Below, in pieces: positions 1-64,000 of a stretch of 64,000 nucleotides of DNA. Numbering within the stretch: position 1 is the first letter of the stretch; each line of letters starts with the position of its first letter. The position numbers and the translations under genes were made by a program. The notes beneath the pieces are model-generated. The model saw only the letters and a list, made by a program, of their open reading frames with translations. It did not search any database and was not told the origin of the DNA. Source of the DNA: Auraticoccus monumenti (lineage in GTDB: Bacteria > Actinomycetota > Actinomycetes > Propionibacteriales > Propionibacteriaceae); NCBI RefSeq assembly GCF_900101785.1, contig NZ_LT629688.1, forward strand, positions 4,278,001 to 4,342,000, given 5' to 3'.

Positions 1-6
1 GGCGTG

Positions 7-62
7 TTGCCAGGGCGTATCCACTTCTCGATACACCCACGAGACGTCCTCCTCTCTAGCAT
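7..62 (+). promoter_or_regulatory. Putative promoter of the two-component operon
   Basis: Two alternatives are visible. TTGCCA (7-12) and GATACA (30-35) lie 17 bases apart and would give a leader of about 27 bases. TAGCAT (57-62) lies 7 bases before the ATG at 69 and would make the transcript leaderless. The GGAGG at 64-68 abuts the ATG with no spacer, which fits a leaderless start better than a normal ribosome binding site. Neither promoter can be confirmed by eye. Confidence 0.35.
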
Positions 63-68
63 CGGAGG

Positions 69-758
69 ATGCGCGTACTGGTCGTGGAGGACGAGCCCCT
101 GATGGCGGCGGCCGTCCGCGACGGTCTGCGTCTGGAGGCGATCGCCGCGGACGTCGCCGGTGACGGCCGGACGGCGCTGGAGCTGCTGGCGGCCAACAGC
201 TACGACATCGCCGTCCTCGACCGCGACATCCCCGGGCCCTCCGGGGACGAGGTCGCGGCCCGCATCGTCGCCTCCAGGACGGGGATGCCGATCCTGATGC
301 TCACCGCCGCCGACCGGCTGGACGACCTGGCCTCGGGTTTCGGGCTGGGCGCCGACGACTACCTCACCAAGCCCTTCGAGCTCCGCGAGCTGGTGCTGCG
401 GCTGCGGGCGCTGGACCGTCGGCGGGCCCACCACCGGCCGCCGGTGCGCGAGCTCGCCGGCCTGCGTCTCGACCCGTTCCGCCGCGAGGTCCACCGCGAC
501 GGCCGCTACGTCGCCCTGACCCGCAAGCAGTTCGCGGTGCTCGAGGTGCTGGTCACCGCCGAGGGCGGGGTGGTCAGCGCCGAGGAGCTGCTGGAGCGGG
601 CCTGGGACGAGAACGCCGACCCCTTCACCAACGCCGTCCGGATCACGGTCTCGGCGCTGCGCAAGCGTCTCGGGCCGCCGTGGCTGATCACCACGGTGCC
701 CGGGGTCGGCTATCGCATCGCGGCCGACGCCGGCGCCGGGGCGGACGAGCGTGCCTAG
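69..758 (+). CDS. OmpR-family response regulator
   Basis: DNA-binding response regulator of 229 residues, partner of the downstream histidine kinase. The N-terminal receiver domain (about 1-115) starts MRVLVVEDEP and has the acidic pocket E7-D8, the phospho-acceptor D51, T79 and K101 (LTKPFE). The C-terminal winged-helix Trans_reg_C domain (about 125-222) ends in GVGYRI, as is typical of OmpR/PhoB proteins. ATG 69 is the first possible start after an in-frame stop at 57-59. The 3' end overlaps the kinase by 8 bases, so the two are translated together. The stimulus cannot be told from the sequence. Confidence 0.93.
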   Translation: MRVLVVEDEPLMAAAVRDGLRLEAIAADVAGDGRTALELLAANSYDIAVLDRDIPGPSGDEVAARIVASRTGMPILMLTAADRLDDLASGFGLGADDYLTKPFELRELVLRLRALDRRRAHHRPPVRELAGLRLDPFRREVHRDGRYVALTRKQFAVLEVLVTAEGGVVSAEELLERAWDENADPFTNAVRITVSALRKRLGPPWLITTVPGVGYRIAADAGAGADERA

Positions 759-1893
759 GGAACCCGGACCGAGCGTCCGGCTCCGGCTCACCCTCAGCTA
801 CGCCGGCTTCCTCCTGGTCACCGGGGTCGGGCTGATCGCGGTGGTGTGGTTCTTCCTGCTGCGCTACGTGCCCGAGCGGGCGGTGGTGCTTCCCGGCGAC
901 GTCGACGGCGACCCGACCCGACCCGGCGGCCCTGGGGTGTTCATCCCCGGGCGCGCCGACCTGTGGGAGGCCTTCGCACCCAAGGCCACCCTGATGCTGG
1001 GACTGCTGCTGGTCGTGGGGCTGGTGGGGGGCTGGCTCCTCGCCGGCCGGGTGCTGGCCCCGCTGGACCGGATCGCCGAGGCCACCCGCACCGCCGGCAG
1101 CGGCGCGCTCTCGCACCGGATCCGGCTGCCCGGCCGCAACGACGAGTTCCGCGAGCTGGCCGACGCCTTCGACGGCATGCTGGCCCGGCTCGAGGCCCAC
1201 GTCGCTGAGCAGCAGAGGTTCGCGGCCAACGCCTCGCACGAGCTCCGCACCCCGCTGGCCATCACCCAGACCCTGCTCGACGTGGCGAGCCGGGACCGCG
1301 ACCGGGACACCGACGCGCTCCTCCGCCGGCTGCGGCTGGTGAACTCCCGGGCGATCGAGCTCACCGAGGCCCTGCTCCTGCTCAGCCGCGCCGACCAGCG
1401 ACCAGCTCCCGACGAGCTCGTCGACCTGTCGCTGGCCGCGGAGGAGGCCGCCGAGACGCTGCTGCCGCTGGCGGAGGCGCGGGGCGTCCTCCTCGAGACC
1501 TCCGGCGACCCGGCACCCACGACGGGGTCCGCCGCGCTCCTGCTGCAGCTGACCACCAACCTCGTGCACAACGCGATCGTGCACAACGTCGGCGCGGGTG
1601 GCGTCGTCCGGGTCACCACCACGGCCTCAGCCGGGAACGCCGAGCTCACCGTGGAGAACACCGGCCCGGTGCTCGGGCCCGAGCACGTCGCCACGTTCAC
1701 CGAGCCCTTCCAGCGGGGCTCGGCCCGGGTCCGCAGCGACCACGCCGGGGTCGGGCTGGGGCTGGCCATCGTGGAGCGCATCACCAGCGCCCATGGGGGC
1801 ACCCTCGACCTCGCGCCCCGACCGGCAGGAGGGCTGCGGGTCACGGTCCGGCTGCCCGCCCCGGCACCCGCTGCGGCGCCAGCCAGGAGCTGA
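751..1893 (+). CDS. Two-component sensor histidine kinase
   Basis: Membrane histidine kinase of 380 residues that should phosphorylate the preceding regulator. A first membrane helix lies at about 13-37 and a short extracytoplasmic loop (about 40-75) follows. A second helix (about 77-100) leads into a HAMP domain with LAPLDRIAEA. The HisKA box NASHELRTPL places the phospho-accepting His at residue 163. The ATPase domain shows the N box (NLVHNAIVHN) and G box (GVGLGLAIVE). The GTG start lies inside the regulator's last codons. The small sensor loop gives no clue to the ligand. The kinase is intact at the usual length. Confidence 0.92.
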   Translation: MPREPGPSVRLRLTLSYAGFLLVTGVGLIAVVWFFLLRYVPERAVVLPGDVDGDPTRPGGPGVFIPGRADLWEAFAPKATLMLGLLLVVGLVGGWLLAGRVLAPLDRIAEATRTAGSGALSHRIRLPGRNDEFRELADAFDGMLARLEAHVAEQQRFAANASHELRTPLAITQTLLDVASRDRDRDTDALLRRLRLVNSRAIELTEALLLLSRADQRPAPDELVDLSLAAEEAAETLLPLAEARGVLLETSGDPAPTTGSAALLLQLTTNLVHNAIVHNVGAGGVVRVTTTASAGNAELTVENTGPVLGPEHVATFTEPFQRGSARVRSDHAGVGLGLAIVERITSAHGGTLDLAPRPAGGLRVTVRLPAPAPAAAPARS

Positions 1894-1930
1894 GCACCCG
1901 GAGGCCGGCGCCCGGCGCCCGGGCGGCGGG

Positions 1931-2827
1931 TCAACGACGCTCCCGGGCGACCTCCTCGCGGACCGCGGGGACCACCTCGGCGGCGAACCTCTCCGTGGTG
2001 GCCGTGTCGTCGGAGGCCAGCACGAAGGCGCTGGTGCCGTGGCTGAGCGCGATGTCGGTCAGCTCCTCCACCCACTGGTCCGGCGGGCCCTGCAGGAAGC
2101 CCCGGCTGGTGGAGCCGAACTCACCGGAGACGTTGAGCAGGCGCCGGATCTCGCGCGGGTCGCGGCCGGCCTCGGCCGCACCGGTGTCGACGTGCTCGTT
2201 CATCTCCGTGAGGTCCCCCAGCCCGCCGCCGAGGTAGGCCGCGGAGGGCAGCCAGCCGTCGGCCACCCGACCCGTGGCCCGGAGGATGCGCGGCTTGTAG
2301 GCCCCGACCCAGATGCCCGGGTGGTGGGCGGGGGCCGGCCCGCGGCGCGCGCCACGGACGGAGTGGTGGGTGCCCGGGACGGTGAGCCCGCCCCGCTGCC
2401 CGGTGTCCCAGAGACCGCGGATGATCGCCACCGCCTCCTCCAGGGCGGTGATCGACTGCCCGGGGGTGAGCCGGGTGCCCCCCATCGCCTCGATGCCGTC
2501 CCAGAACCCACCCGCCCCGAGCCCCAGCTCGATGCGCCCGCCGGAGAGCAGGTCGGCGGTGGCGACGCTGCGGGCCAGCACCGCGGGCGGGCGCAGCGGC
2601 AGGTTCGTGACGTTGGCGGTGAGGTGGATCCGCTCGGTCCGGGCCGCGGCCCAGGTGATCAGGGTCCAGGTGTCGGAGAAGGTCGACACGTAGGGGTGGT
2701 CCTGGAAGGTGACCAGGTCCAGGCCGGCACGGTCGGCCACCACGGCCTGCTCGACCGCGTGCTGGACGGGGTCGTTGGTCGGGGTGACGAACGTGCCGAA
2801 GAGCAGGTCGTGCCCGTAGTCGGTCAT
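1931..2827 (-). CDS. LLM-class flavin-dependent oxidoreductase
   Basis: Luciferase-like monooxygenase of 298 residues, expected to use reduced FMN or F420 (TIM-barrel fold). Recognisable segments are LFGTFVTPTNDP at the N-terminus, LVTFQDHPY, LTANVTNLPLRPPAVLARSV, LSGGRIELGLGAG and IWVGAYKPRILR, which are typical of bacterial luciferase-like proteins. It is the last gene of a three-gene operon, and its ATG shares ATGA with the stop of the FAD oxidoreductase. The substrate is unknown. The flavodoxin-like reductase two genes upstream could supply reduced flavin, but that is an inference. Confidence 0.88.
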   Translation of the reverse strand: MTDYGHDLLFGTFVTPTNDPVQHAVEQAVVADRAGLDLVTFQDHPYVSTFSDTWTLITWAAARTERIHLTANVTNLPLRPPAVLARSVATADLLSGGRIELGLGAGGFWDGIEAMGGTRLTPGQSITALEEAVAIIRGLWDTGQRGGLTVPGTHHSVRGARRGPAPAHHPGIWVGAYKPRILRATGRVADGWLPSAAYLGGGLGDLTEMNEHVDTGAAEAGRDPREIRRLLNVSGEFGSTSRGFLQGPPDQWVEELTDIALSHGTSAFVLASDDTATTERFAAEVVPAVREEVARERR

Positions 2828-4206
2828 GCCGGACTCCTCGCCGGTTCGGGTGCGGGGACCACGTTGACGTTGTCTCGGAAGAGGTTGGTCGGGTCCAGCT
2901 CGGCCTTGAGGGCGCGCAGCCGGGCCAGGGTGGCCGGCGGGAACGCCTGGTGGACCCGGTCGGGGTCGGTGGAGCTGTCGAAGCTCAGGTAGCTCCCGGT
3001 CAGGTGCGGACGCAGGACGTCCCAGGAACGGTCCACCTCGGCGGCGCTCCTCCCCATCGCGCTGATGGAGAAGGCGGCGTCGCGGTGGGCGAAGGCCGTC
3101 GCCCCCGGGTCGACGTCGGCGATGGCACCGCCCATGCTGCGGAGCATGAAGAAGTGCACGCCGCCGTCGGCCAGCAGCCGGGCGCCGGCGTCGGCCACCT
3201 CGGGGGTGAGCCGGGTGACCAGCCCGGAGCGGGAGACGGGTTCACCGAGGCCCCGGTGCGGGGCGGCGGGGAACATCGTCATCAGCTCGGCGTAGGGCGT
3301 GATGACGACCTGCTGCTGGATCAGCGGGGCGATCGAGGCGAGGGGTTGCAGCTGCGACAGCACCACCTCGGGGTCGTCGGAGGCGACCACGGCCAGCACC
3401 TGCGCCACGCCCGATCCGTTCAGGATCAGGTTGGGCGTGGTCTGCCGCGGGGCCGCCTCGACGACCCGGCCGAAGTCGACCAGGAACCGCGCCGGGTCGT
3501 CGACCCGGAAGGCGAGCTGGGCCCAGCCCACGTCGGTGAGCTCGTCCACCACGAACTCGAAGGCGGTGACGACACCGAAGTTCGCACCGGCCCCGCGGAC
3601 GGCCCAGAACAGCTCGGGGTGCTCGGTCTCGTCGGCCCGCACCAGGGAGCCGTCGGCGAGCACCACCTCGACCGCCCGCAGGTGGTCGATGGTCAGCCCG
3701 TGCAGACGACCCAGGTAGCCGATGCCACCCGCGGTGGCCAGACCCCCGACGCCGACGCCGCCGTGGTCACCGGAGCCCAGCACCCACCCGTGGGGCTGCA
3801 GCGCCGCGGCCACGTCGCGCCACCGGGCCCCGGGGCCGATGCGGACCAGCCGCCGGGTCGGGTCCAGCACCTCGATCCGGTCCAGGGCGCCGACGTCGAT
3901 CACCAGCCCGCCGTCGTTGGTGGAGCGGCCGCTGATGCCGTGCCCACCGCTGCGGACCCCGAGCGGCAGGTGGCGGTGGCGGCGGGCGAAGGCCAGCGCG
4001 TCGACCACCTCGCCCGTCGTCTGAGGACGCAGCACCAGACCGGGGTGCCCGCCGCGCAGGTAGGTCGAGCGCGCGTCCCGGTAGCCCGGGTCCCCCGGCT
4101 CGACGGCCGTCGCGGCCAGCGACGTCGGGACGCCGTCGTAGTCGATGCCAGGACGCCGCCGGGCCCGCACGCGGTCGGGCCGCGGCGACGTCGGTTCAGG
4201 CGGCAT
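2824..4206 (-). CDS. FAD-binding oxidoreductase (berberine-bridge-enzyme type)
   Basis: FAD-linked oxidase of 460 residues. The PCMH FAD-binding domain (about 45-215) contains RSGGHGISG, whose His is the usual 8-alpha covalent FAD site, and GGVGVGGLATAGGIGYLGR. In bicovalent relatives this second segment carries a Cys, and here there is none, so at most one covalent link is expected. The C-terminal BBE motif is NLFRDNVNVVP. The ATG at 4206 overlaps the end of the azoreductase-like gene by 11 bases. Any longer reading frame upstream is a shadow of that gene. Substrate unknown; relatives oxidise sugars, alkaloids or other alcohols. Confidence 0.87.
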   Translation of the reverse strand: MPPEPTSPRPDRVRARRRPGIDYDGVPTSLAATAVEPGDPGYRDARSTYLRGGHPGLVLRPQTTGEVVDALAFARRHRHLPLGVRSGGHGISGRSTNDGGLVIDVGALDRIEVLDPTRRLVRIGPGARWRDVAAALQPHGWVLGSGDHGGVGVGGLATAGGIGYLGRLHGLTIDHLRAVEVVLADGSLVRADETEHPELFWAVRGAGANFGVVTAFEFVVDELTDVGWAQLAFRVDDPARFLVDFGRVVEAAPRQTTPNLILNGSGVAQVLAVVASDDPEVVLSQLQPLASIAPLIQQQVVITPYAELMTMFPAAPHRGLGEPVSRSGLVTRLTPEVADAGARLLADGGVHFFMLRSMGGAIADVDPGATAFAHRDAAFSISAMGRSAAEVDRSWDVLRPHLTGSYLSFDSSTDPDRVHQAFPPATLARLRALKAELDPTNLFRDNVNVVPAPEPARSPA

Positions 4207-4837
4207 GGCGGGCCGCCAGGGTCTCCCCCGCACGCGTCGCGTGCGCCTCGGCGTCACGGTGCATGTCCGCAGCCAGGTCGGTGAACTGGTCGAGCGCGGG
4301 GTTGACCCCGACGAGGGTGAACTCCCGCTCCACCACGGTGAGGTCGGCGCCCCAGCAGTCGGCCAGCACGCGGCGGAGGTAGTCGGTGTTGTGGTCCCAG
4401 CCCTCCCGCGGGGTGCCGGGACCGTAGGCGCCGCCACGGGTGGTGACCACCACGGTCGGCGTCCCCTCCAGCAGCCGGGCACCGAGCGGGGCACCGGCCA
4501 TGGCCAGGTCGATCCAGGCCTTCACGTGCTGGGACACACCGAAGTTGTACAACGGCAGGGCCAGCACCGCGCTGCTGGCCTGCTGGAGCTCGGTGGCGAG
4601 CTGCTCGGCGGTGGCCGTGGCCTCGCGCTGGTGCTCGCTGCGCTCGTCCTCGGGGGTGAAGCTGGCCGAGATGGCGGCGGCCCAGGCGTCGGCGGGGAGC
4701 GGGTCCTGGCCGAGGTGGCGCCGGACGACGGGGAAGCCGGGGTGGGTGGCGGTGAAGCGGTCGACGACGCCGTCGGCGAGGGCGCTGCTGGCAGAGCGGT
4801 CGCCCTGGATGCTGGCGTCGACACGGAGCAGGTACAC
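4196..4837 (-). CDS. FMN-dependent NADH-azoreductase-like flavodoxin-fold reductase
   Basis: Flavodoxin-fold NAD(P)H oxidoreductase of 213 residues, AzoR-like. PLYNFGVSQHVKAWIDLA matches the FMN-binding P-N-F/x-KxWID segment of azoreductases, and TTRGGAYGPGTP is the second FMN loop. Azoreductases of this kind reduce quinones or azo dyes by two-electron transfer. The GTG start at 4837 is chosen because GAGGAG lies five bases upstream. Longer frames run through the divergent MarR gene and are not real. It is the first gene of the operon, with its promoter inside the MarR operators, so control by quinone-like compounds is likely but unproven. Confidence 0.86.
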   Translation of the reverse strand: MYLLRVDASIQGDRSASSALADGVVDRFTATHPGFPVVRRHLGQDPLPADAWAAAISASFTPEDERSEHQREATATAEQLATELQQASSAVLALPLYNFGVSQHVKAWIDLAMAGAPLGARLLEGTPTVVVTTRGGAYGPGTPREGWDHNTDYLRRVLADCWGADLTVVEREFTLVGVNPALDQFTDLAADMHRDAEAHATRAGETLAARHAA

Positions 4838-4850
4838 GGTTTCTCCTCGA

Positions 4851-4882
4851 AGAGTCCTACTTGAATGTTCAAGTAGGACTCT
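4851..4882. promoter_or_regulatory. Perfect 32-bp palindromic operator (site 1)
   Basis: Two 15-base arms, AGAGTCCTACTTGAA and its exact reverse complement, flank a 2-base centre (TG). The core CTTGAA-TG-TTCAAG recurs as site 2, 34 bases away centre to centre. The site covers the predicted start point of the flavin operon. A palindrome this long at a MarR divergon is the expected layout for autoregulation and repression of the divergent operon. Confidence 0.85.
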
Positions 4883-4906
4883 AGACCACGGGACTTGAAT
4901 GTTCAA
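4878..4906 (-). promoter_or_regulatory. Promoter of the flavin redox operon
   Basis: On the minus strand TTGAAC (4901-4906) and TAGAGT (4878-4883) are separated by exactly 17 bases. The -35 box lies inside operator site 2, and the -10 box and start region lie in operator site 1, so a bound repressor would block RNA polymerase. Confidence 0.7.
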
Positions 4907-4907
4907 G
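4894..4907. promoter_or_regulatory. Palindromic operator (site 2)
   Basis: CTTGAATGTTCAAG repeats the core of the neighbouring 32-bp palindrome, including the same central TG. It overlaps the -35 box of the flavin operon and lies just upstream of the TACTCT (4912-4917) that could serve as a leaderless -10 box for the MarR gene at 4925. Confidence 0.8.
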
Positions 4908-4924
4908 CACGTACTCTCGTCGGT

Positions 4925-5473
4925 ATGAGCGCACCCGTCAGCACCGACTGCCAGGCCACCGGCACCGACTGCGGGGCCACCGACGAGATGGACTGGCTGA
5001 CCCCGGACCAGCAGCGAGAGTGGCGCTCCCTGCTCGCGATGCTGGCCACGCTCCCCTCGGCCTTCGACGCCCAGCTCAAGCGGGACGCGGGCCTGAACCG
5101 GTACGAGTACCAGGTGCTCGCCGCCCTGTCCGAGGCCCCGGACCGCACGCTGGGGCTGAGCACCATCGCCGCGCTGACGCAGGGCTCGTTGTCCCGCCTC
5201 TCCCACGCGGTCACCCGCCTGGAGCGCTCCGGCTGGGTCGGGCGACGCACCTGCGTCGACGGTGGCGGGCGGCGCACCGAGGCGTGGCTGACCGAGGCGG
5301 GGACGGCCAAGCTGGAGGAGATCGCCCCGGGCCACGTCCGCGAGGCGCGGCGGCTGGTGGTCGACGTGCTGACGCCGGAGCAGCTGGCGGCGCTCGGGGA
5401 GATCGCGCGGACCATCACCGCGGCGGCCGCGGAGGCGGACCCGGAGCGCTACGGGCCCCTCGGGAGCTGCTGA
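4925..5473 (+). CDS. MarR-family transcriptional regulator
   Basis: Winged-helix regulator of 182 residues. The DNA-binding region (about 65-130) contains NRYEYQVLAALSEAP, the recognition helix around GSLSRLSHAVTRLERSGWV, and the wing RRTCVDGGGRRTEAWLTEAG. ATG 4925 is preferred over a TTG at 4895, because the latter lies inside the operator palindrome. TACTCT 8 bases upstream suggests a leaderless transcript. The N-terminus has two Cys (TDCQATGTDCGATDE), possibly redox or thiol-reactive, but this is speculation. It probably represses itself and the divergent flavin operon. Confidence 0.9.
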   Translation: MSAPVSTDCQATGTDCGATDEMDWLTPDQQREWRSLLAMLATLPSAFDAQLKRDAGLNRYEYQVLAALSEAPDRTLGLSTIAALTQGSLSRLSHAVTRLERSGWVGRRTCVDGGGRRTEAWLTEAGTAKLEEIAPGHVREARRLVVDVLTPEQLAALGEIARTITAAAAEADPERYGPLGSC

Positions 5474-5511
5474 TCCGGACCGGCCCGGTCTCGCGTCCGG
5501 GCCCGGGACGT

Positions 5512-5547
5512 CACGAGGCCCGGACCATCTCTGGTCCGGGCCTCGTG
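5512..5547. terminator. Strong bidirectional hairpin terminator
   Basis: CACGAGGCCCGGACCA (5512-5527) pairs perfectly with 5532-5547 over 16 bases, with a TCTC loop. It lies between the convergent marR gene and tRNA-Ala and can serve both. No T-tract follows, as is common in high-GC actinobacteria. Confidence 0.8.
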
Positions 5548-5554
5548 TGCGGGG

Positions 5555-5627
5555 TGGAGCTAAGGGGATTCGAACCCCTGACCTCTTCCATGCCATGGAA
5601 GCGCGCTACCAACTGCGCCATAGCCCC
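5555..5627 (-). tRNA. tRNA-Ala (anticodon GGC)
   Basis: A full cloverleaf is readable on the minus strand. The acceptor arm GGGGCTA/TAGCTCC contains one G-U pair. The D arm is followed by an anticodon stem CTTCC/GGAAG around loop ATGGCAT, giving anticodon GGC for alanine. The T arm contains GGTTCGAATCC. The discriminator base is A and the 3' CCA is not encoded. Confidence 0.95.
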
Positions 5628-5657
5628 GTGCGGGATGCCCCCGGTGGGGACCCCGAG

Positions 5658-5687
5658 ACTTTAGCGCGGGCGTCCGGGCCCGCACAA
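5658..5687 (-). promoter_or_regulatory. Putative promoter of tRNA-Ala
   Basis: On the minus strand TTGTGC (5682-5687) and TAAAGT (5658-5663) are 18 bases apart. They lie between the end of the histidine phosphatase gene and the tRNA, with the start point predicted about 24 bases before the mature 5' end. Confidence 0.5.
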
Positions 5688-5697
5688 ATCGAGGGCC

Positions 5698-6336
5698 TCA
5701 GCCGACCAGCCCGGACAGGTTCCCCTCGCCGGCGCCGGTGTTGTAGGCCTCGATCCGCCACCGCTCGTGCACCCGGGCCAGGGAGATCCAGTGGCAGTTG
5801 CGGATGCCGCTGAACTGGCGCGCCCCCACCAGGTCCAGCCCCAGGAAGGCCGCCATCCCGACCCGGGAGGCCAGCCCGTGGGTGGAGACCAGCACCACGT
5901 CGTCGGCCTCGGCCTCCTCGGTGACGTCGACCAGCGCCTCTCGGACCCGCTCGGCCACCTCGCCCAGGGACTCCCCCGTGGCGGAGCGGCGGACGTCCTC
6001 CCCGGCGTTCTCGCGCTGCAGGTAGCCCGGGTCCTCGGCGACCACCTCGGCTAGCGTCAGACCCTCCCAGGAGCCGACCGAGATCTCGCGGAACCGCTTG
6101 TCCAGGGTGGCGGTGAGACCGGTGACGGCCTCGACCGCGGCCACGGTCTGACGGGTGCGGATGAGGTCGGAGCTCCACAGCCGGGTGATGCCCTCGTGCT
6201 GCAGCCGCAGCGCCGACTGCTCGGCCTGGGCCAGGCCGAGGTCGTCCAGCTCGATGTCGGCCTGCCCCTGGAAGCGCCCGGTGGCGTTCCAGCTGGTCTG
6301 GCCGTGGCGCAGCAGCAGGAGCCGGCCAGCGGTCAC
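5698..6336 (-). CDS. Histidine phosphatase family protein (phosphoglycerate-mutase-like)
   Basis: Cytoplasmic phosphatase of 212 residues. The catalytic motif LLRHGQTSWNATGRFQG near the N-terminus carries the phospho-histidine. The second catalytic His is in VVLVSTHGLASRVGMA, and LWSSDLIRTRQT and FREISVGSWEG are family landmarks. The GTG start overlaps the rsfS stop (GTGA), giving an nadD-rsfS-phosphatase operon that recurs in actinobacteria. Members annotated as phosphoglycerate mutase often act instead on other small phosphates (for example glucosyl-3-phosphoglycerate), so the substrate is left open. Confidence 0.9.
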   Translation of the reverse strand: MTAGRLLLLRHGQTSWNATGRFQGQADIELDDLGLAQAEQSALRLQHEGITRLWSSDLIRTRQTVAAVEAVTGLTATLDKRFREISVGSWEGLTLAEVVAEDPGYLQRENAGEDVRRSATGESLGEVAERVREALVDVTEEAEADDVVLVSTHGLASRVGMAAFLGLDLVGARQFSGIRNCHWISLARVHERWRIEAYNTGAGEGNLSGLVG

Positions 6337-6701
6337 CGCTTCTCCTCGACACCCAGCTCCAGCCGGGGGCAGTCGCCCCACAGCCGCTCCAGGGCGTAGA
6401 GGCTGCGCTCCTCGCTGTGCTGCACGTGCACCACCAGGTCGAGGTAGTCCAGCAGCACCCAGCGCTGCTCGCGGTTGCCCTCGCGGCGGGCCGGCTTGGC
6501 CCCGAGCTCGCGCAGCCTCTCCTCCACGCCGTCCACGACGGCGCCCACCTGGCGCTCGTTGGCGGCGGTGACGATCAGGAAGGTGTCGGTGATGGCCAGC
6601 TGCTCGGAGACGTCGTAGGCGACGATGTCGGTGCCGAGCTTGTCGGCCGCCGCGGAGGCGGCGGCGGTGGTGAGCTCGATGGCGCGGTCGGTTGCCGCCA
6701 T
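6333..6701 (-). CDS. rsfS: Ribosome silencing factor RsfS
   Basis: RsfS/YbeB/iojap family protein of 122 residues. Known members bind L14 on the large subunit and block subunit joining under starvation. Family segments are DIVAYDVSEQLAITDTFLIVT, ERQVGAVVDGVEE, RREGNREQRWVLLDYLDLVV and the terminal region HSEERSLYALERLWGD. It follows nadD by 35 bases and overlaps the phosphatase by four, which is the standard bacterial neighbourhood. Length and motifs are normal. Confidence 0.96.
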   Translation of the reverse strand: MAATDRAIELTTAAASAAADKLGTDIVAYDVSEQLAITDTFLIVTAANERQVGAVVDGVEERLRELGAKPARREGNREQRWVLLDYLDLVVHVQHSEERSLYALERLWGDCPRLELGVEEKR

Positions 6702-6736
6702 GGGGATCCCTTCGGAGGAGTCGGTTGGGGAGAGGG

Positions 6737-7402
6737 TCAGGAGGCGTCGGACGGGTCGCCCGGATGGGCGTAGAGCCCGCGCTTGGCGATGTACTGGACG
6801 ATGCCGTCCGGCACCAGGTACCAGATGGGCTCACCCTCCTGGGTGCGCGCCCGGCACGCGGTGGAGGAGATGGCCAGCGCCGGCACCTCCATCAGGGTGA
6901 TCTTGTCCGGCGGCAGGTGACCCACCGCCGGGGAGTGCAGCTCCACCCCGGGCCGGGTGACGCCGACGAAGTGGGCCAGCTCGAACAGCTCGTCCGCACC
7001 GCGCCAGGTGAGGATCTGGGCCAGCGCGTCGGCGCCGGTGATGAAGAACAGGTCGACGTCGTCACCCCGCTCGGCGCGGAGGTCCTTGAGCGTGTCGACG
7101 GTGTAGGTGTCGCCGCCGCGCTCGATGTCGACCCGGCTGACGGTGAACCGCGGGTTCGAGGCCGTGGCGATGGTGGTCATCAGGTAGCGGTCCTCGGCGG
7201 TGGACACGTCGCGGTGCTTCTTCTGCCACGGGACGCCGGTGGGGACGAAGACCACCTCGTCCAGCCCGAAGCGGCTGGCCACCTCGCTGGCGGCGACCAG
7301 GTGCCCGTGGTGGATCGGGTCGAAGGTGCCGCCCATCACGCCCAGCCGGTAGCGGTGACCTCGCGGCGTCCCCGGCCTGCGGGCGAGGCCCGTCTCAGTC
7401 AC
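6737..7402 (-). CDS. nadD: Nicotinate-nucleotide adenylyltransferase
   Basis: NadD of about 221 residues, joining nicotinate mononucleotide to AMP in NAD synthesis. The nucleotidyltransferase signature [18 protein letters not shown] (about 22-39) contains the HxGH motif, and the C-terminal [22 protein letters not shown] carries the ISSTxxR motif. ATG 7402 gives about 20 residues before the first strand; an internal ATG at the MGGTFDP segment is less likely. It lies 11 bases after the small membrane peptide gene and upstream of rsfS. Confidence 0.96.
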
Positions 7403-7413
7403 CCGGCCCGGCC

Positions 7414-7557
7414 TCAGCTGTGCGGACGACGGGTGGAGATGCCGTGCACGACCAGCGCGCCGATGACCAGGAGGGCGAACGCGATCACGCCGAAGGCCCA
7501 GGCGGGCATGAACAGCTCGCGGTGCGCGACCTCGAGGAGGATCATTCCTGCAGTCAT
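7414..7557 (-). CDS. 47-aa single-span membrane peptide
   Basis: The short frame encodes 47 residues: a polar start ([16 protein letters not shown]), one hydrophobic helix at about 17-39 ([18 protein letters not shown]) and a basic tail (STRRPHS). The ATG shares ATGA with the stop of the acetyltransferase gene, AAGGTG lies five bases upstream, and nadD starts 11 bases after its stop, so it is built into the operon. I recall comparable small membrane proteins beside nadD in other actinobacteria, but this was not checked. Function unknown. An alternative start is the second ATG (residue 5). Confidence 0.72.
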
Positions 7558-8138
7558 GCGGGCACCTTACCGTCTGGTCGGACGCGACCCCGCCACGCGT
7601 CGGCGGTGGTGCGGAAGACCACGTGGGGTCGCAGCGGGTGGTCCGGCTCCAGGGCGGGGTGCTCGAAGGAGGCGTGCCGCCGCATCCCCAGCCGTCCCAT
7701 CACCGCCTGGGACGGGGTGTTGGTGACGGTGGTCATGGACCAGACCTCGCTCAGCCCGAGGGGGCCGAAGGCGTGGTCGAGGACGGCCGTGGCCGCCTCG
7801 GTGGCGTAGCCGCGGCCCCAGCCGGAGCGGGCCAGCCGCCAGCCGACCTCCACCCCACCCGCACCGGGGACTCCCTCGGGCATGGCCAGCAGGCCGACGA
7901 AGCCGGTGCAGGCTCCTGTCTCGTTCGGGGTGACGGCCCACAGCCCCCAGCCGCGCTCGGCGAAGGAGCGCTCGACCCGGTCCAGCAGCCCCTCGGTGCG
8001 GGTCCGGTCCTGGGTGGAGGGGAAGTACCTCATCACCTCGGGGTCGGCGTTGAGCGCCACCAGGGCCTCGCGCTCCGCCGGCCCCCAGCCGCCCAGCCGC
8101 AACCGCTCGGTGGCCAGCCCGGGGACGGCGTCAGCCAC
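7554..8138 (-). CDS. GNAT-family N-acetyltransferase (RimJ-like)
   Basis: Acetyl-CoA-dependent acetyltransferase of 194 residues, acetyltransf_3 / RimJ-RimL type. It begins TERLRLGGW. The acetyl-CoA loop is [21 protein letters not shown], followed by [21 protein letters not shown], the classical N-x-x-S-x-x-V-x-x-x-x-G-M motif. The GTG start overlaps the proA stop by eight bases. Substrate unknown; relatives acetylate protein N-termini or small molecules. Confidence 0.88.
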
Positions 8139-9372
8139 GGACCTGGCCCTCCCCCACCACCACGTACTTGGTGGAGGTCATCTCCGCCAGCCCCATCGGT
8201 CCACGGGCGTGCAGCTTCTGGGTGGAGATGCCGATCTCGGCCCCGAAGCCGAACTCGCCGCCGTCGACGAACCGGCTGGAGGTGTTGACGAGCACGGCGG
8301 CGGCGTCGACCTCGGTGGTGAACCGCTCGGCGGCCCGGGTGGAGTCGGTGACGATGGTCTCGGAGTGCCCGCTGCTGTACCGGCGGATGTGGGCCAGCGC
8401 GGCGTCGAGGTCGTCCACCACCGCGACCGAGAGGTCCAGGGAGAGCGCCTCCCCGGTGAAGTCGTCCTCGGTGGCGGGGACCACGGCCGGGTCGAGCGCG
8501 GCCACGGACGGGTCCCCGTGCACGGTGACCCCGTGCTCGGCCAGCAGGGCCAGCGCCTTCGGCAGGAACTCCTCGGCGACGTCGCGGTGGACCAGCAGCG
8601 TCTCCAGGGAGTTGCAGACCGAGGGGCGTCGCACCTTGGCGTCGACGACGACGTCCAGGGCGGTCTGGTGGTCGGCGGCGGCGTCCACCACGAGGTGGCA
8701 GTTCCCGGTGCCGGTCTCGATCACCGGCACCTGGGAGCCGGTCACCACCGCCTCGATCAGACCCGCTCCCCCACGCGGGATGAGCACGTCGACCAGCCCG
8801 CGGGCGGCCATCATCTCCGTGGTCACCTCGCGCCCACCCAGCACCAGCTGGACGGCGTCGGGGGTGAGGCCGACCCGCTCCAGCCCGGTGCGCAGGGCGG
8901 TGACCACGGCGGTGTTGGAGGAGGTCGCCGAGGACGAGCCGCGCAGCAGGGCGGCGTTGCCGGACTTGAGGCAGATCCCGGCTGCGTCGGCGGTCACGTT
9001 GGGGCGGGCCTCGTAGATGATCCCGACGACGCCGAAGGGCACCCGGACCTGGCGCACCCGGACCCCGTTGGGGTTGGTCCAGCCGCGGACCACGTCCCCG
9101 ACCGGGTCCGGCAGCCCGGCGAGGTCGCGCAGCCCCTGCACCATGTCGGCCACCCTGGCGGGGCTGAGCCGGAGCCGGTCCACCATCGCGGCGGTGGTGC
9201 CGGCGGCCTCGGCGGCCCGGACGTCCCGGGCGTTGGCGGCGAGCACCTCGGTCTCGGCCCCGGCGAGGGCGTCGGCCATGGCGTGCAGGGCCGCGTCCTT
9301 GGTGGCCCGGGAGGCCGTGGCGAGGGAGCGGGAGGCCTCCTTGGCGGCGGAGGCCTGGGTCAGGAACGACAT
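8131..9372 (-). CDS. proA: Gamma-glutamyl phosphate reductase
   Basis: ProA of 413 residues, reducing gamma-glutamyl phosphate to glutamate-5-semialdehyde in proline synthesis. Diagnostic segments are [19 protein letters not shown], the catalytic Cys in [15 protein letters not shown], and [19 protein letters not shown] near the C-terminus. The ATG at 9372 ([13 protein letters not shown]) is the normal ProA start; a longer open frame upstream lacks family similarity. In many actinobacteria it follows proB directly. Here about 11.7 kb separates the two. Confidence 0.96.
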
Positions 9373-9609
9373 GGGGGAACTGTATGCACCGACCGGTGCC
9401 CGTGGGCCCGGGCGCCCGCCGGGCGGACCGCCTCGGCGGTGAGGTGGGGGAAGGAAGTAGGTGCGCCGGACCGGGAACGCCTCTCGGCGGAAGGCCGCTC
9501 TAGGCGGCAGGTGTTGGAGCCCGGGGTTACCGCAGCCCGACGCAGGGGACACTTTAGTCGCCTCCCGCTGGGGATCAAGCCGGGCGCCGCCCGGCGGTGC
9601 CGAGGGTCC
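9373..9609. other. 237-bp intergenic region upstream of proA
   Basis: It should hold the proA promoter and the end signals of the gene at 9610, but no clear -35/-10 pair was found. ACTTTAG at 9551-9557, which reads CTAAAGT on the minus strand, includes a possible minus-strand -10 box (TAAAGT). That would give a leader of about 170 bases before proA. No RNA element was recognised. Confidence 0.3.
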
Positions 9610-10251
9610 TCAGTCGAGGTGGCCGTCGCGCTCCAGGGCCGCGGCGAGGGAGAGCTCGTCGGCGGTGCGGAGCAGGCCGGCGGCGCGGCGGGTGAGGTCG
9701 TGGACCAGCTGGGGGTCGGCGTCGTCGGAGGCCTGGTGGCCCGAGCCGAAGGCCAGGATCCGGCAGACGGCGGCCTCGCGGTCCAGGGCCACCGCCAGGT
9801 CGCCGGTGAAGGCGCCGGAGAGGATCCGGTCCAGGGTGTCGCGCAGCTCGTCCGGGCCGGGCGGGCTGGGCACGCCGGCCACCAGCTCCAGGTACTCGCT
9901 GGTGTGGATGCCGGCCTCGTAGGTGCGGGCCAGTCCCGAGGGATCGGCGTGCACCCAAGTGTGCAGCCGGTACAGCCGCCACAGGGTGCCGGGCATGGAC
10001 CGGGCCGGGGAGGACGACCAGAGCGCCGCCAGGTCCTCCAGGCCCTCGGTGCGGACCAGGTCGACCAGCCGCCGGACGACCTCCGCCGCCTGGCCCTGGC
10101 GGGCGCGGGAACGGGTGCCGGCCAGCAGCGCGCGGGCCGTGTCGTGGGCGACCTCGCTGCGGACCTCCGGGGAGACGCCGCCGGGGATCTGGTCGGCCTG
10201 CGCCGCGGTCAGGCTCGCGGGCCGGCGGTGACGGGGCTGGTCTGGACTCAC
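9610..10251 (-). CDS. Conserved-looking hypothetical protein
   Basis: A soluble, helix-rich protein of 213 residues without a motif I recognise. The acidic centre (DELRDTLDRILSGAFTGDLAVALDREAAVCRILAF, 9760-9860 region) and the many regularly spaced Leu/Ala suggest an all-alpha fold. It starts with GTG at 10251, 9 bases after the MFS gene ends, so it is probably co-transcribed with that gene. Base composition and codon use look like the neighbours, and the reading frame is intact, so it is likely real. No function is proposed. Confidence 0.65.
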   Translation of the reverse strand: MSPDQPRHRRPASLTAAQADQIPGGVSPEVRSEVAHDTARALLAGTRSRARQGQAAEVVRRLVDLVRTEGLEDLAALWSSSPARSMPGTLWRLYRLHTWVHADPSGLARTYEAGIHTSEYLELVAGVPSPPGPDELRDTLDRILSGAFTGDLAVALDREAAVCRILAFGSGHQASDDADPQLVHDLTRRAAGLLRTADELSLAAALERDGHLD

Positions 10252-10260
10252 CGCACCACC

Positions 10261-11619
10261 TTAGGATCCGTGGGCGGCGAGCGCGTCCTCGGCCGCGTCG
10301 TGCCGGGCGCTGGCCTGGGCGGCGGAGCGCCAGCGGCGCTGGCTGAGCAGGGCGACGACGACGGCCAGCGCCAGCGCGGCCGACGCCCCGGCGTAGGACC
10401 AGTCCAGGCCGTGGAAGTCGATCAGCACACCGGCGAGGGCGGTGCCGGCCGCGGCCCCGGTGGTGTTGGCCGCGGAGAGGAAGGCCTGGGCCTCGTTCAA
10501 CCGGTCCGAGGGCGCCAGGTGGTCCACCAGGCTCTGCTGCATGATCAGCGTCGGGGCGATGGTGATGCCGGTGACGAAGAGCAGCGGCAGGACCAGCAGC
10601 AGACCCGGGTCGGGGGAACGCATCAGCAGCGCCATCGCGCCCAGGAGCAGCGAGAAGGCGGCCAGCAGCACCACGACGCCGTGCCGCTCCTGGAACTTCC
10701 AGGTGCCGGCGCCGTAGGCCAGGCCGCCGACGGTGCTGCCGCCGGCGATGGCGGCGAAGAACACGCCCACGTTGTCGGTGCTGCCCAGCAGCTGCCCGGC
10801 GGTGGCGGCCATCGAGGTGTCCAGCTGGCCGAACCCGATGCTCAGCATCAGCATCACGGTGAGCACGGTGGCCACACCACCGATCAGCACCACGGGGACC
10901 CGTCGGACCGGCGGCTGACCGTCCTCGGTGGTGGTGCTCGGGGAGAGCCCCCCGGACGACCGGGCGGCGGAGGTCCGGGAGTAGGCCAGCGACCCGCCGG
11001 CCAGCAGGGCGGCGGTGATGATCAGCGGCACCGCCGGCGGCGTGAGCACCAGCAGCAGGGAGAGCAGCAGCGGTCCGCCGACGAAGATCAGCTCGACGCT
11101 GGTGCCGTCGAGGGCGAAGGCCACCCGCCGCGAGGCCCGGTCGGGGAAGATCACCCGCCAGGCGGCCCGGATGGCGGGGCTCATCGGCGGGAAGCTCAGC
11201 CCGGCCAGCAGGGAGAGCCCGAGCAGGGCCGGGGAGGGGACGCCCAGCACGGTGGCCAGGGCGAGCGCCACCAGGGTCGCCGCACTGGTCAGGGAGGTGG
11301 GGACCAGGACCCGCGGCTGGCCGAAGCGGTCCATCAGACGCCCCCACAGCGGCATCCCGACCGCCGACCCGAGGGCGAACGCCCCGGTCACCAGACCGGC
11401 CAGGCTGTAGGCCCCGCGGTCGCGCTCGATCAGCAGCAGGATCCCCAGCGGGGCCATGGCGATGGGCAGCCGGGCCAGGAACGCCGCCAGGAACGGGCGG
11501 GCCGCCGGGCCGTGGCGCAGCAGCCGCAGGTAGGCCTGCACCCCGGTCCCCAGACCACCTTCGAGACCCATCGGCTCGCCCGTCACCTGCTGCTCCGTCC
11601 GCACCACCGGCCCGAACAC
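10261..11619 (-). CDS. MFS transporter
   Basis: Major facilitator superfamily transporter of up to 452 residues with about 12 hydrophobic helices. The loop between helices 2 and 3 contains GMPLWGRLMDRFGQPRVLVP, the MFS motif A, and the central loop around STTTEDGQPPVRRVP separates the halves. Sequence style is that of sugar or drug efflux permeases, with no substrate clue. The start is uncertain: GTG 11619 gives a 16-residue polar extension, while ATG 11571 (MGLEGGLGTG) fits homologue lengths equally well. It forms a two-gene unit with the following hypothetical gene. Confidence 0.87.
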   Translation of the reverse strand: MFGPVVRTEQQVTGEPMGLEGGLGTGVQAYLRLLRHGPAARPFLAAFLARLPIAMAPLGILLLIERDRGAYSLAGLVTGAFALGSAVGMPLWGRLMDRFGQPRVLVPTSLTSAATLVALALATVLGVPSPALLGLSLLAGLSFPPMSPAIRAAWRVIFPDRASRRVAFALDGTSVELIFVGGPLLLSLLLVLTPPAVPLIITAALLAGGSLAYSRTSAARSSGGLSPSTTTEDGQPPVRRVPVVLIGGVATVLTVMLMLSIGFGQLDTSMAATAGQLLGSTDNVGVFFAAIAGGSTVGGLAYGAGTWKFQERHGVVVLLAAFSLLLGAMALLMRSPDPGLLLVLPLLFVTGITIAPTLIMQQSLVDHLAPSDRLNEAQAFLSAANTTGAAAGTALAGVLIDFHGLDWSYAGASAALALAVVVALLSQRRWRSAAQASARHDAAEDALAAHGS

Positions 11620-11690
11620 TGAATCGTTCGAGCAACCTGGACGACGCTACCCGAGGGAGGCCGTGTTCCTCCAGCCGCCGGCGGCCGGGC

Positions 11691-12692
11691 TCAGTCCCCG
11701 GCGGGCCCGGGCCCGGAGGTGGCGACGGAGAGGCGGGTCACCGCCGCCTCGTCCAGCGGGGACCCGGCGAGCCGGGCGGCGTGCACGGCGGCCCCCAGGA
11801 CGGGGCTCAGCAGCGGCGTGACCAGCGTCGTGGTGGGGTGCGCGGCGAGCACCTGGCGGGAGAAGGAGCGCTGCAGCAGCGGGGCACCGAAGGTCCCTCC
11901 GGACCAGGAGACGGCCACCGCCTCGTCCTCGGCGAACCCGAGCCGTCGCCGGACCACCGCCACCAGCGCGGCCAGCTCGACGCCGGCCTGCTCCAGCACC
12001 GCGGCAGCGGCACGGTCACCGGCCTCGGCCGCCTGACCCACCTGGCGGGCCAGCCCGGCGACGCGGGCCCGGTCCCCGCCCCACCGGTTCACCACCAGGT
12101 CGACCAGGTCCAGGTCCGCGGTCAGCCCCAGGTGCTCGCGCAGCACGTCCAGCAGCGGTCCCGGTTCGATCAGACCGTCCACCATCCGGCTGAACAGCTG
12201 CAGCCCGCGCACGGCGACCCAGTAGGCCGAGCCCTCGTCGGAGAACACCTCGCTCCAGCCGCCGGCCCGCACGCCGACCCCCTCCCGCTCGCCGTAGGCG
12301 ACCGAGCCGGTGCCGCTGACCACGTTCACGCCGTCGCGCCCGCCCAGCGACCCCGCCCAGCCGCAGACCATGTCGTTGCCGCAGACGTAGCGGGAGTGCC
12401 CCAGGGCCGCCGCGGGGGCGGCGTCGAGGGCGGCGACGTCGGCGCTCGCCTCCCCGTACCCCGGCAGACCGACGAAGGCGGCGGTGACGTCGGCGGGGGC
12501 GCGCCCGGCCCGCCGGCACACCTCCGCCACGGCGGGCCCCAGCACCTCACCGACCAGCTGCACGCCCCTGGCGAAGTAGTAGGTGCTGGGGGCACGGTGC
12601 TCGGCCAGCAGCCGCCCGCCCCGGTCGACCAGGCAGAGGGCGGTCTTGGTGCCGCCGCCGTCCACGCCCAGGTACATCTCGTCGCCCGTCAC
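11691..12692 (-). CDS. BadF/BadG-type ATPase, N-acetylglucosamine-kinase-like
   Basis: Actin-like (ASKHA) kinase of 333 residues. The phosphate-1 loop is MYLGVDGGGTKTALCLVD, the central region has VVSGTGSVAYGE, and a third glycine-rich segment AVSWSGGTFGAPLL binds adenosine. This pattern matches BadF/BadG/BcrA/BcrD family members close to N-acetylglucosamine kinases, which phosphorylate amino sugars. The start may be GTG 12692 or the ATG five codons later. Monocistronic and divergent from the VOC gene. The sugar specificity is inferred from family resemblance only. Confidence 0.82.
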   Translation of the reverse strand: MTGDEMYLGVDGGGTKTALCLVDRGGRLLAEHRAPSTYYFARGVQLVGEVLGPAVAEVCRRAGRAPADVTAAFVGLPGYGEASADVAALDAAPAAALGHSRYVCGNDMVCGWAGSLGGRDGVNVVSGTGSVAYGEREGVGVRAGGWSEVFSDEGSAYWVAVRGLQLFSRMVDGLIEPGPLLDVLREHLGLTADLDLVDLVVNRWGGDRARVAGLARQVGQAAEAGDRAAAAVLEQAGVELAALVAVVRRRLGFAEDEAVAVSWSGGTFGAPLLQRSFSRQVLAAHPTTTLVTPLLSPVLGAAVHAARLAGSPLDEAAVTRLSVATSGPGPAGD

Positions 12693-12751
12693 GAGGACCC
12701 ACCCTCTCCCGGGGACCGGGGGGCCGTCGAGCCCGGTGGCAGGCTGGAGCC

Positions 12752-13189
12752 ATGACCGCGACCTGGGGCCTCACCGTGGACTGCTCCTCGCCCGGGCGGC
12801 TGGCCGCCTTCTGGGCCGAGGCGCTGGGCTACCGGGAGGCACCCCCGCCGGAGGGGTTCGCCAGCCGGCGGGAGTGGCTGGTCGCCCTGGAGGTGCCCGA
12901 GGAGGAGTGGGACGACGGCGCCTACCTCGTCGACCCCGAGGGCCGCTCCCCCGGGTTGTCCTTCCTGCGCGTGCCCGAGGCGAGGGTGGACAAGAACCGT
13001 CTCCACCTGGACCTGCAGGTCAGCGGCGGGCGCGCGGTCCCGGCCCCGACCCGCGCCGAGCGGATCGAGGCCACCCGGGCCCGGCTGGAGGTGGCCGGCG
13101 CCACCGTGCTGGCCCGCCACGAGCAGGGCGGCCGGCTCGACCACCTGGTGCTGGCCGACCCCGAGGGCAACGAGTTCTGCGTGGTCTGA
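12752..13189 (+). CDS. VOC-family (glyoxalase-like) protein
   Basis: Small protein of 145 residues with two beta-alpha-beta-beta-beta units. WGLTVDCSSPGRLAAFWAEALGY opens the first unit and LDHLVLADPEGNEFCVV closes the second, the form of glyoxalase-like domains common in actinobacteria. The C-terminal Glu before FCV is the usual metal ligand position. Such proteins may act as dioxygenases, glyoxalases or binding proteins, and no substrate can be named. It is convergent with the MBL gene, only 11 bases apart. Confidence 0.85.
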   Translation: MTATWGLTVDCSSPGRLAAFWAEALGYREAPPPEGFASRREWLVALEVPEEEWDDGAYLVDPEGRSPGLSFLRVPEARVDKNRLHLDLQVSGGRAVPAPTRAERIEATRARLEVAGATVLARHEQGGRLDHLVLADPEGNEFCVV

Positions 13190-13200
13190 GCCCTCCCCGG

Positions 13201-13839
13201 TCAGTGACCGCGGTCGACCCACTCCTGCCGGTGCGGGGCCTCGGCACCGATCGTCGTCGAGTCGCCGTGCCCGGTGTGCACCACGGTCTCCGGCAGCAGT
13301 GTCAGCAGCTTCTCCGTGATCGAGGCGATGATGGTCTCGAAGCTGGAGTACGACCTGCCCGTGGCCCCCGGTCCGCCCGAGAACAGCGTGTCGCCGGTGA
13401 AGACGACGCCCTCCTCCGGCAGGTGGAAGCAGCAGCTGCCCGGGCTGTGGCCCGGGGTGTGCAGCACCCGCAGCGTCCGGCCGGCGACCGAGAACTCCGC
13501 GCCGTCGGCCAGGTCGCCGTCGGGGCCGGTGTCGGCGTGCACGGCGTCCCACAGCATCCGGTCGTCGGGGTGCAGGTGGACCGGGGCCTCGACCGCCTCG
13601 AAGAGGGTGCTGACGGCGTCGATGTGGTCGTCGTGGGCGTGGGTGAGCAGGATCGCGGTGACGGTGCGGCCCCCCACCAGGTCGATGATCGCCGTCGCGT
13701 CGTGCGGGGCGTCGATCACCACGCACTCGGTGTCGTCCCCGATCACCCAGACGTTGTTGTCCACGTCCCAGGTGCCGCCGTCGAGGGAGAACGTGCCGGA
13801 GGTGACGGTCCGGTCGATGCGGAAGGTCGAGGCGCTCAT
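13201..13839 (-). CDS. MBL-fold hydrolase, partner of mycothiol-dependent formaldehyde oxidation
   Basis: Metallo-beta-lactamase-fold hydrolase of 212 residues. The binuclear metal motif is THAHDDH (about 66-72), and later ligands lie in [15 protein letters not shown] and HTGHGDST. The ATG shares ATGA with the mscR stop, so the two are translationally coupled. The same pair occurs in mycobacteria (Rv2259-Rv2260). A role in hydrolysing the S-formyl-mycothiol product is a reasonable inference from context, by analogy with glyoxalase II and S-formylglutathione hydrolase, but is not shown by the sequence. Confidence 0.88.
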
Positions 13840-14933
13840 GCGGGGGCCCCGATCATGACCACCGAGCGCAGGACGTCGCCGCGGTGCATCTTCTCGAAGG
13901 CGGCCTCGACGTCGCCGATGCCGATCCGCTCGGTGACGAAGGCGGCCAGGTCGATCCGGCCCTGGGTGTGCAGGTCGATCAGCATCGGGAAGTCCCGGCT
14001 GGGCAGGCAGTCCCCGTACCAGGAGGACTTCAGCGCCCCGCCGCGTCCGAACACCTCGATCATCGGCAGGGTGATCTCCATCGTCGGGTTGGGGACCCCG
14101 ACCAGCACCACGACGCCGGCCAGGTCGCGGGCGTAGAAGGCCTGCTCGTAGGTCTCCGGACGCCCGACGGCCTCGATCGCCACGTCGACGCCGAACCCGC
14201 CGGTGAGTGCGCGGATGGCCTCCACCGCGTCGGTCTCCTTGGAGTTGACCGTGTGGGTGGCCCCCATCTCGCGGGCGGTGGTGAGCTTGCGGTCGTCGAT
14301 GTCGACGGCGATGATCTTCGCCGCGCCGGCCAGCCGCGACCCCACGATCGCGGCGTCGCCGACGCCGCCGCAGCCGAAGACGGCCACGGTGTCACCGCGG
14401 GTGACGCCGCCGGTGTTGATCGCCGCACCGATGCCGGCCATCACCCCGCAGCCGAGCAGCCCGGCCACCTCGGGGGCCGCGGCCGGGTCGACCTTGGTGC
14501 ACTGGCCCTGGGCCACCAGCGTCTTCTCCGCGAAGGCGCCGATGCCCAGCGCCGGAGAGAGCTCGGTGCCGTCCAGCAGGGTCATCTTCTGCCTGGCGTT
14601 GTGGGTGTCGAAGCAGTACCAGGGACGTCCGCGCAGACAGGCCCGGCACTGGCCGCAGACCGCACGCCAGTTGAGGATCACGTAGTCCCCGACCACCACG
14701 TCGGTGACGCCCTCGCCCACCTCGCTCACCACCCCGGCGGCCTCGTGACCGAGCAGGAACGGGAAGTCGTCGTTGATGCCGCCGTCGCGGTAGTGCATGT
14801 CGGTGTGGCAGACGCCGCAGGCCTGCACGTCCACCACCACCTCCCCCGGTCCCGGGTCCGGGATGACGATGGTGGTCAGCTCCACCGGAGCGTCCTTGCT
14901 GCGGGCGATCACGCCCTGCACCTGTGTGGGCAC
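13836..14933 (-). CDS. mscR: S-(hydroxymethyl)mycothiol dehydrogenase
   Basis: Zinc-dependent medium-chain dehydrogenase of 365 residues, oxidising the formaldehyde-mycothiol adduct (and possibly reducing S-nitrosomycothiol). Catalytic zinc ligands lie in [11 protein letters not shown] and GHEAAGVV. The structural zinc is held by [18 protein letters not shown] binds at [14 protein letters not shown], and the acceptor Asp is in [10 protein letters not shown]. The N-terminal style [18 protein letters not shown] is typical of the mycothiol-linked actinobacterial enzyme. The presence of this gene implies that the host makes mycothiol. It heads the mscR-MBL operon. Confidence 0.92.
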
Positions 14934-14994
14934 GGGTCTCCTCCTCGACGTCGCCGAGGTGGTCTGCCCCGGTCGCGGCGAGCCTAGCCGGGCC

Positions 14995-16146
14995 TCAGGG
15001 GATCGCCGGGGTCACCGCGGTCGCCACCTCGGGCACCGGTCCGCCCGGTGCGCCCCCGTCGTCCTCGACGGTCTCGTCCGGGGTGACGTGCCGGGGGCGG
15101 ATCTCCCCGTCGCGGATCTGCTCGGCCCAGTGGCAGGCCACCTTGCGGCCCGGACCCAGCTCGCGCAGGTCGGGCACGGTGTCGGCGCAGAGCGTCTCCT
15201 GCACCCAGGGGCAACGGGTGTGGAACCGGCAGCCGCTGGGCGGGTCGGCCGGGCTGGGCAGGTCGCCGGCCAGCAGGATCCGCTCCCGGCTGTCCTCGAT
15301 CTCGGGGTCGGGCACCGGGATGGCCGACATCAGGGCGATCGTGTACGGGTGCAGGGGCTGCTCGTAGAGGTCGTCGCTGGGGGCCTCCTCGACGATGGTG
15401 CCCAGGTACATCACCCCGATGGTGTCGGAGATGTGGCGCACCACGGCCAGGTCGTGGGCGATCACCACGTAGGTCAGCCCGAGCAGGTCCTGCAGCTCCT
15501 CCAGGAGGTTGATCACCTGGGCCTGCACGGAGACGTCGAGCGCACTCACGGGTTCGTCGGCCACCACCAGCTCGGGGTTGAGCACCATGGCCCGCGCGAT
15601 CCCGATCCGCTGCCGCTGCCCGCCGGAGAACTCGTGGGGGTACTTGGCCAGGGACGAGCGCGGCAGCCCGACCACCTCCAGCATGTCGGCGGCCTTGGCC
15701 AACCAGGCCTTCTCCCCGTCGGCGCCGTAGCGCTCCCGGTCGGCCTCGTTCAGGCCGTGGGCGCGCAGCGGCTCCACCAGCAGGCTTTGCACGCTCTGGC
15801 GCGGGTCGAGGCTGGACAGCGGGTCCTGGAACACCATCTGCATCCGCCGGCGGGACCTGCGCAGCGGCTCCCGGCCCAGCGCGCGGACGTCGGTGCCGTC
15901 GAAGGTGATCGTGCCCTCGGTGGCCTCCTCCAGCCGCAGCACGGCCCGGCCCAGGGTGGACTTGCCGCAGCCGGACTCCCCCACCAGCCCGTAGGTGGTG
16001 CCGCGGGCGACGGTGAGGTCGACGCCGTCGACGGCGCGGACGTGACCGACGGTGCGGTCCAGCACGATGCCGCGCTTGATCGGGAAGTGCACCTTGAGCC
16101 CGCGGACCACCAGCAGGTCGTCGGCGGGTGGGGTGGCCGCGGTCAT
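14995..16146 (-). CDS. Oligopeptide/dipeptide ABC importer ATPase (OppF/DppF type)
   Basis: ATP-binding subunit of 383 residues and last gene of the importer operon. Walker A is [12 protein letters not shown], the Q loop [16 protein letters not shown], the ABC signature [16 protein letters not shown], Walker [15 protein letters not shown], and the switch His is in VIAHDL. The C-terminal oligo_HPY region carries the Cys-rich CRFHTRCPW and VACHW. The ATG shares ATGA with the preceding ATPase stop. A longer frame upstream is a shadow. The acidic tail after residue 350 looks disordered. Confidence 0.93.
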
Positions 16147-17162
16147 CGGTGCTCCTCGGTGGCGGGCTCGGGACGTCCGGCGGGGTGGACGCAGCGGACG
16201 TGGTGGTCCGGGTCCATCTCGGCCAGCTCCAGGTCGGGGTGGATGCAGGCGTCGGTGACGTGGCGGCAGCGGGGGGCGAAGGCGCACGCCCGGTCCCAGC
16301 CGATGGTGTCCCGCGGGGTGCCGGGGATCGGGGTCAGCCTGTCCCCCCGCGGCGAGTCCAGCCGCGGGATCGAGGCCAGCAGGCCCTCGGTGTAGCGGTG
16401 CCGCGGCGCCGCGAACAGCTCCTGGCGCCCGGCCGCCTCGACCACCCGACCGGCGTACATCACGTTGACCCGGTCGCAGAGACCGGCCACCACACCGAGG
16501 TCGTGGGTGATCATCATCATCGCCGTGCCCATCTCGGCGACCAGCTCGCGGAGCAGCTCCAGCACCTGCGCCTGGATGGTGACGTCGAGGGCGGTGGTCG
16601 GCTCGTCGCAGATCAGCAGCCGCGGCTTGCAGGCCAGCGCGATGGCGATCAGCGCCCGCTGCCGCATGCCGCCGGAGAGCTGGTGCGGGTACTCCCCAAC
16701 CCGGCGGGCCGGGTCGGGGATGCCGACCCGACGGAGCAGGTCGACGGCCTCGGTGCGGGCGTCGGCGGCGGAGATGTCGTTGTGGCGGCGCAGCACCTCG
16801 GTCACCTGCAGCCCGACGGTGAGCACCGGGTTGAGCGAGCTCATCGGGTCCTGGAACACCATCGCCAGCTCCCGGCCCCGCATCCTGGCCCGCTCGGCGG
16901 TCGGCAGGGTGAGCAGGTCGCGGCCCTCGAAGAGCACCTGGCCGCCGACCCGGGTGGCCCGGGTGGGCAGCAGCCCCATCACGGCCAGCGAGGTGACGGA
17001 CTTGCCGCTGCCGGACTCCCCCACCACCCCGACCACCTCGCCGGGGGCGATGGTGAACGACACCCCGTCCACCGCGGAGGTGGCCCGGCCGCCCTTGCGC
17101 TGGAAGGTGACGGTGAGGTCGCGGACGTCCAGCAGCGGGGCCGTGGTCGTCGAGGTGCTCAT
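16143..17162 (-). CDS. Oligopeptide/dipeptide ABC importer ATPase (OppD/DppD type)
   Basis: ATP-binding subunit of 339 residues. Walker A is GVVGESGSGKSVTSLAVMG, the Q loop MVFQDPMSSLNPV, the signature QLSGGMRQRALIAIAL, and Walker B LLICDEPTTALDVT. The C-terminal Cys segment is CAFAPRCRHVTDACIH. ATG 17162 has GGGAG four bases upstream. A GTG at 17210, sharing GTGA with the permease stop, would add 16 residues and is a real alternative. It pairs with the OppF-type ATPase as a heterodimer under the OppB/OppC permeases. Confidence 0.92.
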   Translation of the reverse strand: MSTSTTTAPLLDVRDLTVTFQRKGGRATSAVDGVSFTIAPGEVVGVVGESGSGKSVTSLAVMGLLPTRATRVGGQVLFEGRDLLTLPTAERARMRGRELAMVFQDPMSSLNPVLTVGLQVTEVLRRHNDISAADARTEAVDLLRRVGIPDPARRVGEYPHQLSGGMRQRALIAIALACKPRLLICDEPTTALDVTIQAQVLELLRELVAEMGTAMMMITHDLGVVAGLCDRVNVMYAGRVVEAAGRQELFAAPRHRYTEGLLASIPRLDSPRGDRLTPIPGTPRDTIGWDRACAFAPRCRHVTDACIHPDLELAEMDPDHHVRCVHPAGRPEPATEEHR

Positions 17163-17206
17163 GGTGCTCCCTGCTGGTGCGTCGGGGACCGGGGGGACCT
17201 GGGTGC

Positions 17207-18157
17207 TCACCGGCGCGCCTTCGGGTCGAGGGCCTCGCGCAGGGCCTCGCCGAAGAGGGTGAAGCCGAGGGCGGTGACCGCGATGCACAGTCCGGGCAGC
17301 AGCGTCAGGTGCGGCTCTGACTGCAGCCGCTCCTGGCCCTTGACCAGCATCCGGCCCCACTCGGCCACCGCCGGGTTCGGGGCGCCGAGCCCGAGGTAGG
17401 ACAGCGCGGCGACCTCGATGATCGAGGTCGCCAGCGTCAGGGTGGCCTGGACGATCACCGGGCCGAGGGAGTTGGGCAGCACGTGGCTCATCACCACGGT
17501 CCGCCGGCGCAGCCCCAGCGAGGACGCCGCCAGCACGTAGTCCTGGCCGCGCTGGGCCAGCATCGAGCCGCGCAGCAGCCGGGCGAAGATCGGCACCTGG
17601 GCGGCGGCGATGGCGATCATGATGGCCAGCGGGTTGCGGCCCAGCACGGCGGCCACGCTGACCGCGAGCAGCAGCGAGGGGATGGAGAGCAGGATGTCGA
17701 CCACCCGCATCACCACGGTGTCGACCCAGCCGCCGAAGGCGCCGGCGACCCCACCCAGCAGCGCCCCGACCAGCAGACCCAGCCCGGTGGAGACGACCCC
17801 GATGATCAGGGACTGGCGGGCGCCGTAGAGCAGCTGGGTGAGCAGGTCCGAGCCGAAGGGGTCCAGCCCGAGCGGGTGCCCGGGGAACGGGCCGGGGACG
17901 TCGGAGGGCGTCACCATGGCGATCCACTCGGTGCTGGCCGGCTCGTAGGGGGCGAGCACCGGGGCCAGCAGCGCCACCAGCACGAAGCCCAGCACGATCA
18001 CCGCGCCGAGGATCGCCGTCGGGTTGCGGCGCATCCGCTGCAGGGCACCGGCCCACAGGCTGGTCCCCTTCTCGTCGGGGACGGCGTCGCCGCCCATGGC
18101 CTGCACCAGCCGGGGCGGCCAGCGGGAGGGCTGCGGGTCGACGGTCGGCTGGCTCAT
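17207..18157 (-). CDS. Peptide ABC importer permease (OppC/DppC type)
   Basis: Inner-membrane permease of 316 residues. A cytoplasmic N-terminal stretch leads to the first helix (about 47-70, NPTAILGAVIVLGFVLVALLAP). Helices 2-6 are in the BPD_transp_1 domain, with the ATPase-contact EAA-like loop ASSLGLRRRTVVMSHVLPNSLGP. PLGLDPFGSDLLTQLLYGAR is a hallmark of DppC proteins. Its ATG shares ATGA with the OppB-type gene, so the two permeases are made together. Confidence 0.94.
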   Translation of the reverse strand: MSQPTVDPQPSRWPPRLVQAMGGDAVPDEKGTSLWAGALQRMRRNPTAILGAVIVLGFVLVALLAPVLAPYEPASTEWIAMVTPSDVPGPFPGHPLGLDPFGSDLLTQLLYGARQSLIIGVVSTGLGLLVGALLGGVAGAFGGWVDTVVMRVVDILLSIPSLLLAVSVAAVLGRNPLAIMIAIAAAQVPIFARLLRGSMLAQRGQDYVLAASSLGLRRRTVVMSHVLPNSLGPVIVQATLTLATSIIEVAALSYLGLGAPNPAVAEWGRMLVKGQERLQSEPHLTLLPGLCIAVTALGFTLFGEALREALDPKARR

Positions 18158-19176
18158 CGCGTCCTCATCCTCGGGTCGATCACGCCGTAGAGCAGGTCCA
18201 CCACCAGGTTCACCAGTGCGAAGATCACCGCGATGAACAGGATGAAGCCCTGCAGCACGGCGAAGTCCAGGCTGGAGATGGCGTCGAACAGGTAGGAGCC
18301 GATGCCGTTGAAGGCGAACACCGTCTCGGTCAGCACCGCCCCGGCCAGCAGCGCACCGGTCTGCAGCCCGATGGTGGTGGTGACGGGCAGCATCGCGTTG
18401 CGGAGCACGTGGCGGCGGGTGATCAGCCCACGGGCCAGGCCCTTGGCCTCGGCGGTGCGGACGTAGTCCTCGTGCAGCACCTCGAGCACGCTGGCCCGGG
18501 TCATCCGGACGATGATCGCCAGCGGGATGGAGCCCAGCGCGACCGCCGGCAGCACCAGGTGCAGGGCGGCGTCCAGGGAGGCGTCGAACTCACGGGTGAG
18601 GATGCCGTCCAGGACGTAGAAGTTGGTCACGTGGGTGGCGTCGATCCGGACGTCCTGGCGCCCGGAGGCGGGCAGCACGGCGAGGAGGTCCAGCCCGGGG
18701 AGGCCGATGGCGAAGACCAGCTTGAGCAGGTAGGCCAGCACGAACACCGGGACCACCACCCCGGCCAGCGAGCTGCCGACCGCGACGAAGTCGAGCACCC
18801 CGCCGGAGCGGCGGGCGGCCAGGTAGCCCAGCGGGATGCCGACCACCACCGCGAAGAGCAGCGCGGCCAGGGCGAGCTCGATGGTGGCGGGGAACCGGTT
18901 CAGGAAGGTGCTGAGCACGGGCTCGCCGCTGATCGCGGAGGACCCGAAGTCCCCGCGGAGCAGGGCCCCGCTGTAGGTCAGGTACTGCTCGAGCAGCGGT
19001 CGGTCGAAGCCGTACTGCGCGTTCACCCGGGCGATGGACTCGGGCGTGGCCTTCTCCCCCAGCAGCGCGCGGGCGGGGTCGCCGGGCAGGGCGCGCAGCC
19101 AGATGAACAGCAGCACGCTCAACCCGAACAGCACCGGCACCAGCAGCAGCAGCCGGCGGACGACGAAGCGGAACAT
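18154..19176 (-). CDS. Peptide ABC importer permease (OppB/DppB type)
   Basis: Inner-membrane permease of 340 residues. It starts MFRFVVRRLLLLVPVLFGLSV, the usual DppB first helix, followed by FIWLRALPGDPARALLGEKAT and six membrane spans. The EAA-like loop is TAEAKGLARGLITRRHVLRNAMLPV. ATG 19176 is preferred to the adjacent GTG 19179 because AGAGG is then spaced six bases away. It follows the substrate-binding gene after a hairpin-containing gap, a layout that commonly keeps the binding protein in excess. Confidence 0.93.
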   Translation of the reverse strand: MFRFVVRRLLLLVPVLFGLSVLLFIWLRALPGDPARALLGEKATPESIARVNAQYGFDRPLLEQYLTYSGALLRGDFGSSAISGEPVLSTFLNRFPATIELALAALLFAVVVGIPLGYLAARRSGGVLDFVAVGSSLAGVVVPVFVLAYLLKLVFAIGLPGLDLLAVLPASGRQDVRIDATHVTNFYVLDGILTREFDASLDAALHLVLPAVALGSIPLAIIVRMTRASVLEVLHEDYVRTAEAKGLARGLITRRHVLRNAMLPVTTTIGLQTGALLAGAVLTETVFAFNGIGSYLFDAISSLDFAVLQGFILFIAVIFALVNLVVDLLYGVIDPRMRTR

Positions 19177-19220
19177 CACTCACCTCTCGGAGGCAGGACG
19201 CGTCCTCGCGGACGCGGGTC

Positions 19221-19246
19221 GGGGGCGGCCCGTGCGGACCGCCCCC
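19221..19246 (-). terminator. Intercistronic hairpin after the binding-protein gene
   Basis: GGGGGCGG (19221-19228) pairs with CCGCCCCC (19239-19246), with an inner CCG/CGG and one mismatch. It lies just after the stop of the substrate-binding gene and before the permease genes. It may terminate part of the transcripts or stabilise the upstream message. Confidence 0.55.
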
Positions 19247-19259
19247 GTGCCGGCTGGGC

Positions 19260-20924
19260 TCACTCGGTCAGCGAGACCGTGTTCCACACCTCGTCCTGCA
19301 CCGGGCTGGCGGTGTAGCCCTGCACCTGGGGCCGGAAGGCCAGCGAGGGGGCGGGGTGGGCCAGCGGGACGCCCGGGACGAGCTCGGCGATCTGGTTGTT
19401 GATCTCCTGGTAGGCCCCGGTCTGCTCCTCCAGCGTGGGCAGCTCGCGGGCGTCCTTCAGCGCGCTGAAGAGCTCCTCCTCCTCGAAGCCGAACTCGTTG
19501 CCCTTCTTGCCGAAGAAGGTGCCGACGAAGTTGTCCGGGTCGTTGTAGTCACCGGTCCAGCCCAGGAAGTGCATGTCGCGCTTGTCCACGCCACCGTCGC
19601 CCTGGACCATGTCGAGGTAGTCCGGGCTCCACTTGGCCGCCACGGGCTCGACGGTGATGCCGGCGGCCTCCAGCTGGGACTGCACGGCCACGAAGGTGTC
19701 CTCCGGGGTCGGCATGTAGGGCCGCGAGACCCCGGTCGGGTAGGCCAGCCGGATCGTCAGGTCCTCCTGGCCGGCCTCGGCCAGCAGGTCCTTGGCCTTC
19801 TGCACGTCGTACTCGTAGACCGTGACGTCCTCGGAGTAGCCGTTGACCAGGTCGGGCATGAACTGGGTGGCCGCCTTCGAGCCCTCGGGGAGCGTCTGGG
19901 CGATGATCGCCTCCTTGTCGATGGCGTGGCTGATCGCCTGCCGGACGCGGACGTCCTTCATCGCCTCGGTGTTCTGGTTGAGCGCCAGGTAGAGGATGTT
20001 GAAGGCGGGGCGGTTCTGGATGGTGAAGCCGGCGTCCTGCAGCGGCTGCAGGTCGGCCGGGGCCACCAGGTCGTAGCCGTCGATGCTGCCCTGCTGGAGC
20101 TCCTGGGTGCGCGCGGTCGGGTCGCTGATGGTGCGGACGATGGCCTTGCTGACGATCGCCTTCTCGCCCCAGTAGTCGTCGTTGCGGGTCAGCGTGACCT
20201 GCTGGTCGCGCTCCCAGCTGTCGAACTTGAACGGGCCGGTGCCGGTCGGGTGCTCGGTGGCGTAGGAGGAGAACCGCGGGTCGTCCTCGCTGCCGGCGGT
20301 GTCGTCGGCGTTGTGCTCGGCCAGCGCGGTCGGGCTCTGCATCGAGAACGCCGGCAGCGTCATCGCCTGGATGAAGGCGGCGAACGGGGAGTTCAGCTCG
20401 ACGGTGGCCTCGGTGGCGCTGTCGGCGGTGCAGCTCTTGTACAGCGCGGTGTCGTCGCCCTTGAAGCCGCGGAACAGCTTGCCGTAGTAGTACGTGATGT
20501 TCTCGGACTGGTTGATCCCGGTCCAGTTGTACCAGCGGTCGAAGTTGGCGCAGACCGCCTCGGCGTCGAAGGCCGTCCCGTCGTGGAAGGTCACTCCCTC
20601 GCGCAGGGTGAAGGTGTGGCTGAGGCCGTCCTCGCTGCTGGTCCACTCGGTGGCCAGGGAGGGCGCCAGGTCGGTGGTGCCGGGCACGGTGGAGACCAGG
20701 CCCTCGAAGATCTGGCGGGCGACGCGGAAGGTCTCGCCGTCGCTGGCCATGGCCGGGTCCATCATCACCGGGTCGGAGGAGGCGGCGAAGACGAAGGTCT
20801 GCTCCTCCCCGCCGTCGGTGGCCGGGTCCGGCTCGCGCTGGCTCTCCGCGCACGCGGCCAGGCCGCTCATCAGGGCCAGGGACGCGACCAGCGCGGCTCC
20901 CCGTCGGAACACTGTCTGCTTCAC
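19260..20924 (-). CDS. Peptide ABC importer substrate-binding lipoprotein (SBP family 5)
   Basis: Extracytoplasmic solute-binding protein of 554 residues. The signal peptide (about 1-24, with basic RR after KQTVF) ends in the lipobox LAAC at Cys25, so the mature protein is a lipoprotein anchored on the outer face of the membrane. Family 5 landmarks are DPVMMDPAMASDGETFRVARQ, ATEWTSSEDGLSHTFTLREGV and VRQAISHAIDKEAIIAQ. It is the first gene of the five-gene dipeptide/oligopeptide importer operon. The ligand cannot be specified; family members bind peptides, nickel or glycosides. Confidence 0.93.
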   Translation of the reverse strand: MKQTVFRRGAALVASLALMSGLAACAESQREPDPATDGGEEQTFVFAASSDPVMMDPAMASDGETFRVARQIFEGLVSTVPGTTDLAPSLATEWTSSEDGLSHTFTLREGVTFHDGTAFDAEAVCANFDRWYNWTGINQSENITYYYGKLFRGFKGDDTALYKSCTADSATEATVELNSPFAAFIQAMTLPAFSMQSPTALAEHNADDTAGSEDDPRFSSYATEHPTGTGPFKFDSWERDQQVTLTRNDDYWGEKAIVSKAIVRTISDPTARTQELQQGSIDGYDLVAPADLQPLQDAGFTIQNRPAFNILYLALNQNTEAMKDVRVRQAISHAIDKEAIIAQTLPEGSKAATQFMPDLVNGYSEDVTVYEYDVQKAKDLLAEAGQEDLTIRLAYPTGVSRPYMPTPEDTFVAVQSQLEAAGITVEPVAAKWSPDYLDMVQGDGGVDKRDMHFLGWTGDYNDPDNFVGTFFGKKGNEFGFEEEELFSALKDARELPTLEEQTGAYQEINNQIAELVPGVPLAHPAPSLAFRPQVQGYTASPVQDEVWNTVSLTE

Positions 20925-20991
20925 TGCACTCCACCTCGTCGTCCAGGGCCCACGGCCACGGCAGCGTGGGGATCACCCACGTCCTGCGGGC

Positions 20992-21021
20992 AACCTAGCG
21001 AGGTCGGCCCCCCGGTGTCGC
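20992..21021 (-). promoter_or_regulatory. Putative promoter of the peptide importer operon
   Basis: On the minus strand GCGACA (21016-21021) and TAGGTT (20992-20997) are 18 bases apart, about 70 bases before the binding-protein ATG. The palindrome CACGAGATCGTG (21028-21039) lies just upstream of the -35 box and could bind a regulator. Confidence 0.45.
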
Positions 21022-21095
21022 CTCAGGCACGAGATCGTGTCGTGTTCGAAACATCCGGCCGCAGATCGTCCTGCTGGACCTTCGGGCGGCTGGGT

Positions 21096-22214
21096 TCAGA
21101 GCACCACCAGCGCGTCGCGGTGCACGACCACGCGGGCGTACTGGGCGCCGAGCTCGTCGCCCAGCGCACCGGTGCGCTGGCCGATCATGCCCGGGAGGTC
21201 GCTGGCGTCGTAGCTGACCAGCCCGCGGGCCACCACGGCGCCGTCGGGGTCGACCAGGTCGACCGGGTCGCCGGCGCTGAAGGCCCCGACCACGGCGGTG
21301 ACGCCGGCGGGCAGCAGGCTGGCCTTGCGCTGGGTGACGGCCCGGACCGCGCCGGCGTCGAGCACCAGCCGGCCCTGGGCGTCGGAGACGTGGGCCAGCC
21401 AGAGCAGCCGGGTGGGGCGGCGCTTGCCGGTGGCGGCGAAGGCGGTGCCGACGTCCTCCCCCGCCAGCGCCCCGGCCACTGAGGCCGCCGAGGTCAGCAG
21501 GGTGGGGATGCCGGCGGAGGTGGCGATCCGCGCGGCCTCGATCTTGGTCACCATGCCCCCGGTGCCCACCGCGGAGCCGCGGCGGGAGACGTCCACCCCG
21601 ACCAGCCGGGTCGGGTCCGCGACGTCGGTGACGCGCTCGGCCCCCGGGGTGTCGGGGTGGGCGGTGTAGAGGGCGGGGACGTCGCTGAGCAGCACCAGCG
21701 CGTCGGCGTGGACCAGGTGGGCCACCAGCGCGGCCAGCCGGTCGTTGTCCCCGAAGCGGATCTCCTTGGTGGCCACGGTGTCGTTCTCGTTCACCACCGG
21801 CAGCACACCGAGCTCGAGCAGCTTGGCCGCGGTGCGGTAGGCGTCGCGGTACCTGCTCTGCAGGGTGACGTCCTCGACGGTGAGCAGCACCTGCCCGACG
21901 GTGATGCCGTGGGCGGCGAAGCGCTGGGCGTACTGCTCCACCAGCAGCCCCTGCCCCACCGAGGCCGCGGCCTGCTGGGTGGCCAGGTCGCGGGGGCGGG
22001 TGCGCAGCCCGAGGGGCGCGAGCCCGGCGGCGATGGCCCCGGAGGAGACCAGCACCACCTCGCGGCCCGCGTGCCGGGCCGCGGCCAGGGCGTCCACCAG
22101 CGCGGCGACCTTGGCCGTGTCCAGGTCGCCGCCGCCGGTGGTCAGCGAGGAGGAGCCCACCTTCACCACGACGCGACGCGCCGCGGCCACCTGGGCCCGG
22201 GTGGACTCACGCAC
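21096..22214 (-). CDS. proB: Glutamate 5-kinase
   Basis: ProB of 372 residues, phosphorylating glutamate in the first step of proline synthesis. The amino-acid kinase domain shows [30 protein letters not shown] and the ATP-binding [16 protein letters not shown] domain occupies the last 90 residues ([25 protein letters not shown]). GTG 22214 overlaps the obg stop by eight bases, which fixes the start; a longer frame upstream reads through obg. Feedback regulation by proline is usual for ProB. Confidence 0.95.
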
Positions 22215-23682
22215 CGGGGTCCTCGTCCCAGCCGCCGGCCTCCCGGGCCTCGCGGCGGGCGTGGTAGTCGGCGTCCTTGCTCCGACGGCGCTGGGCGGCG
22301 GGACGGTCCTCCTCCAGCCGCTGGTCCTCACCGCGTCGGCTGAGGATCTCCGCACCGACGTCGACCTGGGGGGCGAAGTCGAAGACGACCGCGTCCTCCC
22401 CGCCGATGGCCACCGCGTCCCCGGCGCGGGCGCCGAGGTCGAGCAGCTTGTTCTCGATGCCGATCCGGTTCAGCCGGTCGGCCAGGTAGCCCACGGCCTC
22501 GGGGTTGCCGAAGTCGGTCTGACGGACCCAGCGCTCGGGCTTGCTGCCCTTCACCCGCCAGACGAAGCCGCCGTCGCCGTCGCCCTGCCGGTCGATGGTG
22601 AACTCCGGGCCGGTGCCCCGGGCCGGACCGGGACGCAGCACGATCCGCGCCGGCTCGGCCGCCGGCTGGGCCGCCCGGCGGGCGCTCACCAGCTCGGCCA
22701 TGGCGAAGATGAGCTCGTTGAGCCCCTGACCGCTCTTGGTGGAGACCACGAACACCGGCCAGCCGCGGGCGGCGACGTCGGCGTGGACGATCTCGGCCAG
22801 CTCGGCGGCGTCGGGGACGTCGGCCTTGTTCAGCGCCACCAGCCGCGGACGGTCCTCGAGCCCGCCGTGCGCGGCCAGCTCGGCCTCGATCACGTCCAGG
22901 TCCGAGAGCGGGTCGCGGCCCGGCAGGTAGGTGGCGGTGTCGATGACGTGCACCAGCGCGGCGCAGCGCTCGATGTGGCGGAGGAAGTCGAAGCCGAGCC
23001 CACGGCCCTCGCTGGCCCCCTCGATCAGCCCGGGCACGTCGGCCACGGTGAAGGTGGTCTCCCCCGCCACCACCACGCCGAGGTTGGGGATCAGCGTGGT
23101 GAAGGGGTAGTCCGCGATCTTGGGCCGGGCCCGGGAGATCGCGGCCACCAGCGAGGACTTGCCGGCGCTGGGGTAGCCGACCAGGCCGACGTCGGCCACC
23201 ACCTTGAGCTCGAGGGCGATCAGCAGCTCCTCGCCCTCCTCGCCCAGCAGCGCGAAGCCGGGGGCCTTGCGCGAGGACGAGGCCAGTGCCGCGTTGCCCA
23301 GCCCGCCCTTGCCGCCGGCGGCCACCACCAGCTCCGCCCCGGCCCCGGTCAGGTCGGCGAGCACGGTGCCGCTGTCGGCGTCGGTGACCACGGTGCCGTC
23401 GGGCACCGACAGCACGACGTCCTCGCCGCGGGAGCCGGCCTGGTGGTCCCCGCGGCCGGGCTGGCCGTTGGTGGCGCGCCGGACCGACTGGCGGTGGAAC
23501 TCCACCAGGGTGGTGAGGTTGGGGTCGACCCGGAGCACGATCGAGCCGCCGTCACCGCCGTTGCCCCCGTCGGGGCCGCCGAGCGGCTTGAACTTCTCGC
23601 GGTGCACCGAGGCGCACCCGTGGCCGCCGTTGCCGCCCTGCACACGCAGGGTGACCCGGTCGACGAAGCTGGGGATGGCCAT
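22207..23682 (-). CDS. obg: GTPase Obg/CgtA
   Basis: Essential ribosome-associated GTPase of 491 residues. The glycine-rich Obg fold (about 1-160) has [18 protein letters not shown] and [12 protein letters not shown]. The G domain (about 160-340) has G1 [12 protein letters not shown]3 [10 protein letters not shown] and G4 NKAD. A C-terminal OCT domain contains [19 protein letters not shown], and the very acidic and basic tail ([20 protein letters not shown]) is typical of actinobacterial Obg. ATG 23682 ([10 protein letters not shown]) is the standard start. Downstream it is coupled to proB. An AAA ATPase gene lies between it and rpmA. Confidence 0.97.
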
Positions 23683-23731
23683 CAGGTTCTCCTGGGGAGG
23701 TCGGTGGTGCTGGTGGGACGTGCGGGGTGGC

Positions 23732-24886
23732 TCACGGCTGGTCCTCGGCGTGGTGCTCCAGGACCCACTCGGCCATGCCGGAGCGGCCGAAGACGACCAC
23801 CCCGCGCTCGGGCTTGAGCACGGTGCCGCGCTGGCGGAGCTCCTCCACGGCCCAGGAGATCTCGCTGCTGGAGCCGCGGCCGAGGGCCTGGGCGAGCTCG
23901 CGCATCCGCGCCCGACCACCGGCCTCGGCCAGGGCCACCAGGCAGGAGCGGGCCAGCGGGGGCGCGGCGGTCCAGGCGCCCTCGAAGTAGGCCTCGATCT
24001 GGGGACGGGCCGCGGTGATGCCGTCGGCCACCACGGCGGCGTCGATGCGCTCGCCACGGCGCAGCTCCCAGATCGCCTGGCCGTACTCCTGGATGAAGGC
24101 CGGGTAGCCGCCGGTGACCTCGACCGCCCGTTCGAGGGCGTCGGCCTCCCACTGCCCGCCGGCCTGCTGGACCGGCAGCAGCAGCGCGTCGCGGGTGCTG
24201 GCCCGGTCCAGGTAGCCCAGGGTGATGGTGCGGTAGACGCGCTCGGCGTGGCTGGAGGAGCGGGCCACCTTCTCGGCGGTGTCGGTGGGCAGCCCGGCGA
24301 AGCAGAGCAGCAGCGGGGGCTTGTCGGCGTCGCGCTCCCCGATCAGGGAGACGAGCTCGGAGAGGTTGACCAGGCTGGTGCGGTCGGCGTACTGGGTCTC
24401 GTCGACCAGCAGCGCCACCCCGGTACCGCCCCGCCCCTTCACCTCGGCGGTGGCGTCGACCAGGAACTGCATGAAGTCGGTGTCGGTGAGACCGGTGGGC
24501 CGGGAGAGCTCGCGCTCGACCTCGAGCCCACCCACCGGGGTGCTGACGGCGGCGCGCACCACGCGCCCGTGCTCGGCGGCCAGGTCACGGTGCTCCAGGG
24601 CGGCGTCGACGGCGTGGCGGACCCGCTCCATCAGCGACTCCCGGCCGCTGGTCTGGCAGCGGACCCGGACGGCCAGGCAGCCCTCGATGAGCGCGTCCTC
24701 GGCGAACTGCTTGAGCAGCGAGGTCTTGCCCACCCCGCGCACGCCCTGGACGACCAGGTGGCGGGCCTGGGTCTGGCCGAAGACGGCGAGGTCGGTGAGC
24801 ATCCGGTGCCAGGTCCGCAGCTCGTCGTCACGGCCCTCGAGTCGGAAGGGGCTGGTCCCCGCACCGGGGAAGAAGGGACCACGCAT
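23732..24886 (-). CDS. AAA ATPase of the ORC1/Cdc6-like (STAND-type) group
   Basis: P-loop ATPase of 384 residues. It begins with [17 protein letters not shown], an N-terminal box that resembles Orc1/Cdc6-type AAA proteins. Walker A is GVRGVGKTS (K54) and Walker [10 protein letters not shown] (D162-E163). A sensor-like segment [16 protein letters not shown] is followed by [16 protein letters not shown]. The last 90 residues ([42 protein letters not shown]) form a probable winged helix. The gene sits between rpmA and obg, normally adjacent, with the rpmA terminator upstream. Proteins of this type are found in diverse bacteria, and their role is undefined. Confidence 0.83.
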
Positions 24887-24953
24887 GAGGGCGAACCTAC
24901 CTCAAGAACCCAAAAGGGCCACCATTTTAGGTGTTGACGGAAGCCAGGACGCA

Positions 24954-24987
24954 CGACAGCCCCGTCCCGGTCGGGACGGGGCTGTCG
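24954..24987 (-). terminator. Hairpin terminator of the rplU-rpmA operon
   Basis: CGACAGCCCCGTCCC (24954-24968) and its exact complement (24973-24987) form a 15-bp stem with loop GGTC, 10 bases after the rpmA stop. It separates the ribosomal operon from the AAA ATPase gene. The next transcript may start from the AT-rich TAAAAT at 24924-24929 on the minus strand. Confidence 0.8.
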
Positions 24988-24997
24988 ACGGAGGACG

Positions 24998-25264
24998 TCA
25001 GGCGCTGACGCGCGCGACCTCCAGGATGTTGACCACGCGGCGACCGCGACGGGTGCCGAACTCCACCGTGCCCTCGCGGAGCGCGAAGAGGGTGTCGTCG
25101 CCACCACGGCCGACGCCGTCGCCGGGGTGGAAGTGGGTGCCGCGCTGGCGGACGATGATCTCGCCGGCGTTGACGAGCTGGCCGCCGAACCGCTTCACGC
25201 CGAGGCGCTGCGCGTTCGAGTCACGACCGTTGCGGGTGGACGATGCGCCCTTCTTGTGTGCCAT
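24998..25264 (-). CDS. rpmA: 50S ribosomal protein L27
   Basis: L27 of 88 residues, whose N-terminal arm reaches the peptidyl transferase centre. [20 protein letters not shown] is the canonical beginning with no pre-sequence for cleavage, and [18 protein letters not shown] is the central signature. It follows rplU with a 9-base gap and is a complete protein of standard length. Confidence 0.98.
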
Positions 25265-25273
25265 GGCTGCTCC

Positions 25274-25582
25274 TCAGCTCTCGATCCCGGTGACCTTGAC
25301 CTGGGTGTGGCGCTGGCGGTGGCCCTGGCGCTTGCGGTACCCGGTCTTGTTCTTGAACTTCAGGATCCGGATCTTGGGACCCTTGGTCTCGGCGATGACC
25401 TCGGCGGTCACGGAGACCTTGCTGAGGGAATCGAGGTCGGAGGTCACGGACTCGCCGTCGACCAGGAGCAGCGGCTGCAGCCGGAGCTCGGACCCGGCCT
25501 CAGCGGCCACCTTGTCGATCTCCAGGACATCGCCGACGGCCACCTTGTGCTGGCGTCCGCCACTGCGCACGATCGCGTACAC
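25274..25582 (-). CDS. rplU: 50S ribosomal protein L21
   Basis: L21 of 102 residues binding 23S rRNA. It starts [17 protein letters not shown] and contains the C-terminal [19 protein letters not shown] motif. GTG 25582 is fixed by GAAGG six bases upstream. It is the first gene of the rplU-rpmA operon, with a clear promoter about 100 bases upstream (25683-25711). The leader of about 90 bases was inspected and no riboswitch was recognised. Confidence 0.98.
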
Positions 25583-25682
25583 GACTGACCTTCTCTCTTC
25601 TCACGTCTCGTTGTGGTGCATCCTCGAATCCTCCAGGACCGCTCGCCGGGGAACCGGTCGGATGAGCGTGCACCGAGGGGAA

Positions 25683-25711
25683 ACAATACGGGGCGGCCCC
25701 GCTGGGGTCAA
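25683..25711 (-). promoter_or_regulatory. rplU-rpmA promoter
   Basis: On the minus strand TTGACC (25706-25711) and TATTGT (25683-25688) are exactly 17 bases apart, the closest match to a housekeeping promoter in the window. The -35 box overlaps the stop codon of the polysialyltransferase-like gene. Predicted start near 25676, leader about 94 bases. Confidence 0.75.
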
Positions 25712-27093
25712 AACGGTGCCCGCCCAGCGGTGGACCGACGCCACACCCGGACGCCCCGGCGCACCACGCGACGGACCGGGAGGGGGAGCCCGTCCAGCCG
25801 GCCGGGCGGGCGGACACCGGGAAGGCCCAGCGCCAGGATCCGGCGCTTCTTGAAGAAGCGCATCTCCGGGTTCCCCCTGGCGTCGGTCAGGTAGGACACC
25901 GCGTCGTGGCGCAGGTCGTCCAGGTTCTGGGACTGCATGCAGTAGGCCACGGCGTGCAGCAGCAGCTGCAGCCGCCGCCTCGGCGGGAGGTCGTCCGGGG
26001 CCGCCGCCGGGGCCGGGAGGTCGCCGGCGTAGAGCGCGTCGACCAGGGTCAGCGGGACCCGGTTGCTGTTCTGGTAGGGCTGGAGCCGGTCCAGCAGCCT
26101 GGCCGTGCCCACCGCTCTGGCGTCGAGCCCGAACACGGTGTCGGCGGTGGCCAGACCGGTGGAGAAGGCGCTGACCACCAGGTGCGGCCGCAGCGCGGCG
26201 AAGAGGAGCTCCGCCTGCACCGGGCTGTTGAGGACCAGCAGCGGCAGGTCCAGGGCGTCCGCGTGGGCCGTCAGCGCCTCGGCCAGGGCCGGTCCGGCGG
26301 CCGGGTGGGGCTTGAAGACGCAGTGGGTGGCCCCGGCCTCGCGGGCGGCAGTCACCATGTCGCGGTGCAGCTCGTCCTCCTCCTCGGTGGTGAGGAGCTC
26401 CAGCTTGGTCAGGTACTGCCCCAGGATCAGGGCGGTGCGTGGCTCCTCCCCGGACCGCTCCCCCGCCGCGCCGACGAAGGCCTGCACCCGGGCGGCGTCC
26501 TCGGCCCCCACGGACCGGCCCACCTCGTCGATCACCGCGCGCAGCCGTGACACCGGCAGCGCGGTCAGCGCGGGCGAGGCCTCGTGCAGCATCAGCGGCC
26601 GCAACCCCGGCACCAGGTCCACGTGCAGCAGCGTCCCGACGCGCTGGCGGACCGCCAGCGGCAGCCGGCTGCGGGTGGGGCCGTAGGCCATCAGCCCGTC
26701 GGCGTGGGCGTTGAGGTCGGCGTCGAAGAAGACCCGGGCCAGGGCCAGACCGGGGTTGACCTGGATCGCGTCCAACCAGAGGGTGACGGGCTCCTCACCC
26801 AGACCCCAGTGGCTGCGCAGCAGCGCCTCCCACATGGTCAGCTCCTCCCCCCGCGGGGAGAACTGGGCCGGGCGGCGCGGTGCGATCAGGCCGGCGAGGT
26901 CGACCACCCGGTCGAAGCGGGCCACCAGCTGGTCGTAGCCGGCCACCTCCGGCAGCGGGGTGGTCAGCTCCGGCAGCTGGGAGCCGTCGGCGAGGACCAG
27001 CACCCGCTCACCGCCGTCGAAGACGCCGTGGTCGGCGGCGGCGGCCAGGCAGAGCAGCTGGTAGGAGGTCGAGGCGACCACGAGGTGCTTCAC
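25708..27093 (-). CDS. Polysialyltransferase-family (POLYST) glycosyltransferase
   Basis: Putative capsule-type glycosyltransferase of 461 residues resembling bacterial alpha-2,8-polysialyltransferases. The HP motif sits in CVFKPHPAAG (about residues 260-268), the sugar-nucleotide region is probably LPLLVLNSPVQAELLFAAL, and the SxS-like segment LVVSAFSTGLATADTVFG follows. The tail is rich in Arg (KKRRILALGLPGV to the end), which may contact the membrane. GTG 27093 shares GTGA with the stop of the GT2 gene upstream. Whether the sugar is sialic acid is not shown; no sialic acid synthesis gene is present in this window. Confidence 0.75.
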   Translation of the reverse strand: MKHLVVASTSYQLLCLAAAADHGVFDGGERVLVLADGSQLPELTTPLPEVAGYDQLVARFDRVVDLAGLIAPRRPAQFSPRGEELTMWEALLRSHWGLGEEPVTLWLDAIQVNPGLALARVFFDADLNAHADGLMAYGPTRSRLPLAVRQRVGTLLHVDLVPGLRPLMLHEASPALTALPVSRLRAVIDEVGRSVGAEDAARVQAFVGAAGERSGEEPRTALILGQYLTKLELLTTEEEDELHRDMVTAAREAGATHCVFKPHPAAGPALAEALTAHADALDLPLLVLNSPVQAELLFAALRPHLVVSAFSTGLATADTVFGLDARAVGTARLLDRLQPYQNSNRVPLTLVDALYAGDLPAPAAAPDDLPPRRRLQLLLHAVAYCMQSQNLDDLRHDAVSYLTDARGNPEMRFFKKRRILALGLPGVRPPGRLDGLPLPVRRVVRRGVRVWRRSTAGRAPF

Positions 27094-28097
27094 GCGTTCA
27101 CCGCCACGGGTGCGGCGCCGCGACGACCGGCCGGCACCACCCGGCGCAGCACCGGCTGCAGGCGCTGGCGACGCTTCTCGTCCATCGCCAGCCCGGTGCT
27201 CCACAGCACCTCGGGGTCGCGACCGCCCAGGATGGCCACCGACTCCCGCACCATCGCGGCGTGCAGCTCACGAGGCAGACCCTGGCGGGCCAGCTGGGAG
27301 GCCAGCACGGCGAGGAACTGCCGCACCAGCTTGGGTTCGAACGAGCTGCCCGCGTGGTCGGCGTCGACGAGCGCGAAGCAGAGCCGGTAGGCGCGCAGGA
27401 AGTCGAGCTGGCGGCGGTCGACGATCTGGGTGAGCGAGCCGGACAGACCGCGGCGGTACATCACCCCGGGTGAGCTCACCACGGCGTAGGAGCGCGCCTG
27501 GAGCATCAGCCGCCAGATCCAGGGTCGGTCCTCGGCGGTGTGCAGGCCGTCGTGGAAGTGCAGCAGCCCCTCCTCGAGCATGCTGCGACGGAAGATGCCG
27601 GCCCAGGCGTAGGGGTAGTCGACCATGCTGGAGTCGTCGGCGGGGAGGATGGCGTCGCGGGGGTCCAGCCGACGTCCACGGACGGCCATCGGGGCCCGGA
27701 CCAGCTGACGTCGCCCGGCGGTGACCCGGACGTGGTCGCAGCGGACGAAGTCGACGTCGAGCTCCTCGACCGCCGCCACGAGCCGGGCCAGGTGCCCGCG
27801 GGCCAGCCAGTCGTCGCCGTCCAGGAACCCGATCAGCGGGGCGGTGGCCAGACCGAGGCCGGTGTTCCTCGCGGTGGCCAGACCGCTGGGCTCCTCGTTG
27901 CGGTGCAGCACCAGCCGCGGCAGCCGGTCGGCGAAGCTGCTGACCACCTCGGAGGTCTGGTCGGTGGAGCCGTCGTCGACCACCACCACCTCGAGCTCTC
28001 CCGCGGGCAGCTGGTCCACCAGGCTGCTGAGGGCGTCCCCGACCCACGGGGCGACGTCCTTGCCGGGGAGGACGAGGCTCAGCCGGGGCGAGGTCAT
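27090..28097 (-). CDS. Glycosyltransferase family 2
   Basis: GT-A glycosyltransferase of 335 residues, starting LSLVLPGKDVAPWVGDALSSL. DDGSTD is the nucleotide-binding motif, and the DxD-like motif is in IGFLDGDDWLARGHL, followed by DFVRCDHVRV and EDRPWIWRLML with the conserved ED. The C-terminal half is helical. It is translationally coupled (GTGA) to the polysialyltransferase-like protein, so the pair likely works on one polymer. TAGCAT (28132-28137, minus) is a possible -10 box giving a leader of about 28 bases. Confidence 0.85.
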   Translation of the reverse strand: MTSPRLSLVLPGKDVAPWVGDALSSLVDQLPAGELEVVVVDDGSTDQTSEVVSSFADRLPRLVLHRNEEPSGLATARNTGLGLATAPLIGFLDGDDWLARGHLARLVAAVEELDVDFVRCDHVRVTAGRRQLVRAPMAVRGRRLDPRDAILPADDSSMVDYPYAWAGIFRRSMLEEGLLHFHDGLHTAEDRPWIWRLMLQARSYAVVSSPGVMYRRGLSGSLTQIVDRRQLDFLRAYRLCFALVDADHAGSSFEPKLVRQFLAVLASQLARQGLPRELHAAMVRESVAILGGRDPEVLWSTGLAMDEKRRQRLQPVLRRVVPAGRRGAAPVAVNA

Positions 28098-28226
28098 GCG
28101 CGCGGGGGACGGGGTGTGGTCACGCTGGCCGATGCTAGGCAGGAGGGGTACCGACAGGTGAACGACAGGTGTCCACGCGGGGTGCCGCTCCTCCGCTGAC
28201 GCGCGGCGTCGCCTGCGCGGGTCGGG

Positions 28227-29639
28227 TCAGCCGCGCTGGCCGCGGCTGAGCAGACGCCGGCGGAGCCGGTGCAGGCGACGGCGGAGCCGGATGACGTGGC
28301 CGGGTCGACCGGGCGACGAGAGCGCGGCCGCCGGGGCGCCCGAGGGTCCGGACGTCGCGGACGGGGCCGTCACCGGCCCGGGCCCGGGTGCGGCCTGCGG
28401 CTCCTCGGGGACGGCGAGGAAGTCCTCCGGGTCGGGCGCCCCGGGCGGCGGCGGGCCGGGATCGGGGGCCAGCCGCGGGCGCAGGCGGTGGCGGACCGCC
28501 TCCACCAGCCACCGGTCGCCTCCCTCGTAGCCGCGCAGCGGACCGCCGGCGGGCTGGTCGGCGAGGTCGGGGACGAGGCGCTCCGCCAGCGCGAGGGCCA
28601 CCCGTCGCCCGTCCTCCGGGCTGAGCGAGCGGAGCAGGTCGCGGGTGCGCCAGCGGGCGACGGGGAGGTCGTGGAGCGCGGCGGGGAGGAGGTCCTCGGC
28701 GGCGCCGGCGACCACCAGCGGGGGGCGGTGGTGGTGCAGCACGGTCGAGGGCAGGCAGGGCTGGTCGACGACCTCGACCTGCAGCCCCAGCCGGGTGCCG
28801 GCGGCCTCGAGGTCGGTGGCGTGGGTGTCGAGCGCGGCCGGGTGCGGCTTCACCACGACGCGTCCGTGCCCGGCGGCGGCCAGCGCCTCCAGGGCGGTGA
28901 CCCAGTGGTCCACCTCCTGGTCGGGGGTGAGCAGGCCCGTCGGGGCGAGCAGCCCGGTCAGCACGACGGGCACCCCGCCTTCGGGGAGGGAGGTGGGGGT
29001 GACCGCTTCCGCGGCCTCGTCGAGCACCGCCCGCACCGCCGCGGCGGGCAGCAGGGTCGTCCCCACGTCCGGCTCACCGGGCAGCAGCGGTTCGAGCCCC
29101 GGCACCGGCTCGACGGCGAGGGTCCGCTCGATCCGCAGCGACACCTGCCGGGAGGGCCGCTCGGGCGGCGGGCACAGCCCGGTGAGGCCGCTGGCGTACA
29201 CGTCGAGCCCGGCCTCGGGGAAGAGGTGGAGCAGCTGGGAGGCGGGCCGGGTGGTCACCGACTCCAGCACCAGCCGCCGCACCGGCTCGGCCAGCCCCAG
29301 CAGCTGCTGCAGGTAGCGGGCGATCAGGTCGTGCTCCTGCACGCGCGGGGACCAGGCGCCGGGGTGGTGGGGGAAGCAGACGTCGTTCAGCGACCACGCC
29401 TCGACGAAGCGGGAGGCCAGCGGCTCGAACTCCGGCAGCAGCCACAGCGGCGCGGTGGCCTCCGGCACCGGGGAGGTGTCGACCAGCAGCAGCACCCGGC
29501 GGGTGCCGGACCACCAGCCGGCATCCACCGCTGCGGCCAGCAGGGCCAGCCCGTCGGCACTGGTCACCTGGAGCACCGTGGTCGGGGCCTCGACCGCGGG
29601 CTCGGAGGACCGCCAGACGGCCTGCACCGGGCGCCTCAC
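28227..29639 (-). CDS. Second polysialyltransferase-like protein
   Basis: Protein of 470 residues with the same plan as the 25708 gene. An N-terminal Rossmann-like region is TTVLQVTSADGLALLAAAVDAGWW. The HP motif RVVVKPHPAALDTHATD sits at nearly the same position (about residue 265) and is followed by VEVVDQPCLPSTVLHHH. The SxS-like segment of the first copy is replaced by PPLVVAGAAEDLLPAAL, so this copy is diverged and may be inactive or altered. The C-terminus is Pro-rich (GPPPPGAPDPEDF) and ends in a basic helix (RRRLHRLRRRLLSRGQRG). GTG 29639 shares GTGA with the GT2 gene. Confidence 0.7.
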   Translation of the reverse strand: MRRPVQAVWRSSEPAVEAPTTVLQVTSADGLALLAAAVDAGWWSGTRRVLLLVDTSPVPEATAPLWLLPEFEPLASRFVEAWSLNDVCFPHHPGAWSPRVQEHDLIARYLQQLLGLAEPVRRLVLESVTTRPASQLLHLFPEAGLDVYASGLTGLCPPPERPSRQVSLRIERTLAVEPVPGLEPLLPGEPDVGTTLLPAAAVRAVLDEAAEAVTPTSLPEGGVPVVLTGLLAPTGLLTPDQEVDHWVTALEALAAAGHGRVVVKPHPAALDTHATDLEAAGTRLGLQVEVVDQPCLPSTVLHHHRPPLVVAGAAEDLLPAALHDLPVARWRTRDLLRSLSPEDGRRVALALAERLVPDLADQPAGGPLRGYEGGDRWLVEAVRHRLRPRLAPDPGPPPPGAPDPEDFLAVPEEPQAAPGPGPVTAPSATSGPSGAPAAALSSPGRPGHVIRLRRRLHRLRRRLLSRGQRG

Positions 29640-30670
29640 CGGCCGGCTCCGGACGTGGCGGCGGGGTCGGCGCTGATGAGCTCCAGCTCCCCGGCCCGCA
29701 GCCTCTCCACCACGGCCCGACGCTTGCCGTCGAGGCGGCGCAGACCCTCGGCCAGGGCGTCCTGCGGGACGTCGTCGAGCGTCCGTCGGCAGCGGCGCAC
29801 CAGCTCCTCCTCCAGGTCGCGGGTGAAGCGCGCGCGGGCGCCGAGGTGGAAGGCGGTCATGGCCAGCAGCCCGCGCACCGCCTTGGGCATGAACCGCTCG
29901 GACTGCTCGTGCTGCTGGACCATGTCCACGATCGAGCGGTAGGCCGGCAGGAAGTCCATCTGCTTCTCGCTGGGGGTGCGGGTCAGGCTGGTGCCGATGT
30001 CGCGGCGGTAGAAGGAGCCCGCGTGGTCGACCACGGCGAAGGTGTCCGCGCGGAGGTGGAGCGTCCAGATGTGGTGCCGGTCCTCGCAGGTGCGCAGGTC
30101 CTCGCGGTACTCCAGCAGCCCGCGCTCGCGGAGGTCGGTGCGGTAGACCCCGGCCGAGCAGCGCGGGTAGTCCACCGAGGCGCCGTGGTCGAAGGGCAGC
30201 ACGCCCTCCCCGGCGGCCTGGCGGACGCCGCGGCGCTGGTGCGGCACCCGGCCGAGATCGCGCTTGAGACCCTCGACGCGGACGAAGTCGGTGCGGACGA
30301 AGTCGACGTCCAGCCGGTCGGCGTCGGCCACCACGCTGGCCCAGTAGTCGGCCGAGACGAAGTCGTCGCCGTCGAGGTAGGTGATCCAGCGGCCGCGGGC
30401 CCGGGCGAGTCCGACGTTGCGGGCCGCGGAGACCCCGACGTTGTGCTCCAGCTCCACCACCTCGGCCTCGGGCAGCCACATCCGGCAGTGCCGGCGGATC
30501 ACGTCCGCGGTGCCGTCACCGGAGGCGTCGTCGAGGAGCACGAGCTGGAACCGCTCACGACCCTCGACCAGCGAGAGGTTGCGGATGGTGACCGGCGCGA
30601 GGTGACGCAACCGGAAGAAGGTCACCACCACGGTGAGGTCGGGCTGGGCGGGAGCACCGTGGGAGGCCAC
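29636..30670 (-). CDS. Second GT2 glycosyltransferase
   Basis: GT-A glycosyltransferase of 344 residues. LTVVVTFFRLRHLAPVTIRNL opens the fold, LLDDASGDGTADVIRRH contains the nucleotide motif, and the DxD-like site is ITYLDGDDFVSADYW. TDFVRVEGLKRD and CEDRHHIWTLHL correspond to the same positions as in the 27090 gene. It has a similar downstream coupling (GTGA) to a POLYST-like partner, and the whole arrangement looks like a duplicated cassette. Its specificity is unknown. The gene begins 71 bases after the end of rne. Confidence 0.84.
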   Translation of the reverse strand: MASHGAPAQPDLTVVVTFFRLRHLAPVTIRNLSLVEGRERFQLVLLDDASGDGTADVIRRHCRMWLPEAEVVELEHNVGVSAARNVGLARARGRWITYLDGDDFVSADYWASVVADADRLDVDFVRTDFVRVEGLKRDLGRVPHQRRGVRQAAGEGVLPFDHGASVDYPRCSAGVYRTDLRERGLLEYREDLRTCEDRHHIWTLHLRADTFAVVDHAGSFYRRDIGTSLTRTPSEKQMDFLPAYRSIVDMVQQHEQSERFMPKAVRGLLAMTAFHLGARARFTRDLEEELVRRCRRTLDDVPQDALAEGLRRLDGKRRAVVERLRAGELELISADPAATSGAGR

Positions 30671-30741
30671 GGCACCAGCGTGTCAGCCCGGGACGCAGGA
30701 CGCCAACCGGTCGGGGTCGACGTCCTGCGCTCCGGCGGCGC

Positions 30742-34377
<3,636 letters not shown>

Positions 34378-34714
34378 CTGGTCTCCTTGCTCGGGCCGTC
34401 GGTGAGGACGACCCGCGACGCTGCGCCCGGCCCGTGGACCCTGGGCGCAGAAAGCTGGTTGGCGTGTGGCTCCGCCGCCCCGGAGACCCTCCCGCGGTCG
34501 TCGCCCGGAGGTGGGCGGACGTCGCGGTGGGGGTCCGACGGGTGCCTCGAACTGTCACTTCGCGGCGCGGCGTGGATCCACGGGGGCACCGGCGGCGCCC
34601 CGACCTGCTGGCCACTATCTCACAGCGCCCGCTCCGAACCGGAACCGACACCGTCCCCGGACGCGGCGCGGACGCTCCCGGTCGACGAGCCGGCAGGACC
34701 TAGGCTCACGCCGC
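34378..34714. other. 337-bp intergenic region between rne and the MFS gene
   Basis: This is the only stretch of more than 300 bases without a gene. It must hold the divergent promoters of rne (minus) and the MFS gene (plus). TAGGCT at 34701-34706 is a good -10 box for the GTG at 34715, but no convincing -35/-10 pair was found for rne. GATAGT on the minus strand (34614-34619) is a weak candidate and would give a leader of about 230 bases. No RNA motif or repeat was recognised. Confidence 0.5.
34701..34706 (+). promoter_or_regulatory. Likely -10 box for a near-leaderless MFS transcript
   Basis: TAGGCT ends 8 bases before the GTG start at 34715, the spacing expected for a transcript beginning at or next to the start codon. 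The same hexamer precedes several other genes in this window. No good -35 box is visible. Confidence 0.4.
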
Positions 34715-35932
34715 GTGTCCCCGACCGACTCCGCCCCCGCCTGGCGGCGCCACCCGTGGCTGGTGCTGGCGGCCCTGGTGCTGCTGGCGCTGAACCTGCG
34801 GCCCACGGCTGTCGCGGTGGGTCCGGTGCTGCTCACCCTGCAGGACTCCCTGGGGTTGGACGGGACCGGGTCCGGGCTGCTGACGGCGCTGCCGGGGTTG
34901 TGCTTCGCGGTCTTCGGGCTGGTGGCGCCCTGGCTGGCCAGACGGCTGGGGCTGCACCGCACCGTGGTGGTGGCCCTGCTGGCCGTGCTGGTCGGGCAGC
35001 TGGTCCGGGTGCTCGTCGGGTCTCCCGCCCCGTTCCTGGGGGCGTCGGCGCTGGCCCTGGCCGGGATGGCGGTCTCGAACGTGCTGCTGCCCTCGCTGGT
35101 CAAGCTGCACTTCCCGCACCGGGTCGGGCTGGTCACCGCCACCTACACCACCGCCCTGGTCACCGGTCTCACCCTGGCGAGCCTGGTGACCGCCCCGGTG
35201 GCGGCGGCGGTGGGCGGGTGGCGGCCGGCGCTGGCCGGCTGGGCGGTGCTGGCGCTGCTGGCGCTGCCGCTGTGGCTGGGCATGGTCGGTGCGGACCGGC
35301 GGCGTCCGGCCGACGGGGTGCCGCTGCCCCGGACCAGCCTGCGCCAGGTGGCCGGCACCCGGCGCGGCTGGGTGATGGCCCTCTTCTTCGGGGTGCAGTC
35401 GATGCTGTCGTACTCGCTGTTCGGCTGGCTGCCCAGCATCTTCGTGGGCGCCGGCTTCAGCGAGGTCGAGGGGGGCCTGCTGCTGGGCATCACCACCGGG
35501 GTGTCGATCCCGCTGGCCTTCCTGCTGCCCACCTGGACCGCCCGCAACCCCAGCCCCTACTCGGCGGTGCTGGTGGTGGTGCTGTGCGCCGTCGCCGGGC
35601 TGGTCGGCCTGCTGCTGGTGCCGACGGTGCTGCCCTGGCTGTGGGCCGCGCTGCTCGCGGTCGGGACCTCGGCGTTCCCGGTGTTCCTGGCCCTGGTGGG
35701 TCTGCGGACCGAGACCGCGGAGGGCACCGCCTCGCTGTCGGCCTTCAGCCAGGGGGTCGGCTACCTGATCTCCGCCCTCGGCCCCTTCGTGGTGGGCCTG
35801 CTGCACGACGTCACCGGCGGGTGGACGTGGCCGGTGCTGGCCATGCTGGTCATGGTCGTCCCGCTGACGGTGCTGGGGCTGCTGGCCTGCCGGCCGGGCA
35901 CGCTCGAGGCCGAGCTGCGCACCCGCTCCTGA
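34715..35932 (+). CDS. MFS transporter, CynX/NimT (cyanate/nitroimidazole) type
   Basis: Membrane transporter of 405 residues with about 12 helices. The beginning WRRHPWLVLAALVLLALNLRPTAVAVGPVL is characteristic of the CynX/NimT branch of MFS, with the conserved NLRP. PWLARRLGLHRTV corresponds to the motif-A loop, and the central EVEGGLLLGITTG segment and LVGLRTETAEGTASLSAFSQ also fit. The GTG at 34715 follows a TAGGCT -10 box; longer frames upstream lack similarity. Substrate is unknown; named members move cyanate or small aromatic nitro compounds. Confidence 0.88.
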   Translation: MSPTDSAPAWRRHPWLVLAALVLLALNLRPTAVAVGPVLLTLQDSLGLDGTGSGLLTALPGLCFAVFGLVAPWLARRLGLHRTVVVALLAVLVGQLVRVLVGSPAPFLGASALALAGMAVSNVLLPSLVKLHFPHRVGLVTATYTTALVTGLTLASLVTAPVAAAVGGWRPALAGWAVLALLALPLWLGMVGADRRRPADGVPLPRTSLRQVAGTRRGWVMALFFGVQSMLSYSLFGWLPSIFVGAGFSEVEGGLLLGITTGVSIPLAFLLPTWTARNPSPYSAVLVVVLCAVAGLVGLLLVPTVLPWLWAALLAVGTSAFPVFLALVGLRTETAEGTASLSAFSQGVGYLISALGPFVVGLLHDVTGGWTWPVLAMLVMVVPLTVLGLLACRPGTLEAELRTRS

Positions 35933-35956
35933 GCCAGCAGCCCCCGCGACCCTCGT

Positions 35957-37303
35957 TCAGGAGGAGCGACCGGGCAGCACGGCGGGCTCACCGCCGGGCA
36001 GCGTGGCCGGCGCACCGGGGGCGGTCGCCCGGCGGAGGCTGGAGCGGACGAACAGCCGGTCGATCACCAGAGCCACGACGACGGCCAGGAACACCCCGAC
36101 CAGCATCCACGGCGAACCCGCACCCACCTCGCGCTCGAACAGGCTGTCGGTCTGGCCGGCGAGCACGGTGAGGACCAGGGCGATCAGGTTGTTGATGACG
36201 TGGAAGGCCACCGCGGCCTCCAGCCCGCCGGTGCGCCAGGTCAGCAACGAGGCCACCACCGCGAAGCCGAGGTAGTAGATGTTCAGCCACGGGTCCTGGG
36301 CGTCGTGCAGGAACATGAAGACGACCGCCGAGACCGCCATCGCCACCACCAGCGCGACGCGCCCGTCGGGGAAGTAGGCCGCGACCGCGCGGGTCAGGGT
36401 GCCGCGCAGGCCGTACTCCTCCCCCGCGGCCTGGAAGGGCGTGGTCAGCACGATCAGCGTCAGCCAGAGCGCGATCTGGGTGCCCTGCAGCTGGAAGCCG
36501 GTGAGGGCGACCTCGACCACGGAGTAGACCACCCAGATGACGGCCACGACGCCGGCGCAGACGAGCAACCAGCGCCACCGGACGCCACCCTCGACCGAGG
36601 ACAGCCAGCGCGGCCGCTGCCCGTAGACCAACCACTGGCCGAGCATGCCGAAGGGGATCAGCAGCGCCAGGGCGATGTTGTTGGCGGCGAAGAAGCCCGG
36701 CGAGCTCGGGACCTCACCGGCCATCAGCTGCTCGGCCGTGATGCCCCCCGTGGCCAGCTCGATGGCGCTGGCCACGAAGACCACCAGGACCGAGGAGATG
36801 ATGAAGCCGACGACGACGAGGGCCACCAGCGCCAGGGGCTTCCACCAGCGGTGCGCCGGGGTCCGGTAGAAGTGGTGGTAGGCGCGGGGCTCTACCGGGA
36901 GCGGCTCGGGCTTCTGCGCCGGCACCCACTGCGGCGGAGCCGCCACCTGGGCTCCCTGCCCGGGGGCGACCCCGTAGCCCGGCTGGCCCTGCGGCGGCTG
37001 GCCGTACACCGGGGTTCCCGGCCGGCCGTACCCCGGCTGACCCTGAGGGGGCTGGCCGTAGCCCGGCTGACCCTGGGGCGGCTGACCGTAGCCCGGCTGA
37101 CCCTGGGGCGGCTGGCCGTAGCCCGGCTGACCCTGGGGCGGCTGCCCGTAGCCCTGCGGCGCCTGCCCGAGGTCAGGCTGCTGGACGGGGCCGGCAGGGA
37201 AGGGGTCTCGCGGCCCGCCCGGCTGGGGCTGGACCTCGCCCTGTCCGGGGACGGGGTCCTGAGGGGGCATCCAGGACGGCTGCCCCGACGGTGGGTGGCT
37301 CAC
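35957..37303 (-). CDS. CPBP-family intramembrane protease with a repetitive N-terminus
   Basis: Membrane protein of 448 residues. The first 150 residues are low complexity, including four consecutive copies of [10 protein letters not shown]. About eight hydrophobic helices follow. The CPBP (Abi) motifs are EEYGLRGTL (EExxxR) in one helix, FMFLHDAQD (FxxxH), and HVINN near the C-terminus, which together form the putative glutamic protease site. Relatives process prenylated or signalling proteins, or act in bacteriocin self-immunity. GTG 37303 follows the ndk stop by four bases, so the two genes are co-transcribed. Confidence 0.88.
36967..37155. repeat. 30-bp tandem repeats within the CPBP gene
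   Basis: Near-identical 30-base units, with CCCGGCTGACCCTGGGGCGG recurring on the plus strand, encode [10 protein letters not shown] decapeptides. Four units are consecutive and a fifth is separated by a degenerate stretch (GYGRPGTPV). The repeats are in frame and have no unique spacers, so this is a coding repeat and not a CRISPR array. Confidence 0.8.
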
Positions 37304-37307
37304 GACG

Positions 37308-37727
37308 TCAGCCCTCCAGCTCGGGGAACCAGAGGGCGATCTCACGGGCCGCGGACTCCGCGGAGTCCGACCCGTGCACGAGGTTCTCCCGGTTCGACAG
37401 CGACAGGTCGCCGCGGATGGTGCCGGGGGCGGCCTTGCGGCCGTCGGTGGCGCCGTTCAGCAGCCGCACCGCCTCGACCACCTCGTCACCGGCCAGCACC
37501 ACCGCGACCGACGGGCCGGAGGTGATGAAGGTGCGCAGCGGCGGGTAGAAGTCGCGCTCGACGTGCTCGGCGTAGTGCTCGTCGGCCAGCTCGGGCGTCA
37601 CCTGGACCTGCTTGAGGGCCACGATGGTGAGCCCCTTGCGCTCGAAGCGGCTGAGCACCTCGCCCACGAGGCCCCGGCGCACGGCGTCGGGCTTGATCAG
37701 GACGAAGGTGCGGGGCAGTTCAGTCAT
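37308..37727 (-). CDS. ndk: Nucleoside diphosphate kinase
   Basis: Ndk of 139 residues, transferring phosphate from ATP to NDPs. [19 protein letters not shown] opens the fold. The catalytic His is in [20 protein letters not shown], and [14 protein letters not shown] is the usual preceding signature. The protein is complete and of standard length. It sits between DUF4233 and the CPBP gene, the conserved folC-DUF4233-ndk arrangement. Confidence 0.98.
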
Positions 37728-37794
37728 GGCCCAGACCCTACCGTCGGGCGGCGTCGCCCCGACCGTGGTCGGGCGCCGCCTGTGGACGACCGGC

Positions 37795-38154
37795 TCAGGC
37801 CTCGGCCTGGGCGTCCAGTCGCTTGCCGAGCACCACGCAGGTCAGCCACAGCAGGGCGAACATCGCGCCCATGATGAACATCGCCGGCGTCCAGAAGCCC
37901 AGGGCGAGACCCATCACCTGGGCGATCCAGCCCAGCACCTGGCCGAGCGGACGGCGCAGCGTCGCCGCGGAGGTCAACGCGACCAGGGCGGAGGCGCTGC
38001 AGAGGGCCACCGCGGTGGCCACCGGGACCTGCGACACCTGGATCATCACGAAGATGGCGAGGCCGAACACGATCACCTGGAAGGCGACGATCGAGATCAG
38101 CACCTTGGTCATCGGGTTGCCCGGGTTGAGCAGCAGCCGCGACCCGCCGCTCAC
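37795..38154 (-). CDS. DUF4233 membrane protein
   Basis: Integral membrane protein of 119 residues with four hydrophobic stretches and a short tail ([10 protein letters not shown]). It contains [37 protein letters not shown], the family's most recognisable segment. It always seems to accompany folC in actinobacteria, and here its ATG shares ATGA with the folC stop. Function unknown. Confidence 0.88.
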
Positions 38155-39581
38155 CAGCCGAAGCCCTTCGGCTCCGAGCCGTCGTAGTCCTCCGGCGGCA
38201 TGGCCTCACCGACCTCGAGCACGGGCTCCTCGACGGCGCGGCGCTCCTCCTCCGCCGACACCAGCAGGGTGCGGGCCTCGCCGACCGCGATCACCGAGCC
38301 GGTGACGACGACCCCGGGCACCGGGGCGCCGTCGGCCTCGGCCAGGGCGACGGCGCGCTCGATGGCGTCGTCCATCCTCGGCACCACGTGCACCCGGTCC
38401 CCGCCCAGCACGCCGGAGGCCACCTCGCCGAGCTGCTCGGCCGGCATCCCCCGGTCGGTGGAGGCCACCTGGGTCACCACCACCGAGTCGAAGAGCTCCG
38501 ACCAGGCCTCGACGATCCCGACCACGTCCTTGTCCCCCATCACCGCCAGCACCCCGACCAGCGGGGAGAAGTCGAAGGCCTCGCGGACCGCGGCGGCGGT
38601 GGCGCGTGCGCCGTGCGGGTTGTGGGCGGCGTCGAGCAGGATCGTCGGCCCGCGGCGGACGACCTCCATCCGGCCGGGCAGCCGGACGGCGTCGAAGCCC
38701 TCCTGGATGATGTCGGGCGAGAGCGCCTTCATGCCCAGGAAGGCCTCCACGGCGGCCACCGCGAGGGCGGCGTTCTGAGCCAGGTGGGCGCCGTGGGCCG
38801 GGAGGTGCAGGTCGCCGACCGGTCCCTCGGCGGCGTTGATCCGCAGCACCTGGCCGCCGACGGCTGGGGTGCGCTCCAGCAGGCCGAAGTCGACCCCCTC
38901 GCGCTGCACCAGCGCGCCGGCCTCCATCGCCCGCTCCAGCAGCACGGTGGCCGCCTCCAGGGGCTGGCCGGCGAGCACCGCGGTGGCGCCGGGCTTGATG
39001 ATGCCGGCCTTCTCGCGCGCCACCTCGGCGACCGTGCTGCCCAGCAGGTGGGTGTGGTCGAGGTCGATCGGGGTGATCACCGCGACGTCCCCGTCGGCGG
39101 CGTTGGTGGCGTCCCAGGTGCCACCCAGGCCCACCTCCAGGACCACGACGTCGACCGGGGCGTCGGCGAAGGCGGCGAAGGCCATCGCCGTGATGACCTC
39201 GAAGAAGGTCATCTCGACCCCGTCGATGCGCTGCTCGTCGACCATCGCCACGAAGGGCTCGAGCTCGTGCCAGAGGGCGTCGAAGCGCTCGTCGTCGATC
39301 GGCTCGCCGTCGATGCTGATCCGCTCGTTGACCCGGCTGAGGTGGGGGCTGGAGAACCGTCCGGTGCGCAACCCGGCCGCCCGCAGCAGCGCGTCGGCCA
39401 CGATGGCGGTGCTGCCCTTGCCGTTGGTGCCGGTGATGTGGATCGCGGGTGCGGCGCGGTGCGGGTCGCCCAGCAGGGCCAGCAGGGCGTTGATCCGCCC
39501 CAGCGAGGGGGCCACCCGCTGCTCGGGCCAGCGCGACTGCAGCCGGGCGGTGATCTGGGCGTGGGTCTCGGTGTCAGCCAT
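38151..39581 (-). CDS. folC: Bifunctional folylpolyglutamate/dihydrofolate synthase
   Basis: Mur-ligase-type ATP-dependent enzyme of 476 residues adding glutamate to folates. The P-loop is HITGTNGKGSTAIVAD, followed by FSSPHLSRVNERISIDGEPI. The Mur-type central loop has VDVVVLEVGLGGTWDATN, ITPIDLDHTHLLGSTVAEVAREKAGI and the C-terminal ILLDAAHNPHGARA. ATG 39581 (MADTETHAQITARLQSRWPEQ) is chosen because the 19 upstream codons in frame show no similarity. In many actinobacteria valS precedes folC; that gene is absent here. Confidence 0.96.
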   Translation of the reverse strand: MADTETHAQITARLQSRWPEQRVAPSLGRINALLALLGDPHRAAPAIHITGTNGKGSTAIVADALLRAAGLRTGRFSSPHLSRVNERISIDGEPIDDERFDALWHELEPFVAMVDEQRIDGVEMTFFEVITAMAFAAFADAPVDVVVLEVGLGGTWDATNAADGDVAVITPIDLDHTHLLGSTVAEVAREKAGIIKPGATAVLAGQPLEAATVLLERAMEAGALVQREGVDFGLLERTPAVGGQVLRINAAEGPVGDLHLPAHGAHLAQNAALAVAAVEAFLGMKALSPDIIQEGFDAVRLPGRMEVVRRGPTILLDAAHNPHGARATAAAVREAFDFSPLVGVLAVMGDKDVVGIVEAWSELFDSVVVTQVASTDRGMPAEQLGEVASGVLGGDRVHVVPRMDDAIERAVALAEADGAPVPGVVVTGSVIAVGEARTLLVSAEEERRAVEEPVLEVGEAMPPEDYDGSEPKGFGW

Positions 39582-39707
39582 GTCGTGCCCAGCGTAGTGG
39601 CCGGAACCCTGAGGGGCGCCTCCTCGTTGAACCAGCAACTATGCTGCTGCGCGGCATGGCGCGGGAGCGGCGTCCTGCCGACCGGAGTGAACGACTGAGG
39701 AGAAGCG

Positions 39708-40490
39708 ATGACGAAGCGGACGCAGGCGCCCAAGGCCGGAGGCCGGAGGGAGCAGCTGCGCCAGCAGGCGGCGGCCGCGGAGGCCAGACGCCGTCAGAAG
39801 CGCATCCTGCTGGTGGGGGTGGCCATCGTCGTCGCGGCGGCCCTCGTCGTCGGTGTCGTGGTCGGCGTCCAGGCGCTGCGTGGGCGCGCCAACGAGGTCG
39901 CGGGTGTGACCCCGCCGAATGCCAACGCCGACAACACCGGCATCATCGCCAACCCCGGGGTGGCCCCGGCCGACGCGCCGGTGCTCACCATCTACCAGGA
40001 CTTCCAGTGCCCGGCCTGCAAGTCCTTCGAGGACGCCCTCGGCGCCACCGTGAACGAGATGGCCGCCAGCGGCCAGGTCACCGTCGAGCACCGCACCATG
40101 ACCTTCCTGGACCGCAGCCTCCGCAACGACGCCTCCTTCCGCGCTGGTGTGGCCGCCGCCTGCGCCGACGTGGCCGGTGCCTACACCGACTACTACGGCG
40201 TCATCTACGCCAACCAGCCCGCCTCCGAGGGCACCGGCTACAGCGACGACCAGCTGCTGACCCGCTTCCCCGAGGAGGCCGGTCTGACCGGTGAGACGCT
40301 GGAGACCTTCAAGTCCTGCTACCGGGGCAAGGACACCGCCGCCTTCGTCCGGGGCACCGACGCCGCCTCCACCGCCGCCGAGGTGAGCAGCACCCCGACC
40401 ATCCGCGTCAACGGCGAGGACTTCGACGCGAGCCAGTACTACGCCAACCCCGCCGCCTTCGCCGCCGCGGTGGAGCAGGCCGCCGCCTGA
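39708..40490 (+). CDS. Membrane-anchored DsbA-like thioredoxin-fold protein
   Basis: Protein of 260 residues with a basic cytoplasmic tail, one membrane helix (about 33-55) and an extracytoplasmic thioredoxin-like domain. The redox site is CPAC (C101, C104) in DFQCPACKSFEDALG, and the cis-Pro loop is SSTPTIRVNGEDFD. These features fit DsbA/MdbA-type thiol oxidases or vitamin-K-linked systems of actinobacteria, which oxidise secreted proteins. GAGGAG lies six bases before the ATG. Possible client: the Ig-repeat secreted protein encoded immediately downstream. This is an inference from proximity. Confidence 0.88.
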   Translation: MTKRTQAPKAGGRREQLRQQAAAAEARRRQKRILLVGVAIVVAAALVVGVVVGVQALRGRANEVAGVTPPNANADNTGIIANPGVAPADAPVLTIYQDFQCPACKSFEDALGATVNEMAASGQVTVEHRTMTFLDRSLRNDASFRAGVAAACADVAGAYTDYYGVIYANQPASEGTGYSDDQLLTRFPEEAGLTGETLETFKSCYRGKDTAAFVRGTDAASTAAEVSSTPTIRVNGEDFDASQYYANPAAFAAAVEQAAA

Positions 40491-40519
40491 AGCGTCACCG
40501 ACCCGTGACCTCGTCGTCA

Positions 40520-40548
40520 TTGGTCGGTGTGCCGGCCCCCGGTAGGCT
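40520..40548 (+). promoter_or_regulatory. Promoter of the Ig-repeat protein gene
   Basis: TTGGTC (40520-40525) and TAGGCT (40543-40548) are exactly 17 bases apart. The predicted start near 40555 leaves a leader of about 31 bases before the ATG at 40586. Confidence 0.65.
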
Positions 40549-40585
40549 CTGAGACCAGCAGCCTCCAGCCCCCGGGAGCCCGGAC

Positions 40586-42139
40586 ATGTCCCCATCCAGG
40601 ACGCCCGCCTGCGGGAGACGCGCACCTCGCGCCCTCCTGGTCGGTGCGCTCGCCCTGGTCGCCATGGCCGCCCTCGCGAGCCCCGCCGCCGGGGACGACC
40701 GCCGCCGGGTGACGGCCACCGCCGAGGCCTACGTCGACGCCGCCACGGGTCGCGAGGTGGAGCAGGTCGGCCCCGGGCAGGACTTCTACGTCCGCTACGC
40801 CCTCAGCAACCAGAACGCCTACCCCGTCGTGGTCAGCGAGGTCTCGGGGAACTTCGGCAGCCCAGCGGCCTGCCCGGTGGTGCCGGCCGGTTCCGACGAC
40901 CGCGGCGACCTCCCGGTCGTGCTGGACGGGCGGACCACCGGCGTGGTCGGGGACGACGTGGCCACCTGGCGCCGCGAGGGCGAGTGCCGCGACGTCCTGG
41001 AGTGGACGGCCGACGGCGTCGAGGCGGAGCGCGTGCCCACGGCCGTGGAGGCCGACGCCGAGGACCACCGGCTGGGCGAGACCACGAGGCTCAGGGCGCG
41101 GGTCAGCAGCGAGTGGCTGGCGGTGTCCTCCGGCCGGGTGGAGTTCTCCGTCGACGGGCGGAGGCTTGGCTCCAGCCGGGTCCGCGACGGTCGCGCCTCG
41201 CTGGAGGTCGACTCCCGCAGGGTCGACGTCGGGCGGCACCGCGTGGTGGCAGAGTACGAGGCGGCCGCCGACGGGCCGGCCGGCTCGGTGTCGGAGGCCG
41301 TCGGGTTCACCGTCGCCCAGGCCGACCGCCAGTCCCGCACCCGGGTGGCGGCCAGCAGCCAGCGCTACGACCTGCCCGGACGGCTGCGGGCCACCGTCGC
41401 CCCCGAGGACGCCCAGGGCGAGGTGCAGTTCCTGGTCGACGGCGAGCCCTACGGCGACCCCGTCCGGGTGCGCTCGGGCACGGCGGAGCTGCGCACCGGT
41501 CCCGCTCGTCTCGAGGTGGGGACGCACTCGGTCCGTGCCTCCTTCGACAGCGACGAGGAGTCCCTGGCGGGGTCGACCTCCTCCCGCTCGGAGTTCGTCA
41601 TCAGCCAGGTGCCCACCACCATCCGCGCCGAGGTGTCCCCGTCACGGACCCGACCGGGCTCGGTGGTCACGCTGCGCGGACAGGTCGACGTCGGCGCGGA
41701 CGGCTACCGGCTGCCCGACGGCGCCCGGGTCGACGTCCTGGACGCCGCCGGGGGCCGGCTGGGCGAGACCGGTGTGGCCCGTGACGGCGGCTTCGAGGTG
41801 GCCGTCGCCGTGCCCGCGGACGCCCCGGGCGGTCGGCTGGTGCTCTTCGTGAGCTACCCCGGGACGTCCACCTTCGGTGGAGCCATCGTCGACCGCGCGG
41901 TCGAGGTGGAACCCGCCCCCAGCCCGACGCCGACCCCAAGCCCCACACCCACCCCGACCCCCTCGGCCACGCCGGCGACCGAGCCGTCGGCGGCACCGCC
42001 GGCCGATCCCGGCCCCCCGCAGGACCGGCTGCCCGACCTGGTGCCGGGCTCGCCCGCCCCCTCCCCGGTGACGGCGCTGCTGGGCACGGCGATGCTGGTG
42101 GCCGGCGGGACCGTCCTGCTGCGGAGGGCCCTGCGGTGA
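40586..42139 (+). CDS. Secreted cell-surface Ig-like repeat protein
   Basis: Protein of 517 residues: a signal peptide (about 1-36, ending PAAGD), at least three Ig-like repeats, a Pro-rich stalk (PSPTPTPSPTPTPTPSATP) and a C-terminal membrane helix with RRALR. Repeated GRVEFSVDGRRLGSS... and GEVQFLVDGEPYGDP... units, each followed by ...VGRHRVVAEYEA or ...VGTHSVRASFDS, are bacterial Ig-like (big_3 style) folds. Only one Cys pair is visible in the first 110 residues. There is no LPXTG motif, so it is held in the membrane rather than by sortase. Likely surface or adhesion role; ligand unknown. Confidence 0.8.
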   Translation: MSPSRTPACGRRAPRALLVGALALVAMAALASPAAGDDRRRVTATAEAYVDAATGREVEQVGPGQDFYVRYALSNQNAYPVVVSEVSGNFGSPAACPVVPAGSDDRGDLPVVLDGRTTGVVGDDVATWRREGECRDVLEWTADGVEAERVPTAVEADAEDHRLGETTRLRARVSSEWLAVSSGRVEFSVDGRRLGSSRVRDGRASLEVDSRRVDVGRHRVVAEYEAAADGPAGSVSEAVGFTVAQADRQSRTRVAASSQRYDLPGRLRATVAPEDAQGEVQFLVDGEPYGDPVRVRSGTAELRTGPARLEVGTHSVRASFDSDEESLAGSTSSRSEFVISQVPTTIRAEVSPSRTRPGSVVTLRGQVDVGADGYRLPDGARVDVLDAAGGRLGETGVARDGGFEVAVAVPADAPGGRLVLFVSYPGTSTFGGAIVDRAVEVEPAPSPTPTPSPTPTPTPSATPATEPSAAPPADPGPPQDRLPDLVPGSPAPSPVTALLGTAMLVAGGTVLLRRALR

Positions 42140-42689
42140 CCCCGACCGGCACCCCGGGCCCGCTGGTGCGCCCGGCGATGGCGGTCGATGTCGTGGCCAT
42201 CACCGACATCTACAACCACGCCGTCGTGCACACCACGGCGAGCTACGACCTGGCCCCGGTGAGCCTGCTCTCCCGGGAGCTGTGGTTCGCCGAGAAGCAG
42301 GCCGACGGGTGGCCGGTGCTGGTGGTGGAGGTGCAGGGCGTGGTGGTCGGCTGGAGCACGTTCGGCCCGTTCCGGCCCAAGGCCGGCTTCCAGCACACCG
42401 TCGAGCACAGCGTCTACGTGGCCGACGGGCACCAGGGCCACGGTCTCGGCCGGGCCCTGCTGCAGCCGCTGATCGAGGAGTGCCGTCGACGGGGGGTCCA
42501 CGCCATGGTCGGCGGTCTGGACGCGGACAACGCCGGCAGCCTCGCCTTCCACCGCCGGCTCGGCTTCGTCGAGGCCGGGCGGCTGCCGCAGGTGGGGCGG
42601 AAGTTCGACCGGTGGCTCAACCTGGTCTTCGCCGTCCTGCTGCTCGACGAGGAGGACGAGGCCCCCGCCGGGCGGGTGGGGGTCGAGGG

Positions 42690-42693
<4 letters not shown>
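42136..42693 (+). CDS. GNAT acetyltransferase, phosphinothricin-acetyltransferase-like
   Basis: Acetyl-CoA-dependent N-acetyltransferase of 185 residues. [23 protein letters not shown] and [26 protein letters not shown] are hallmarks of the PAT/Bar group, with the CoA loop [19 protein letters not shown] and the end region [34 protein letters not shown]. These enzymes acetylate glufosinate-like amines or methionine sulfoximine. The GTG overlaps the preceding stop (GTGA). Its TAG stop shares bases with the clpX stop (CTAG, 42690-42693), so it abuts clpX tail to tail. Confidence 0.88.
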
Positions 42694-43976
<1,283 letters not shown>

Positions 43977-44003
43977 GAAACTTCCTCCCTGCGATGGTTC
44001 CTC

Positions 44004-44009
44004 AGCCTA
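44004..44009 (-). promoter_or_regulatory. Possible -10 box of clpX
   Basis: TAGGCT on the minus strand, about 28 bases before the clpX ATG and directly after the clpP terminator. The -35 region (near CTGCGA) is weak, so this is a tentative call. Confidence 0.4.
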
Positions 44010-44048
44010 ACCCGGCGTCCGTCCGCTCGCAGCGGATGGACGCCGGGT
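44010..44048 (-). terminator. Strong hairpin after the clpP1-clpP2 operon
   Basis: ACCCGGCGTCC (44010-44020) pairs with GGACGCCGGGT (44038-44048) and TCCGCT with AGCGGA. One G-T pair lies between them and the loop is CGC, so the stem has 18 pairs. It lies 18 bases past the clpP2 stop and separates the clpP transcript from clpX. Confidence 0.8.
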
Positions 44049-44066
44049 CGGGCGACGAGGGCTGTG

Positions 44067-44723
44067 TCAGCCCAGATCCTTCATCGACGTCAGGATGTCG
44101 TCGATGATGCCGTACTCCTTGGCCTCCTCGGCCGTGAGGAACTTGTCGCGCTCGATGTCACGGGTGATCGTCTCGATCGGCTGGCCGGTGTCGCGGGCCA
44201 GCATGCCCTCCATCTGGGAGCGGATCCGCAGGATCTCGCGGGCCTGGATCTCCAGGTCCGAGGACTGGCCGTAGCTGCCCTCGGTGGCCGGCTGGTGGAT
44301 CAGGATCCGGCTGTTGGGCAGCGCCAGGCGCTGACCCTTGGCTCCGGCGGCCAGCAGCACGGCCGCGGCCGAGGCGGCCTGGCCGAGGCAGACCGTCTGC
44401 ACGGGCGGCTTGATGTACTGCATCGTGTCGTAGATGGCCGTCAGCGCGGTGAAGGAGCCACCGGGTGAGTTGATGTACATCTGGATCTGGCGGTCGGCGT
44501 CCATCGACTGCAGGCACAGCAGCTGCGCCATCACGGCGTTGGCGACGTCGTCCATGATCGGGGTGCCGAGGAAGATGATGCGGTCCTCGAACAGCTTGGT
44601 GTAGGGGTCGACCCGGCGGATGCCGTAGGAGGTGCGCTCCTCCCACTGCGGGATGTAGTAGTTCATCTCCGGCGAGATCGGGGGCTGCCCGCTGCCTGCG
44701 GACATGGCGATCGCGTTGCTCAT
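44067..44723 (-). CDS. clpP2: ATP-dependent Clp protease proteolytic subunit ClpP2
   Basis: Serine protease subunit of 218 residues. LFEDRIIFLGTPIMDDVANAV opens the Clp fold and [19 protein letters not shown] forms the handle. The catalytic Ser is in CLGQAASAAAVLLAAG, the His in ILIHQPATEG, and the Asp in TRDIERDKFL. ATG 44723 (MSNAIAMSAGSG) is used; GTG 44732 would add three residues. Actinobacteria need both ClpP1 and ClpP2, which assemble as a hetero-tetradecamer. clpP1 ends only 14 bases upstream. Confidence 0.96.
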   Translation of the reverse strand: MSNAIAMSAGSGQPPISPEMNYYIPQWEERTSYGIRRVDPYTKLFEDRIIFLGTPIMDDVANAVMAQLLCLQSMDADRQIQMYINSPGGSFTALTAIYDTMQYIKPPVQTVCLGQAASAAAVLLAAGAKGQRLALPNSRILIHQPATEGSYGQSSDLEIQAREILRIRSQMEGMLARDTGQPIETITRDIERDKFLTAEEAKEYGIIDDILTSMKDLG

Positions 44724-44737
44724 GGCGTCCACGTTCC

Positions 44738-45388
44738 TCACTGGTTCGGGCCCTCCGCGCGCACCTGGGCGGCGCGCTCGTAGACCTGGTCGATGAAGCC
44801 GTACTCGAGGGCCTGGTCGGCGGTGAACCAGCGGTCGCGGTCGGAGTCGGCCTCGATCTGCTCCAGCGGCTGGCCGGTGTGCTCGGCGATCAGCCCGGCC
44901 ATCACGGACTTGATGTGCAGCGACTGCTCGGCCTGGATCCGGATGTCGGAGGCGGTGCCGCCCAGACCACCGGAGGGCTGGTGCATCATGATCCGGCTGT
45001 GCGGCAGGGCGAAGCGCTTGCCCGGGGTGCCCGCGCTGAGCAGGAACTGCCCCATGGAAGCGGCCAGGCCCATGGCCACGGTGGCCACGTCGTTGGAGAT
45101 CCACTGCATGGTGTCGAAGATCGCCATGCCGGAGTCCACCGAACCACCCGGTGAGTTGATGTAGAGCCAGATGTCCTTCTGCGGGTCCTCCGCGTTCAGG
45201 AGCAGCATCTGGGCGCAGATGGCGTTGGCGTTCTCGTCCCGGACCTCTGAGCCCAGGAAGATGATGCGGTTCGCCAGCAGCGACTGGTAGACGTTGTCGG
45301 TCATGCCGAAGTTGGCGGCGCCGCCGCCTGCGGCGCGCAGCGGGTCAGCACCTCCGGCGGGGACGTTGGCGTGCAGTCTCTCGTTCAC
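44738..45388 (-). CDS. clpP1: ATP-dependent Clp protease proteolytic subunit ClpP1
   Basis: Serine protease subunit of up to 216 residues. The catalytic Ser is in [17 protein letters not shown], the His in [13 protein letters not shown], and the Asp in [34 protein letters not shown] is the conserved substrate-loop segment. GTG 45388 gives a Gly/Ala-rich pro-region ([21 protein letters not shown]) before [10 protein letters not shown], and this pro-region is likely removed on maturation. A start at the internal ATG (MTDN) is possible. It is the first gene of the clpP1-clpP2 operon. Confidence 0.95.
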
Positions 45389-45481
45389 GTGCTCGACGCT
45401 ACCGCCCGGTGGTGACAGACCGGAGCGGACACGGGTGCTGTTCGCTCACGGCGCAGGGCGCTCCGGACGGACCGGGACGCG

Positions 45482-45519
45482 CCGAGGGGGCGGCCGGATC
45501 GCTCCGACCACCCCCTCGG
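45482..45519 (-). terminator. Hairpin after tig
   Basis: CCGAGGGGG (45482-45490) pairs with CCCCCTCGG (45511-45519), with further internal GG/CC and GGA/TCC pairs. It follows the trigger factor stop at 45537 by about 18 bases on the minus strand. Confidence 0.6.
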
Positions 45520-45536
45520 GTGCAGCTGCTACCGCG

Positions 45537-47003
45537 TCAGCGCGACTCGGTCTCCGTGGCCGACGCCGGGGAGGCGGGGCTGTCGGGTGAGTCCGGGCTG
45601 TCCGGCGAGTCCGGGCTGTCCGGGGACTCCGCACCGGCCGGCTCGTCAGCGGCGGGCTCGGTGATGGAACCGTCGTTGCCCAGGTTGGCCAGCTCGACCT
45701 TCTCACCGGCGGTGTCGGTGACCGTGGCGGACTCCACGATGAGGGCCAGCGCCTTGCCGCGGCGGATCTCGGTCATCCACTCCGGCAGGTGGTTGTGCTC
45801 CATCATGTGCTGCATCTCCTGCTCCGGAGACGTGTTGCTCTGCTGCGCCTTGCGGAAGATGTGCTGGGTCAGGTCCTCCTGCTCGACGCCGATCTCGCGG
45901 TCGTCGGCCACCTTGTCCAGCAGCAGCTGGGCCTTGAGCGCAGCCTCGCCACGGACCTCGACCTCGGCCCAGAACTCCTCGGGGGTCTCGGCCTCCTCGG
46001 CCTCCTCCGACTCCTGCAGGTACTGCTCCAGCGACAGGCCGGCCTGGGCCAGCTGCTGCTCGATCTGCGTGCGGCGGGCGGCGAGCTCGTCGGTGCGCAG
46101 CCCCTCGGGCAGGGAGACGTCCAGGTCGGCGACGATGGCCTCCAGGACGGCGTCACGAGCCTTGGCGGCCTGGTCCAGACGGGCCATGTTGGTCAGCCGG
46201 CTGACGACGTCGCCGCGCAGCTGCTCGGCGGTGTCGAACTCCGAGACCATCTGGGCGAAGTCGTCGTCGATCTCGGGCAGCTCCTGCTCCTGCACCTTGG
46301 ACACGGTGACGCGGATGTCGGCCTCGGTGCCGCGGGCGGCACCGCCGACCAGGGTGGAGGTGAACTCCTTGGACTCACCCGCCGACAGCCCGGTGAGGGC
46401 GTCGTCCAGGCCGTCCAGCATGCCGCCGGCGCCGACCTTGTAGGTGATGCCCTCGGCCTGGGCGTCCTCGAGGGTCTCCCCGTCCTTGGTGGCGACCAGG
46501 TCCAGGGTGACGACGTCGCCCTCGCCGGCGGCGCGCTCGACGTCGATCAGGGAGCCGAAGCGCTCGCGCAGGGTCTGCAGCTGCTGCTCGACGAGCTCCT
46601 CGGAGACGTCCAGGGGCTCCACCTCCACCGCGACGGAGGAGAAGTCGGGCAGGTCGAACTCGGGGCGGACGTCCACCTCGGCGGTGAACTCGATCAGGTC
46701 GCCGTCCTCGAGCTTGGTCACCTCGACCTCGGGCTGGCCGAGGGGGGTGATCGAGGCCTCCTGGACGGCCTTGGTGTACAGGCCGGGGAGGGCGTCGTTG
46801 ATGGCCTCCTGGAGCACCATCCCGCGCCCGAAGCGCTGGTCGATGACCATCGGGGGCACCTTGCCCTTGCGGAAGCCGGGGATCGTCACCTGCTCGGCGA
46901 TCGACTTGTAAGCCTTGTCCAGGCTCGGCTTCAGCTCGGCGAAGGGGACCTCGACGGTGAGCCTGACCCGGTTCGGGCTCAGCTCCTCAACAGTGCTGGG
47001 CAC
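45537..47003 (-). CDS. tig: Trigger factor with a repetitive acidic tail
   Basis: Ribosome-bound peptidyl-prolyl isomerase and chaperone of 488 residues. The ribosome-binding motif is IPGFRKGKVPPMVID (about 40-54) and the FKBP-like domain is GDVVTLDLVATKDGETLED to GGMLDGLDDALTGLSAGESKEF. The C-terminal chaperone arms run from about 260 to 430. The last 40 residues are five consecutive SPD-type units followed by SPASPAS, a feature not needed for function elsewhere. GTG 47003 is chosen because GAGGAG is seven bases upstream. tig-clpP1-clpP2 is a conserved order. Confidence 0.95.
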   Translation of the reverse strand: MPSTVEELSPNRVRLTVEVPFAELKPSLDKAYKSIAEQVTIPGFRKGKVPPMVIDQRFGRGMVLQEAINDALPGLYTKAVQEASITPLGQPEVEVTKLEDGDLIEFTAEVDVRPEFDLPDFSSVAVEVEPLDVSEELVEQQLQTLRERFGSLIDVERAAGEGDVVTLDLVATKDGETLEDAQAEGITYKVGAGGMLDGLDDALTGLSAGESKEFTSTLVGGAARGTEADIRVTVSKVQEQELPEIDDDFAQMVSEFDTAEQLRGDVVSRLTNMARLDQAAKARDAVLEAIVADLDVSLPEGLRTDELAARRTQIEQQLAQAGLSLEQYLQESEEAEEAETPEEFWAEVEVRGEAALKAQLLLDKVADDREIGVEQEDLTQHIFRKAQQSNTSPEQEMQHMMEHNHLPEWMTEIRRGKALALIVESATVTDTAGEKVELANLGNDGSITEPAADEPAGAESPDSPDSPDSPDSPDSPASPASATETESR

Positions 47004-47066
47004 AGCAGAACTCCTCGGTGAATGGGTGCGCGGGCGCGCGTCAGCGCACACCGCAAGTGCCGGGTC

Positions 47067-47096
47067 AGCCTACTGCCGGGCCCCGACGGCGGCCAA
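47067..47096 (-). promoter_or_regulatory. tig promoter
   Basis: On the minus strand TTGGCC (47091-47096) and TAGGCT (47067-47072) are 18 bases apart. The start point near 47060 leaves a leader of about 57 bases before GTG 47003. Confidence 0.6.
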
Positions 47097-47126
47097 TCCA
47101 GGCGCCGTGAGGACGTCCTGGTGGGC

Positions 47127-47132
47127 TACAGT
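47127..47132 (+). promoter_or_regulatory. Likely -10 box of tRNA-Pro
   Basis: TACAGT lies about 20 bases before the tRNA-Pro 5' end. The same TACAGTG occurs at 47270-47276, about 24 bases before tRNA-Gly, which supports a shared promoter type. The -35 boxes are not clear in either case. Confidence 0.4.
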
Positions 47133-47153
47133 GACCGGGTTCCGTCACGGAAT

Positions 47154-47229
47154 CGGGGCGTAGCGTAGTGGCTAGCGCGCCTGCTTTGGGAGCAGGAGAT
47201 CGCAGGTTCGAGTCCTGTCGCCCCGACCA
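47154..47229 (+). tRNA. tRNA-Pro (anticodon TGG)
   Basis: Acceptor CGGGGCG pairs with CGCCCCG, the anticodon stem CCTGC/GCAGG closes loop TTTGGGA, giving anticodon TGG for proline. The T arm has GGTTCGAGTCC. The discriminator is A and CCA is encoded (47227-47229), unlike tRNA-Ala at 5555. Confidence 0.95.
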
Positions 47230-47269
47230 CCCGGACCCGCCGCTCGTGGCGGCCGGGAGTGCCTTCGTC

Positions 47270-47275
47270 TACAGT
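47270..47275 (+). promoter_or_regulatory. Likely -10 box of tRNA-Gly
   Basis: TACAGT, part of TACAGTG, matches the box upstream of tRNA-Pro in sequence and in distance to the mature 5' end. Confidence 0.4.
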
Positions 47276-47299
47276 GGCACCGCTGCTCACGGGCAGCGT

Positions 47300-47373
47300 G
47301 CGGGTGTAGCTCAATGGTAGAGCCCCAGTCTTCCAAACTGGATATGCCGGTTCGATCCCGGTCACCCGCTCCA
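47300..47373 (+). tRNA. tRNA-Gly (anticodon TCC)
   Basis: Acceptor GCGGGTG pairs with CACCCGC. The anticodon stem CCAGT/ACTGG closes loop CTTCCAA, giving anticodon TCC for glycine. The T arm has GGTTCGATCCC. The discriminator is T and CCA is encoded (47371-47373). Confidence 0.95.
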
Positions 47374-47389
47374 GCGCCCCAGCCGGGGT

Positions 47390-48556
47390 TCAGTCCGACT
47401 CCGCAGAGCCTGCCGTGACGATGTCGTGGCTGGCCGCCCACTCCCCCAGGTCGTGCCGCTGGATCGCCGCCGCCATCAGGTCGGGGAAGACGTCGGGGGT
47501 GCAGGCGAAGGCGGGGACGCCGAGGGCGGTCAGCGCCTGGGCGTGCTCGGCGTCGTAGTAGGGGGCGCCCTCGTCGCTCAGGGCCAGCAGCGCCACCATC
47601 ACCGCGCCGGAGTCGTGCACCTGGCGGGCCCGGCGCAGCATCTCCTCCGCGATCCCGCCCTCCAGCAGGTCGCTGAGCAGCACCAGCACCGTCTCCTCCG
47701 GCTGCTCGATCAGGGTCTGGCAGTAGGCCAGCGCCCGGTTGATGTCGGTGCCGCCGCCGAGTTGGATGCCGAACAGCACGTCGACGGGGTCGTCGAGCTC
47801 GTCGGTCAGGTCGACCACCTCGGTGTCGAACACCACCAACGACGTCCGCACCGAGCGCAGCGAGGCCAGCACCGCCCCGAACACGCCGGACCAGACGATC
47901 GAGCTGGCCATCGACCCGGACTGGTCGATGCACAGGATGATGTGGCGCTCGACCTGGCTGCGGCGGCGGGCGTGCCCGACCAGCCGCTCGGGGACCACGG
48001 TCTGGTGCTCGGGCAGCCAGTGCTTGAGGTTGGCTGCGACGGTCCGGCCCCAGTCGATGTCGGCCGGCCGGGGTCGTGACGTCCGGCGCACCCGGTCCAG
48101 CGCGCCGCTGACCGCCTGCACCAGCTCCGCGGCCAGCCGGGCCTGCAGCTCGTCCGTCACGGTCCGCACCACCTGGCGGGCCGCCTCCTTCGAGGACTCC
48201 GGGATCGCCCCGCGCAGCCCCATCAGCGTGGTCACCAGGTTGATGTCGGGCTGCACCGAGGCCAGCGTCTCGGGCTCGGTGAGCAGCTGGTGCAACCCCA
48301 GCCGGTCCATCGCGTCGGCCTGCATCACCTGCACCACCCGGGTCGGGAAGTGGCTGCGGATGTCCCCCAGCCAACGGGCCACCGAGGGCGCGGACGCCCC
48401 CAGCCCGCCACGTCCCCGGCGCTCGCCGTCGTAGAGCTGACTCAGCGCCCGGTCGCGGACCAGGTCGTCGCCCTCCAGCTCGGCCCCGGTGCCGTCAGCG
48501 GACTCCCCGCCCAGCACCAGCCGCCAGCGACGCACCCGGTCGTCCTCCTCGCTCAC
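47390..48556 (-). CDS. VWA-domain protein of the MoxR/DUF5682 cluster
   Basis: Protein of 388 residues with a von Willebrand A domain in its second half. The metal-ion site is ILCIDQSGSMASSIV (DxSxS, about 205-218), with the threonine in LGGGTDINRALAYC and the last Asp in VLVLLSDLLEGG. The N-terminal half (SALxxLY-type region with LGASAPSVARWLGDIRSHFP) is helical and unrecognised. VWA/MoxR pairs act with AAA+ ATPases on protein complexes or metal cofactors (RavA-ViaA, CbbQ-CbbO). The GTG start overlaps the DUF5682 stop (GTGA). It is the last gene of the cluster, 16 bases from tRNA-Gly. Confidence 0.88.
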   Translation of the reverse strand: MSEEDDRVRRWRLVLGGESADGTGAELEGDDLVRDRALSQLYDGERRGRGGLGASAPSVARWLGDIRSHFPTRVVQVMQADAMDRLGLHQLLTEPETLASVQPDINLVTTLMGLRGAIPESSKEAARQVVRTVTDELQARLAAELVQAVSGALDRVRRTSRPRPADIDWGRTVAANLKHWLPEHQTVVPERLVGHARRRSQVERHIILCIDQSGSMASSIVWSGVFGAVLASLRSVRTSLVVFDTEVVDLTDELDDPVDVLFGIQLGGGTDINRALAYCQTLIEQPEETVLVLLSDLLEGGIAEEMLRRARQVHDSGAVMVALLALSDEGAPYYDAEHAQALTALGVPAFACTPDVFPDLMAAAIQRHDLGEWAASHDIVTAGSAESD

Positions 48557-50940
48557 GCGCTCCCCCTCCCGCTGAGACCCATCAGCCGGGCCAGTGCCCG
48601 GACGGCCGGGTCCGCCCGGACCGCGTCGATCGTCTCCGCCTCCACCTCGGGCCCGTCCTGGGTGGTCAGCTGCTGGCCGATGGTCCGCCGCTCGGCGGGG
48701 GCGAAGTCGGCGAAGGTGCGGCGCAGCAGCGGCAGCAGCGCGTCGAAGGTGTTTGCACCCACCTCGGCCAGCCAGCCGTCGACCAGCCGCAGCAGCGTCG
48801 GCTCGTGGACCAGCAGCAGCGCGTCCCCGGCCAGCAGCCCGTCGAGGAAGCCGGCCGCCGACACCGGGTCCGCACCGGTCGACAGCCGCCGCGACAACCG
48901 CCGGGCCACCTCCTCGGCGGGCAGCCCGCCGGCGTCCAGCAGCATCCGGTTGGCCCGGCCTCCCACCGAGCCGTGCAGGGCGTCGTCGGCGGCCACCTGC
49001 TGCAGGGCCTGCCGCCAGGGGCCGGAGAGCTTCTCGTCGTCGAGCAGCGCGATGCCGTCGTGGGCGGACTCGATCGCGGTCCGCATCCGCGCCGCCGCGT
49101 CGTCGTCCAGGGAGCTGCAGGCCGCCCGGAGCCCGACGCTGGCCCGTCGCACCACGGTCAGCAGCACCTCCCCGACCCGGCCGGTGTCGACGGCGCGGAC
49201 GTCCCCGTAGCGGCGGGTGCGGGCCATCGGCGCCACCGACGTCAGCAGGGCCAGCACGTCGCTGCCGTGCGCGGCCTGCTCGTCCACCCGGGCCACCACG
49301 GTCTGCAGCGCCTCACCGAGCTCGGCCAGCAGGCAGCGCTCGATCAGCACCGCCAGCTCGCCCAGCCCGTCGGCCTCGCGGGCCAGCTCGGCCAGCCGGC
49401 CGGCGGCGGCATCCTCCACGGTGGTGCCGTGCAGCCCGGCCTCGACCAGCGTCACCGACAGCTCCGGCCGCCACCGCAGCGACCACACCTCCTTGAAGGT
49501 GCCGAGCGTGCCGCCCGTCTCCAGCGGGGTCGCCCAGTCCACGTCCAGCGCGCGCAGCCGGTGGAACAGCACCGAGCGGGCCCGGCCGGCCTCGCGCCGC
49601 AGGTCCAGCTCGACGACCTTCTCCTCCGCCGACACCTTCAGCCGCAACGACCGCTGCTGGCGGGCCAGGTCCTCCGCGACCGGGGCCATCGGGGTTCCCT
49701 CGGGCACCTGGCCGAGCTGGTGGCCCACCACCAGCCGGTCGGCGACCAGCCGCAGCGGCACCGGCGAGCCCTCGCAGAGCACGGCCTGGGTCGCCTCGAG
49801 CAGCTCCTCCAGGCCCACCGACGGACGTCCGCGGACCACGGCCAGCGTCTCGGCCAGCCTGGTCGCCTCCAGCACCGAGGCCGGTGAGGCGTCGAGGTTC
49901 TCCTCGCGCAGCGCCCGGGCGGTCCGCACCAGCCAGCTGGTGCTGGCCAGGTCCGCACCCTCCCCGGACGGCCCGCTCTGCCAGTGCTCGAAGAGGTGCT
50001 GGTACCAGCCCGGGGAGGTGACGCCGGCGCCGTAGCCGCTGGCCCGGCTGAGCCGCCCCGTCGTCCAGGGCACCCAGGTGGCGGCCACCTTCACCTTGGC
50101 CAGCTTGGTCAGCAGCCGGTTGTCGGCGGCGGCGGGACGTCCGGTCGGGTCGACGGCGGGCGCGTGGTAGGCCCCGCAGACGAAGGCGATCCGGGTGTGC
50201 CCGGCCTTCCAGCCGGCCCGCACCGCCTGGCGCATCGCCGCCTCGCGTCGGGCGTTGGTCAGGGTCCAGGCGTCGGTGTCCGGGCCGACGGCCGGAGCCA
50301 CCGGGTCGCGTCCCTCCCGGACGGCGGCCATGGCCTCGGCGACGGTGGCGAAGCGCTGCAGCGAGGACGTCGAGCGGTGCTCCACCGCGTCCTCCCACCA
50401 GCGCTCGGGGTCGTCGTAGCCGGCGGCGGCGGCCAGCTCGGCGAGGGCGTCGATCCGCTCCCGGGTGGCGGGTCTCCGCTCCGGCGACCGCGGGTCGCTG
50501 CTCTCGTCGTCGCCCTCCTCCGCGTCCTCGTCGTCACCGTCGCCCAGCAGGCTGTCGAGGTCGCGTTCGAGGGCCAGCACGTGGGTCGCGGCCAGGTCGG
50601 CGTGCCGGGCCGGGACACCCCGCGCCAGCGCCCAGCGGAGCGCGACCCACTCCGGGGAGAAGGAGGCCAGCGGGTAGAACAGCGCCCGGCCCGGCTCGTC
50701 GACGGCGTGCACCAGCCCGGCCACCGGGGGCTCCATCCCCTCCTCGCCCAGCAGCGGCAGCACCGCGTCCAGCTCCGGGACGCCCTCGACCAGCACCAGG
50801 TCCGGCTGCAGCTCCTCCAGCGCCAGCAGCACCGAGCGCGCCGAGCCGGGGCCGTGGTGGCGGATGCCGAGCACCGTGACCGACGGCCCGACCGGGGGCT
50901 CCGGCGGCGCGGTCGAGGGGTCGTCGACGAGCTGGGTCAC
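48553..50940 (-). CDS. DUF5682-family protein
   Basis: Large protein of 795 residues. The N-terminal part (about 20-270) contains VLGIRHHGPGSARSV (His28-His29), VLVEGVPELDAVL (Glu52) and, around residue 255, IAFVCGAYHAPAV. I think a GxxH-like motif, an E and a second GxxH-like motif in this order recall the TraB/TIKI/erythromycin-esterase superfamily of metal-dependent hydrolases. This is an inference, not a database result. The rest is helical with no known motif. It lies one base after the MoxR gene and overlaps the VWA gene. Function unknown. Confidence 0.82.
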   Translation of the reverse strand: MTQLVDDPSTAPPEPPVGPSVTVLGIRHHGPGSARSVLLALEELQPDLVLVEGVPELDAVLPLLGEEGMEPPVAGLVHAVDEPGRALFYPLASFSPEWVALRWALARGVPARHADLAATHVLALERDLDSLLGDGDDEDAEEGDDESSDPRSPERRPATRERIDALAELAAAAGYDDPERWWEDAVEHRSTSSLQRFATVAEAMAAVREGRDPVAPAVGPDTDAWTLTNARREAAMRQAVRAGWKAGHTRIAFVCGAYHAPAVDPTGRPAAADNRLLTKLAKVKVAATWVPWTTGRLSRASGYGAGVTSPGWYQHLFEHWQSGPSGEGADLASTSWLVRTARALREENLDASPASVLEATRLAETLAVVRGRPSVGLEELLEATQAVLCEGSPVPLRLVADRLVVGHQLGQVPEGTPMAPVAEDLARQQRSLRLKVSAEEKVVELDLRREAGRARSVLFHRLRALDVDWATPLETGGTLGTFKEVWSLRWRPELSVTLVEAGLHGTTVEDAAAGRLAELAREADGLGELAVLIERCLLAELGEALQTVVARVDEQAAHGSDVLALLTSVAPMARTRRYGDVRAVDTGRVGEVLLTVVRRASVGLRAACSSLDDDAAARMRTAIESAHDGIALLDDEKLSGPWRQALQQVAADDALHGSVGGRANRMLLDAGGLPAEEVARRLSRRLSTGADPVSAAGFLDGLLAGDALLLVHEPTLLRLVDGWLAEVGANTFDALLPLLRRTFADFAPAERRTIGQQLTTQDGPEVEAETIDAVRADPAVRALARLMGLSGRGSA

Positions 50941-50941
50941 G

Positions 50942-52045
50942 TCAGCCCAGCTCGCGGCAGGCCCGGTAGAGGTCGGCCCACTCCCGGCGGTCCTTGACCA
51001 CGGTCTCCAGGTACTCCTGCCACACCACGCGGTCCTGCACCGGGTCCTTGACCACGGCCCCGACCAGGCCGGCGGCGACGTCGGCGGCGCTGACCCGGCC
51101 GTCGCCGAAGTGGGCGGCCAGGGACACCCCGTTGGTCATCACCGAGATCGCCTCGGCGGTGGACAGGGTCGCGCTCGGGGACTTCACGGTGGTCCGCCCG
51201 TCCACGGTGACGCCGCCGCGCAGCTCGCGGAACACCGTCACCACCCGCTCGATCTCTGCCAGCTCCTCCAGCTCGACCGGCAGCTCCAGCGAGCGGCCCA
51301 GCTGTCGCACCCGCTGCCCGACGATGCGGACCTCGTCGGCCAGGGAGTCCGGGAGCGGCAGCACCACGGTGTTGAAGCGCCGCCTGAGCGCGGAGGAGAG
51401 GTCGTTGACCCCCTTGTCGCGGTTGTTGGCGGTGGCGATGACGTTGAACCCGCGGACCGCCTGCACCTCGGTGTCCAGCTCGGGCACCGGCAGCGTCTTC
51501 TCCGACAGGATCGAGATCAGCGCGTCCTGCACCTCCGCGGGGATCCGGGTCAGCTCCTCGATCCGCACCAGCGCCCCGCTCTCCATCGCCCGCATCACCG
51601 GGCTAGGCACCAGCGCGGCCCGGCTCGGACCCTCGGCCAGCAGCCGGGCGTAGTTCCAGCCGTAGCGCAGCGACTCCTCCGGCGTCCCGGCCGTCCCCTG
51701 CACCACGAGGGTGGAGACGCCGGAGATGGCGGCCGACAGGTGCTCCGAGACCCAGCTCTTGGCGGTGCCCGGCACCCCGAGCAGCAGCAGCGCCCGGTCC
51801 GTGGCCAGCGAGGCCACGGCGATCTCGATCAGCCGTCGGGAGCCCACGTACTTGGGCGTGATCTCGGTGCCGTCGGGCAGCGTCCCGCCCATCAGGTAGG
51901 TGGTGACCGCCCACGGCGAGAGCCGCCAGCTCGGCGGGCGCGGACGGTCGTCGGAGGCGGCGAGGGCGGCCAGCTCGGCGGCGTGCTCCTGCTCGGCGTG
52001 CGGGCGGACGGCCTCCTGCGCGGCGGCAGGGGTGTCGGTGGTCAT
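50942..52045 (-). CDS. MoxR-family AAA+ ATPase
   Basis: AAA+ ATPase of 367 residues. Walker A is GVPGTAKSW (about 90-98, K96). The Walker B strand is ALVRIEELTR, with two Glu (163-164) instead of the common Asp-Glu. Sensor 1 is VIATANNRD (Asn207-208) and the arginine segment is SSALRRRFNTVVLPLP. The N-terminal 40 residues are charged. MoxR ATPases remodel target proteins together with VWA partners. The ATG shares ATGA with the DUF5691 stop, and the VWA protein is encoded two genes downstream. Whether the acidic Walker B change affects hydrolysis is an open question. Confidence 0.9.
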   Translation of the reverse strand: MTTDTPAAAQEAVRPHAEQEHAAELAALAASDDRPRPPSWRLSPWAVTTYLMGGTLPDGTEITPKYVGSRRLIEIAVASLATDRALLLLGVPGTAKSWVSEHLSAAISGVSTLVVQGTAGTPEESLRYGWNYARLLAEGPSRAALVPSPVMRAMESGALVRIEELTRIPAEVQDALISILSEKTLPVPELDTEVQAVRGFNVIATANNRDKGVNDLSSALRRRFNTVVLPLPDSLADEVRIVGQRVRQLGRSLELPVELEELAEIERVVTVFRELRGGVTVDGRTTVKSPSATLSTAEAISVMTNGVSLAAHFGDGRVSAADVAAGLVGAVVKDPVQDRVVWQEYLETVVKDRREWADLYRACRELG

Positions 52046-53550
52046 CGGAACGCCTCTCGGATCGACTGGCTGACGGACAGGTGCTGACGGATCTGGCCCA
52101 CGGCCCGCCGGGCGTCCTCGGGCACCCGGGCGTCCTCGAGGACGTCCAGGGCCTCGGGGTGCAGGCGGCTGGCGAGCAGCTGGACGGGGACGCGGGACAG
52201 CCCGGTGCCCTCGTCGAGGAGCAGCGTGGCGACCCGTCGGCTGAACCCGGCGCTCCAGGGGCCGGGCACCTTCGGCAGCAGCGCCTCCGCAGCCACCGCC
52301 CGGCCGAGCGGGGTCCGCTGCACCGGGGCATCCAGCTGGCGGAGGGCGTGTGCCTCCCGCTGCTCGGCGGGGCCGAGGTCCAGCCACTCCACCGGCGGAG
52401 ACTCCAGCTCCGGCCACAGCGCGCCGGCCCAGGCGGGGTCGCGCTGCTGGCTGACCGCGGTCACCAGCCCCCGGCGCAGGGCCTCGTCGGGGACGGCCTG
52501 CCAGACCTGCGCCGGGCCGGCACCGACCAGCGAGGTCCACCAGGTCAGCGGGGCGGCGGCGGCCAGCTGGGTCAGCCAGTGGTCGGTCCGCGACCCCTCG
52601 TCGGGCTCGTCCAGACCGTCGCGCTGGGCGGCCTGGTCCGGCGCCTCAGGACGCTCGACCTGCAGCCGGACGCCGCCCCGCCCGAGCAGCCGGCCCAGAC
52701 CGCTGCGTCGCTGCACGGTGACCAGGGCGGCCAGCCGCCCGGCCATCCGCTGGGCGCGGGGGGACGTCGGCAACCGGTCCAGCACGGCCAGCGCGGCGCG
52801 GCGCACGCCGACCGCGCTGTCGTCGAGCGCCTCCTCCAGGAGGTCGATGGCCGCCGGGTGCGGCCGTTGGCCGAGCACGGTCAGCAGGGCGGCCCGCTCC
52901 CGGGCCCGGTCGGTGGCCCAGCTGCTGCGGACCAGCCGCACCGCCGCGGCGGGGTCGTGACGGGCCACCTCGGCCAGCACCCGCTCCCGGGTCGCGGCCG
53001 GGGTCCGGGCCCACTCGTGCTCGTCCGGCACCTGGTGCACGGGTGCCTCGTCGGTCGCCGGAGGCAGACGCCACTCCTCGCGCAGCCCGACCAGCCAGCG
53101 CAGCCGGGCGGACCGCAGCCGGGCCAGGTCCTCGCGCAGACCGACGTCGCGGATGCCGCGGTCGAGCAGGGCCGGCAGCCGGGACGGCTCGGGCACCCGG
53201 TCGGCGTCCGCGCAGCAGGTGACCCAGAGCCTCAGCAGCGGACGCACCATCGTCGGGGGCACCGGTGGCTGGTGCAGCAGCAGCCCGAGCAGCTGGTCCG
53301 CGGCGGGCGGGGCGGTCGGGAGGTGCTCGGCCGGCGCGGGCTCCCGCAGGTCCTCCTGCGTCCGGGGCCGGTGCCCCGCCCGCCGGGCGACCTGCCACAG
53401 CGCCGCGTCGTCCAGCAGCCCCTGCTCCGCCGGGACGTCGGGCTGCGACGGCCACGCCGCGGGCGACTCGGGCGGTGGGCGCCGCGAGGTGCCGACCAGG
53501 GCCGCCGAGAGCAGGGCGGGCTCCCACCCGGGGAGCGGGTCCGCGCTCAC
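52042..53550 (-). CDS. DUF5691-family protein
   Basis: Protein of 502 residues without catalytic motifs. It starts with a short region SADPLPGWEPALLSAALVGTSRR and continues as an alpha-helical array with many Leu and Arg. Helix pairs such as HPAAIDLLEEALDDSAVGVRRAALAVLDRLP look like HEAT-like repeats (about 250-285). The C-terminus (SRLHPEALDVLEDARVPEDARRAVGQIRQHLS) continues this style. It is the second gene of the SWIM-DUF5691-MoxR-DUF5682-VWA operon, coupled on both sides by four-base overlaps. A scaffold role is a guess. Confidence 0.82.
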   Translation of the reverse strand: MSADPLPGWEPALLSAALVGTSRRPPPESPAAWPSQPDVPAEQGLLDDAALWQVARRAGHRPRTQEDLREPAPAEHLPTAPPAADQLLGLLLHQPPVPPTMVRPLLRLWVTCCADADRVPEPSRLPALLDRGIRDVGLREDLARLRSARLRWLVGLREEWRLPPATDEAPVHQVPDEHEWARTPAATRERVLAEVARHDPAAAVRLVRSSWATDRARERAALLTVLGQRPHPAAIDLLEEALDDSAVGVRRAALAVLDRLPTSPRAQRMAGRLAALVTVQRRSGLGRLLGRGGVRLQVERPEAPDQAAQRDGLDEPDEGSRTDHWLTQLAAAAPLTWWTSLVGAGPAQVWQAVPDEALRRGLVTAVSQQRDPAWAGALWPELESPPVEWLDLGPAEQREAHALRQLDAPVQRTPLGRAVAAEALLPKVPGPWSAGFSRRVATLLLDEGTGLSRVPVQLLASRLHPEALDVLEDARVPEDARRAVGQIRQHLSVSQSIREAFR

Positions 53551-54884
53551 ACCACCACCACCTGACCGGCGGGGACCCCGGCGACCGGGTCGGCGGCGGT
53601 CACGGTCAGCGGCCGCACGGCCCCCTCCACCAGCTCGACGACGAGGTCGACCGGGTGCCCGCCGGTGAGGGCCGCCAGCGTCCACACGTCGGCGTCGGCG
53701 ACCACGGGCAGGGCGTCGCCGCGGGCGTCCACCAGCAGGCTCGGACGTCCGGGCTGCCACCGCACCCCGGCCAGGTGGGCGGCACTCACCCGCAGCCACG
53801 GCTGGTGGACCAGCAGCGCGGCCCGCTGCTCCAGCGCCTTCGCGACCCCTCCCGGCGTCGGCCAGGGCACCGGCTGGTCGGCCGGTCGCGGCTCGTCGAG
53901 GAACAGCGCCCGCTGCGGCGCGTGGCCGGGGTAGCGGGCGAGGGCGGCGTGCAGCGAGCTGCCCGAGACCTGGGCCAGCGGGAGCGCGGTGGCGCCGGCG
54001 GCGAAGTCGAGCACCTGGACGGTGAGCCCGCTGCGGCGTCCGTGCAGCCAGGTCCGCTGCTGCTGCACCCGGCCGTCGTCGGAGCGGGAGGCGCCGAGCA
54101 CCAGCCAGTCGTCGGTCACCGGCTCACCGCCGCGGACGTCCTCACGGGCCAGGTTCCAGCCGACGACCACCCGCAGGTCGGCCAGCTCGTCCTCGTCCAG
54201 CTCGGTCCGTCGCCGCCAGGTGCGCACCACCGCCCAGAGCCGGCCCAGCGTCGCGAGCAGGTGCTCGGCCCAGTCCGGGCGGGCGCTGACCTCGGAGCCC
54301 AGGTCGCGGAGCTGCTGGCCGAGCCCGGGCAGCTGGGCGTCGACCATCCGCGCCCCCGCCTGGTCCCACCAGCTGGTCGGACGGCTGCGGGCCGCGGCGA
54401 GCCCGCCGCGGACCAGGTCGGTGAGCCACAGCGCCAGCTCCTCCACGCCGGCGTCCATCAGCTCCAGCCGCCTGGCCAGCCGGGCGGCCTGGGCGGCGGG
54501 GTCGGGGGCCCTGGTCGGGGTCTCGGCGACCGGGTCCCGGGCGCTGCGCCGCGCCGACCACTCCGCGGCGTACCCGGCCACGTCGGTGCCTGCCTCCAGC
54601 GCCCCGCCCGGTTCGAGGGCGCCGTCGGACCAGAGCAGCAGCAGGGCGAGGGCGTGCTTGCAGGGGAACTTGCGGCTCGGGCAGGAGCAGCGCCAGGCGG
54701 GGGCGGTCAGGTCGACGCTCACCTGGTACGGGGTGCGGCCCGAACCCTGGCACTGGCCCCAGAGCAGGATGTCGGTGGCCCCGCAGGCCGACCACGGACC
54801 CGGCCGGGCGAGCTTGCGCGCGGCGGCCATCGAACCGGCGTCCGTCGCAGCCGCCTCCACCTGGGACCTGCTCCACCGGGCCAC
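53547..54884 (-). CDS. SWIM zinc-finger family protein
   Basis: Protein of 445 residues and first gene of the five-gene cluster. The SWIM finger WRCSCPSRKFPCKH has the ligands Cys66, Cys68, Cys75 and His77 (CxC-x6-CxH). The N-terminal region (TDILLWGQCQGSGRTPYQVSVDL) leads directly into it. The rest, about 350 residues, is beta-rich with no family match I can name. SWIM fingers bind DNA or proteins in helicase and recombination factors, and this one may recruit the complex to a substrate. The GTG at 54884 lies 7 bases after TAGGCT, so the transcript is probably leaderless. Confidence 0.86.
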   Translation of the reverse strand: MARWSRSQVEAAATDAGSMAAARKLARPGPWSACGATDILLWGQCQGSGRTPYQVSVDLTAPAWRCSCPSRKFPCKHALALLLLWSDGALEPGGALEAGTDVAGYAAEWSARRSARDPVAETPTRAPDPAAQAARLARRLELMDAGVEELALWLTDLVRGGLAAARSRPTSWWDQAGARMVDAQLPGLGQQLRDLGSEVSARPDWAEHLLATLGRLWAVVRTWRRRTELDEDELADLRVVVGWNLAREDVRGGEPVTDDWLVLGASRSDDGRVQQQRTWLHGRRSGLTVQVLDFAAGATALPLAQVSGSSLHAALARYPGHAPQRALFLDEPRPADQPVPWPTPGGVAKALEQRAALLVHQPWLRVSAAHLAGVRWQPGRPSLLVDARGDALPVVADADVWTLAALTGGHPVDLVVELVEGAVRPLTVTAADPVAGVPAGQVVVV

Positions 54885-54890
54885 GGCCGG

Positions 54891-54896
54891 AGCCTA
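54891..54896 (-). promoter_or_regulatory. Likely -10 box of the SWIM-MoxR-VWA cluster
   Basis: TAGGCT on the minus strand ends 7 bases before the GTG start of the first gene (54884), the spacing expected for a leaderless transcript. No clear -35 box is visible. No other promoter candidate was seen inside the cluster, whose junctions overlap or are one base apart. Confidence 0.5.
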
Positions 54897-54943
54897 TGTG
54901 GTCGCGGTACCGGAGGACGGGAGCGCCCGAGGTGACGACCGCC

Positions 54944-55399
54944 TCAGCCGGCCGCGGCCGCGGGCCCCGCCCGCTCGATCAGGTCCTTCAGCACGGTGTT
55001 CAGCCCGGCCAGCTGGTCGGCGTCGAGACCGAGCCGGGCCATCATCGCGGGCGGGATGGCCAGCGCCTCGTCGCGCAGCGCCCTCCCCCGGTCCGTCAGC
55101 ACCAGACGCAGCGCGCGGTCGTCGTCGGGATCGCGGTCGCGGACCAGGTAGCCGAGGGACTCCAGCCGCTTCACCATCGGGGAGAGGGTGGCGGGCTCCT
55201 GCTGGACCAGGGCGCTCAGTCCGCCGAGGGTCAGCGGACCGTGCTGCCAGAGCGCGAGCATCACGAGGTACTGCGGGTGGGTCAGACCCAGCGGCTCCAG
55301 CACCGGTCGGTACAGCCCGATCACCCGCCGCGAGGCGACCGCCAACGCGAAGCACACCTGCGCCTCGAGGGCCAGCAGGTCGGTCTCGTCCTCGGCCAC
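54944..55399 (-). CDS. MarR-family regulator, OhrR-like
   Basis: Winged-helix repressor of 151 residues. Near the N-terminus EAQVCFALAVASRRVIGLYRPVLEPLGL aligns with the start of OhrR proteins, whose first Cys is the peroxide sensor; the corresponding Cys here is at about residue 16. HPQYLVMLALWQHGPLT and PATLSPMVKRLESLGYLVRDRDPDDDRALRL form the recognition helix and wing. It is divergent from the 62-aa protein, with an inverted repeat in between. It could respond to organic hydroperoxides, but no ohr gene is present here. Confidence 0.88.
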   Translation of the reverse strand: MAEDETDLLALEAQVCFALAVASRRVIGLYRPVLEPLGLTHPQYLVMLALWQHGPLTLGGLSALVQQEPATLSPMVKRLESLGYLVRDRDPDDDRALRLVLTDRGRALRDEALAIPPAMMARLGLDADQLAGLNTVLKDLIERAGPAAAAG

Positions 55400-55442
55400 G
55401 TCGTCCTCCCGGTCGTTCTGGTGGTGGTGCGGGTTAGACTAC

Positions 55443-55466
55443 TTCGTACACGAACAGTTCGTGCAC
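55443..55466. promoter_or_regulatory. Operator-like inverted repeats of the OhrR-like regulator
   Basis: GTACACGAA (55446-55454) and TTCGTGCAC (55458-55466) match in 8 of 9 positions around CAG, and TTCGT-AC-ACGAA (55443-55454) is a second, overlapping palindrome. They lie between the two divergent starts (55399 and 55485), where a MarR-type dimer would repress both. Confidence 0.65.
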
Positions 55467-55484
55467 ACAACTCCGGGAGTCGTC

Positions 55485-55673
55485 GTGACCGAGGTGCCCC
55501 GCAAGGACCGGTTCTCCCTGTTCTTCAGGCTGGACCACCACATCACCTACAACCTGCTGCGGATCATGGGTCCGGCCGCGATGGACCCCGGGCGGGACCC
55601 CCGGGCGCAGATGAAGAAGGAGTACGAGCGCCGCAAGGCCCTGCACGAGCAGCGTCGCGCCGCCGAGGGCTGA
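55485..55673 (+). CDS. 62-aa protein, probably controlled by the OhrR-like regulator
   Basis: Short basic protein (MTEVPRKDRFSLFFRLDHH...) with no known domain. A central part ITYNLLRIMGPAAMDPGRDP is followed by a highly charged helix, AQMKKEYERRKALHEQRRAAEG, which may bind nucleic acid or a partner protein. GTG 55485 is supported by GGGAG a few bases upstream, and the operator sits directly upstream. The frame and codon use look real. No function can be inferred from sequence, but it is the only obvious target on the plus strand of the regulator's operator. Confidence 0.6.
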   Translation: MTEVPRKDRFSLFFRLDHHITYNLLRIMGPAAMDPGRDPRAQMKKEYERRKALHEQRRAAEG

Positions 55674-55763
55674 GCGGCACCACCTGGTCCCACCAGATCC
55701 GTCCGGACGGTCGCGACGGCGTCGACCCTTGTGCCGGGTCCCGCCTCGGTCCACGCTGATGGC

Positions 55764-56261
55764 ATGAGCAGATGGAGGGTCGCCGTGGAGGCCGCCCACG
55801 TCACCACTCTCGCTGCCGTGGTGGGAGTCGTCGCCCTCGACCCGTTCAGCCGGATGCGCAGCGCCACCGACTTCCCTGGCTGGCTCACCGGTCAGCAGCG
55901 GTTGGACCGGGTGATGTCACGTGCCGCGCCGCCTCTCTTCCTGTCGGCTACAGCGACGGCTGCCGGGGCAGCACTGGTCGCGCTCGGCCGGCACGACGTC
56001 CCACTGGCGACAGGTCGTGCGCTCGCGGCAGCCTGCGTCGCAGCAGCCGTCGCGGTCACGCTCGTCGTCAACGAGCCGATGAACACACGTCTGCGGGCCT
56101 GGGACCCCGACGACGCACCCCCCGCGGACTGGCGTGCGGTCCGGGAGCAGTGGGATCGGGGCCACCGTCGGAGGCGAGCTCTGCTGGCGGCTGCCGCCGT
56201 CGCCTCCGGGTGGGGGACGGTCCGCTCACGGACGGACTCCCGGAGCCTCCCGCACCGTTGA
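55764..56261 (+). CDS. DUF1772-like membrane protein
   Basis: Integral membrane protein of 165 residues with about four hydrophobic segments: RVAVEAAHVTTLAAVVGVVAL, PLFLSATATAAGAALVALG, LAAACVAAAVAVTLVVN and RRRALLAAAAVASGW. NEPMNTRLRAWDP, the aqueous loop, and the following DWRAVREQWDRGHRRR match the DUF1772 pattern. ATG 55764 is preferred over an upstream frame start. By eye the codon use looks slightly less GC-biased than the neighbours, a possible sign of transfer. Family members have no assigned activity. Confidence 0.75.
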   Translation: MSRWRVAVEAAHVTTLAAVVGVVALDPFSRMRSATDFPGWLTGQQRLDRVMSRAAPPLFLSATATAAGAALVALGRHDVPLATGRALAAACVAAAVAVTLVVNEPMNTRLRAWDPDDAPPADWRAVREQWDRGHRRRRALLAAAAVASGWGTVRSRTDSRSLPHR

Positions 56262-56398
56262 ACGTGCCCCGGGCTGAGGCGCTCGTCGCAGCTCCGACGG
56301 GCGCGCTGCACCTCCTCGGCGGTCGGTGTGTCCGCTCCAGGGCGGTGAAGTGCCCGGGGCCCGAGCAGGCTGGTGGCCCACGTCGCCGGGCCGGTCGT

Positions 56399-56806
56399 TC
56401 AGCCGAGCACGGCCAGGGCGTCGATCTCCACCAGCATCTCCTCGCGCGGGAGGCCGACGAAGACGGTGGTGCGGCAGGGCAGCACGCCCGAGGGGCAGTG
56501 CTCGGCCAGGAACGCGCCGTAGGCCTCGTTCATGGCCGCGAAGTGGTCCCGCTCGGTGAGGTAGACCCGCAGCGACAGGACGTCCTCGACGTCGGCCCCG
56601 CCCGCCAGCAGCACGGCCCGCACGTTCTGCAGGGTGCGGGTGGTCTGCGCGGCCACGTCACCGGGGAACAGGTACTCCCCCGTCTCCGGGTCCTGCGGTC
56701 CCTGGCCCGAGACCTGCAGCAGGTTCCCCTTCACCACCCCCTGGGAGAAGGTGAAGGCCGGGGCCGGGGCGTCGTCGGTGCGCAGCGCGCGCTTGGGGGT
56801 GCTCAT
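56399..56806 (-). CDS. RidA-family imine/enamine deaminase
   Basis: RidA/YjgF/Rid7-like protein of 135 residues, hydrolysing reactive enamines or imines formed by PLP enzymes. QVSGQGPQDPETGEYLFPGDVAAQTTRTLQNVRAVLLAGG is the recognisable first half. The second half contains CRTTVFVGLP followed by EIDALAVLG. The canonical RidA catalytic Arg region (here CRTTV) is present. The D-amino-acid operon on the opposite strand nearby, which includes a PLP enzyme, gives a possible source of imines. Confidence 0.9.
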   Translation of the reverse strand: MSTPKRALRTDDAPAPAFTFSQGVVKGNLLQVSGQGPQDPETGEYLFPGDVAAQTTRTLQNVRAVLLAGGADVEDVLSLRVYLTERDHFAAMNEAYGAFLAEHCPSGVLPCRTTVFVGLPREEMLVEIDALAVLG

Positions 56807-56871
56807 GGGGTCTCCTGCCGGGTCGGGGGCTCGAGGCTAGCGGCAGCCGCCGGAACACACTCCGCTGCCTC

Positions 56872-56970
56872 GACGGATTTCGAAGGTCAGTGCGCCCACG
56901 CCGAGCAGGCCGCCCAGCAGTGGCGCGGGTGCGGCCACCTCGCCGATGGCACTGACCGCCGAAATCCGTC
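56872..56970. repeat. Long imperfect inverted repeat upstream of ridA and the D-aminoacylase
   Basis: The left arm (56872-56893) consists of GACGGATTTCG, AA and GGTCAGTGC. The right arm (56949-56970) is GCACTGACC, GC and CGAAATCCGTC. The two 11-base ends and the 9-base inner segments match perfectly, and only the two central bases differ. The loop is 55 bases. No protein reads through it convincingly. It could be a palindromic mobile repeat or a structured RNA; nothing identifies it. Confidence 0.7.
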
Positions 56971-57049
56971 TCTGGCCCGACGACCGGGTCCGACGCGCTC
57001 CTCCGGGCTCGCCCCCTCGCACCGACCGGTGTGCGGCACGATGGCGTCC

Positions 57050-58642
57050 ATGACCGTGGCCACCCCCGTCGTGCTCGGTGACGTCGTGCTGCCCGGGCGC
57101 GAGGGCCGCTGGGACCTGGCGCTCGCCGACGGACGCGTCACCGGCGCTGCCCCGGCCGGCACCGCCCGGCGTCCCGGGGCCGAGGTGGTCGACGGGGGCG
57201 GGCGGTGGGCGCTGCCGGGGTTCGTCGACGCCCACGTCCACGGCGAGGCGGCCGTGCTCGACCCCGACGTCCAGCTGGCCCTGCTCCGCCAGGGGGTGAC
57301 CACCGTCGTCCTCGGCCAGGACGGCGTCTCGCTGGCTCCCAGCCCTCCCGACGGCCACGACGCCACCGGGTGGGCCCAGGACTACTTCGCCGCCATCAAC
57401 GGCCACCACCCCACCTTCGGCGGCGGCTCGGTCGCCGCCCTGCTGGACACCTGGGACCGGGCCACGCCCGTCAACACCGCCTACCTGGCCCCGCACGGGA
57501 CGCTGCGGGTGGCGGTGCTGGGCCGGGCCCAGCGCGAGGCCACCGAGGCGGAGGTGGAGTCCATGGCGGCCCTGCTCGAGCAGGCGCTGCGGGACGGCGC
57601 CTGCGGGTTCTCCACCGGCCTGGAGTACGCACCCGCCTCCTCCGCCTCCCGCGCCGAGCTGCTCGCCCTGTGCCGGGTGGCGGCGTCGGCCGGGGTGCCG
57701 CACGTCAGCCACATGCGCGGCTACGAGGACCGGACGCCGACCGCGGTGCGGGAGCTGGTCGACCTGGCGTTGCAGACCGGGGTGGCCACCCACGTCTCCC
57801 ACCTGCACGGGCCGCTGGAGGTGGTCCGGGACGCCCTGACCGCCGCCGGGGAGGCCGGGGCGGCGTTCACCTTCGACTCCTACCCCTACCTCAGCGGCTG
57901 CTCGATCCTGTCCATGGTGGCGCTGCCGCCGTGGGTGCCGGTGACCGACGTCGGTGCCGCGCTGGCGGTGCTCGCCCCTCCCGACGGCACCGACGTCCGC
58001 GCCGACCTGCTGAGCCACCTGGAGTCGCTGGCCCCGCTGTGGCCCGGCGCCCGACTGGCCTCGGTGCCGGGCGCGCTGGAGTGGGCGGAGGGCCTGACCC
58101 CGGTGCAGGTGGCCGACCGGCTGGGCAGCACCGTGCCCGAGGCGGTGCTGCGGCTGCTGGTCGCCAGCCGGCTCCGGGCCAGCGTCGTGTTCCGCCAGCC
58201 CCCGGGCAACACCCCCGCGGCGGTCCGCGCGCTGCTGGACGACCCCCGCCACCTCGGCGGGTCCGACGCCATCTACCTGGGCGGCAGCCCGCACCCGCGC
58301 GGTTGGGGCGCCTTCGCCCGGATGGTGTCCCTCGGTCTGCACGAGCTCGGCGGGTGGGACGCGGCCGACGTCGTCGAGCACCTGTCCGCCCGGGCCGCCC
58401 GGCTGTTCGGGCTGACCGGCCGCGGCGGCGTGGAGCACGGGGCGGTCGCCGACGTCGTGCTGCTGGACCCGGTCACCGTCCGCGACACCGCCAGCTACGA
58501 CGACCCCCGCCGGCTGGCCGAGGGCGTGCAGGACGTGTGGGTGGGCGGGGTCCCGGTGCTCCGCGACGGCGCCCTCACCGGCGCCACCCCCGGACGCGCC
58601 CTGCGCCGGGGCGTCCCCGACCCCCGAGGAGGAACCCGATGA
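57050..58642 (+). CDS. N-acyl-D-amino-acid deacylase (D-aminoacylase family)
   Basis: Amidohydrolase of 530 residues, expected to release D-amino acids from N-acyl forms. PGFVDAHVHGEA has the HxH zinc site (H62, H64), ALLRQGVTTVVLGQDG is the second strand, and HVSHMRGYED and DSYPYLSGCS follow. The C-terminal PHPRGWGAFARMV is the family signature, and LTGRGGVEHGAVADVVLLDP is the usual closing region. The start is either ATG 57041 or ATG 57050, with no clear ribosome binding site at either. Its stop overlaps the next gene (ATGA), forming a D-amino-acid operon. Confidence 0.9.
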   Translation: MTVATPVVLGDVVLPGREGRWDLALADGRVTGAAPAGTARRPGAEVVDGGGRWALPGFVDAHVHGEAAVLDPDVQLALLRQGVTTVVLGQDGVSLAPSPPDGHDATGWAQDYFAAINGHHPTFGGGSVAALLDTWDRATPVNTAYLAPHGTLRVAVLGRAQREATEAEVESMAALLEQALRDGACGFSTGLEYAPASSASRAELLALCRVAASAGVPHVSHMRGYEDRTPTAVRELVDLALQTGVATHVSHLHGPLEVVRDALTAAGEAGAAFTFDSYPYLSGCSILSMVALPPWVPVTDVGAALAVLAPPDGTDVRADLLSHLESLAPLWPGARLASVPGALEWAEGLTPVQVADRLGSTVPEAVLRLLVASRLRASVVFRQPPGNTPAAVRALLDDPRHLGGSDAIYLGGSPHPRGWGAFARMVSLGLHELGGWDAADVVEHLSARAARLFGLTGRGGVEHGAVADVVLLDPVTVRDTASYDDPRRLAEGVQDVWVGGVPVLRDGALTGATPGRALRRGVPDPRGGTR

Positions 58643-59892
58643 GCACGGTCCGGCTGCAGCACCCCGAGGCGGTGGTGGACGTCACCACCAAGGGCTGGCG
58701 GGTGGAGGCCCCCCTCACCGCCGAGCGGGTGCGTCGGGAGCACCCGCGGCTGGCCGACCTCGGGGTCTCCTGGCCGCTGGCCACCCTGGATGCCGACGCG
58801 CTGGACCACAACGTCGCCACCATGGCCCGCGTCTGCACCGGCGCCGGGGTGCTGGTGGCTCCGCACCTGAAGACCCACATGTCCGCGCCGCTGCTGCAGC
58901 TCCAGCTGGACGCCGGCGCCTGGGGCCCGACCGTGGCCACCCCGGCCCAGGCGCGGGTCGCCTTCTCCTGGGGCTGCCCGGCGGTGCTGCTGGCCAACGA
59001 GCTGGTGGACGCCTTCGACGCCTCCGACCTGCTGCACCGGGCCCGCCTCGCCGACGGGGTGCTCTGGTGCTACGTCGACTCCCGCCGCGGGGTGCAGGTG
59101 CTGGCCGAGGCGCTGGCCGCCCGCCCCCAGGTCCGTCGCCACCTCGGCGTGCTGGTCGAGCTCGGGGCGGCCGGCGCCCGGACCGGGGTGCGCGGGACCA
59201 CCGAGGCCCTGGCCCTGGCCCGGACCGCCGCCTCCCACGGGCTGCCGCTGGTGGGGACCGCCGGCTACGAGGGTGCGGTCACCGCCACCACCGACGTCCA
59301 CGGCCTGGCCGCCGCCGCCGCGTTCGTCGACGCCCTCCGCGACCTGGCCGCCGCGATGGTGGCCGAGCGGCTGGTCGCCACGCCCCCGGTGGTCTCGGTC
59401 GGGGGCAGCTCCTACCTCGACGTGGTGCTGCAGCGGCTCCCCCTCCCGCTGCCCGACGGGTCGCGGGTCCGCGGCGTCGTCCGCTCCGGGGCCTACCTCT
59501 CCCACGACCACGGGATGTACGCCCGCAGCGACCCCTGGCGGCGGATGCGGCCGGCCGCGGCGCTGCGCCCGGCGCTGGACGTCCGCGGCCAGGTGCTCTC
59601 GGTCCCCGAGCCCGGGCTGGCCCTGCTCGGTCTGGGCCGTCGTGACGTCGGGTTCGACCAGGACCTGCCGCTCCCGCTCACCGTGCACGACGGCCCGGAG
59701 GTGCGTCCGGCCACCGGTCGCGTCACCGCGCTCAACGACCAGCACGCCTTCCTCCGCGAGGAGGCCCGGGTGCAGGTGGGCGAGGTGGTCACCCTCGGCA
59801 TCTCCCACCCCTGCACCCTCTTCGACAAGTGGCGGGTGCTGCCGGTGCTGCGGAGCGGGCGGGTGGTCGACCTGGTGGCCACCGTCTTCTGA
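58639..59892 (+). CDS. D-threonine aldolase / D-serine dehydratase-like PLP enzyme
   Basis: Fold-type III PLP enzyme of 417 residues, annotated in relatives as amino acid deaminase/aldolase. PLATLDADALDHNVATMAR leads to the PLP lysine K78 in VLVAPHLKTHMSAPLL. The zinc-type motif HPCTLFDKWR (His390-Pro-Cys392) near the C-terminus corresponds to the metal ligands of D-serine dehydratase and D-threonine aldolase. It shares ATGA with the D-aminoacylase, so the pair likely degrades D-amino acids released from peptides or peptidoglycan. The exact substrate is not known. Confidence 0.88.
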   Translation: MSTVRLQHPEAVVDVTTKGWRVEAPLTAERVRREHPRLADLGVSWPLATLDADALDHNVATMARVCTGAGVLVAPHLKTHMSAPLLQLQLDAGAWGPTVATPAQARVAFSWGCPAVLLANELVDAFDASDLLHRARLADGVLWCYVDSRRGVQVLAEALAARPQVRRHLGVLVELGAAGARTGVRGTTEALALARTAASHGLPLVGTAGYEGAVTATTDVHGLAAAAAFVDALRDLAAAMVAERLVATPPVVSVGGSSYLDVVLQRLPLPLPDGSRVRGVVRSGAYLSHDHGMYARSDPWRRMRPAAALRPALDVRGQVLSVPEPGLALLGLGRRDVGFDQDLPLPLTVHDGPEVRPATGRVTALNDQHAFLREEARVQVGEVVTLGISHPCTLFDKWRVLPVLRSGRVVDLVATVF

Positions 59893-59893
59893 G

Positions 59894-61252
59894 TCACCCC
59901 GGCGCCGGGTCCCCCTGGGGCAGGTACTCCGGCGGGCCGGCCGGCCGCAGCGCGGGGTCGTCGTCGGCGAAGGTGCGGATCCGACCGACCGGGGTGTGCG
60001 GGCCCTCGAAGCGGACCGTCACCCGACCCGCCCCGGACCCCTGCACCCAGCCGGGCCCGTGCTCGTCATGGCAGACGTCCTGACCCGGCCGCCACTCCTC
60101 GGCGTCATCGCGGACCGGCTCCTCGGGCTCCTCCGGCAGGTCCGGGTCGAGGACCGGTTCCACGTCGTCGGCGGAGAGCAGGTCGGCCTGCGCGTACTCG
60201 GTCAGCCCGGAGACCCCGACCCCCAGCAGCCGGACACCACCGGCCAGGTCGATGGCCCGCAGCAGCTCCCGGGCGTGCCCGCCCACCTCCTTGGCCGAGG
60301 AGGTGGCGTGCTGCAGCGTCCGGGACCGGTTCAGCGTCTGGAAGTCGTAGCGGCGGACCTTGATGGTGACCGTGCGCCCGGCCAGCCCCTGCTCCACCAG
60401 GCGGGCCGCGACGCGTTCGCTCAGCCGTCCCAGCCGGTGCTCCAGGTCGCGCCGGTCGGTCAGGTCCATCCCGAAGGTGGACTCCGCCGAGACCGACTTG
60501 GCCTCGCGGGTGCTGATCACCGGTCGCGGGTCGATCCCCCGCGACAGCGCCCACAGCCCGCCGCCGTGCGCGCGCCCCAGCAGCCGGACCAGCTCCTGCT
60601 CCCCCGCCACGGCCAGCTGGCCGATGGTGTGGAACCCGTGCCGGGCCAGCTGCTGGGCGCTGACCGCGCCCACCCCGGGGATCTTCTTCACCGACAGCGG
60701 GGCCAGCAGCTCGGCCTGCTCCGCCGGGGGCACCACCACCAGGGCGTCGGGCTTGCGCAGGTCCGAGGCGATCTTGGCCACCAGCTTGCTGCCGCCGGCG
60801 CCCACCGAGACGGTCAGGCCGGTGCGGGCGCGGACGTCGGCCCGGAACCGCTCGGCGATCTCGGTGACGCCGTCGACGTCGAGCGGTCCGCCGTCCTCGC
60901 GCCCGCCCAGGTCGACGTAGGCCTCGTCCATCGAGACCGGCTCCACCAGCGGGGACAGCTCCCGGGCCAGGGCCATCACCTGCTCCGAGACGGGGCGGTA
61001 GGCGTCGAAGCGTCCGCCCAGGTAGGCGGCGTTGGGGCACAGCCGGCGGGCCTGCCCGGTGGGCATCGCCGACCCGATCCCGAACACCCGCGCTTCGTAG
61101 GACGCGGTGGCCACCACGCCCCGTCCGCCGACCCCGCCGACCACCACCGGCTTGCCCCGCAGCGACGGCTTGTCCCGCTGCTCGACCGCGGCGAAGAAGG
61201 CGTCCAGGTCGAGGTGCAGCACCGCCGGGCGGGTGGGGTCGGGGTACGGCAC
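59894..61252 (-). CDS. dinB: DNA polymerase IV
   Basis: Y-family translesion polymerase of 452 residues. HLDLDAFFAAVEQRD carries the first catalytic acids and SMDEAYVDLGG the second pair. Polymerase little-finger residues follow, and the helix-hairpin-helix is VKKIPGVGAVSAQQLARHG. After residue 355 an acidic linker leads to a small C-terminal domain with HDEHGPGWVQGSGAGRVTVRFEG, which I recall from actinobacterial DinB. GTG 61252 (PYPDPTRPAVLHLDLDAFF) gives the normal N-terminus; GTG 61282 is a possible alternative. The gene stops one base from the D-amino-acid operon. Confidence 0.92.
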   Translation of the reverse strand: MPYPDPTRPAVLHLDLDAFFAAVEQRDKPSLRGKPVVVGGVGGRGVVATASYEARVFGIGSAMPTGQARRLCPNAAYLGGRFDAYRPVSEQVMALARELSPLVEPVSMDEAYVDLGGREDGGPLDVDGVTEIAERFRADVRARTGLTVSVGAGGSKLVAKIASDLRKPDALVVVPPAEQAELLAPLSVKKIPGVGAVSAQQLARHGFHTIGQLAVAGEQELVRLLGRAHGGGLWALSRGIDPRPVISTREAKSVSAESTFGMDLTDRRDLEHRLGRLSERVAARLVEQGLAGRTVTIKVRRYDFQTLNRSRTLQHATSSAKEVGGHARELLRAIDLAGGVRLLGVGVSGLTEYAQADLLSADDVEPVLDPDLPEEPEEPVRDDAEEWRPGQDVCHDEHGPGWVQGSGAGRVTVRFEGPHTPVGRIRTFADDDPALRPAGPPEYLPQGDPAPG

Positions 61253-61311
61253 GTCCTCGATTCTGCCCCGGCGGGCCGACACCGCCCTACGCTGGGCGGA
61301 GGAGGCCGACC

Positions 61312-61737
61312 ATGACCCTGTCGCCACGCCTGCGGGCCGTCGTCGACGCGCTGCCCCTGCGTCCGGGGCTGCGCGTGCTGGAGATCGGGTGCGGGCCGGG
61401 AGCCGCGGCCCGGGAGGTGGCCCGACGCGTCCCGGACGGCCGTGTCCTGGGCGTGGACCGCTCCCCGCGGGCGATCGCCGCGGCGCGGGCCGCCAACGAC
61501 CTCGGCACCGACCGCCTGGACTTCCGCTGCGTCGCCGTGGAGGACCTGCGCCTCGACCCGGACGAACCCGGCTACGACCTGGCCTTCGCGGTGCGGGTGG
61601 GCGCGCTGGACGGACGCCACCCCGAGCTGGCCGAGCAGGCCCTGCGCCGGCTGGCCGCCGTCCTGGTCCCCGGGGCGCCGCTGCTGGTCGACGGCGGGGA
61701 CCCGCTGCGAGCCCTGCCGCTGCCCCCGCCAGGATGA
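61312..61737 (+). CDS. Small class I SAM-dependent methyltransferase
   Basis: Methyltransferase-like protein of 141 residues. The SAM-binding motif I is LRVLEIGCGPGAAAREVA (about 20-37), motif II the acidic GVDRSPRAIAAA, and a motif III-like DLAFAVRVGAL follows. It is shorter than most class I enzymes (about 200 residues), because the substrate domain is reduced to a few strands. It may be a minimal enzyme or a degenerate one; the frame shows no break. It is divergent from dinB, so it is probably on its own promoter. Confidence 0.75.
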   Translation: MTLSPRLRAVVDALPLRPGLRVLEIGCGPGAAAREVARRVPDGRVLGVDRSPRAIAAARAANDLGTDRLDFRCVAVEDLRLDPDEPGYDLAFAVRVGALDGRHPELAEQALRRLAAVLVPGAPLLVDGGDPLRALPLPPPG

Positions 61738-61866
61738 GCCGCGAGGGGTCCTCCGGACCTCCACGGCGACCCCGGTCCGGGGCTCTGGCCGAGCCGGAGG
61801 ACCAGCACTAGGGTGTGGCCTGGCCGGGCTCGCCCGACCGTTGATCACCGTCGATCAGGAGGCAGT

Positions 61867-62226
61867 GTGAGCACACCCCCAGGCTCGGACCCGCGGTACG
61901 CCGCCCTCGCCGAGCGCCCCGAGTTCGTCGAGCTGCGTCGTCGCTACCTGCGCTTCGTGGTGCCGGCGACGATCACCTTCATGGCCTGGTACATCCTCTA
62001 CGTGGCCGCCAACAACTGGGCGCGCGGCTTCATGAACATCCAGGTGGTGGGCCACGTCAACGTCGCCGTGGTGTTCGGACTGCTGCAGTTCGTCTCCACC
62101 TTCGGCATCGCGGTGCTCTACGCCCGCTACTCCACGAACCGCCTGGACCCGCTGGCCGCCCAGCTCAACGACGAGTTCGAAGCCGGCGACGCCCGCCACC
62201 ACGAGCAGGACGGGGGTGTGCGGTGA
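61867..62226 (+). CDS. DUF485 membrane protein (acetate permease partner)
   Basis: YjcH-like protein of 119 residues with two membrane helices: the first at VPATITFMAWYILYVAANNWA, the second at VAVVFGLLQFVSTFGIAVLYARY. EFVELRRRYLRFVVPATITF is the DUF485 start. GTG 61867 has AGGAGG a few bases upstream, which excludes the longer frame. The stop overlaps the actP start by four bases. In enterobacteria yjcH-actP are co-transcribed, and the role of this partner is unclear. Confidence 0.9.
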   Translation: MSTPPGSDPRYAALAERPEFVELRRRYLRFVVPATITFMAWYILYVAANNWARGFMNIQVVGHVNVAVVFGLLQFVSTFGIAVLYARYSTNRLDPLAAQLNDEFEAGDARHHEQDGGVR

Positions 62227-63827
62227 ACGACCAGGTGCTGATCGTCGTCCTGTTCTCCGCGGTGGTCGCCCTCACCCTGGGCATCACCATCTGGGCCTCC
62301 CGGCAGACCAGGAGCGCCGCGGACTACTACGCCGGCGGGCGCAACTTCTCCGGCTTCCAGAACGGCCTGGCCATCGGCGGGGACTACATGTCGGCCGCCT
62401 CCTTCCTCGGCATCTCCGGCTCCATCGCGCTGTACGGCTACGACGGCTTCCTCTACTCCATCGGCTTCCTGGTGGCCTGGCTGGTGGCGCTGCTGCTGGT
62501 CGCGGAGCTGCTCCGCAACTCCGGGCGCTACACGATGGCCGACCAGCTCGCCTACCGGATGAAGCAGGTCCCGGTCCGCAGCGCGGCGGCCCTGTCCACC
62601 ATCGTGGTGTCGATCTTCTACCTGCTGGCTCAGATGGTCGGCGCCGGCAGCCTGGTCTCCCTGCTGCTGGGGATCAACTCCGGGGTGCTGAAGAACACGG
62701 TGATCGTCATCGTCGGCGCGCTGATGATCATCTACGTCACCTTCGGCGGCATGAAGGGCACCACCTGGGTGCAGATCGTCAAGGCCGTGCTGCTGATGAT
62801 CGGCTCGTTGTTGATCAGCGTCCTGGTGCTGGCCGAGTTCGGCTTCAACCTCTCCACCCTGCTGGGTGCGGCGGCGGAGCGGTCGGGCAAGGGCGAGGCC
62901 TTCCTGCAGCCCGGCCAGCTCTACGGCAAGGACCTGGTCGGCCAGTTCGACTTCCTCTCCCTCGGGCTCGCCCTGGTGCTCGGCACCGCCGGCCTGCCGC
63001 ACATCCTGATCCGCTTCTACACGACTCCGACGGCCAAGGCCGCCCGCAAGTCGGTGCTGTGGGCCATCGGGCTGATCGGCTCGTTCTACCTGATGACGCT
63101 GGTGCTCGGCTTCGGCGCCGCCGCACTGGTGGACACCCAGCCCGGCTCGCCGGTGGCGGCGTCCTCGGGCAACGTGGCCTCCCCGCTGCTGGCCCAGGCC
63201 GTCGGTGGTGGCGACGGCAGCCTGGGCGGGTCGGTGCTGCTGGCGCTGATCTCGGCGGTGGCCTTCGCGACCATCCTGGCCGTGGTGGCCGGCCTGACCC
63301 TGACCTCGGCGACGTCGGTGGCCCACGACCTCTACGCCACCGTGCTCCGCAAGGGGCAGGCCAGCGAGAGGGACGAGGTGCGGGTGGCCCGCATCGCCGC
63401 CATCGTGATCGGTGCGGTGGCCATCGCGCTGGCCATCCCCGCCCAGGGGCTGAACATCGCCTTCCTGGTCGCGCTGGCCTTCGCCACCGCGGCCTCGGCG
63501 AACCTGCCGACGCTGATCTACAACCTGTTCTGGCGGCGGTTCAACACCACCGGCGCCTGCTGGGCGATGTACGGCGGCCTGATCGCCGCGGTCGGACTGG
63601 TCTTCTTCTCACCCGTCGTCTCCGGGGCGGAGAAGTCGCTGCTGCCGGGCATGGACTTCGCCTGGTTCCCGCTCAACAACCCCGGTCTGGTCTCGATCCC
63701 GATCGGGTTCCTGGCCGGGTTCATCGGCACGCTGGTCGGTGGTCGCGGGGACGGCGAGGACCGCTACACCGAGCTGCAGGTGCGGTCGCTGACGGGAGCG
63801 GGGGCGGAGAAGGCCTCCCCGCACTGA
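62223..63827 (+). CDS. actP: Cation/acetate symporter (ActP, SSS family)
   Basis: Sodium:solute symporter of 534 residues with about 13 membrane helices, importing acetate and related short-chain monocarboxylates. DYYAGGRNFSGFQNGLAIGGDYMSAASFLGISG is the first signature. The loop GLPHILIRFYTTPTAKAARKS, found in actinobacterial and proteobacterial ActP proteins, is followed by FATILAVVAGLTLTSATSVAHDLY. The GTG overlaps the DUF485 stop (GTGA). Growth on acetate or propionate is a likely benefit. Confidence 0.94.
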   Translation: MNDQVLIVVLFSAVVALTLGITIWASRQTRSAADYYAGGRNFSGFQNGLAIGGDYMSAASFLGISGSIALYGYDGFLYSIGFLVAWLVALLLVAELLRNSGRYTMADQLAYRMKQVPVRSAAALSTIVVSIFYLLAQMVGAGSLVSLLLGINSGVLKNTVIVIVGALMIIYVTFGGMKGTTWVQIVKAVLLMIGSLLISVLVLAEFGFNLSTLLGAAAERSGKGEAFLQPGQLYGKDLVGQFDFLSLGLALVLGTAGLPHILIRFYTTPTAKAARKSVLWAIGLIGSFYLMTLVLGFGAAALVDTQPGSPVAASSGNVASPLLAQAVGGGDGSLGGSVLLALISAVAFATILAVVAGLTLTSATSVAHDLYATVLRKGQASERDEVRVARIAAIVIGAVAIALAIPAQGLNIAFLVALAFATAASANLPTLIYNLFWRRFNTTGACWAMYGGLIAAVGLVFFSPVVSGAEKSLLPGMDFAWFPLNNPGLVSIPIGFLAGFIGTLVGGRGDGEDRYTELQVRSLTGAGAEKASPH

Positions 63828-63851
63828 CGCCCCTGCCGGGGCCGGGGTCAG
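63824..63851. terminator. Weak hairpin between actP and the hydrolase gene
   Basis: CTGAC (63824-63828) and GTCAG (63847-63851) pair, with internal CCC/GGG pairs around a mismatch. The arms contain the TGA stop codons of both convergent genes. It is a weak, possible bidirectional terminator. Confidence 0.35.
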
Positions 63852-64000
63852 CGGACGCGGCTGAGCCAGGCCCCGGCCAGGGACGTCCACGCGTCGGCTC
63901 CGGGCTCGTCGGCGGCCAGGCCGATGCCGTGCAGGCCGTCGGGGAACACGTGCAGCTCGTGCGGCACCCCGGCGGCGGCCAGCGCCTGACCCAGGAGGTA
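63848..64000 (-). CDS. Alpha/beta hydrolase, C-terminal end (partial)
   Basis: The last 50 codons of a gene that begins beyond the window. The frame reads YLLGQALAAAGVPHELHVFP and continues DGLHGIGLAADEPG. This is the last part of an alpha/beta-hydrolase of the acetyl-esterase/dienelactone type, with the catalytic His in GLHGIGLA. Its stop lies 20 bases past the actP stop, tail to tail. The rest of the gene is not visible, so no substrate can be proposed. Confidence 0.78.
   Translation of the reverse strand, partial: YLLGQALAAAGVPHELHVFPDGLHGIGLAADEPGADAWTSLAGAWLSRVR

Follow-up and report, generated by a model that had tools for sequence, protein, structure and literature searches.

A conserved five-gene cluster built on a MoxR–DUF5682–VWA triad with a predicted TIKI-fold component

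Five adjacent genes of Auraticoccus monumenti, encoding SWIM zinc-finger, DUF5691, MoxR ATPase, DUF5682 and VWA proteins, form one functional unit, a conclusion supported by their co-occurrence, conserved order and fusions. Within this unit, MoxR–DUF5682–VWA is a triad that stays constant across four locus types while its partners are exchanged (SWIM plus DUF5691, or DUF4132 plus YehQ), and sequence comparison identifies it as orthologous to yehL-yehM-yehP of Escherichia coli. The DNA analysed, here called the window, is a 64,000-nucleotide stretch of contig NZ_LT629688.1. An initial annotation, made from the letters of the window, had described five minus-strand genes at 54884–47390; their order and junctions match the open reading frame list exactly, and the family names it gave (SWIM, DUF5691, MoxR, DUF5682 and VWA) all lie above Pfam cut-offs. 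The features, in window coordinates unless stated otherwise, are as follows.

54891..54896, minus strand: TAGGCT, candidate -10 element for a leaderless promoter, without statistical significance
53547..54884, minus strand: SWIM zinc-finger protein, 445 aa, CxCx6CxH at residues 66-77; Pfam SWIM 4.8e-8
52042..53550, minus strand: DUF5691 protein, 502 aa, HEAT-like repeats; Pfam DUF5691 8.6e-82
50942..52045, minus strand: MoxR AAA+ ATPase, YehL type, 367 aa, P-loop GVPGTAKS, Walker B Glu-Glu; Pfam AAA_5 5.8e-38
48553..50940, minus strand: DUF5682 protein, 795 aa; Pfam DUF5682 5.5e-235
DUF5682 protein, predicted domains: N-terminal TIKI/EreA/ChaN fold, residues ~18-325; C-terminal helical repeat, ~500-762
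47390..48556, minus strand: VWA_CoxE protein, 388 aa, MIDAS DQSGS / GGGTD / SD; Pfam VWA_CoxE 5.5e-53
47300..47373, plus strand: tRNA-Gly (TCC), left-hand boundary of the segment missing from a same-genus genome (G001)
56399..56806, minus strand: RidA-like gene, bounding the G001 empty site on the right
4200-4806 of locus L104 (G001): empty site, matching window 47373-56399

Three junctions overlap by 4 bases each (GTGA at 53550-53547, ATGA at 52045-52042 and GTGA at 48556-48553), and a single base, 50941, separates MoxR from DUF5682. Outside its finger the SWIM protein matches no known family. A MarR-type regulator and the RidA-like gene lie upstream of the cluster; downstream, on the opposite strand, are tRNA-Gly, tRNA-Pro and then tig and the clpP pair. 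The TAGGCT box that the initial annotation placed ahead of the cluster does precede the first GTG, at a distance of 6 bases. As evidence for a promoter we reject it, because TANNNT at such spacing is no commoner than chance in the window: TANNNT-N6-RTG occurs 5 times against 3.0 expected, and 19 of 100 shuffles reach 5.

Searching 85,000 species genomes for matches to a DUF5682 alignment yielded 80 loci, which are the closest matches and hence biased toward the query. They come from at least nine phyla (Actinomycetota, Cyanobacteriota, Chloroflexota, Pseudomonadota, Planctomycetota, Verrucomicrobiota, Acidobacteriota, Armatimonadota and Bacteroidota). Rare co-occurrence of the five families had been named beforehand as the observation that would speak against the grouping; instead, the full set is present at 57 of the 60 relatives' loci with sufficient flank. 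The five genes are collinear in 45 of these 60, SWIM-DUF5691 diverges from MoxR-DUF5682-VWA in 12, mostly of streptomycete type, and some or all partners are non-adjacent in 3. Adjacency of the triad is stricter still, holding at 68 of 71 loci with sufficient flank. The same five genes recur jointly in at least nine phyla, so chance does not explain their arrangement. Four genomes with unlinked copies were tested; all of them have MoxR elsewhere or nearby, and three have DUF5691. Two cyanobacterial loci (L033, L038) have DUF5682 separate from its usual partners, a third (L030) is cut by a contig end, and SWIM and DUF5691 are non-adjacent in an Armatimonadetes genome (L056).

A separately drawn sample of 198 Actinomycetota genomes, checked for DUF5682 and DUF5691 over the cut-off, gave a consistent picture. 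About one in ten (17/198) encodes DUF5682, and all 16 with DUF5691 also have DUF5682, the two sharing a contig and lying at most roughly 5-10 kb apart (hypergeometric P=1.2e-22, a value that ignores kinship). Gene fusions join the same neighbors: SWIM to DUF5691 in two phyla, represented by Phytohabitans and Symbioplanes (L053, L068) and a Hymenobacter plasmid (L117), and DUF5682 to VWA at six loci (L072, L092, L095, L100, L101 and L120) of Streptomyces chryseus and the streptomycete paralogue type. Apart from streptomycete synteny, no further neighbor family recurs across phyla among the loci. Co-occurrence, order and fusions thus agree with the earlier view of the five genes as one unit.

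The cluster also moves as a unit. In G001 the order clpP-tig-tRNA-Pro-tRNA-Gly-RidA is preserved with only ~0.6 kb from tRNA-Gly to RidA and the cluster absent, and the same genome holds the whole cluster on another contig (L112) at 53-91% identity. Presence within the window's family is patchy, and plasmid-borne copies exist. Integration at tRNA-Gly was considered and rejected: the tRNA 3' end is directly repeated over no more than 9 bases, and no integrase was seen beside the cluster. A complete yeh-type locus lies on the mobilizable 77-kb plasmid pl1 of Iodobacter fluviatilis (L119), where it adjoins a type I restriction-modification system.

The initial annotation mentioned no E. coli counterpart, and this it missed. 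In K-12, yehL (MoxR), yehM (DUF5682), yehP (VWA) and yehQ (SWIM) stand in a row after yehI (DUF4132). The window MoxR aligns with YehL over its full length (40% over 360 aa, E=3e-77), above other MoxR proteins; VWA aligns with YehP, also over the full length (38%, E=3e-77), and DUF5682 with YehM (27%, E=1e-25). Snider and Houry reportedly recognized seven MoxR subfamilies in 2006. YehL is the name of one of seven (PMC3893208), and by sequence the window MoxR belongs to it; the VWA and DUF5682 genes that characterize YehL neighborhoods stand alongside. DNA of yehM is present in 5,284 of 5,426 complete E. coli genomes (97%). In strain HNSQ2209 (NZ_CP137737.1, 1867916-1871259) an IS5-family transposase interrupts yehM, a natural knock-out. 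The literature found gives no function for yehL, yehM, yehP or yehQ; it lists yehQ in a butanol-tolerance set and yehM as a copper-evolved mutation.

Besides the window type, the triad occurs in a yeh type, (WGR-)DUF4132 with MoxR-DUF5682-VWA and a YehQ-like protein (L093, L096, L097, L098), and in two streptomycete types. One of these combines DUF4132, a ~1,700-aa protein, MoxR and a fused DUF5682-VWA (L092, L095, L100, L101); at L092 (1475-6523 and 12103-13485) we observed a conserved 1,683-aa protein without a Pfam family, a short DUF4132 protein and the DUF5682-VWA fusion. The other is VWA-MoxR with a divergent DUF5682 (L094, L099), accompanied by two more conserved genes without a Pfam family (L099 13715-15130 and 15103-15684). 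In both the window and the yeh type, one partner carries a SWIM finger and another is large and probably helical. Profile comparison by hhalign detected no relation of SWIM to YehQ, or of DUF5691 to DUF4132 or YehQ, and the partner modules therefore look like replacements rather than orthologues.

The initial annotation had called DUF5682 hydrolase-like, which structural modeling and conserved residues bear out at the level of prediction. A full-length model (pLDDT 87.4, pTM 0.83) compared with the PDB by Foldseek returned just helical-repeat noise, and the N-terminal domain was folded alone instead (pLDDT 84.5). Residues ~500-762 match HEAT-like solenoids, with Z values common for helical repeats. 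For the N-terminal domain, the ten best chains by VIA-align (Z 6.2-9.8) were three of Tetrahymena complex IV, whose subunit was counted apart from TIKI-superfamily proteins, together with ChaN (Z 8.9, rmsd 4.3, 154 aligned), HopBA1 (7.5), BcR136 (6.9), EreC (6.9, rmsd 5.4, 169 aligned, and 6.2) and BcR135 (6.7 and 6.6). The first unrelated row scored 5.8 and the next 4.7. Z values of 7-9 are moderate, and Foldseek found no PDB match for the domain at E<=0.001, nor did a DUF5682 profile search against PDB sequences find one. Weak Pfam matches point the same way (TraB/PrgY/gumN 0.016, ChaN 0.055). We conclude that the DUF5682 N-terminal domain is predicted to adopt the TIKI/EreA/ChaN hydrolase fold.

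Ten residues are invariant in 19 DUF5682 proteins from all four locus types: H28, H29, E52, E97, D115, R232, E233, M236, G256 and H259. By sequence and secondary structure, H28 is placed after strand 1, E52 after strand 2 and H259 after the strand following the Arg-bearing helix, which matches the His-Glu-His plus Arg layout of the TIKI active site (PMC6254334). Together, fold and active-site-like residues suggest that DUF5682 may hydrolyze a substrate. Not every TIKI-fold protein is a peptidase; ChaN is not, and neither is PMT (PMC6254334).

Motif conservation supports the proposal that MoxR and VWA form a remodeling pair. All 75 MoxR proteins compared retain the GxPGTAK P-loop with its Lys, sensor 1 and the arginine finger, and the VWA proteins keep the MIDAS elements DxSxS (74/75), T loop (72/75) and D (71/75). 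Throughout this MoxR clade (75/75) Walker B reads Glu-Glu, never Asp-Glu; ATPase activity is accordingly a prediction, and Glu in place of Asp counts against the explanation we favor. The SWIM finger, CxCxnCxH, is present in 64 of 68 proteins and invariant in an 18-sequence alignment.

The explanation we favor, to which we give somewhat less than an even chance, is that an ATP-driven MoxR-VWA remodeler operates a TIKI-fold hydrolase, DUF5682, while the SWIM and HEAT proteins choose the target. In NorQ-NorD, a finger of the VWA protein sits as a plug in the MoxR ring, the client is bound at the MIDAS, and ring action twists a linker (PMC9976466, PMC13036017). The proposed assignment of motor, hydrolase and selector follows from this analogy and from the fusions that place VWA by DUF5682 and SWIM by DUF5691. 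MoxR would form an ATP-driven AAA+ ring, and VWA, as in NorQ-NorD, would use its MIDAS site to link that ring to the client. DUF5682 would be the third core subunit, its TIKI/EreA-fold hydrolase head, probably a peptidase, mounted on a helical-repeat scaffold. MoxR-VWA may then control the DUF5682 active site or access of substrate to it, remodeling either DUF5682 or a bound substrate. SWIM and DUF5691 would act jointly as an exchangeable target-recognition module, the part taken by DUF4132 and YehQ in yeh-type loci. Formation of a complex by the cluster proteins, the ring and MIDAS mechanism taken over by analogy, and the recognition role of SWIM and DUF5691 are all predictions of this scheme. 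A narrower version, that the cluster encodes a new class of bacterial AAA+ protease in which DUF5682 serves as a TIKI-family peptidase that is fed or gated by a MoxR ring with its VWA adaptor and has swappable SWIM-plus-helical-repeat target selectors, we consider unlikely.

The chief rival holds that MoxR-VWA is a dedicated metal-insertion or maturation chaperone, with DUF5682 a client enzyme that works alone once metallated and SWIM and DUF5691 as aids to assembly or localization. The CoxE family takes part in CO-dehydrogenase maturation, and the window VWA is CoxE-type at 180 bits. Moreover, MoxR-VWA pairs insert metals, NorQD serving NO reductase (PMC9976466, PMC13036017), TIKI is metal-dependent (PMC6254334), and the DUF5682-VWA fusions show proximity. 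However, a lasting fusion of enzyme and chaperone in several lineages suits a stable subunit better, two more large partners are nearly always present, and a metal site in DUF5682 is hypothetical; on balance we regard maturation as a doubtful account of the cluster. A role as nucleic-acid maintenance or DNA-damage machine, in which MoxR-VWA-DUF5682 would be recruited to damaged DNA or DNA-bound protein by SWIM fingers, joined in yeh-type loci by WGR-DUF4132, strikes us as very improbable. SWIM and WGR domains are commonly tied to nucleic-acid binding, and yeh-type loci carry WGR, but the five window genes include no nuclease, ligase or helicase. Deinococcus DUF4132/WGR proteins are induced on DdrO depletion (PMC8533742), although that report concerns genes other than the window cluster.

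More evidence bears on the idea that the cluster serves in conflict or against phages. It would then be a fifth kind of MoxR-vWA ternary system, whose effector peptidase, DUF5682, stays inactive until SWIM/HEAT sensors detect an invader. The four kinds described are VMAP, iSTAND, FtsH and beta-propeller, and the window MoxR shares the GXXXTAKS P-loop of the last two (PMC7159879) and matches the bpMoxR model weakly (E=1.4e-5, below cut-off). Patchy presence and movement as a unit would fit, as would the plasmid copies, one beside a type I restriction-modification system and others beside toxin-antitoxin genes, an Imm26 gene and IS elements. Against this, PADLOC scored DUF5691 alone above noise (2e-6, to a generic model for HEAT repeats), and the surroundings of chromosomal copies showed no defence-gene enrichment, with 9 PADLOC-type families near 14 copies versus 11 in control regions of the same genomes, a count over 14 genomes by a proxy gene caller that a small effect could escape. 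A protein in the flank of one DUF5682 locus matches PADLOC SWIM_XIII (8e-189) and is distinct from the cluster's own SWIM protein. A variable effector is absent, no other family recurring across phyla, and there is no sign of phage arms-race copies: among 50,697 phage records a single one, the 14-kb 'Bacteriophage sp.' record MT835988.1 from human faeces, has an unannotated DUF5682 match (10638-12755, 27.6% identity, 93% cover) and is possibly a misfiled bacterial fragment. Because the E. coli counterpart is near-core and chromosomal flanks lack defence enrichment, we lean away from fast-turnover defence, judge a conflict role improbable and suggest a maintenance role instead. The initial annotation, which saw nothing to decide between stress, repair and conflict, was too pessimistic on this point.

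The families and the YehL subfamily are already known by name. In a literature search that reached a minority of subscription journals, no paper found names DUF5682 or DUF5691, and none treats the triad as a MoxR-VWA ternary system of its own, reports a TIKI fold for its third component or describes the exchange of partner modules. The core triad is found in ~97% of complete E. coli (by yehM DNA) and in at least nine phyla. With a predicted fold, candidate catalytic residues and fixed partners now assigned to DUF5682, the five-gene mystery becomes testable through YehM in K-12. If the scheme is true, a TIKI-type enzyme joins the machines run by MoxR-VWA.

Comparison with known systems sets the cluster apart from each while placing its parts. 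Like RavA-ViaA and NorQ-NorD, it has an ATPase-VWA pair as its likely mechanical core, yet it adds DUF5682, SWIM and DUF5691 as constant partners. RavA-ViaA, which the initial annotation cited, is not the closest pair, YehL/YehP being much nearer: the window MoxR (367 aa versus 498 aa) lacks the C-terminal extension of RavA and gives no BLAST match to it at E<=0.01, and the VWA protein matches ViaA only at E=4e-4. The yeh operon shares the MoxR-DUF5682-VWA order and a SWIM-finger protein, but has DUF4132 (yehI) where the window has DUF5691, differs in gene order, and encodes a YehQ whose detectable relation to the window SWIM protein is confined to the finger. MoxR-vWA ternary systems resemble the cluster in combining MoxR, vWA and a large third component, and their FtsH and beta-propeller kinds in the P-loop. 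In contrast, the third component here is DUF5682, none of the four kinds; the five genes of the window type are constant, with no hypervariable effector module; MIDAS residues are intact; and chromosomal copies are not surrounded by enriched defence genes. DUF5682 itself resembles the TIKI/TraB/EreA/ChaN superfamily in its predicted fold and in having His28, Glu52, His259 and Arg232 in the expected places. In the RRSP 2His/2Glu set an extra Glu lies two residues before the first His, a position that is Ile26 in DUF5682, a difference that counts against the scheme we favor. Unlike other members of the superfamily, the predicted DUF5682 head is joined to a helical-repeat scaffold, and its gene moves together with those of a MoxR-VWA pair.
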